The notes under the pieces are model-generated. The model saw only the letters and a list, made by a program, of their open reading frames with translations, had not been told where the DNA came from and did no database searches. Shown here in pieces: positions 1-37,133 of a stretch of 37,133 nucleotides of DNA; positions within the stretch are counted from its first letter, which is position 1, and each line of letters begins with the position of its first letter. Position numbers and translations under genes: made by a program. The stretch is taken from positions 8,317 to 45,449 of the forward strand of contig JAEMQZ010000004.1 of assembly GCA_016463595.1 (NCBI GenBank). Reading direction: 5' to 3'. The DNA comes from Synechococcales cyanobacterium SupBloom_Metag_052 (GTDB taxonomy: Bacteria; Cyanobacteriota; Cyanobacteriia; PCC-6307; Cyanobiaceae).

Positions 1-76
1 CGATTGCATAGATGCCATCGACAATGCCAAACCAGGTTTCTGGCGCAGGTTTACCGAGATGTCTGGTTGGCAGCAT
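1..76 (-). CDS. Partial CDS, possible TMEM175/DUF1211-type ion channel N-terminus
   Basis: A reading frame starts at ATG 76 and runs off the left edge, giving 25 codons. The visible peptide ends in WFGIVDGIYAI. It resembles the first helix of TMEM175-family (DUF1211) potassium channels, where an aromatic-x-x-D-G-x-x-A-I pattern is characteristic (family knowledge). Here F17, D20, G21, A24 and I25 fit. The start lies 11 bases after the stop of the SIMPL gene on the same strand, so it may be the third gene of an alaS-SIMPL-channel run. Only 25 residues are visible, so this is a tentative call; the pattern could be coincidental in a short frame. Confidence 0.4.
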   Translation of the reverse strand, partial: MLPTRHLGKPAPETWFGIVDGIYAI

Positions 77-87
77 CGCGTACCTAT

Positions 88-750
88 TCAGCGGGCGCAG
101 AAGCGCACGAGCAGGCTGAGGCGATCCACTGGTGCGGGCAACTCGGCCGGATCAAAGGGGGCCGCATCGGGGCGGGCCATGGCCCGCATCAAGATCGGAG
201 CCCCGCCGCCGCCCTCCACGTCCACCTCCAGGGGCCGGAGCTGGTGCAGGCCGATGGCCGCCGCAATCGTTTTGGCCTGGCCCAGGGCATTGCCATAGGC
301 GGCCTTGAGCAGGCGGGCCTGGGAGGCGGCGTCGCCGCTGGCCTGGGCGCGGGGATCGACGGGGGAGAGGCGCACGCCTGGCAGGCTGCCAACCTGGCGG
401 ATCAGCTGCTGCAGCTGGGCTGGCGCCAGCTCGCCACTCACCTGCAGGGAGGCGGTGGTGAGGGCCGGCTTCTTCAGCTCCGGCGACCGGGTCCAGGTAG
501 AGGGTGACGTGACCTCCAGCTTGCGCACCCCCAGCTGCTGGAGGGCCTGGCGCACCGAATCCAGGCGCGCCTGCAGGCTGGCCAGGGCGCCAGCGGCCGT
601 GGCCGCCTCGGCCTCCAGGCTGAGGGAGACTCGCAGGGCATCAATCAGCCGCTTCAATTCGGCCCGGCCCCGGGCCTGCAGCAGGGTGCCGTTACAGCCC
701 ATCTGCACCTGGGCCTGGGCGATCAGCATCGGGGGCAGCAGCAGGGGCAT
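88..750 (-). CDS. SIMPL domain-containing protein (DUF541), probably exported
   Basis: The 220-residue protein opens with a short hydrophobic stretch (MPLLLPPMLIAQAQ) that looks like a brief or mis-started signal peptide. A helix-rich SIMPL/DUF541 domain follows over about residues 28-215. Typical features are the GRAELKR start, the long alternating helix with repeated Q/L, and the conserved block around AKTIAAAIGL near residue 160. SIMPL proteins are usually periplasmic or membrane-associated, and their role in cyanobacteria is not established. The gene lies 111 bases downstream of alaS on the same strand and is probably co-transcribed. The start is uncertain: the frame stays open a little upstream (residues FPILAP before the ATG), which would lengthen the hydrophobic segment, but no ATG/GTG/TTG is found there. 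Confidence 0.75.
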   Translation of the reverse strand: MPLLLPPMLIAQAQVQMGCNGTLLQARGRAELKRLIDALRVSLSLEAEAATAAGALASLQARLDSVRQALQQLGVRKLEVTSPSTWTRSPELKKPALTTASLQVSGELAPAQLQQLIRQVGSLPGVRLSPVDPRAQASGDAASQARLLKAAYGNALGQAKTIAAAIGLHQLRPLEVDVEGGGGAPILMRAMARPDAAPFDPAELPAPVDRLSLLVRFCAR

Positions 751-861
751 GGGGGCAAGGATTGGGAATGGTTTGGAGCCGGCGCTGGGTTCAGCAGGCC
801 CAGTCTGGTCGCGGTCGCTGGCATTGGATCGGGATGGATCTGCTAGGCGTAGCCCCGGGCT

Positions 862-3594
862 TTAAGCCAGGGCGGCCTCCAGCTCTTGCCTGGCCGCAGC
901 GAGGGCCCCATCCAGGGCAGCGCCATCCTTGCCACCCGCCTGGGCCAGATTCGGCCGGCCGCCGCCACCGCCGCCGCAGCGCTTGGCCACGGCGCCGATG
1001 AAAGCTCCGGCCTTGGGTCCCTTGGCGATCACGGCCTTGCCGAAAGCCGCCACCAGCACCACTTTGGTTAGGTCCTTGGGATCGCTCAGCCCGCCTAGCA
1101 CCACCGCCCCGCCATCACCGAGCTGATCAGCCAGCTGCTGGGCCGCGCTCTGCAGGCCGCCCCCCTCCACCCCATCGAGGCGCTCCACCAGCAACTGGAA
1201 GGGCGTACTGCCTGGATCGCCGCCGACCGGTTGGGCCCGGGCCACCAGGGCCGAAGCCTTGGCCAGGGCTAGTTCTTCCCGGGCCGCCGCCAGGGCCTTG
1301 GCCGTGGCCTTGAGCTCCTCCTGCAGGGCGCCAACCCGCTCCACGATCTCGCCCGGCTGGGCCTTGAAGCGCTCGCCCAGGGCCTTCACCACCAGCTCCC
1401 GCTCCTGCAGGTAGGCCAGCACCGCTGGACCGGCCACGGCCTCAATGCGGCGGATGCCGGCGGCCACGCCCGATTCGGCCACGATCTTGAACAGGCCGAT
1501 CTCGGCCGTGTTGGCCACATGGGTGCCGCCGCAAAGCTCCATCGACACGCCGGGCACATCCACCACCCGCACCACCTCGGCGTACTTCTCGCCGAACATC
1601 GCCACGGCGCCAGCCGCCTTGGCCTGCTCGATCGCCATCTCTTGCACCTCCAGGGCCTGGGCATCAGCGATCCAGCCGTTCACCAGGGCCTCGATCTGCT
1701 CCAGCTCGGCGGCGGTCACGGCCCGGGGGCAGTGGAAGTCGAAGCGCAGGCGATCGAAATCCACCAGGGAGCCGGCCTGGCCGATGCCGGGATCGACCAC
1801 CTGCTTGAGGGCCGCCTGCAACAGATGGGTGGCCGTGTGGTGGGCCTGGGCGCGGCGCCGGCAGGCCCGATCCACCTGGGCAATCACCCCATCGCCAACA
1901 GCCAGCTGGCCCCGCTCCACCAGGCCGTTATGGACAAAGACGCTGCGGTTGCGGCCCACCGACTCGATCGAAACAAGCAGCTCGGAGTCGGCGCCGGAAG
2001 CGACAAGAACGCCGCGATCACCCACCTGGCCGCCGCCCTCGCCATAGAAGGGGGTGGAATCGAGCACCAGTTGCACCCGATCACCGGCGCTGGCCCGCTC
2101 AGCCGGTTCGCCATTCACCACCAGGGCCAGCACGCAGCTGGGATGCTCGAGGCTGGCGTAGCCCTGGAAGGCGGTGGCCCCCAGCTGGGAGGCCATCTGT
2201 TCAATCGCGCCCTGGAGGGTGAGATCGATGCTCACCGCCGCGGCCTTGGCCCGCTGGCGTTGGGCCTGCATCGCCTGCTCAAAGCCGGCCAGATCAACGC
2301 GCAGCCCGTGCTCCTCGGCGATCTCCTCGGTGAGTTCAATCGGGAAGCCAAAGGTGTCATAGAGCTCAAAGGCCTGCTCACCGGAGATCTGCTCGGGCTT
2401 GGCCGCCAGCACCTCAGCCAGCAGCTTTTCACCCCGCTCCAGGGTTTCGAGGAAGCGGGCCTCTTCGCGCTCCAGCTCGGCGGTGATCACGGCGCGGCGC
2501 TCCTCCAACTGGGGATAGGCACTGGCCATCAGGGCGATCGAGGCCTCGCCCATCCGTTTGAGGAAGGGCTGATCAATGCCAAGGCGACGGCCATGGCGCA
2601 CCACCCGGCGCAGCAGGCGCCGCAGGATGTAGCCGCGGCCCAGGTTGGAGGCGGTGACGCCATCGGCAATCAACTGGGTGATGGCACGGCTGTGGTCACC
2701 GATCACCTTCAGGGAGGTTTGGCCCTTGCCATCGAGGGCGTGATACTCCACTCCCGCCAACCCGGCCGCCGTTTCGATCAGGGGATAGATCAGGTCGGTT
2801 TCGTAGTTGTTGGGCACCGCCTGGAGGATCTGGGCCATGCGCTCCAGCCCCATGCCCGTATCAATGTTGCGATTGGCCAGGGGCGTCAGGGTGCCCGCAG
2901 CGTCGCGGTTGTACTGCATGAACACCAGGTTGTAGAACTCGATGAAGCGGCTGTCGTCCTCGAGATCGATGGCGTCATCGCCGAGTTCGGGCTTGAAGTC
3001 GTAGTAGATCTCCGAGCAGGGACCGCAGGGTCCCGTGGGGCCTGAGGCCCAAAAATTATCGGCCTCATCCATGCGGATGATCCGTTTGGGATTCACCCCA
3101 ACAGCATCGCGCCAGATCGCTTCGGCCTCCTCGTCTTCGCGGAAGACACTCACCACCAGATTCTTGGGGTCAAGGCCAAACACGCCCGTGCTCAACTCCC
3201 AGGCCCAGGCAATCGCCTGCTCCTTAAAATAATCGCCAAAGGAGAAATTCCCCAACATCTCGAAGAATGTGTGGTGGCGCGCCGTGCGACCCACGTTTTC
3301 AATGTCGTTGGTGCGGATGCACTTCTGGCTACTGGTGGCCCGCGGCGCCGGCCGCTCCTGCTGGCCCAGGAACACCGGTTTGAACGGCAACATGCCGGCA
3401 ATCGTGAGCAGCACCGTCGGGTCGTCCGGCACCAGGGAGGCGCTGGCTATCGGCCGGTGACCCCGCTGCTCGTAGAAATTGAGAAAGGCCGCTCGGATCT
3501 CGGCGCCACTGCGGGGCAGGTCCGGGCCCGGCGCGCCCCCAGGGGAGCTGCTGGCGGAAGCACCGACGGCGGGGGAAGGGGAAGCAGCAGCCAT
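862..3594 (-). CDS. alaS: Alanine--tRNA ligase
   Basis: This cytoplasmic class II synthetase charges tRNA-Ala and edits mischarged Ser/Gly. The frame is open from 3714, but ATG 3594 is chosen. It gives 910 residues, close to cyanobacterial AlaRS, and the 40 upstream residues are low-complexity and overlap the divergent gene at 3674. The order is an N-terminal catalytic domain ([10 protein letters not shown] motif 1 region, [11 protein letters not shown]), a tRNA-recognition domain, the editing domain with the zinc-site motif HTATH (H586, H590) and CGGTH (C688, H692), and a C-Ala domain ending in the glycine run [11 protein letters not shown]. All expected zinc ligands are present. A Ser/Pro/Gly-rich leader of about 30 residues precedes the catalytic domain. 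Function is certain from the motifs; only the start is open. Confidence 0.96.
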
Positions 3595-3673
3595 GGTCCG
3601 ACGCGGCAAAACAGCCCTGGAGAGGGCATGATCGCCCAGCACAGGCCCAAAGGGCTCCGCGCCCTGCCTTCCC

Positions 3674-4135
3674 TTGCGTGTGTCGCCCGATCCGGTCCCA
3701 GCCGTGCCTGCCACCGGCCCTGACTCCGGCGCCCAGTGCCGCTCCGAGTGCCGCGCCGAGCTGCGGCTGCGCTCGATCGCCTGGGCCCTGGGGGCAGGTC
3801 TTTGCGCCCTGGCCCTGGGGCTACCCCTGGGGCTGGAGCCGGCCCTTCGCGCCGGGGGCTGTGGCTTCTTTTATGGCCTGCTCGCCTTCCATTTGCAGCG
3901 GGTCGACCCCGATGACAGCCACCTGCAGGCCGGCTTGGTGGGCGCCGTCTGCGGCATCCACAGCCTCGCTTTGCCGCCGGTGGCGGCCTGGCCGGCCGGC
4001 CAACCGCTCCCGGGCGCCCTGGCGGCCGTAGCGCCAGCAGTGATGATGGGCTTACTCCGTGCCTGGCTGCCGTTGATCGGCGCTGCCCTGCTGTTGCACG
4101 GGGCTCAACGCCTGATGAGCGCCCCTAGGCCATGA
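3674..4135 (+). CDS. Small unknown membrane protein
   Basis: A 153-residue protein that I do not recognise. The N-terminal 30 residues are hydrophilic and Cys/Arg-containing. About four hydrophobic segments follow (near residues 34-54, 60-75, 85-105 and 115-145), so it is probably an integral membrane protein. The listed start is TTG 3674; GTG 3680 in the same frame is equally possible, and neither has a clear ribosome-binding site. The gene is divergent from alaS. Its stop overlaps the start of the SNF2 helicase gene by four bases (ATGA), indicating translational coupling and one operon. The overlap and the long conserved frame support a real gene. Confidence 0.65.
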
Positions 4136-7100
4136 GCCTGCTGCATGCCACCTGGCTGCCCGCCACCAAGGCGGGCCCCACCGCCACCAACGGCCGCATG
4201 GCGGCGGGCCTGCTGCTGTGGGCAGACACCTGGCGGGTGGCCACGCCCGTGACCCCCACGCTCGACGGGGTGCCGGACCACCCGCTCAGCCTCAACCAGG
4301 ACGACCTGGGCGCCTGGCTGGAGGAGCTGGACCTGTGGTCGGAGGACTCCCGGCCCGCCGAGGCCACCCTCACCCTGCCCAGCCGCCGCCAGGCCAGCCG
4401 CGGCCGCAAAAGCAGCGACGCCGACGGCGCGATCTGGAGTGGCCTGCCGCTCCAGGCCGGCGAACCCCTGCCCAAACAGGTGGAGTGGTGGCCCTGGCGG
4501 GTGGAGGGCTGGCTGCTCAAGCCCGCCGCCGCCGCCCAGTGGCTGAACCAGCTGCCCCTGGCCGGGGCCCCCAGCGAGCTGGCCGATGAACTGCGCTGGT
4601 GGAGTCACCTGGAGCGCTGGAGCTTGAGCCTGCTGGCCCGGGGCCGCTGGCTGCCGGAGGCCCGCCAGGGCCGCGGCCGCTGGCAACCGCTGCTCAACCG
4701 CGAAGACGACCGCCGCCGCCTCGAGGACCTGGCGACGCGCCTGCCCCAGGTGGTGGATGCGGGCGAACGCAGCAACGGCCTCAGCTGCCGCCGTCCCGGC
4801 TCCCAGCGACTCTTGGTGGCCCGGCTGCTGGAGGCCCTGCTCGATGGCCAGCTGCGGGCGGGCTTTAGCCCCACTTGCCCCGGCCTCGATCCCCTGCTGG
4901 GCGCCTGGCAAAAGGCCCTCGGCCCGGGCGAGGGCCGGCTGGAGCTCGATGGCGAAGACGCCGAACGGCTGGAAACCGCCACCCACCACTGGCGGGAAGC
5001 GGTGGCCGGCCGGGTGGAGCCGGCCCATGCCTGCCTGGAACTGTTCACACCGCCGGAGGGGGAGGAGTTGTGGGAGCTGCGCTTCAGCCTCCAGGCCGAG
5101 GCCGACCGCAGCTTGAAACTGTCCGCCGCCAGCGTCTGGGCAGCGGGCGACCACCAGCTCGCCCTTGGCGAAGTGACCCTCGAAAACCCCGGATCCCTGC
5201 TGCTGGAGGGCCTGGGCCGGGCCCTGCAGGTGTTTGAACCGATCGAGCGGGGCCTCGACGCCGCCGCCCCGGAAACGATGCAGCTCACCCCGGCGGAGGC
5301 CTTCGTGCTGGTGCGCACCGCCGCCGCCCGCCTGCGCGATGTGGGCGTGGGCGTGGTGTTGCCGGCCAGTCTCAGCGGCGGCCTGGCCAGTCGCCTTGGC
5401 CTGGCGATCCAGGCGGAACTGCCCAGCCAATCGCGGGGCTTCACCTTGGGCGAAAGCCTCAGCTGGAGCTGGGAGCTGATGATCGGCGGCGTCACCCTCA
5501 ACCTGCGCGATCTCGAGCGCCTCTCGGCCAAGCGCAGCCCGTTGGTGCAACACAAGGGCGCCTGGATTGAACTGCGGCCCGGCGATCTCAAGAATGCCGA
5601 AAAGTTCTGCGCCCTGGATCCCGGCTTCAAGCTCGATGAGGCCCTGCGCATTACCGGCAACGAAGGCGAAACCCTCTACCGCCTGCCGGTGCACCAGTTC
5701 AACCCGGGCCCACGCCTGCAGGCGGTGCTGGAGCAGTACCACCAGCAGAAGGCCCCCGACCCCCTGCCGGCCCCCGAGGGCTTCGCCGGCCAGCTGCGGC
5801 CCTATCAGGAACGGGGCCTGGGCTGGCTGGCCTTCCTGCATCGCTTCGACCAGGGGGCCTGCCTGGCCGACGACATGGGCCTGGGCAAAACAATCCAGCT
5901 GCTGGCCTTCCTGCAACACCTCAGGGCCGAAGGCGAACTGAAGCGACCGGTGCTGCTGGTGGCGCCGACCTCGGTGTTGACCAACTGGAAACGGGAGGCG
6001 GCCGGCTTCACGCCCGATTTGCAGGTGCGCGAGCACTACGGTCCGCGCCGGCCCGCCAATGAAGCCGCCCTCAAAAAAGCCTTAGGCGGCATCGACCTAG
6101 TGCTGACCAGCTACGGGCTGCTGCAACGGGACAGCGAACTGCTCGAGTGCATCGATTGGCAGGGAGTGGTGATTGATGAGGCCCAGGCGATCAAGAACCC
6201 CAGCGCCAAACAGAGCCAGGCCACCCGCGACCTGGGCCGGCCCGGCAAGCAGGGCCGCTTCCGCATCGCCCTCACCGGCACACCGGTGGAAAACCGGGTG
6301 AGCGAGCTCTGGGCCCTGATGGACTTCCTCAACCCCAAGGTGCTCGGTGATGAGGCCTTCTTCCGTCAGCGCTACCGCTTGCCGATCGAGCGCTACGGCG
6401 ACATGTCGTCCCTGCGGGACCTCAAGGGCCGGGTCGGCCCCTTCATCCTGCGCCGGCTCAAAACCGACAAATCGATCATCTCCGACCTGCCTGAGAAGGT
6501 GGAATTGAGCGAATGGGTGGGCCTGGCGCCCGAGCAAAAACAGCTTTACAACAAAACTGTTGAGGAGAGCCTCGATGCGATCGCCCGCTCGCCCTTGGGC
6601 CAGAAACACGGCCAAGTGCTGGCCCTACTCACCAAGCTCAAGCAGATCTGCAACCACCCGGCCCTGGCCCTGAAGGAGAAGGGGGTGGACGCCGGATTTG
6701 CCGCCCGCAGCGCCAAGGTGCAGCGGCTCGAAGAAATCCTCGAGGAGGTGATCGAGGCCGGCGATCGGGCCCTGCTGTTCACCCAGTTCGCCGAATGGGG
6801 CCACCTGCTTAAGGCCCACCTGGAGCGGCGCTGGCGCCAGGAGGTGCCCTTCCTGTACGGCAGCACCAGCAAGAACGAACGCCAAGCGATGGTGGATCGG
6901 TTCCAAGACGACCCCCGCGGCCCCCAGCTGTTCCTGCTCTCGCTCAAGGCCGGCGGCGTGGGCCTCAACCTCACCCGGGCCAGCCATGTGTTCCACATCG
7001 ACCGCTGGTGGAATCCGGCCGTGGAAAACCAGGCCACCGACCGGGCTTACCGCATCGGCCAGACCAACCGGGTGCTGGTGCACAAGTTCATTACCAGCGG

Positions 7101-7236
7101 CTCGGTGGAAGAACGAATCGACCGCATGATCCGCGAAAAATCGCGCCTGGCCGAAGACATCATCGGCTCGGGTGAAGACTGGCTCGGGGGCCTGGAGATG
7201 GGCCAGCTACGCCAGCTGGTAGCCCTAGAAGACTGA
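4132..7236 (+). CDS. SNF2-family DEAD/DEAH helicase (DUF3670-type)
   Basis: A 1034-residue Swi2/Snf2 ATPase. The N-terminal half (about 1-540) resembles the bacterial SNF2-associated domain, with a FTLGESLSWSWELMIGG segment preceding the motor. The C-terminal half carries the two RecA lobes: motif I ADDMGLGKT (about residues 579-587), motif Ia VAPTSVLTNW, motif II DEAQ (about 681-684), motif III LTGTPVENR, motif V LKAGGVGLNLT and motif VI DRAYRIGQ (about 968-975). All catalytic motifs look intact, so ATP-dependent DNA translocation is expected; the biological role of this bacterial subgroup is unresolved. It starts within the stop of the preceding gene. It is followed by an unknown gene and then a SWIM zinc-finger gene; SNF2 and SWIM genes are recurrent neighbours in bacteria, which suggests joint action on DNA (inference). 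Confidence 0.93.
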   Translation: MSLLHATWLPATKAGPTATNGRMAAGLLLWADTWRVATPVTPTLDGVPDHPLSLNQDDLGAWLEELDLWSEDSRPAEATLTLPSRRQASRGRKSSDADGAIWSGLPLQAGEPLPKQVEWWPWRVEGWLLKPAAAAQWLNQLPLAGAPSELADELRWWSHLERWSLSLLARGRWLPEARQGRGRWQPLLNREDDRRRLEDLATRLPQVVDAGERSNGLSCRRPGSQRLLVARLLEALLDGQLRAGFSPTCPGLDPLLGAWQKALGPGEGRLELDGEDAERLETATHHWREAVAGRVEPAHACLELFTPPEGEELWELRFSLQAEADRSLKLSAASVWAAGDHQLALGEVTLENPGSLLLEGLGRALQVFEPIERGLDAAAPETMQLTPAEAFVLVRTAAARLRDVGVGVVLPASLSGGLASRLGLAIQAELPSQSRGFTLGESLSWSWELMIGGVTLNLRDLERLSAKRSPLVQHKGAWIELRPGDLKNAEKFCALDPGFKLDEALRITGNEGETLYRLPVHQFNPGPRLQAVLEQYHQQKAPDPLPAPEGFAGQLRPYQERGLGWLAFLHRFDQGACLADDMGLGKTIQLLAFLQHLRAEGELKRPVLLVAPTSVLTNWKREAAGFTPDLQVREHYGPRRPANEAALKKALGGIDLVLTSYGLLQRDSELLECIDWQGVVIDEAQAIKNPSAKQSQATRDLGRPGKQGRFRIALTGTPVENRVSELWALMDFLNPKVLGDEAFFRQRYRLPIERYGDMSSLRDLKGRVGPFILRRLKTDKSIISDLPEKVELSEWVGLAPEQKQLYNKTVEESLDAIARSPLGQKHGQVLALLTKLKQICNHPALALKEKGVDAGFAARSAKVQRLEEILEEVIEAGDRALLFTQFAEWGHLLKAHLERRWRQEVPFLYGSTSKNERQAMVDRFQDDPRGPQLFLLSLKAGGVGLNLTRASHVFHIDRWWNPAVENQATDRAYRIGQTNRVLVHKFITSGSVEERIDRMIREKSRLAEDIIGSGEDWLGGLEMGQLRQLVALED

Positions 7237-7360
7237 ACCTGAAAAGGCCTGGGCCCTGGGGCAGGGGATCTCACAGCCGGCGCATTAGCAAAGCAACTCC
7301 CCGGCCGGGGCCCAGCTGGGCGACTAATCTCAAATGATCCATCCTCCCCGACCCACCACC

Positions 7361-8233
7361 ATGGCCAACGCCCTTCTGCAGATCACAATTCCGCAGGATG
7401 GCGATGACTGGGGAAGTGATCGCTTCAGTATTCTGCGCGAAAATATCGAAATCGGTTGTCGCCAGAAGGATCCTGCCGCCAGTTGCATCGGCCAGGCCTT
7501 CCCGACCGATGGGGCCGCTATTGAAGAACTGCATCACAAGCTGAGCTCAGGGCACTATTCCCAGGTGTGGCTCATTGGCGCCGATGCGGGTGACACTCCT
7601 GGGGCTAGTTTCTATCAGGCCCTGGAAGCCGCCCGCAGCCAAGGCACCTCGATTGTGTATGCGCGCGACCACGCCGACCTGGGCGCCAGCGTGCGCAACT
7701 GCAGCACCTCCCTGCAATCCCTAGGCCAGACCAACCAGTTCCACAGCCTGGATGCCAACCCGGATCCGGAGCGGCCCGAATACGTCAATCCCCACTGCCC
7801 CGCCATTCAATGGCCCTGTGTGGTTACCGGCCAGAACGGTGGTGTGCAGTTCGTGAGCAAGATGATGGAGCATCCAATCTTGGCCTTCCCCAGCCTCATT
7901 GCCGGCGCTTTGGTGATTCCAGCCCACCCCCATGAGGGGGTGCTGATCCCCAACCATCCCGACCAGAAGGTGTTGTTGCAGGGCAATTCTGTGCAATCCG
8001 GCGCCAGCCAGATTTCGGCCGTAATCGAAGACCAGCCCGGATCAGGCGCCGTGCTGGCCCACTCCACCTTCCACCACTTCGCCGACTTCAACCTGGATGT
8101 GTCGAAGGGCTGCCCCAGCTTCGTGACCGATCCACCCTCGAGCCAGATCGCTGACAATCCCTGGATGCTGGACGACATCCGCCACTACATCCGTTCGGCA
8201 GCGGCCTACTTTCAAGGTCGCTTCAACGGCTGA
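7361..8233 (+). CDS. Conserved protein of unknown function, possible GATase1/ThuA-like fold
   Basis: A 290-residue protein from ATG 7361 (an alternative ATG at 7334 adds nine residues). I do not recognise a named family with certainty. The pattern is alternating beta/alpha: strand VWLIGADAG, helix, then SIVYARDHADLGAS, a PAHPHEG segment around residue 195, and STFHHFADFNLDV near residue 245. This His-rich layout resembles the ThuA-like / class I glutamine-amidotransferase-like fold, but no clear nucleophile-elbow cysteine is visible, so an enzymatic claim is not justified. It has no signal peptide and no membrane segment. It sits between the SNF2 helicase (124 bases away) and the SWIM gene (one base away). 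Its codon third positions are visibly less GC-rich than its neighbours, consistent with later insertion. Confidence 0.7.
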   Translation: MANALLQITIPQDGDDWGSDRFSILRENIEIGCRQKDPAASCIGQAFPTDGAAIEELHHKLSSGHYSQVWLIGADAGDTPGASFYQALEAARSQGTSIVYARDHADLGASVRNCSTSLQSLGQTNQFHSLDANPDPERPEYVNPHCPAIQWPCVVTGQNGGVQFVSKMMEHPILAFPSLIAGALVIPAHPHEGVLIPNHPDQKVLLQGNSVQSGASQISAVIEDQPGSGAVLAHSTFHHFADFNLDVSKGCPSFVTDPPSSQIADNPWMLDDIRHYIRSAAAYFQGRFNG

Positions 8234-8234
8234 G

Positions 8235-9200
8235 ATGACGATCACCACCTCCCTCGGCGACCAGGGCCTGGGCCAGCAGCCCTGGTGGGTGGAGCAGTGG
8301 ATGGAGCTGATCAACTCCTACCGCTACAAAAAGCGGCTGGAGCGCGCCTGGACCTACGCCCGCGAGGGCAACGTGCTTTCGATCCGCTTTGAGGGCCGCC
8401 GGGTCCATGCCCGGGTGCAGGGCAGCGAGGCGGAGCCCTACAAGGTGAAGCTCTGGCTTGACGTGCTCAGCGACGAAGACTGGGGTTACGTGCTCGAAGC
8501 CCTGGGCCAGAAGGCCCGCTGGTCGGCCCAGCTGCTGGCCGGGATCATGCCCCAGGACATCGAACGGGCCTTTGCGGCCAGTGGCCGGCGCCTGTTCCCG
8601 TTCAAGTTGCAGGAGGTGCGCAGCGAATGCAGCTGCCCCGATAAGGCCAACCCCTGCAAACACGCCAGCGCCGTTTACTACCTGATGGGCGATCGCTTCA
8701 GCGAAGACCCCTTTGTGTTGTTCCAGCTGCGCGGCCGCACCCGCAGCCAACTGCTGGCCGACCTGGCCCTGCAGCGGCGCGAGCTCCTGCAGCAACGGGC
8801 CCAGGCCCTGCGGGCCAGCCAGGGCCTGGACGCGGGCACCCCCGCCCTGGCCCATCCCACCCCGGTGGCCATCAATGATCCGGGCCGCTGGTGGCGCTAC
8901 GACGCCCCCCTCGACCCCGCCCTGGTGGTGATTACGCCAGCGATGGAAGGGGAGTCGGGTCTGGAGGAGGCGGGCCCCCTGCCCCTGGCCGAGGACGGCC
9001 GCTTCCCCGAGGCAAACCTGCAGTTCCTGACCCACCTCAAAGCCCAGGCCCTAGGGCTTGCCCAGGCGGCGATGGCCACGGCCATGGCGGCGGGACGCTC
9101 CATGGGTGAAGACAATTCGGCAAACGGCGCTGCCGCACCAGCTGAGGCACCAGCTGAGGCACCCGCTTCCGGCAGCAAAGCCCAGCCCGGCCGGCAATAA
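8235..9200 (+). CDS. SWIM zinc-finger protein
   Basis: A 321-residue protein with the SWIM consensus CxCxnCxH: C132, C134, C141 and H143 in SECSCPDKANPCKHAS. SWIM domains bind zinc and mediate nucleic-acid or protein contacts, and in bacteria they often occur beside or fused to SNF2 helicases (family knowledge). The N-terminal 120 residues (with WVEQWMELINSYRYKKRLERA) are typical of this stand-alone class. The C-terminal tail from about residue 290 is a Pro/Ala/Glu linker containing a direct PAEA repeat. The start is one base after the stop of the preceding gene, so translational coupling is likely. It is probably a partner of the SNF2 protein encoded upstream. Confidence 0.9.
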   Translation: MTITTSLGDQGLGQQPWWVEQWMELINSYRYKKRLERAWTYAREGNVLSIRFEGRRVHARVQGSEAEPYKVKLWLDVLSDEDWGYVLEALGQKARWSAQLLAGIMPQDIERAFAASGRRLFPFKLQEVRSECSCPDKANPCKHASAVYYLMGDRFSEDPFVLFQLRGRTRSQLLADLALQRRELLQQRAQALRASQGLDAGTPALAHPTPVAINDPGRWWRYDAPLDPALVVITPAMEGESGLEEAGPLPLAEDGRFPEANLQFLTHLKAQALGLAQAAMATAMAAGRSMGEDNSANGAAAPAEAPAEAPASGSKAQPGRQ

Positions 9201-9232
9201 ACACCGGCGCTGGCGGCCCTGATCTTGGGCTC

Positions 9233-9265
9233 CCACCTGGGCGGCTTCGGAACTCTCCCAGGTGG
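9233..9265 (+). terminator. Hairpin after SWIM gene, possible terminator
   Basis: Perfect inverted repeat CCACCTGGG (9233-9241) / CCCAGGTGG (9257-9265) with a 15-base loop, 33 bases after the SWIM stop codon. The stem is strong, but no T-run follows, so it is at best a factor-assisted terminator or a 3' stabilising structure. Confidence 0.35.
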
Positions 9266-9454
9266 CCAGCTTCCAGGACTGGTGCTCGATCTGAAGGTCC
9301 GGAGCTCCGAAAGCGGCAGGCTCTCAACGGGTTTTGGCGTTGAACTCCGACAGCCCTAAGCGGGCCGATCCAGCAGAGCCGATGGCAGGGGGCTTTGATC
9401 CGGAGCTGACTCCCGGAGCCTGGGCCGCTGGGCCGGGCAGGCCCCTCGCCAGGC

Positions 9455-9471
9455 AGACCCTTGGAGGGTCT
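9455..9471 (+). promoter_or_regulatory. Leader hairpin upstream of flv3
   Basis: Perfect 6-bp stem AGACCC (9455-9460) / GGGTCT (9466-9471) with a five-base loop. It ends 32 bases before the first flv3 start codon, so it would lie in the 5' leader of the flv3-flv1 message. A regulatory role is inference from position only. Confidence 0.25.
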
Positions 9472-9503
9472 CCGTAAAGTTCAGGTCCATTGCGCGGGCA
9501 CCG

Positions 9504-11291
9504 ATGGGAACGACAGCCATGGCCAAGGGCGGCGAGACCAGCGACATCGGCAGCCCCATCGCACCCAGGCTCAGCCTGCAAAGCGAAGGGATCGGAGCCG
9601 ACACCAGCACGATCCGCTCGCTCGACTGGGACCGCAGCCGCTTTGACATTGAGTTTGGCCTGCGCAACGGCACCACTTACAACGCCTTCCTGGTGCGGGG
9701 GGAACGCACGGCCCTGATCGACACCTCCCACGCCAAATTCCGCGACAGCTGGATTCCCCTGTTGGAGGGCCAGATCGATCCAAAGGATATCGATTATCTG
9801 ATCGTGTCCCACACCGAGCCAGACCACTCGGGCTTAATCGGTGATCTGATCGAGCGGAACCCCGAAATTGAGATCGTTGGCTCCAAGGTGGCGATCCAAT
9901 TCCTCGAAGATCAGGTGCATCGGCCTTTCAAAAGCCGGGCGGTGAAAAGTGGCGAGAGCCTGGATCTCGGTACCAATGCCAGCAGCGGCGTCGAGCACCG
10001 CTTTGAATTCCTCAGCGCCCCCAACCTGCACTGGCCCGACACGATCTTCTCGTTTGACCATGGCAGCGGCATCCTTTACACCTGCGATGCCTTCGGTTTG
10101 CACTACTGCAGCGAAGACGTATTTGATAGCGACCCCGGCGCCATCGCCCCCGATTTCCGCTTCTACTACGACTGCCTGATGGGCCCCAATGCCCGCAGTG
10201 TGCTGCAGGCGCTCAAGCGCATGGACAGCCTGCCGGAGATCACCACAATCGCCGTCGGCCATGGCCCCCTGCTGCGCCACCACCTGGGCCTGTGGGTGGA
10301 GGACTACCGCGAGTGGAGCAGCCAGCGCAGCCGCGGCGAAACCTATGCCGCCGTTTGCTATTTGAGCCAATACGGCTTCTGTGACCGCCTCAGCCAGGCG
10401 ATCGCCCGCGGCATCGGCAAGGCCGAAGCCCAGGTGCAACTGGTGGACCTGCGCGCCACCGATCCCCAAGAATTGGCGGCCCTGATCAGCGAAGCCAGCG
10501 CCGTGGTGGTGCCCACCTGGCCCGCCCAGCCCGACGCCGACCTGCAGACAGCGATTGGCACCCTGCTGGCCAGCCTGCAAGCCAAGCAATGGGTGGCCTG
10601 CTACGACGCCTTCGGCGGCAATGACGTGCCGATCGACACCGTGGCCGACCAGCTGCGGGACCTGGGCCTGAAGGAGGCGTTTGAGTCCCTACGCATCCGC
10701 CAGGTGCCCCAGGGCAGCGACTACCAGCGCTGCGAGGAGGCCGGCACCGACCTGGGCCAGCTGCTCACCAAGGCCAAAACGATCGCGGCCATGAAAAGCC
10801 TCGACGGCGACCTGGATCGGGCCCTCGGCCGCCTCTCGGGCGGGCTCTACGTGGTGACCGCGCGCCAGAGCGAGGGCGACACCGCCCGCAGCAGCGCCAT
10901 GGTGGCCAGCTGGGTCAGCCAGGCCAGCTTCGATCCCCCCGGGATCACCGTGGCCGTGGCCAAGGACCGGGCCATCGAGGCCCTAATGCAGGTGGGCGAC
11001 AGGTTCGTGCTCAATATCCTGCGCGACGACAACCACCAGCCCCTGCTGCGCCATTTCCTGCGCCGCTTCCCCCCCGGCGCCGACCGCTTCGCCGGCATTA
11101 ACACCCTCGATGGCGTCGCCGCCGGCGGCCCCGTGCTCGGTGATGCCCTGGCGTTTTTGGGTTGCCGCGTCTCCCAGCGGCTCGAAGGCCCCGACCACTG
11201 GATCATCTACGCCGAAGTGGAAGAGGGCAACGTGGCCGACAGTGAGGCCAGCACCGCCCGCCACCACCGCAAAGTGGGGAACCACTACTAA
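9504..11291 (+). CDS. flv3: Flavodiiron protein Flv3 (canonical diiron site)
   Basis: A 595-residue cyanobacterial class C flavodiiron protein. The order is an N-terminal metallo-beta-lactamase-like diiron domain (to about residue 270), a flavodoxin-like FMN domain (about 283-425), and a C-terminal flavin-reductase domain (about 440-595, with the SSAMVASWVSQASF signature). The diiron ligands are intact: H103-x-E105-x-D107-H108 in HTEPDH, H176 in NLHWPD, D195 in TCDAF and H253 in VGHGP. In cyanobacteria Flv1 and Flv3 form a heteromer that reduces O2 to water with photosynthetic electrons (established knowledge). The canonical ligands identify this as the Flv3-type partner. ATG 9519 is an alternative start. 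Its stop overlaps the flv1 start (TAATG), coupling the two. Confidence 0.93.
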   Translation: MGTTAMAKGGETSDIGSPIAPRLSLQSEGIGADTSTIRSLDWDRSRFDIEFGLRNGTTYNAFLVRGERTALIDTSHAKFRDSWIPLLEGQIDPKDIDYLIVSHTEPDHSGLIGDLIERNPEIEIVGSKVAIQFLEDQVHRPFKSRAVKSGESLDLGTNASSGVEHRFEFLSAPNLHWPDTIFSFDHGSGILYTCDAFGLHYCSEDVFDSDPGAIAPDFRFYYDCLMGPNARSVLQALKRMDSLPEITTIAVGHGPLLRHHLGLWVEDYREWSSQRSRGETYAAVCYLSQYGFCDRLSQAIARGIGKAEAQVQLVDLRATDPQELAALISEASAVVVPTWPAQPDADLQTAIGTLLASLQAKQWVACYDAFGGNDVPIDTVADQLRDLGLKEAFESLRIRQVPQGSDYQRCEEAGTDLGQLLTKAKTIAAMKSLDGDLDRALGRLSGGLYVVTARQSEGDTARSSAMVASWVSQASFDPPGITVAVAKDRAIEALMQVGDRFVLNILRDDNHQPLLRHFLRRFPPGADRFAGINTLDGVAAGGPVLGDALAFLGCRVSQRLEGPDHWIIYAEVEEGNVADSEASTARHHRKVGNHY

Positions 11292-13132
11292 TGACCAGCT
11301 CCCCTGCCGCCAGCGCCGATCGGCGCGTGATCGTGCTGCCACTGGAGCCCGGCCTGGTCTGCCTGCGGGGACTGAGCCCGAAACGGCTGCGTTTTGAGGT
11401 GGAATACGGCCTCGAGCGGGGCACCAGCGCCAACGCCTTTCTGTTTGAAGGCGGCAGCAGTGCCAGCGGCCAGGCCGTACCGCCGGTGTTGGTCCATCCC
11501 CTCGGTGCCTCCTTCGCCGCCCCCTTCCTGGCCGAGCTGGAGCAGCGTCTAGCGCCAGACGCCGCCTTGAAGGTGGTGGTGGGCCACGTCAACCCCAACC
11601 GGGTGGAGCTGCTGCGCGAGCTGGCGGCCCGCTGGCCGGCCCTGATGCTGGTGGCCTCCAACGCAGGCGCCCGCCTGCTGGAGGACCTCTGGAGCCAGGT
11701 GAAGCCCGCGCCCCCCGGCAGCCCCCCAGCGGCCGAAGCCGCCGAGCCGATCCCGCCCCTGCCGCCGATCGATGTGGTGAAGCAGGAGGTGGGCCGGCCC
11801 CTAGCCGGCAGCTACCGGCTGCAGCTGATCCCAGCGCCCACGCCCCGCTGGCCCGGGGCCCTGCTGGCCTTTGAAGAGAGCACGGGCCTCTTGATGAGCG
11901 GCAAGTTCTTCGCCGCCCACCTGTGCAGCGAGGCCTGGGCCGAAGCCAACCGCAGCAGCAACGAAGAGGACCGCCGCTACTTCTACGACTGCCTGATGGC
12001 CCCCATGGCCCGCCAGGTGGAATCGGTGCTCGACCGGCTCGATGACCTGGCGATCCGCACAATCGCCCCGGGCCATGGCCCCGCCATCGCCGAGAGCTGG
12101 CGCAGTTTGCTGCTGGAGTACCGCCGCTGGGGCGAACCCCAGGAGCGGGCCCGCCTGTCGGTGGCGCTGCTGTTTGCCAGCGCCTATGGCAACACGGCCG
12201 CCATCGCCGATGCAATCGCCCGCGGCATTGCTGGCACGGGCGTGAGGGTGGAAAGCATCAACTGTGAATTCTCCCCGGCCGACCACCTACTTGAGGCGAT
12301 CCGCAGCTGCGATGCGGTGCTGATCGGCTCCCCCACCCTGGGGGGCCATGCGCCCACGCCGATCGTCTCCGCCCTGGGCACCCTGCTAACCGAAGGCGAC
12401 CGCACCAAGCCGGTGGGGGTGTTCGGCAGCTTCGGCTGGAGTGGCGAAGCCCTCGACCTGCTCGAAGGCAAGTTGCGCGATGGCGGCTTTCGCTTTGCCT
12501 TCGCGCCGATCAAGGTGAAATTCAGCCCCGACCCGCAAACGCTCAAGGCCTGCGAAGAAACGGGCACGGCCCTGGGCCGCCAGCTCCAGGCCGGGCAACG
12601 CAAAGCGCAGCGTCGCAGTGCCAGTGGCGGTCTGAAGGAAAGCCGTAGCAACCCGGCCCTCCAGGCCCTCGGCCGGGTGGTGGGCCCCCTCTGCGTGCTC
12701 ACCACCGTCAAAGGGGAGGGCGAAAGCCAACTCAGTGGCGCCATGGTGGCGAGCTGGGTGAGCCAGGCCAGCTTCAACCCGCCAGGGGTGATGGTGGCCG
12801 TGGCCAAGGATCGGGCCGTTCAGACCCTGCTCCATGGCGGCGACCAGTTCACCTTGAACGTGCTGGCCGAGGGACGCGAAACCGGGCCGATGCGCCAGTT
12901 TCTGCAGCCCTTCCCCCCTGGAGCCAACCGGTTCGCCGGCCTGGAACTGGAACGCAGCCCCAAGGGCCAGCCGATCTTGGCGGACGCCTTGGCCTGGCTG
13001 GAGGCCCGGGTGACCCAGCGAATGGAATGCGGTGACCACTGGCTGATCGTGGCTGAGGTCACCCATGGCGCCCTACTCGATGCCCTTGGCACCACCGCCA
13101 TGCACCAACGCCGCAGTGGCGGCAACTATTGA
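11291..13132 (+). CDS. flv1: Flavodiiron protein Flv1 (degenerate diiron site)
   Basis: A 613-residue paralogue of the upstream Flv3 with the same three-domain layout: lactamase-like, flavodoxin-like from about residue 290, and flavin reductase with the same SAMVASWVSQASF signature. Its diiron site is degenerate. The HxExDH motif is replaced by H99-V-N101-P-N103-R104, the next His by Arg (TPRWPG) and the bridging Asp by Lys (SGKFF), while the last His (PGHGP) remains. This substitution pattern is known for cyanobacterial Flv1. It indicates that metal-based O2 reduction relies on Flv3, with Flv1 contributing flavin electron transfer in the heteromer. Translation is coupled to flv3 by the one-base TAATG overlap. 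It is convergent with the small gene at 13170. Confidence 0.92.
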   Translation: MTSSPAASADRRVIVLPLEPGLVCLRGLSPKRLRFEVEYGLERGTSANAFLFEGGSSASGQAVPPVLVHPLGASFAAPFLAELEQRLAPDAALKVVVGHVNPNRVELLRELAARWPALMLVASNAGARLLEDLWSQVKPAPPGSPPAAEAAEPIPPLPPIDVVKQEVGRPLAGSYRLQLIPAPTPRWPGALLAFEESTGLLMSGKFFAAHLCSEAWAEANRSSNEEDRRYFYDCLMAPMARQVESVLDRLDDLAIRTIAPGHGPAIAESWRSLLLEYRRWGEPQERARLSVALLFASAYGNTAAIADAIARGIAGTGVRVESINCEFSPADHLLEAIRSCDAVLIGSPTLGGHAPTPIVSALGTLLTEGDRTKPVGVFGSFGWSGEALDLLEGKLRDGGFRFAFAPIKVKFSPDPQTLKACEETGTALGRQLQAGQRKAQRRSASGGLKESRSNPALQALGRVVGPLCVLTTVKGEGESQLSGAMVASWVSQASFNPPGVMVAVAKDRAVQTLLHGGDQFTLNVLAEGRETGPMRQFLQPFPPGANRFAGLELERSPKGQPILADALAWLEARVTQRMECGDHWLIVAEVTHGALLDALGTTAMHQRRSGGNY

Positions 13133-13169
13133 GAACAAAACTCAAGACCGGTCCCAGGGACGGATCCGA

Positions 13170-13430
13170 CTAGGCCGCCTGGGGCGGTGTGGGCGTCGGG
13201 CCACCGATGAACTGGAAGGGCAACACCAGCGTGGCCCAGTGCTCGGGGCGCTCGGGGCGACGGCGACGGGGCTGCCGTACGCCAAAGGGCACCCGGATCA
13301 CGTTGGTGCCTTCCACCCTCAAGGTTTTGCCCTCGCTGGCCGAGTGGCTAAGGGAGCCGATGCCTGGGGGCAGGGTGACCTCCTTGCCGGCAAAGCGGTT
13401 GGGGGATTGGCCGTTGTCGTCGACGTTCAT
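13170..13430 (-). CDS. Small hypothetical protein
   Basis: An 86-residue protein from ATG 13430 that I do not recognise. The N-terminal half is soluble and mixed (MNVDDNGQSPNRFAGKEV, then an IRVPFG strand). The middle has a basic patch (RQPRRRRPERP), followed by ATLVLPFQFIGG and a Pro/Thr tail. There is no signal peptide, cysteine motif or membrane segment. It stands alone between convergent flv1 (37 bases away) and the end of the gcv operon on its own strand (181 bases upstream). The basic patch could bind nucleic acid, but that is speculation. It is supported by an open frame with GC-rich third positions in a gap that would otherwise be empty. Confidence 0.55.
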   Translation of the reverse strand: MNVDDNGQSPNRFAGKEVTLPPGIGSLSHSASEGKTLRVEGTNVIRVPFGVRQPRRRRPERPEHWATLVLPFQFIGGPTPTPPQAA

Positions 13431-13476
13431 GACCCCGTGGGCAAGTTAGCTAGCGGTGAATGCAAGCAATTAATCG

Positions 13477-13514
13477 AAAAGAGAAGGGACTGGAATGGCG
13501 ATTAGCCAAGTCCC
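13477..13514 (-). terminator. Probable rho-independent terminator of the gcvH-gcvP operon
   Basis: Read on the minus strand, GGGACTTGG and CCAGTCCC form an 8-bp stem with one bulged T and a 12-base loop (13514 to 13486). TTCTCTTTT follows directly (13485-13477). Stem plus T-rich tail about 98 bases after the gcvP stop is the expected layout of an intrinsic terminator. Confidence 0.55.
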
Positions 13515-13611
13515 AACGCTGGGGCGAATGTGCCCAACTCTGGTGTGAATGTACCGCTTTGCGGCCAGTCTTGCCACCAGAGCCAGTCCCTCGAAACCCA
13601 CCAAACGCTAC

Positions 13612-16668
<3,057 letters not shown>

Positions 16669-16733
16669 GGCCCGGCCCCTGGCTGGAGTCGATCCTAAGG
16701 AGTCCGGCAGGGCTGCCTAGGGGGAGCCCCTGC

Positions 16734-17138
16734 TCAATGGCCGGCAACCTTGGCGCCGTAGGTGGCGGCATCCATCAAGTCGTCGATCTGGCTGGGATTA
16801 CTGGGACGCACCAGCAGCAGCCAGCCCTCGCCGTGGGGGTCGTTCTGCAACTGCTCCGGGTTATCGAGCACGGCCCCGTTGCGCTCCACCACCGTGCCAT
16901 CGATCGGGGCGTAGACCTCCTCCACCGCCTTGACCGACTCGACCGTGCCAAAGCTGGTGCCCCGGCCCAGGGCACTGCCGGGCTCGGGCAGCTCCACAAA
17001 GACGATGTCGCCGAGCTGCTCCACCGCAAAGGCGCTGATGCCCAGCCGCAGCAACTCGCCTTCGGGGCGCAGGTATTCGTGGCTATCGGCGTAGCGGCAG
17101 TCAGCGGGAAAGCCGGCGCTGGAGGAACTGAGGGCCAT
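16734..17138 (-). CDS. gcvH: Glycine cleavage system H protein
   Basis: A 134-residue lipoyl carrier that shuttles the aminomethyl and reducing groups between the P, T and L proteins. The lipoylation site is K70 in GTVESVKAVEEVYAP, and the C-terminal GEGWLLLVRPSNPSQ segment is typical of the family. It starts at ATG 17138, 15 bases after the stop of the upstream PLP-enzyme gene, and is followed by gcvP, so the three form one minus-strand operon. No glycine-riboswitch-sized leader exists in front of it. Length and motif are standard. Confidence 0.96.
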   Translation of the reverse strand: MALSSSSAGFPADCRYADSHEYLRPEGELLRLGISAFAVEQLGDIVFVELPEPGSALGRGTSFGTVESVKAVEEVYAPIDGTVVERNGAVLDNPEQLQNDPHGEGWLLLVRPSNPSQIDDLMDAATYGAKVAGH

Positions 17139-17153
17139 TGGCCAGCCAGGCGA

Positions 17154-18452
17154 TCAGGAGGTTGGCGCCAGTCTGCCTGCCGCCGCTAAGTCCCGCAGGG
17201 CCCGCTCCAGGCCAAGCTCCACGTGGCTGCGGTGGCTGCCGCCCTGGGCATAGAGCACGAAGGGCTCGCGCAGGGGCCCATCGGCGGAGAACTCACTGGT
17301 GCTGCCATCGATGAAGCTGCCGCCCGCCATCACCAGCTCGCTGGCGTAGCCAGGCATCGGCGCCGGCACCGGATCGAGGTAGGAGCCCACCGGCGAGCTG
17401 GCCTGGAAGGCCCGGCAGACCAATTTCAGGCGCTCGGCATCGCCCAGCCGCACGGCCTGGATCACGTCACTGCGCTCGCCGCCCACGGCCGGATTAACGC
17501 CATAGCCCAACTGACTGAACACCGCCGCCGTCAGCTCGGCGCCGATCAGGGCCTCGCCCACCATCTGGGGCGCCAGAAACAGGCCCTGAAATAACAAGCG
17601 ATTGAGATCGAAGCTGCTGCCCCCTTCACTGCCGATGCCCGGCGCCGTGAGCCGGCAGCAGGCCTGCTCCACCAGGTCGGCCCGGCCGGCCACGTAGCCG
17701 CCACTGGGGGCAATCGTGCCGCCGAGGTTTTTGATCAGGGATCCCGCCATCAGGTCGGCCCCCACGGCCGTGGGCTCCTGGTCTTCGACCAGTTCGCCAT
17801 AGCAGTTGTCAACGAAGCAGACGCAGGCCGGCTGCAACGCCTTGACCCGCTCCACCAGCCGGCCCATGCGTGCCACCGAGAGGGAGGGACGCCAGCTGTA
17901 GCCGCAGCTGCGCTGGATCAGCACCATGCGGGTCGGGAGCGCCAGGGCCTCGGCCAGGCCGGCCTCATCGACGCTGCCATCGGCCAGGAGGGGCAGCTCG
18001 TCGTAGTGGATGCCGAACTCCGCCAGGGAGCCCTGGCCGCTGCCGCGGATGCCGATCACTTCTTCGAGGGTGTCGTAGGGGCGGCCCGTGATCGCCAGCA
18101 GCCGATCGCCGGGGCGCAACACGCCGAACAGGGCCGCGGTGATCGCATGGGTGCCGCTGACGAATTGCAGCCGCACCGCCGCCGCCTCGGCCTGCAGCAC
18201 CCGGGCGAAGACCCGATCGAGCACCTCCCGGCCCAGGTCGCCATGGCCGTAGCCGCTCACCGAGGCGAAATGGTGCACCCCGAGGCGCTCGGCGGCAAAG
18301 GCGTCCAGGACCCGTGCCAGCCGCGGTTTGACCGCAGCCGTGCGCTGGGCGGCGATCGGGGCAATGCGCTCCTGGGCCTGGGCCACCAGCGCCAGCGCCG
18401 CCTGCAGCGCCCCCGGGGCTGGGTCGCTGCTGTCCGGGCTGGGTGCGGTCAT
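17154..18452 (-). CDS. PLP-dependent methionine gamma-lyase-like protein (aluminium resistance family)
   Basis: A 432-residue PLP enzyme of the methionine gamma-lyase family known as aluminium resistance proteins. Supporting features are FVSGTHAIT, ITGRPYDTLEEVIG, CFVDNCYGELVE (the Asp that holds the PLP ring) and the presumed Schiff-base lysine in GSLIKNLGGTIAPSGGY. The frame is open to 18809, but ATG 18452 begins a normal N-terminus and the upstream residues have no domain character. The family's substrate is not established. It is the first gene of the operon with gcvH and gcvP, 15 bases upstream of gcvH, which hints at an amino-acid catabolic role (inference). It is divergent from the desaturase gene. 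Confidence 0.85.
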   Translation of the reverse strand: MTAPSPDSSDPAPGALQAALALVAQAQERIAPIAAQRTAAVKPRLARVLDAFAAERLGVHHFASVSGYGHGDLGREVLDRVFARVLQAEAAAVRLQFVSGTHAITAALFGVLRPGDRLLAITGRPYDTLEEVIGIRGSGQGSLAEFGIHYDELPLLADGSVDEAGLAEALALPTRMVLIQRSCGYSWRPSLSVARMGRLVERVKALQPACVCFVDNCYGELVEDQEPTAVGADLMAGSLIKNLGGTIAPSGGYVAGRADLVEQACCRLTAPGIGSEGGSSFDLNRLLFQGLFLAPQMVGEALIGAELTAAVFSQLGYGVNPAVGGERSDVIQAVRLGDAERLKLVCRAFQASSPVGSYLDPVPAPMPGYASELVMAGGSFIDGSTSEFSADGPLREPFVLYAQGGSHRSHVELGLERALRDLAAAGRLAPTS

Positions 18453-18720
18453 CAAAGGGTCCAAGGAAAGAGAGCCATGCTGCCTCGCGGGGATCTCCAC
18501 CCGGTTAGATTTCGCGCCTGATGCCATCGCTACCGCTGGCATCCCAGGCCAGTGGTGCGCAGTCCCCCCATTCCATGGGTCCGCAGCGAACTGGAGCCTG
18601 CGCACCCCTTCGGAGATTGTCTTGGTTATTGCCGCTGACGCCGCCGCCGCGCGCCGCACCCCTGGATCTGGCCTCCAGGACGACGAAAGCTCTGGTTTGA
18701 CGTCGGCCCAGGACGCCCGG

Positions 18721-19584
18721 ATGCGGGCCGCCCTTGTGGTCCCGCGCGAACGCCTGGCCGGCAAGCAGCGCAAAATCAAGCGCGGCACCACCGGTTTCAT
18801 GCTGGCCATGCATGTGGCCGCCGTGTTTGCCCTGCTTCCCCAGTTCTGGAGCTGGCAGGCGGTCGTTGCCCTGGCGATTCTCTATTGGGTCACGGTGATT
18901 GGCGTCACCTTGGGCCTGCACCGACTGGTGTCGCACCGCAGCTTTGTGGCGCCCCAATGGGTCGAGCGCCTCTTGGTCCTGATGGGTGCCCTGGCTTGCC
19001 AGAGCGGCCCGATTGAGTGGGTGGGCCTGCACCGCCACCACCACAAGTTTTCCGACCAGCCCAACGACCACCACGACGCCGCCCGCGGCCTTTGGTGGGC
19101 CCACAGCGAATGGATGCTCCACGACATCCCCGCCCTTAAGGAGATGCACCGCTTCACCGGTGATCTCAGCTCCGATCCCTTCTATGTGTGGCTGGATCGC
19201 TGGTTCCTCCTGCTCCAGCTCCCCCTAGGCGCCGCCCTCTATTGGTATGGCAATGCGGCCCAGGTCCCTGGCGGCGGCCTCGGCCTGGTGCTCTGGGCAA
19301 TTCCGCTGCGCCTAGTGGTTGTGTATCACGTCACCTGGCTGGTGAATTCGGCCACCCACGCCTTCGGCTACCGCAATTTCAATTGCCCTGACCTGTCGCG
19401 CAACTGCTGGTGGGTGGCGATCCTGAGCTTCGGCGAGGGCTGGCACAACAACCACCACGCCCACCCCGCCAGCGCCCGCCATGGCCTGCGCTGGTTTGAA
19501 TTCGACATCACCTGGCAGCACATCCGGCTGCTGCGAAAACTTGGTCTCGCCAAGCGGATTCGCGAGGCTCGCTACACCGGCTGA
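18721..19584 (+). CDS. desC: Delta-9-type fatty acid desaturase, copy 1
   Basis: A 287-residue integral membrane di-iron desaturase of the acyl-lipid/acyl-CoA delta-9 (DesC) class. Three histidine boxes are intact: [15 protein letters not shown] and EGWHNNHHAHP. Hydrophobic segments flank them (FMLAMHVAAVFALLPQF, then VVALAILYWVTVIGVTLG). It introduces the first double bond into membrane-lipid acyl chains (family knowledge). The frame is open to 18328 inside the divergent gene. ATG 18721 is chosen as the first ATG near the conserved region; TTG 18697 is an alternative. It is a close paralogue of the gene at 20497, with an opposite-strand gene between them. Confidence 0.88.
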   Translation: MRAALVVPRERLAGKQRKIKRGTTGFMLAMHVAAVFALLPQFWSWQAVVALAILYWVTVIGVTLGLHRLVSHRSFVAPQWVERLLVLMGALACQSGPIEWVGLHRHHHKFSDQPNDHHDAARGLWWAHSEWMLHDIPALKEMHRFTGDLSSDPFYVWLDRWFLLLQLPLGAALYWYGNAAQVPGGGLGLVLWAIPLRLVVVYHVTWLVNSATHAFGYRNFNCPDLSRNCWWVAILSFGEGWHNNHHAHPASARHGLRWFEFDITWQHIRLLRKLGLAKRIREARYTG

Positions 19585-19637
19585 TCTGGGCTGATCAACT
19601 GTGTTCTGATCTGAATCGATATCCCCGGGCGGGCCCC

Positions 19638-20444
19638 TTAGCCCCCGGGACGTTCCACCTGCAACTCCCGGCGAATCGCCTCCGCCAGGCCATCGCTGTT
19701 GCCATCCCGGCCCGACTGCTCCAGCAGCCGGGCTTTTTGACGCAACAACTCCAAAAACTGGTCAGCCCCCAGCTCCTGCTCAGCGGCCGCCCCCAGCAGG
19801 GCCAGGGTGCGGCGCAGGTCGGGCAATTCGGCGTCCAGTTCGGCGGCGTTGAACTCCCGCTGGCCCGCCATCACCTCGGCAAAACGCTCGCGGCGCTGGC
19901 GTTTCTCCACCGGATAGGCCGCCAACACCGAGTCCCGGCATTGGCGCCAGGAGCGGCCGGCCGTGAACAGCTCGGCCAGGGCGGCGCTGAGGCTGGCGGC
20001 CTCGCTTTCGGCGATGCGCAGGTCAAAGGCGGCGGGGGGCTGGCGCAGGCCCACGAAGATCTCAAACAGCTCCGTCGGCCCCAGGGGCTGGCCGTCATCG
20101 GCGCGCAGGGCCAGGGCCGAGGCCTGCAGGGGCGCCAACAACTCGGCCTGGTCCTGCAGCTGGCTGGCCAGCGCGGCACCGATGCCTGGCCCCTGGCCCT
20201 GGCCACCCCCCTGCTCAGCCAGCAGTCCATTGAGCCGGCCCAGGGTCATGAACAGCTCCGGGCCGGGCGAGAGCAACTTGTGGTTACGCAGCATCGAAAG
20301 CTGGGAGTTGTGCACCCGGCCCAGGTCGAGGCGCTCGGCCAGGGCCGGTAAGACCCGCTGGGACCAGCCATTGCGCTCATGCCACACCCTGATCAGATGC
20401 CCGAATGCCTCCCGGCCTGATTCGAGTTCCTCCCGAAAGCCCAC
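19638..20444 (-). CDS. Conserved protein of unknown function with HTH-like N-terminus
   Basis: A 268-residue soluble protein from GTG 20444 that I do not recognise as a named family. The first 60 residues (IRVWHERNGWSQRVLPALAE, then VHNSQLSMLRNHKL) have the look of a helix-turn-helix: a WSQ turn and an S/Q-x-S recognition helix. The rest is almost all helix, rich in Ala, Leu, Glu and Arg, with two likely coiled segments (about 140-165 and 205-260). There are no cysteines in metal patterns and no membrane segment. It lies between the two paralogous desaturases on the opposite strand and shares a 52-base divergent promoter region with the second. A regulator of that desaturase is one possibility, not shown by the sequence. 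Confidence 0.65.
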   Translation of the reverse strand: MGFREELESGREAFGHLIRVWHERNGWSQRVLPALAERLDLGRVHNSQLSMLRNHKLLSPGPELFMTLGRLNGLLAEQGGGQGQGPGIGAALASQLQDQAELLAPLQASALALRADDGQPLGPTELFEIFVGLRQPPAAFDLRIAESEAASLSAALAELFTAGRSWRQCRDSVLAAYPVEKRQRRERFAEVMAGQREFNAAELDAELPDLRRTLALLGAAAEQELGADQFLELLRQKARLLEQSGRDGNSDGLAEAIRRELQVERPGG

Positions 20445-20496
20445 TTGCTAAGGATTCGTACTGCTACCATTGTATCGATTCACCTGGAGCAGGCCC

Positions 20497-21450
20497 ATGA
20501 CGGCCACCACCCCCCCGCAGCTCAGCCCATCTGAAGCCCCCCACCGGGCCGGGGCCCACATCAGCCCGGTGCCGCGGGCCCAATCGCTGCATGTACCCCG
20601 CCGGGGCGAGCCGATTCCCTCGGCGCCCAAGGGCCGTCGCTGGGGCAGCATCCTGTTCATGGTGGCGATCCACGCCCTGGCGGTGCTGGCCCTGCTGCCC
20701 CGCTTCTGGAGCCTGCCCGCCGCCGCCAGCCTGCTGGTGCTCTATTGGGTCACCGCCTGCCTGGGCGTGACGATCGGCTACCACCGACTTCTCAGCCACC
20801 GGGCCTTCCGCGTGCCCCGCTGGCTGGAGCGTTTCTTTGCCACCTGCGGCGCCCTCAGCTGCCAGCACGGACCAATCGACTGGGTGGGGCTGCACCGGCA
20901 TCACCATAAGTTTTCCGATACGATTGCTGATCACCACAACAGTCACCGCGGCTTCTGGTGGAGCCACATGGGCTGGATGTTCGAGGAGATCCCGGCCATG
21001 GCGGCCGTGCCCCGCCTCAGCGGCGACCTGGCCAGCGACCCCTACTACCGCTGGTTGAACAAGGGCTTCCTGCTGTTGCAGCTGCCCCTGGCCGGCCTGC
21101 TGTTCTGGATCGGCACCGCCACCGGCGCCGGCGGCTGGGCCCTGGTGCTCTGGGGCATCCCCCTACGCCTGGTGCTCGTTTACCACTGCACCTGGCTGGT
21201 CAATTCCGCCACCCACTGCTGGGGCTACGTCGTCCACCCCAGTGGCGACAGCTCCCGCAACAACCCCTGGGTGGCGGCCCTGACCTTCGGCGAGGGCTGG
21301 CATAACACCCACCACGCCTTCCCCCATTCGGCCCGCCATGGCTTTGGCCGCGAAATCGACCTCACCTGGCAGCACATCCGGTTGATGCGCCGCCTGGGCC
21401 TGGCCGACCGGGTGCGGATTCCAACCGGCGCCAACCCTCGCGTACATTGA
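20497..21450 (+). CDS. desC: Delta-9-type fatty acid desaturase, copy 2
   Basis: A 317-residue membrane desaturase paralogous to the gene at 18721, with the same three boxes: [15 protein letters not shown] and [11 protein letters not shown]. The start is ATG 20497, with GGAG seven bases upstream; an in-frame TTG at 20470 is less likely. The N-terminal 50 residues are a hydrophilic Pro/Ser-rich extension (SPVPRA-type composition) absent from copy 1. Differences are concentrated in that tail and between boxes 2 and 3. Two delta-9 desaturases may act on different lipid positions or at different temperatures (inference from cyanobacterial DesC1/DesC2 pairs). rplI follows after 38 bases on the same strand. 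Confidence 0.88.
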
Positions 21451-21488
21451 CAAACCGCCCCGACGGCAGACCGTTCGTTTCGATTCCC

Positions 21489-21950
21489 ATGGCCAAGAAG
21501 CGCGTTCAAGTGGTCCTCAGCGAGGACGTTCTCAGCCTCGGCAAGGACGGTGACCTGGTGGAGGTGGCCCCCGGCTACGCCCGTAACTTCCTGCTTCCCA
21601 CCCGTAAGGCCCTGCCCGTAACCCCCGCCGTGCTGCGCCAGGTGGAGCACCGCCGCGCCAAGGAAGCCGAGCGCCAGGCCGCCCTCAAGGCTGAGGCCGT
21701 TGCCTTCCGCACCGCCCTCGACACAATCGGCCGCTTCACGGTCAAGAAGCAAACCGGTGGCGACGACGTGCTGTTCGGCACCGTGACCAACGGTGACGTG
21801 GCTGAGGCGATCGAAACCGCTACCAAGAAGGAACTCGATCGCCGCGACATCATCGTGCCCGAAATCCACCGCACTGGCAGCTACAAGGTGCAGGTCAAGC
21901 TGCACCCCGAAGTGGTGGCCGAGATCAACTTGGAAGTGGTCAGCCACTGA
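21489..21950 (+). CDS. rplI: 50S ribosomal protein L9
   Basis: A 153-residue L9. The N-terminal rRNA-binding domain starts [14 protein letters not shown] and carries the signature [21 protein letters not shown] long charged connecting helix (about residues 58-78) follows, then the C-terminal domain ending [16 protein letters not shown] 21489 is chosen: it gives the normal family length, whereas the longer frame from 21447 would overlap the desaturase. It is followed by a strong hairpin and then dnaB; the rplI-dnaB order is common in bacteria. Confidence 0.96.
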
Positions 21951-22026
21951 GGCCAGGTTCCTAGCCGTCTGGACCTAGCCAAACAAACGCTGCTGCGCAA
22001 AGTCCTAACAGCCCCCGGGCTGGCCC

Positions 22027-22062
22027 CAACGCCGTCAGGCCCTCCGGGGACTGGCGGCGTTG
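22027..22062 (+). terminator. Strong hairpin between rplI and dnaB
   Basis: A 12-bp stem: left arm CAACGCCGTCAG (22027-22038), right arm CTGGCGGCGTTG (22051-22062), with one T-G wobble and a 12-base loop. It lies 76 bases after the rplI stop. No T-run follows, so either termination is factor-assisted or the hairpin modulates read-through into dnaB. Confidence 0.45.
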
Positions 22063-22171
22063 CCATAGGCGAGAAACTGGGGCAAGGTTCAGCCCCTAGG
22101 GCCCAGCCAGCCCCCCCAGGACATCGGATCAAAGACCAGTTCCCCGCAGGCCAACGCCAAGCAAGCAACCC

Positions 22172-23599
22172 ATGGTGAGCGTTCCCCTGGCCAACCAGGA
22201 CCCCTCCGAGGAGGCCCCCGCGAGCGGGCGCAGGGGCTTTGGCCGCGGCCGGGAGCGCGATGGCGCCAGCTTCGAAGTCTTACCCGATTCGATTCCGCCC
22301 CAGAACCTGGAGGCGGAGGAAGCGGTGCTCGGCGGCATCCTGCTCGATCCCGATGCGATCGGCCGGGTGGCCGATGTGTTGCAGCCAGAGGCCTTCTATC
22401 TCACCGCCCACCGGGAGATTTACCGCACGGCGGTGATGCTGCACAGCCAGGGCAAACCCACCGACCTCACGGCCATGGCCGCCTGGCTGGCGGACACGGG
22501 TCAGCTCGAAAAGGTGGGGGGCAGCGGCCGGCTAGTGGAGCTGGTGGAGCGCACCCTCTCCACCGCCTCGATCGACCAGGTGGCACGCCTGGTGATGGAC
22601 AAATACCTGCGTCGCCAATTGATTCGCTCTGGCAATGAGGTGATTGCCCTCGGCTTTGACCAGAGCAAGCCCATGGAGCAGGTGCTCGATGAGGCGGAGC
22701 AAAAGATCTTTGCGATCAGCCAGGAAAAACCCAGCCAGGGCCTCACCCCCACCGCTGAGATCCTCACCAGCACCTTCAATGAGATCGAAAGCCGCTCCCT
22801 CGGCACGGCCGTGGCCGGCATTCCAGTCAATTTCTACGACCTCGATGCGATCACCCAGGGCCTGCAACGCAGTGACCTGATCATCGTGGCTGGCCGGCCG
22901 GCCATGGGTAAAACCTCGATCGTGCTCAACATCGCCAAAAATGTGGCGCAACTGCACCAGTTGCCGGTTTGTGTATTCAGCCTGGAGATGAGCAAAGAAC
23001 AGCTCACCTACCGGCTGCTCTCGATGGAAGTGGGAATCGAAAGCGGCCGCCTGCGAACTGGCCGCCTGCAGCAGGAGGAGTGGCCCCTGCTCGGCCAGGG
23101 CATCAACACCCTCGGCATGTTGCCCTTGTTCATCGATGACAAGCCCAATTCAGGCGTGCTGGAGATGCGCTCCCTCTGCCGCCGCCTGATGGCCGAGCAG
23201 GGCAAAGAGTTGGGCTTAATTGTGATCGATTACTTGCAATTGATGGAGGGCACCACCCCCGACAACAGGGTGCAGGAGATCTCGCGCATCACCCGGGGCC
23301 TCAAGGGCATGGCGCGCGAACTCAACGTGCCGGTGATTGCCCTCTCCCAGCTCAGCCGCGGCGTCGAATCGCGCACCAACAAACGGCCCATGCTCAGCGA
23401 CCTGCGCGAATCGGGCTCGATCGAGCAGGACGCCGATTTGGTGTTAATGATCTACCGCGATGAGTACTACAACCCTGAAACTGCCGATCGGGGCATCACC
23501 GAAGTGATCGTCACCAAACACCGTAACGGCCCTGTGGGCACGGTAAAACTCCTGTTTGAACCCCAGTTCACCCGCTTCCGCAACCTGGCCTCGCCCTAA
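22172..23599 (+). CDS. dnaB: Replicative DNA helicase
   Basis: A 475-residue hexameric 5'-3' replicative helicase. The N-terminal helical domain begins PQNLEAEEAVLGG (about residue 45). The RecA-like motor has Walker A GRPAMGKTS (K247), the FSLEMSKEQL segment and Walker B LIVIDYLQLM, and DLRESGSIEQDAD follows. No intein interrupts the motor, although many cyanobacterial dnaB genes carry one. An unusual Gly/Arg-rich leader (GRRGFGRGRERDG) occupies residues 19-31 before the folded domain. ATG 22172 is the start. The gene ends in a convergent four-base overlap with the desaturase on the other strand. Confidence 0.97.
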   Translation: MVSVPLANQDPSEEAPASGRRGFGRGRERDGASFEVLPDSIPPQNLEAEEAVLGGILLDPDAIGRVADVLQPEAFYLTAHREIYRTAVMLHSQGKPTDLTAMAAWLADTGQLEKVGGSGRLVELVERTLSTASIDQVARLVMDKYLRRQLIRSGNEVIALGFDQSKPMEQVLDEAEQKIFAISQEKPSQGLTPTAEILTSTFNEIESRSLGTAVAGIPVNFYDLDAITQGLQRSDLIIVAGRPAMGKTSIVLNIAKNVAQLHQLPVCVFSLEMSKEQLTYRLLSMEVGIESGRLRTGRLQQEEWPLLGQGINTLGMLPLFIDDKPNSGVLEMRSLCRRLMAEQGKELGLIVIDYLQLMEGTTPDNRVQEISRITRGLKGMARELNVPVIALSQLSRGVESRTNKRPMLSDLRESGSIEQDADLVLMIYRDEYYNPETADRGITEVIVTKHRNGPVGTVKLLFEPQFTRFRNLASP

Positions 23600-24648
23600 A
23601 CGCTAGCGCCGGCGCTAGCCCTAGTCGCCCCGGATAGGGGCACCGCCAATTGGCGATCCCCACGCCAATTGGTCAGGGTGAAGGAATCACGGTAATGGCG
23701 CGGGGTGGAGAGCAGAAGGCGCCAGGCCTCAGACCCATCCAGCAGTTGATAGCGCTCGGGGTAGTGCTCTTGCAACAGACGGCGCACCTGTGGGTAGTAA
23801 CTAGAATTGAGCCCAGGGAAAATATGGTGTTCAGTGTGGTAAGAGAAATTCAGATGCAGCAGATCAAGAATCCTCGGCACCCTCAAGGAAAGACTATTGG
23901 CAAGCGGATCGTTAATTTCAGTAAGCGGGCATAGAAGATGGTTCGTGTAGATATAGGCGATCACCCCTGCGTAACCGATCCAAATTGGTATGAAATAAGC
24001 GAGTAGCAATTTGAGTGGCTGGCCATCAAGCCAAACGATCACACCAGCATGCAGGCCAACGATAGCCAGCAGTTCGAGGCCAATCAGCAGCCGCTCCTTT
24101 TGGCTAACTCGAAAGGAGGCAGGCGTGAAATTGGGTGCCCCATCATTAAACAGCAACACCGAAGTGATCGTGCGAAAGTTATGAACGCCCCAGGCGCTAG
24201 CCAGTCCCACCACTAGCCAGAGTGGCCTAACCGTGTCGGAGGGAGTGACCAGGTGTTGAATGCGCTTGCCCCAGGTGGCCGGCTGCGATTCGAGGTAGCT
24301 GCGATCGGGATCTGAAAGGCTATTGGTGGAGCTGTGGTGCTCGCGGTTGTGCACCGCCTGCCAGAGGGTTGGCGGCATCCAGAGCAGGGCTAGGCCGAGC
24401 AGGCCGACAGCCCGGCGCCAGGCTCGACCCCGCAGGGAGCTGCCATGCAGCAGGTCGTGGCTGGTAAAGAGAAGTACAATTACACTATTACCCATCACTA
24501 GGGCAAACGGTAGAAACGCCAGGGGCCACCAACCCGGCCAGCGGTCTAGCTGGTCAGCCATGGCCCAGCCCAAACCAAGGATTGCCAGGTTGATTGCCAC
24601 CAAGGCCAGCCGGTTTGGGTCAGTGCGAAAGGCCTCAGCGGGCAGCAA
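23596..24648 (-). CDS. Membrane fatty acid desaturase (different class from the DesC pair)
   Basis: A di-iron membrane desaturase of the fatty-acid desaturase family, with boxes HDLLHGS, HNREHHSSTN and YHTEHHIFPGLN and four or more hydrophobic segments. The boxes differ from the DesC pair and are closer to front-end/acyl-lipid types; the substrate cannot be told. As called it is 350 residues from TTG 24648. The frame stays open for 45 more codons to TGA at 24784-24786, with no ATG, GTG or TTG in between, and includes SYARRLRP directly before the TTG, which looks like part of the protein. The true start may be ATT 24732 (peptide APTTQDRS...), giving 378 residues. The third positions are less GC-rich than in dnaB, suggesting separate ancestry. 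Confidence 0.85.
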   Translation of the reverse strand: MLPAEAFRTDPNRLALVAINLAILGLGWAMADQLDRWPGWWPLAFLPFALVMGNSVIVLLFTSHDLLHGSSLRGRAWRRAVGLLGLALLWMPPTLWQAVHNREHHSSTNSLSDPDRSYLESQPATWGKRIQHLVTPSDTVRPLWLVVGLASAWGVHNFRTITSVLLFNDGAPNFTPASFRVSQKERLLIGLELLAIVGLHAGVIVWLDGQPLKLLLAYFIPIWIGYAGVIAYIYTNHLLCPLTEINDPLANSLSLRVPRILDLLHLNFSYHTEHHIFPGLNSSYYPQVRRLLQEHYPERYQLLDGSEAWRLLLSTPRHYRDSFTLTNWRGDRQLAVPLSGATRASAGASV

Positions 24649-24891
24649 AGGGCGTAGGCGGCGGGCATAGCTAGCCGCGGGCTGATAGTCGAACGACCCG
24701 GTTGCCGATCGGTCTTGTGTAGTAGGCGCAATGATGGCGTCTGGACCCGTGGCAACGGGTGAAGTCGGGACGGCGATGGGGCTTCAGCTCACTCAACCCA
24801 TTTTGGTAGCTTCTGGCTCCAACCGGGACCGTTAGGCTGGCTCAAAGCCCCTAAAAACCTCCAATACGGATCCTTCAAACCTGGGCAGCCC

Positions 24892-26850
24892 ATGGGTCAA
24901 CCGGGCGCGATCTCCCTCCTGCCCATGAGCGCCCCCAGTCCCGCCAGCGAATCCTTTGACCTGATCGTCGTCGGTGGCGGCCACGCGGGCTGCGAAGCGG
25001 CCCTGGCGGCGGCCCGCCTGGGACTATCGACGGCCCTATTCAGCCTCAACCTCGATCGGATCGCCTGGCAGCCCTGCAACCCAGCCGTGGGCGGTCCGGC
25101 CAAGAGCCAGCTGGTGCATGAGGTGGATGCCCTCGGCGGCGTGATCGGCCGGCTGGCCGATGCCACCGCCCTGCAGAAGCGGGTGCTCAACGCCAGCCGC
25201 GGCCCGGCCGTGTGGGCCCTGCGCGCCCAGACCGACAAACGCCAATACGCCCGCCAGATGCTGCAACTGCTGCAGCACACCCCCAATCTCGCCCTGCGCG
25301 AGGCCATGGTGACCGGCCTGGAAACCGCCGGCAGCGCCGAGGCTGGCGACCTGCGGATCACCGGCGTACGCACCTACTTCGGCAGCGTTTACGCCGCCCC
25401 GACCGTGATCCTCACCACCGGCACCTTCCTGGGGGGCCAGATCTGGGTGGGCAACCAATCGATGGCGGCGGGCCGGGCCGGCGAACAGGCGGCCGAGGGG
25501 TTGAGCGAGGCCCTGGTGGCCCTGGGCTTCCGGCTCGATCGGCTCAAAACCGGCACCCCGGCCCGGGTCGATCGCCGCAGCGTCGCCCTCGACCAGCTCG
25601 AAGAGCAACCCAGCGATGCGGCCGATCGCTTCTTTTCGTTTGATCCCGCCGCCTGGGTGAGCGGTGAGCAGATGAGTTGCCACATCACCCGCACCACGGC
25701 CGCCACCCACCAGCTGATCCGCGACAACCTCCATCTCACGCCGATCTACGGCGGCTTCATCGACAGCAAGGGCCCCCGCTACTGCCCCTCGATCGAGGAC
25801 AAGATCGTGCGCTTCGCCGATAAGGAGAGCCACCAGATCTTCCTAGAGCCAGAAGGCCGCGACACGCCCGAGCTTTACATCCAGGGCTTCTCCACCGGCC
25901 TGCCGGAACGGTTGCAACTGCAATTGCTGCGCACCCTGCCGGGGCTGGAGCAGTGCGTGATGCTGCGGCCCGCCTATGCCGTGGACTACGACGTGCTGCC
26001 GGCCACCCAGTTGCTGCCCTCGCTGATGACCAAGCGGGTGGCGGGGCTGTTTACGGCCGGCCAGCTCAATGGCACCACCGGCTACGAAGAAGCCGCCGCC
26101 CAGGGCCTGGTGGCGGGCCTGAATGCGGCGCGTCACCTGGGCGGCCAGGCGCCGGTGCACTTCCCACGCGAAGGCAGTTACATCGGCACGATGATTGACG
26201 ACCTGGTGACCAAGGACCTGCGCGAGCCCTACCGGGTGCTGACCAGCCGCAGCGAATACCGGCTCGTGTTGCGGGGCGACAACGCCGACCAGCGCCTCAC
26301 CCCCCTAGGCCGGGAGCTGGGCCTGGTGGATGACCGCCGCTGGCAGATCTTTAGTGAGAAGCTGGCGGCGATCGCGGCGGAAACCCGGCGCCTGGAAACG
26401 GTGCGGCTCAAGGCCAGTGATCCGGCGGCGGCGGCGGTGGAGGCCGAAACCGGCGCGCCGATCAAGGGTTCGATCACCCTGGCCGACCTGCTGCGCCGCC
26501 CCGGCATCCACGCCCGGGACCTGGTGCGCCATGGCCTGGCCGCTGCCGACCTGCCGATCGAGGTGGGCGAAGCGACCGAGATCACGATCAAATACAGCGG
26601 CTATCTGGCCCGCCAGCAACAGCAGATTGATCGCCAGAAAAAACAGGAACACCGGCCGATTCCCCCAGGCATCGATTACGCCTCCCTGGCCACCCTTTCG
26701 CGCGAAGCCCGCGAAAAACTGGCCCTGCGAGCGCCCCTCACCCTGGGCCAGGCCGCCCGCCTACCCGGCGTTAGTCCGGCGGACATCGCCGCCTTGATGC
26801 TCTGGCTGGAACTGCAACAGCAGCGCCAGCGGTCTGGCCAATGCCGTTAA
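24892..26850 (+). CDS. mnmG: tRNA uridine-5-carboxymethylaminomethyl modification enzyme MnmG
   Basis: A 652-residue FAD protein that, with MnmE, modifies the wobble uridine U34 of several tRNAs. The N-terminal dinucleotide-binding motif is [12 protein letters not shown] (about residues 26-37). The family signatures [36 protein letters not shown] and [12 protein letters not shown] are present, as is the C-terminal [11 protein letters not shown] block. ATG 24925 ([10 protein letters not shown]) is an alternative start that would remove eleven residues. It is divergent from the desaturase. Family identity is certain. Confidence 0.96.
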
Positions 26851-26939
26851 TCTGACCTCCTTACCTGGGCCTGCTGTTGGCGACGCGCCGTGCCATCAAC
26901 CATTCCAGGGCCTTCTGGGAGCTGAAGGCTGAACAGGTG

Positions 26940-27860
26940 ATGGACAGGGTGTTTAGCAACGCCGCCCAGACCTATCCCCATCCCCCCGGACTTCCTACCC
27001 CCCAAGAGGCCGCCGCCAGCGAGCCGATGATCGAGGTGGAGGTGCGGGAAGAACCGTCGCCGGCAACCCCATTGTCCCGGCCCAGGGGCCCGTGGCGCGC
27101 CCCTTCGTTCTGGACTGGGGGGCCAGTCCGATCAGCCGGCAGCTCGCGGGAGGGCCGCTGGCCCGGATCCGCACGCTTGGCGGCCTGGAACCGGGCCACC
27201 CATCCCAAGCACAAGCTTCTGGCCCTGGGATCCCTGGCCGTGTTAACCGGGGCCACCTCGCTGGTGTGCTGGCACGGCTGGAACCAGGCCAGCCTCGACC
27301 TACGCCAGGAACGCACCCTCTGGCTGCTGGAACGCCTCAAGGGCCTGGACAGCGCCGATCCCTCCAGGACCCAGGCCTCCAGCGCCAGCCCCCCAGGCCC
27401 GACCGGCGCCAAGACCTCCACAGACGCGGCCGCCTCCCAGGACAACGCGGCGACGTCAACCGCCAGCAGCGTGCCACCACCGCCGCCGGATGAACCCTGG
27501 ATCCAGCAGCTGGCCCAACTGCCCGGCGCGCTACTGCCAGGTACCCGCCAGAGCGAGGTGCTGCGGGTGCCCGTCAGTGGCCCGCTCAACCGGCCCGCCC
27601 CGCCAGCCAGCGGCTCGGCTAGCCCGGCAGGCCGCCAGGCCCCGGCCGCCCAGGGGAGTGCCCCCGAACTGGTGGGGGTGGTGCAGGTGGCGGGCCGGCC
27701 GGGCTCGGCCATCTTCCAGCTGGGCACCAGTTCCACCAATGCCCTGGTGGGCGAGCTGATCGGCTCCAGCGGCTGGCGCCTAATCGCCACCGCCGCGGAC
27801 TCGGCCGTGATCGAGCGGGGCGGCGTGCAACGGCGAATCGCCATTAGCAGCGGCTTCTGA
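26940..27860 (+). CDS. Single-pass membrane protein with GspC/PilP-like C-terminal domain
   Basis: A 306-residue protein with a cytoplasmic N-terminus rich in Pro/Arg and a single hydrophobic helix (LLALGSLAVLTGATSLVCW, about residues 91-110). A long Pro/Ala/Ser-rich linker follows (about 130-235). The C-terminal region (about 238-306) has the form LVGVVQVAGRPGSAIFQLG, then VGELIGSSGWRLIATAADSAVIE. This matches the shape of the periplasmic homology-region domains of GspC and PilP, which connect inner-membrane and outer-membrane secretion or pilus parts (family knowledge; the match is by eye). No other pilus or secretion gene is nearby. The start is uncertain: TTG 26877 in the same frame adds 21 residues. 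Chorismate lyase follows 62 bases later. Confidence 0.65.
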   Translation: MDRVFSNAAQTYPHPPGLPTPQEAAASEPMIEVEVREEPSPATPLSRPRGPWRAPSFWTGGPVRSAGSSREGRWPGSARLAAWNRATHPKHKLLALGSLAVLTGATSLVCWHGWNQASLDLRQERTLWLLERLKGLDSADPSRTQASSASPPGPTGAKTSTDAAASQDNAATSTASSVPPPPPDEPWIQQLAQLPGALLPGTRQSEVLRVPVSGPLNRPAPPASGSASPAGRQAPAAQGSAPELVGVVQVAGRPGSAIFQLGTSSTNALVGELIGSSGWRLIATAADSAVIERGGVQRRIAISSGF

Positions 27861-27922
27861 ACCGGCCCTCTGCCTAGCTTGAACGGCCCCAAGCGGCCCA
27901 GGGACCTGGCCGGATCGAGGCC

Positions 27923-28588
27923 ATGACCCCATCTCCTCCCTTGCCCTCCAGGCTGCTGGGCTCCCCTGAGGTCCTCTGGCAGGCCCCCTTTCAAGAGGTG
28001 GTGGCGGCCCAGGCCGGCCAGCAGCTGAGCGGGCCCTGGCGCCTGTTGCTCCTGGGCGATGGCAGCCCCACCCGCCACCTGCAACTGCTCAGCGGCCTGG
28101 CGGTGAACGTGGAGCTGATCGCCATGGAACCGGAGCCCCTGGCCGGGCCCGAGGCTCCGGCTGAGGTGGCGGACCTGGCCCCACCGCTGCTGCGGCGCCA
28201 GGTGTGGCTGCGCTGCGGCCAGGACTGCCTGGCCTGGGCCGAGAGCTGGTGGAACCAGGAACAGGCCGACCGGCACCTGGGCCAGCGGCACCAACCGATC
28301 TGGCACAGCCTTACGGCGAACCGGGCCGAGCTCTACCGGGAGGTGGATGGCCTGGCCCAGGTGACTGCCCCCTGGTTGGAGGAGCGGTTTGGCAGGCCCG
28401 GCCCCTTCTGGAGCCGCCATTACCGCTTCTTCCGCGGCGGCAAGGAACTGACCGTGATCCGCGAAGTGTTTTCACCCCAATTGGAGCGCTGGCTGGGCCC
28501 CAGCCTGGGTGCCGCCGAACGCTCCACCACGGACCCCCATCCCGGGGAAACGTCAGGATTACAACACAACGATTTGCGAACTCTGTAA
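27923..28588 (+). CDS. Chorismate lyase (UbiC-like, DUF98), plastoquinone pathway
   Basis: A 221-residue protein of the cyanobacterial chorismate-pyruvate lyase family, which makes 4-hydroxybenzoate as the head-group precursor of plastoquinone (established for the family). Diagnostic blocks are GDGSPTRHLQLLSG, RQVWLRCGQDCLAWAESWW, PIWHSLTANRAELYREVDGL and WLEERFG-RPGPFWSRHYRF. It is cytosolic, without a signal peptide. The C-terminal tail after about residue 190 is variable and Thr/Pro-rich. The next gene's frame is open across the end of this one, but its likely start lies beyond the stop. Confidence 0.85.
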   Translation: MTPSPPLPSRLLGSPEVLWQAPFQEVVAAQAGQQLSGPWRLLLLGDGSPTRHLQLLSGLAVNVELIAMEPEPLAGPEAPAEVADLAPPLLRRQVWLRCGQDCLAWAESWWNQEQADRHLGQRHQPIWHSLTANRAELYREVDGLAQVTAPWLEERFGRPGPFWSRHYRFFRGGKELTVIREVFSPQLERWLGPSLGAAERSTTDPHPGETSGLQHNDLRTL

Positions 28589-28619
28589 CAACCTGGGGCC
28601 AGGAGCGCTTGACAGCTTG

Positions 28620-28635
28620 CCGCATTCAGGTGCGG
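28620..28635 (+). promoter_or_regulatory. Small hairpin in front of the 28644 gene
   Basis: Perfect 5-bp stem CCGCA (28620-28624) / TGCGG (28631-28635) with a six-base loop. It ends eight bases before ATG 28644, where it could mask the ribosome site. A TTGACA hexamer lies at 28609-28614, but no -10 follows at a normal distance. Confidence 0.25.
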
Positions 28636-28643
28636 TGGCCAGC

Positions 28644-29225
28644 ATGAAACGAGATTGCTGCCTCGCCATGGAGCTGCCTGCCTCCGCCAATCCTGACCTC
28701 TGGCTCACGCTCACGGGCCTGGGCCGCATTTACGGCATCTCCGCGGTCCATTGCGGCCGCCTCCTCAGCGACGCCGGCCTACGCGATCACGACGGCCAGC
28801 CCAGCCAGCGGGCCCTAGACGACAAACTTGCCTACCAGCGCCATCCCCAGCACGGCAGCCGCCATGCCCTTTGGCAGCGCCAAGGCTGCTCCGCCATCCT
28901 CGAGGCCGGCGGGCTGGTGCCAATGGTGCATACCACCTTGGTGGAGCAATGGGTAGCCCTGCTCTCGGCCCTTGAGGCTGGCTCCCCCTCAATCAGCACC
29001 TCCGCCGAGCAGATGGCGGAAGACCTGCCCAAGGGATTGGTGGAACCGGTCAACCGCCAACTGCGAAAGATCGGCTGCAGTTTCCAGGTGAGCCGCCTCC
29101 GGCCAACCAGCAACCCGAAGCAAGGCGCCTGCCCAGTCGCCAGCTCCAGCTCCGAGCCCAGCATCCCCAGGGTGGGCTCCCGCCGCCCTAACCACAGCAA
29201 CGGCGCCGTGTCCCTGGCCAGCTGA
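28644..29225 (+). CDS. Conserved protein of unknown function
   Basis: From ATG 28644 (193 residues); ATG 28668 is an alternative. The frame is open to 28509, but those residues overlap chorismate lyase and are lower in GC. I do not recognise a family. The first 100 residues are well-ordered (LWLTLTGLGRIYGISAVHCG, then GRLLSDAGLRDHDGQPSQ), resembling a winged-helix or DNA-binding type start followed by HALWQRQGCSAILEAGG. The C-terminal third is Ser/Pro-rich and probably disordered. A small hairpin (CCGCA/TGCGG, 28620-28635) sits just before the start. No metal or active-site pattern is visible. Confidence 0.6.
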   Translation: MKRDCCLAMELPASANPDLWLTLTGLGRIYGISAVHCGRLLSDAGLRDHDGQPSQRALDDKLAYQRHPQHGSRHALWQRQGCSAILEAGGLVPMVHTTLVEQWVALLSALEAGSPSISTSAEQMAEDLPKGLVEPVNRQLRKIGCSFQVSRLRPTSNPKQGACPVASSSSEPSIPRVGSRRPNHSNGAVSLAS

Positions 29226-29291
29226 ACCTCTCGCGCCATCCGCCAACGCAGCCACCCCCACCGAGCTGGGGCACCCCCAGGCTGGGCCGGA

Positions 29292-30047
29292 TTAGGTGCC
29301 TGGGCGCCTGCGGGTGGAGCGGGGAACAGGCCGGCCGGGGCCGGCCGCTGGCTGATCAGCCTCAAAACCAGGATCGGAGGCTTGTGCGGCACCCGGACCG
29401 CCCGGCCGCTGCCAGCGGGCCACCGTGAAGTTGGCGTCATCGGGCCAATCCGGGGACCCAGCCCCCGCCGGCTCGATCCGTTCGGCCGCCTGCGGGCGGG
29501 GCGGCAACAGGGGGGTTGCCCGCCTGGAGAGGGCCTCTAGGGGGCGGCGTTGCTTGGGTTGGGATGCCTGGCTCACCGCAGATCGGCTAGGCGCTTGCAA
29601 ATCCTGGCGCCCATCCATGGGGGCCCGACTGGTGCGGGGGGCCCAGGGATCCCGGGCCGGGCCGGGGTCGAAGGCCGCCTCGGATTGGCCCCAGGGCGGC
29701 TCGGTCGCGCGGCCCCGGCCCCCCGGGGCCGGGGCCTCCCAGGGCTCGCGCCAGCCGTCGTCGTCTTCGAGCAGCCAATCGAGCTTGTCTTCCACCCAGC
29801 GGCCCAGGCCGCCCGGGCGTGGCAGCCCGCCGGCTCGCCCCCCCGGCTGCGGGCGACCGCTGGCCCTGGAGCCCGGCCTGGCCCCCGCCACGCCATCGAC
29901 GAGCTGGCGACCCGTCGCCAACCACTGATCCAACCGCTGGTCGAAGCGGGGTTCCCGGGACTCAGGCCGCGGGCCCGCTCGCAGGTCGGTCCGGCCCCCT
30001 AGCGGCGTGGCGGCGCGGCGGCGGAAGGAACGGTCGGAATCAGCCAT
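29292..30047 (-). CDS. Low-complexity Pro/Arg/Gly-rich hypothetical protein
   Basis: A 251-residue protein, mostly disordered and rich in Pro, Arg, Gly and Ala. The one ordered-looking block is around residues 85-105: GRWVEDKLDWLLEDDDGWREPWE, an amphipathic acidic/aromatic helix. The N-terminus MADSDRSFRRRAATPLGG is basic. There is no membrane segment, signal peptide or metal motif. It is transcribed away from the 47-aa ORF at 30057 (stop to start ten bases apart) and the SprT-like gene, so the three probably form one minus-strand transcript. Its acidic Trp-rich block could be a protein-docking helix (inference). Confidence 0.6.
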   Translation of the reverse strand: MADSDRSFRRRAATPLGGRTDLRAGPRPESREPRFDQRLDQWLATGRQLVDGVAGARPGSRASGRPQPGGRAGGLPRPGGLGRWVEDKLDWLLEDDDGWREPWEAPAPGGRGRATEPPWGQSEAAFDPGPARDPWAPRTSRAPMDGRQDLQAPSRSAVSQASQPKQRRPLEALSRRATPLLPPRPQAAERIEPAGAGSPDWPDDANFTVARWQRPGGPGAAQASDPGFEADQPAAGPGRPVPRSTRRRPGT

Positions 30048-30056
30048 TTCCCCAGG

Positions 30057-30200
30057 CTAAAGGGGCTTGGCGACTGGGGTGGCCCAGGCCCGGGCGCGGC
30101 CCAGTCGCAGGGCCCGCGCCCGCAATAGCCGCTCGCGACCCAGGCCCACCAAGGTGATGCCGAGGCCGCTGAACTCAAGCACCCAGAGAAAGGTGCCCAT
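30057..30200 (-). CDS. 47-residue single-pass membrane ORF
   Basis: A short frame from ATG 30200 to TAG 30057. The N-terminal half is hydrophobic (MGTFLWVLEFSGLGITLVGL), forming one membrane segment. The C-terminal half is strongly basic (GRERLLRARALRLGRARA), giving the positive-inside pattern of a small membrane protein with its C-terminus in the cytoplasm. It fits exactly between the SprT-like gene (30 bases upstream) and the gene at 29292 (ten bases downstream) on the same strand. No strong ribosome-binding site is seen. Spacing and charge layout argue for a real gene; the family is unknown. Confidence 0.5.
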   Translation of the reverse strand: MGTFLWVLEFSGLGITLVGLGRERLLRARALRLGRARAWATPVAKPL

Positions 30201-30230
30201 GGCGAGGCGGCAGCTGGTGGTCAGCGGACC

Positions 30231-30773
30231 TTAGGCGGCAGCTGCGCGGAAGATCAATTGGCAGCTGGCATGCCAACGGCCGCCATGGAGGCGGTCGCAA
30301 CAGGGGCGGCAGGCCACCCCCTTGACCCGGCGGCGATAGGGAGAAGCCTCACCACAGCTGGGGCACTGGGCCAGCCAGCGGGCCTGGGCTGCCGGCACCG
30401 GAAAACGGTGGCGCACGCTCAGCTGGAATTCACTTTGGGCCTGGTTGATCTGGTCCATACGGGCCCGGAACTGGAGTCCATGGACCTCCCGCACCCCCAG
30501 CACCCGGTCAATCCAGGCGTGCACCATCTCGTGGCAGAGGGTGCTGAGGGTGGCCTCCCTGGGCAGGGGGTCGAGCAGGGGGCGCGACAGCACGATCTCG
30601 CAGAGGTCGCGGCCATCGGCAAGGCGGCCGCTGCGATAAAGGCCAGCCGTGCGGGTCATGCGGCCGTCACTCCAGCGCACCGCCACCAGACTGGAGCCGC
30701 CGGGGGCGAGGCTGCCCTCAAAATGCTCGCGGTTGAGGCGGTGGAACAGGGGCAGCAGGGGCTCCAGGGGCAC
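30231..30773 (-). CDS. SprT-like zinc metalloprotein
   Basis: A 180-residue SprT/Spartan-like protein. The zinc-protease motif is HEMVH at residues 81-85, with H98 a candidate third ligand in VHGLQF. A C-terminal zinc ribbon has C137-x2-C140 and C155-x2-C158. The N-terminal part, LFHRLNREHFEGSL, is the standard SprT opening. SprT-like proteins are thought to act as proteases on DNA-protein or other aggregates; the bacterial role is not defined. It is divergent from the gene at 30857 with about 80 bases between them, and it is the first gene of the minus-strand run 30773 to 29292. Confidence 0.85.
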   Translation of the reverse strand: MPLEPLLPLFHRLNREHFEGSLAPGGSSLVAVRWSDGRMTRTAGLYRSGRLADGRDLCEIVLSRPLLDPLPREATLSTLCHEMVHAWIDRVLGVREVHGLQFRARMDQINQAQSEFQLSVRHRFPVPAAQARWLAQCPSCGEASPYRRRVKGVACRPCCDRLHGGRWHASCQLIFRAAAA

Positions 30774-30856
30774 GGATTGGCGCGGCTCAGCCTTTCGGCT
30801 GCAGTCTGGCGGGGTTGTCGGTCAGACTCGGAGACCGCAATAGACGGATCGACGCA

Positions 30857-33437
<2,581 letters not shown>

Positions 33438-33506
33438 GCCTCCCTGCACCTGCCATTCACCGCGCCCAGCGGCCATCCTGATGGGGCCACCCCACAGGAC
33501 TTCACC

Positions 33507-33662
33507 ATGGTCGAACCAGCTGCCTACCGCTGGATCAAGACTGACTGCGGCCGTGCCAAATACAACGAGCTAGCAGCGCGCTCGGGCCTGGCCGCCCAGA
33601 TCCGCCTGGCCTGGTTCGTAGGGATTGCCACCCTGAAGGACTGGAGCCTGGCCAAGCCCTGA
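33507..33662 (+). CDS. 51-residue hypothetical ORF
   Basis: A frame from ATG 33507 to TGA 33660-33662, with AGGA eight bases upstream. The peptide (MVEPAAYRWIKTDCGRAKY..., ending LKDWSLAKP) is mixed helix with two Trp-containing segments, without a membrane span or metal motif. It lies 69 bases after ligA on the same strand and converges on the TVP38 gene. I do not recognise a family. A good ribosome site and normal codon use support a gene; the short length keeps it uncertain. Confidence 0.45.
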   Translation: MVEPAAYRWIKTDCGRAKYNELAARSGLAAQIRLAWFVGIATLKDWSLAKP

Positions 33663-33714
33663 AAGGTGCTGGCGGCCCGCTAGCGCAACCGGCAACCGCT
33701 GCATGGACCCGGGC

Positions 33715-34344
33715 TCAATCCGGCTCCACCCCCTTGAGGGCCCGCTGGGCCGCCCGCCCCGCCAGCCACACCGAACCCACCGTGGCCACCAGGCCGACGA
33801 TGCGCAGGCTCCAAGTGCCCAGGTCGGCCTTGCCGGAGAGGACCTCGCCAAAACGGGCCACATCACCCGCCAGGGCACCGAGGCTGCAGAACAAGACCGT
33901 ACCCGGCATGATCGCGATTAAGCCGATCGCGTAATCGCGCAGGCTCACCTCACTAAGGCCGTAGGCCAGGTTGAGCAAACTGAAGGGAAAGGCCGGCGAC
34001 AAACGGGTCAGGAGCACCAATTTGAGCCCCTCCCGGCTAACGGCCTGCTCAATCGCCCATAACTGGGGGACGGAAGCCAGGCGTCGCCGCGCCCAATCCC
34101 GCAACCAGTGCCGCCCGATCAAAAAGGACGCGATCGCCCCCAGGCTGGCCCCGACAAATACCAGGCCACTGCCAAAAAGGGAGCCGTAGAGGGCGCCCGC
34201 CAGCATCGAGGCCCACACCCCGGGCAGCAGCAGGGTGACCCAGAGGGCGTAGAGGGGAATGAAAACCGCTGCCCCCACTGGCGATTGCAACGCGGGCAGC
34301 AGCTGGTGCAACCAGCTGCCAGCAAGATCGGCCAACAGGGTCAA
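33715..34344 (-). CDS. TVP38/TMEM64 (DedA/SNARE-associated) membrane protein
   Basis: A 209-residue integral membrane protein with the VTT/DedA core: LLPGVWASMLAGALYG, FVGASLGAIASFLIGR, then LLTRLSPAFPFSLLNLAYGL and MPGTVLFCSLGAL. Five or six membrane segments are expected. These proteins are proposed lipid scramblases or transporters; the cyanobacterial role is unknown. The called start is TTG 34344, which has no ribosome site. In the same frame ATT 34368 (giving M-A-N-P-S-V-Q...) has GGGAG five bases upstream and seems better placed. No ATG or GTG exists between TTG 34344 and the upstream TGA. It is divergent from the LarA-like gene. Confidence 0.88.
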   Translation of the reverse strand: MTLLADLAGSWLHQLLPALQSPVGAAVFIPLYALWVTLLLPGVWASMLAGALYGSLFGSGLVFVGASLGAIASFLIGRHWLRDWARRRLASVPQLWAIEQAVSREGLKLVLLTRLSPAFPFSLLNLAYGLSEVSLRDYAIGLIAIMPGTVLFCSLGALAGDVARFGEVLSGKADLGTWSLRIVGLVATVGSVWLAGRAAQRALKGVEPD

Positions 34345-34512
34345 AAGCTGGACGGAAGGATTCGCAATGTAGTCTCCCGAACCTCAAAGTGGATGCAAAT
34401 TCGCCTAAGTTGGCGTTCCACATCCCAAGATCAAGCCCAAAGCCCTGAAAGCACCAAACAAAAATGTTTAACCCAACTCCTTACAATAACTCAACCCCTC
34501 GCTGAATTGAAA

Positions 34513-34535
34513 GCCTATCCTGACAAGGGATAGGC
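34513..34535 (+). promoter_or_regulatory. Leader hairpin 1, possible switch with 34544-34548
   Basis: Perfect stem GCCTATCC (34513-34520) / GGATAGGC (34528-34535) with a seven-base loop. Its right arm overlaps AGGCC (34532-34536), which can instead pair with GGCCT (34544-34548). The two pairings exclude each other, as in attenuator-type leaders. Confidence 0.35.
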
Positions 34536-34548
34536 CATCTGAAGGCCT

Positions 34549-34568
34549 TGGGTATCACAAGATACCCA
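34549..34568 (+). promoter_or_regulatory. Leader hairpin 2
   Basis: Perfect 8-bp stem TGGGTATC (34549-34556) / GATACCCA (34561-34568) with loop ACAA. It abuts the competing pairing just upstream. CAAAACC follows rather than a T-run, so it is not a standard terminator. It may be a DNA operator or an RNA leader element. Confidence 0.35.
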
Positions 34569-34679
34569 CAAAACCAGAATTTAGGTTTACAATTGTTAAG
34601 CGGCGGCATCAATCAATTGCCCGAGGCACCTTTTCCAGCCGCGCACTAATTCTTTCAATAATCTAATTAACAGTCAACC

Positions 34680-36644
34680 ATGGACTTGGGTCAAGCTCAA
34701 CAAATTAACCTTAAAAGCTACCCCAATAGCCAGCTGGAGCTCCCCCTTGGCGCCCAGATCCTGACCCCCAAGGATGGGCCGACCAAGGGCATCCCTAGGG
34801 AGCTCAGCCTGTCGAAACTGCGCGCGCACCTGTTACCCCTACTGACGCAAGTCTATGGGGGCCAATCGCAAAGTGATATTAGGGTGCTGTTGCTTTTACC
34901 CGATAAAACACGCAAGCAAACAGCGGCACGATTACTCATCGACACGATGATTGAACTTTGTCAATCCGTGCAGACGCTTTCCTTCGATATTATCTTCGGG
35001 CTGGGGACCCATCCGGTGATGTCCGATGGGGACATCGCAACCATGATTGGCCCCCAAAGGCTGGAACGCCTTGCCGCCCTAGGCACCACCCTGCAACAGC
35101 AAACAACCCTCAAACCGCTTGCCCAACGTCACATCACGATTCCACCACCACCCCAACTACTCGACGAACAAGCTGCAGACCAAAAGTCAAAAACGACCTG
35201 CCAAGGCCTGGACGAATCAAGCCGTTCAGAGTGCACAAGAATCGGTCTTCCTGCGGCGCTTTGGCATTACGATCACATTATTACCGGCGGCGATACGGAT
35301 CTGCACCCCTACGAGGGTCGTGCTGGCAGCGGTGGAATCAATAAAATGCTGGTAGTCGGGATCGGCTGCCTGCATTGCGTTCGCATCACCCATACGATGG
35401 AAGTTCTCTCCCATGCCCTTACAAGAACCGGCGAAGCTAATAACCATTTCGTAAAATTAATTGATCACTTTACAAAAGAGATTACAGCCCAACTAAGAGA
35501 TGGAACTGGCCGGCTAAAAGCCAATCCGCATGGCGTATCAGTTTTGGCCAAGATCACTGACCAGCCCGATTGCATTTGGGTTGGTGATCAAGACAAGAAT
35601 AGGGCAGTTCTGACGAAGCAACTGGAAATGGAGCGAACAGTCGCCCTCGATCAGCCGGTAAGCTTTGTGATTGTGGACACTGAACGTAGGAAGGCAACAG
35701 ATATTCTGGCAGGGGCAAGAAGCTTGCATTTTCTCTGCAGCTTTGACGATCCCACTAATCAACTTCTTTTGCGCCAGCCGGCCGGCCGAAGCGCGCTGAT
35801 GTTCAACGCCTGCCATGAAACTAAAAACTCCAATGGGATCGGCAATGCTGGAACCGTGCTGCATCTCAATGCCCTTCGCAGCTTTGTGCATGACTCCATC
35901 GCCGAAGCTCGGGATAGGGGCCTAATCCAGGCCAGCAGCGGACTCAGCGATAACAAACGACGTAAACTTAAAAAAGATATCCTTGGACGCTGGGAAGACT
36001 ACCTCCGGCTTGTCAGTAACGAAGACACTTTTTTCGCAAGGATTGAAAGGTTACTGATTGGCATTATCTCAACCGACACCAATACCCAAGAAAAAGCGCC
36101 ACTCCTTAAGGAGCTCGCCCACAATTTGAATGAATCCTTCGCCCATAGCTTTGGCAACCATCGCCATGTGATCACCGGAACCCGTCATCACTTTGCCAGC
36201 AGCGGCGCCCGTGACGCCCTTCGCTTTTTACAACAATCAACCCAAGCACTCGGCTTCAAAGGACTCGGCGAAGGGGGCCAAAGGGCCCTGCGCCTCTTAG
36301 TCATTCTGCAAAAGTTTGAAACATTATATATTGCAACGGACAATCAACATGTGCTGGACTTTCTCGTGGAGCTCAATCATCCCCCTGGGATATCCAATCT
36401 TGGTCAGCCAACAGACCAATCTCCAGCCGAAGCCGAGCCCAACATCCTTGGCCTCACAGGAATATCACTCAATGCTAACTCTCCTCAAGCGGCATTGGAA
36501 ATAGCTCTTGGTCGGCACTATGATCAAACGAAACCGCTTAATAGCAGCGAATTAGCCTTCATCCAGGAACCGGTGATTATCAAACGCAATCTCATCTCAG
36601 ACCTCAAAACAATGACACTACCCTTGACACCTGTTGCCGCTTAA
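34680..36644 (+). CDS. Enlarged LarA-like (DUF2088) protein, possible nickel-pincer racemase/epimerase
   Basis: A 654-residue protein whose first half matches LarA, the nickel-pincer-nucleotide lactate racemase. The match includes R78 in PDKTRKQ, H111 in GLGTHP, H209 and K222 in HPYEGRAGSGGINKML, and H238 in RITHT. K222 to H238 is 16 residues, the same spacing as the cofactor lysine and nickel-binding histidine of Lactobacillus LarA (K184, H200), so cofactor binding is plausible. LarA is usually about 420 residues; this protein has an insertion around 130-195 and a long helical C-terminal region of unknown role (about 400-654, with FGNHRHVITGTRHHFASSGARD). The substrate is unknown and may not be lactate. 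GC is lower than in neighbours and no ribosome site is clear. An AEC transporter follows 73 bases later. Confidence 0.75.
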   Translation: MDLGQAQQINLKSYPNSQLELPLGAQILTPKDGPTKGIPRELSLSKLRAHLLPLLTQVYGGQSQSDIRVLLLLPDKTRKQTAARLLIDTMIELCQSVQTLSFDIIFGLGTHPVMSDGDIATMIGPQRLERLAALGTTLQQQTTLKPLAQRHITIPPPPQLLDEQAADQKSKTTCQGLDESSRSECTRIGLPAALWHYDHIITGGDTDLHPYEGRAGSGGINKMLVVGIGCLHCVRITHTMEVLSHALTRTGEANNHFVKLIDHFTKEITAQLRDGTGRLKANPHGVSVLAKITDQPDCIWVGDQDKNRAVLTKQLEMERTVALDQPVSFVIVDTERRKATDILAGARSLHFLCSFDDPTNQLLLRQPAGRSALMFNACHETKNSNGIGNAGTVLHLNALRSFVHDSIAEARDRGLIQASSGLSDNKRRKLKKDILGRWEDYLRLVSNEDTFFARIERLLIGIISTDTNTQEKAPLLKELAHNLNESFAHSFGNHRHVITGTRHHFASSGARDALRFLQQSTQALGFKGLGEGGQRALRLLVILQKFETLYIATDNQHVLDFLVELNHPPGISNLGQPTDQSPAEAEPNILGLTGISLNANSPQAALEIALGRHYDQTKPLNSSELAFIQEPVIIKRNLISDLKTMTLPLTPVAA

Positions 36645-36662
36645 GCCGCAAGGATGTATAGT
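36634..36662 (+). promoter_or_regulatory. Predicted promoter of the AEC transporter gene
   Basis: -35 TTGCCG (36634-36639) and -10 TATAGT (36657-36662) with a 17-base spacer, matching the sigma-70 consensus at 4/6 and 5/6. The start point would be near 36669, about 50 bases before the ATG. The -35 box overlaps the end of the LarA-like gene, so the transporter could be transcribed alone as well as from upstream. Confidence 0.4.
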
Positions 36663-36680
36663 TAGGACAGTTTCACTTAC

Positions 36681-36700
36681 GTGCTTAAAGGGTGCTTAAA
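36681..36700 (+). repeat. Direct repeat GTGCTTAAA in the transporter leader
   Basis: Two exact copies, 36681-36689 and 36692-36700, 11 bases apart start to start, which is one DNA turn. They lie just downstream of the predicted start point. That spacing is typical of a regulator binding on one face of the helix, but no regulator is identified. Confidence 0.35.
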
Positions 36701-36717
36701 TCCTTTTGGCATCACCC

Positions 36718-37133
36718 ATGCAATCAATTCTTCAGATCGCTACCGCCGTTTACCTGCCGATTATTACCGCAGCCCTCGTAGGTGTTTTGCTCAGCTTGGG
36801 GCTGGCTCGCTCGGGTCGCATGGTGCGCGACCAGCCCGTTCAGGAATTGCTCCCTGATGTGCTGGCTCGGTTTCTCTATCTAGTTGGCATCCCAATTGGC
36901 GTTGCCAACTTCATCCGTAAAGCCGAATTCAACTCATCCGTTTGGATTTCGCCAGTCATCGCTTGGTCGGCAGTGCTATTGGCAATCTTTTTGAGCTGGC
37001 ACTTCTTAAAAGGCTCTGCCAAACCCCGCTCGAAAAGCACAAAAGCCAGTTTTACGCTCCTCAGCTACCTAGGAAATACGAGCTATTTAGGATTTCCTGT
37101 CATCTTGCTGCTGCCGCAACTAGGTCCCCAATA
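36718..37133 (+). CDS. AEC-family (auxin efflux carrier type) transporter, partial
   Basis: The frame starts at ATG 36718 and runs off the right edge with 138 complete codons. It begins MQSILQIATAVYLPIITAAL and has four hydrophobic segments in the visible part. The block LLSYLGNTSYLGFPVILLL is typical of the AEC family (TC 2.A.69), where the GNTxxLGxP segment is conserved. AEC carriers move organic acids such as malate or lactate and other anions (family knowledge), which would suit a hydroxyacid racemase next door, but the substrate here is not known. GC is low like the upstream gene. It is preceded by a predicted promoter and a nine-base direct repeat. Confidence 0.75.
   Translation, partial: MQSILQIATAVYLPIITAALVGVLLSLGLARSGRMVRDQPVQELLPDVLARFLYLVGIPIGVANFIRKAEFNSSVWISPVIAWSAVLLAIFLSWHFLKGSAKPRSKSTKASFTLLSYLGNTSYLGFPVILLLPQLGPQ

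Follow-up and report, generated by a model that had tools for sequence, protein, structure and literature searches.

An enlarged LarA-type protein in a cyanobacterial sensory cassette as a candidate user of the nickel-pincer cofactor

The nickel-pincer nucleotide (NPN) offers a puzzling picture in cyanobacteria. The LarB, LarE and LarC proteins of Synechocystis PCC 6803 produce NPN, which has been seen as an adduct of about 450 Da on LarALp, and LarA-like proteins are missing from most cyanobacteria (PMC11796402). As the cyanobacterial LarB, LarC and LarE yield a functional cofactor although LarA-like proteins are so rare in the group, Hausinger and colleagues proposed a non-LarA client of the cofactor (PMC11796402). 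The locus described here raises the question of whether a LarA relative of unusual size could be one such user, and for which purpose. The window, that is, the whole stretch of 37,133 nucleotides under analysis (G000:C78:8317-45449), comes from an incomplete genome in 151 contigs, for which MAGs of Synechococcus sp. UW140 are the nearest relatives with a name, and its features are collected in Table 1.

Table 1. Features of the locus, with positions in the window
Feature	Position	Strand	Evidence
VTT-domain membrane protein, divergent neighbour, outside the cassette	33715..34344	-	Pfam VTT_dom 75.8 bits
Upstream intergenic leader	34345..34679	+	Weak folding signal; alignment of five congeners
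14-bp perfect dyad GTATC-ACAA-GATAC	34552..34565	.	Sole window match; 4/5 congeners
Enlarged LarA-superfamily protein, 654 aa	34680..36644	+	ORF, Pfam, family alignment, profile-profile comparison
D75-K-T-R78 codons (LarA D72/R75; site for the NPN phosphate and the carboxylate of the substrate)	34902..34913	+	
H111 codon (LarA H108, acid/base)	35010..35012	+	
H209 codon (LarA H174, acid/base)	35304..35306	+	
K222 codon (LarA K184, NPN tether)	35343..35345	+	
H238 codon (LarA H200, nickel ligand)	35391..35393	+	
R347 codon, invariant, at the LarA K298 position	35718..35720	+	Profile alignment, family invariance
AEC (Mem_trans) carrier gene, 5' part, cut by the window end	36718..37133	+	ORF, Pfam, orthologues

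An initial annotation, made from the letters of the window, had recognised in the 654-aa protein the residues R78, H111, H209, K222 and H238 of the nickel-pincer site, and the LarA signature is indeed complete (D75xTR78, H111, H209, K222, H238), with all of these residues invariant in the 12 aligned members of the family at identities down to about 30%. The LarA spacing between lysine and histidine, also claimed, was found as well, with 16 residues as between K184 and H200 in the L. plantarum LarA; the second catalytic histidine stands 13 residues before the lysine, not 10, a distance likewise found in the NPN isomerases of group 22. Conventional searches gave faint signals for this protein, which reached 20.7 bits for the Pfam Lar_N domain (cut-off 23.3, exceeded at 26-37 bits by several enlarged homologues) and matched PDB chains weakly (E of 0.82 with the single sequence, 0.01 with a profile). 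The best score against the NCBIfam equivalogs of characterised LarA subfamilies (lactate, malate, hexonate and LarAH10) was 24.1 bits for a cut-off of 500. In a profile-profile comparison, the enlarged family matched a canonical LarA profile, built from L055, TM0443, Mar2 and LarALp, with E=1.5e-11 over 260 columns, and an alignment of LarALp and Mar2 alone with E=1.3e-6, while reversed, column-shuffled and unrelated-family controls remained at 0.3-0.85. The alignment pairs D72xTR75, H108, H174, K184, H200 and the K298 position, and runs colinearly beyond the region of Q295 and K298, where the enlarged family carries an invariant A344 in place of Q295 and R347 in place of K298. Taken with the invariant site and with the cofactor genes described below, this comparison supports the LarA-like identity first proposed, and places the 654-aa protein within the LarA (DUF2088) superfamily as a divergent member.

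The enlargement of about 230 residues over LarA was borne out, and its location could be partly redrawn. The insertion that had been suspected corresponds to a segment of variable sequence that separates the two catalytic histidines, before the second one, whereas the long C-terminal region, formerly considered unassignable, appears to contain the C-terminal domain of LarA, interrupted by a helical insertion. An AlphaFold model, computed from an alignment of only three sequences, had a pLDDT of 31. As to whether the enlarged form constitutes a clade, it groups separately from the four canonical sequences in our tree, on long branches. Proteins of this type, 604-777 aa in length, occur in 9 of 390 cyanobacterial genomes, besides congeners of the window genome and G027; the family was not found in viral contigs, and a plasmid search with the proteins of the window and of Synechocystis-type genomes gave no match.

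The window genome encodes the machinery for the cofactor, as a search for larB, larC and larE revealed (LarB at 250.9 bits for a cut-off of 175, LarC at 402.9, LarE at 264.7 for a cut-off of 150). LarC turned up in all genomes tested, whether or not they encode a LarA-type protein. The congener G003 shows LarC and LarE together with a LarB match of only PurE level, possibly owing to an incomplete assembly. A role of the enlarged family as NPN client for cyanobacteria in general was discarded, given its 9 genomes in 390; as any LarA-type protein was detected in only 12 of these 390, the enlarged LarA is not the general answer to the client problem.

The carrier gene reported downstream was confirmed, and a larger context emerged. 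Separated from the LarA-like gene by a short gap, the AEC gene scores 21.6 bits for Mem_trans in its window fragment and is completed in the contig beyond (locus L025 7023-7859, which contains Ns), and a full-length orthologue reaches 86.7 bits (L026 9176-10240). Its start is likely the ATG at 36718, since the TTG at 36706 adds four residues missing in most homologues. Beyond the last position of the window, the operon goes on with a solute-binding protein (SBP_bac_8; it has an LLASC resembling a lipobox and a cysteine that is invariant in five orthologues), a dCache membrane protein (34 bits, where the Pfam cut-off is 45) and a Cache-like sensor with a class III cyclase. The LarA and AEC pair first noticed thus only opens a larger sensory cassette, which has relatives across cyanobacteria. 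The VTT gene and ligA mark the locus in the congeners (synteny in G001, G002, G004 and G005); the contig of G003 stops within the VTT gene, so that absence of the cassette cannot be claimed there.

The same anatomy with swapped outputs recurs in G005, G027, G180, G248, G289 and G395, and several families maintain the gene order although their proteins are only about 33-45% identical. The partner of these genes in G027 is a sensor with HAMP and PP2C domains, and in G180 they stand with a protein with a cyclic-nucleotide-binding domain and two dCache proteins. The association is looser elsewhere: G099 keeps only the AEC gene next to the enlarged protein, and in G185, G219 and G159 this protein lies apart from the AEC/binding-protein locus. 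The sensory part, for its own part, can do without LarA, because G251 contains a cassette of AEC, binding protein, dCache protein and cyclase without any LarA. In another genus, G033 has a binding protein and a cyclase sensor between ligA and VTT (L091 1297-6142), as in the neighbourhood of the window, and in a plasmid of Nostoc NIES-3756 a 40% identical binding protein adjoins a hybrid histidine kinase and a response regulator, with no LarA or AEC among the genes listed for that region (L081 7273-12503).

The nature of the ligand can be approached through the enzymes that occupy the LarA position in other cassettes. Of the 390 cyanobacteria, 87 have a member of the binding-protein family, among them all 12 with any LarA-type protein (p=8e-9, counting genomes without correction for phylogeny). 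A canonical LarA fills the slot in G041 (best NCBIfam match, hexonate epimerase at 143 bits, under its cut-off), a group 22 NPN isomerase above the curated cut-off does so in G256, and in G141 and G174 the place is taken by a D-2-hydroxyacid dehydrogenase, accompanied by a HAD phosphatase. Each of these enzymes has an AEC carrier, the binding protein and a sensor with dCache as its neighbours, the sensors of G041 and G141, the two scanned, being hybrid histidine kinases. Since various enzymes of 2-hydroxy acids share a single slot, we argue from these gene neighbourhoods, which represent few independent lineages, that the ligand of the cassette would be a 2-hydroxy acid or a sugar acid. The cassettes of G141 (L128 4714-12873) and G174 (L129 4923-13115) also include an SDR dehydrogenase and run, without a break, in the order SDR dehydrogenase, AEC, D-2-hydroxyacid dehydrogenase, HAD phosphatase, binding protein and sensor. 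In G041 (L124 2674-10308), the neighbours of LarA and AEC are genes of Gfo/Idh/MocA type together with xylose-isomerase-like and shikimate-dehydrogenase-like ones, a hint that the substrate there may be a cyclic or sugar acid. Another arrangement was seen in G052 (L126 4572-6425), where an NPN isomerase of group 22 bears a fused GGDEF (diguanylate cyclase) domain at its C-terminus and is followed by an AEC carrier.

Altogether, we consider it probable, from sequence and gene context, that the 654-aa protein is an NPN-dependent racemase or epimerase of 2-hydroxy acids or sugar acids, coupled to transport and signalling. The LarB, LarE and LarC proteins of the host would make the NPN carried by the enzyme, with K222 as its tether and H238 as nickel ligand, whereas R78 and R347 would hold phosphate or carboxylate groups. 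With H111 and H209 as acid/base pair, a 2-hydroxy acid or sugar acid might then be racemised or epimerised at C2 by proton-coupled hydride transfer. The AEC carrier would move the acid across the inner membrane, in a direction that we can only infer, and the lipoprotein-type binding protein and the dCache protein, presumably acting together, may sample it outside. Finally, the membrane sensor with its adenylate/guanylate cyclase output could report the acid to carbon metabolism, a task for which other hosts would use PP2C and partner switching.

A different view of the same cassette, which we regard as unlikely, is that the enlarged protein acts as an intracellular hydroxy-acid receptor, NPN-dependent or NPN-derived and perhaps of slow turnover, and that its additional helical region passes a signal on to the cyclase or PP2C pathway. 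Signalling proteins do lie in nearly every contiguous cassette, about 100-150 extra residues are partly predicted as helical, the substrate-binding residues are altered, and the GGDEF fusion of G052 joins an NPN isomerase to a signalling domain. Nevertheless, both catalytic histidines, the tether lysine and the nickel histidine are kept invariant, as in a working catalyst, cassettes with AEC and sensor exist without LarA, and the slot can be filled by canonical enzymes. More improbable still is a LarA fold that has lost NPN and serves other chemistry or binding; the strong divergence, the replaced Q295 and K298 positions and the sub-threshold Pfam score of the window protein would fit such a loss, but NPN-binding and acid/base residues would hardly stay fixed across 12 members, in tested hosts where LarB, LarC and LarE co-occur. 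That a low-GC block of unrelated genes was recently acquired by horizontal transfer, with LarA and AEC as chance neighbours, is very improbable in spite of the block's GC3 of about 0.5 against about 0.82-0.87 in the host, the low GC also seen in G027 and Synechocystis-type genomes and the patchy distribution, because gene order is constant at the identities given above, the LarA and AEC trees each place G027 with the window genus, and a partial cassette sits between ligA and VTT in G033.

The base composition itself was correctly described at the outset: the LarA-like gene has a GC content of 0.515 and a GC3 of 0.54, below the 0.61-0.70 and 0.73-0.87 of the other genes of the window. The structured leader announced upstream fared less well, as the folding of the whole region is weak (MFE z=-1.64, with 6 of 100 shuffles equally good) and an Rfam search gave no match; the idea of a strongly structured leader RNA finds no support in the folding. 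What stands is a conserved 14-bp dyad, GTATC-N4-GATAC, which occurs once in the window (0.11 occurrences being expected if one mismatch is allowed) and is retained in four of five congeners although the surrounding stretch changes fast, a possible operator or hairpin.

A further context for the cassette is found in G248 and G289. There a STAS gene, a PP2C sensor and a HATPase gene come first, followed by the genes for the enlarged LarA, AEC, binding protein and dCache protein; in G248, the genome checked for it, a further STAS gene and an isoamylase stand ahead of them all. At 155 of 157 positions the PsaL of G248 is identical to that of PDB 4L6V and 5OY0, entries of Synechocystis PCC 6803, and on this protein G248 is very probably Synechocystis or a close relative. 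The icfG gene cluster of Synechocystis, slr1856-slr1861, has a published arrangement that agrees with the genes ahead of the cassette (PMC12329169); the phenotype reported for icfG concerns growth at low CO2 with glucose. The genes after slr1861 were not discussed in the icfG literature that we found; by their position in G248 and G289, those of the cassette should be slr1862-slr1865. Next to a predicted LarA-like slr1862, the products of slr1863-1865 would presumably be the AEC carrier, the binding protein and the dCache protein. One of the three point differences between the GT and PCC lineages falls in slr1865 (PMC10068330).

As the cassette lies behind the icfG operon in Synechocystis-type genomes, the enlarged LarA becomes a candidate user of the nickel cofactor in cyanobacteria, most of which have no known user. 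Such a LarA-type candidate is easily missed because of its length and score, yet it is present in Synechocystis-type genomes, and it bears on two questions, the cyanobacterial client of NPN and the input signal of the icfG operon. Only tentatively, and with more doubt than confidence, we advance a broader idea in which the enlarged LarA would be an NPN user, enzyme or receptor, dedicated to an organic-acid sensing cassette that is widespread in cyanobacteria, and slr1862 both the NPN client of Synechocystis and the metabolic input to the IcfG/SigC pathway of carbon regulation.

In comparison with known systems, the enlarged family shares with the LarA superfamily (LarALp, Mar2, LarAIp, TM0443) the NPN-site residues, their order, the lysine-to-histidine distance of 16 and, as far as the profile alignment goes, a colinear two-domain layout. 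It differs in length (604-777 aa, against about 420 for LarA), in the insertion before the second histidine and the helical insertion in the C-terminal domain, in an HPYEGRxGSGGINK loop, in a second-histidine loop three residues longer, and in the change of Q295/K298 to A344/R347. The NPN isomerases of group 22 (NCBIfam NF052515) have the same distances of 13 and 16 and, in G256, occupy the same cassette of AEC, binding protein and dCache, but their core is of about 390-430 aa and their direct profile similarity to the enlarged family is weak (E=0.02). Regarding the signalling part, membrane sensors with HAMP and SpoIIE-type PP2C, as in SiaA/RsbU-type partner switching, adjoin the cassette in G027 and Synechocystis-type genomes; beyond such systems, the cassette has a carrier and a binding protein as well as an NPN-type enzyme. 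Lastly, the STAS-isoamylase-STAS-PP2C-HATPase composition of the icfG cluster (PMC12329169) directly precedes the cassette in G248 and G289 (the isoamylase as checked in G248), whereas the window genus lacks this gene order beside the cassette and carries a cyclase sensor instead.
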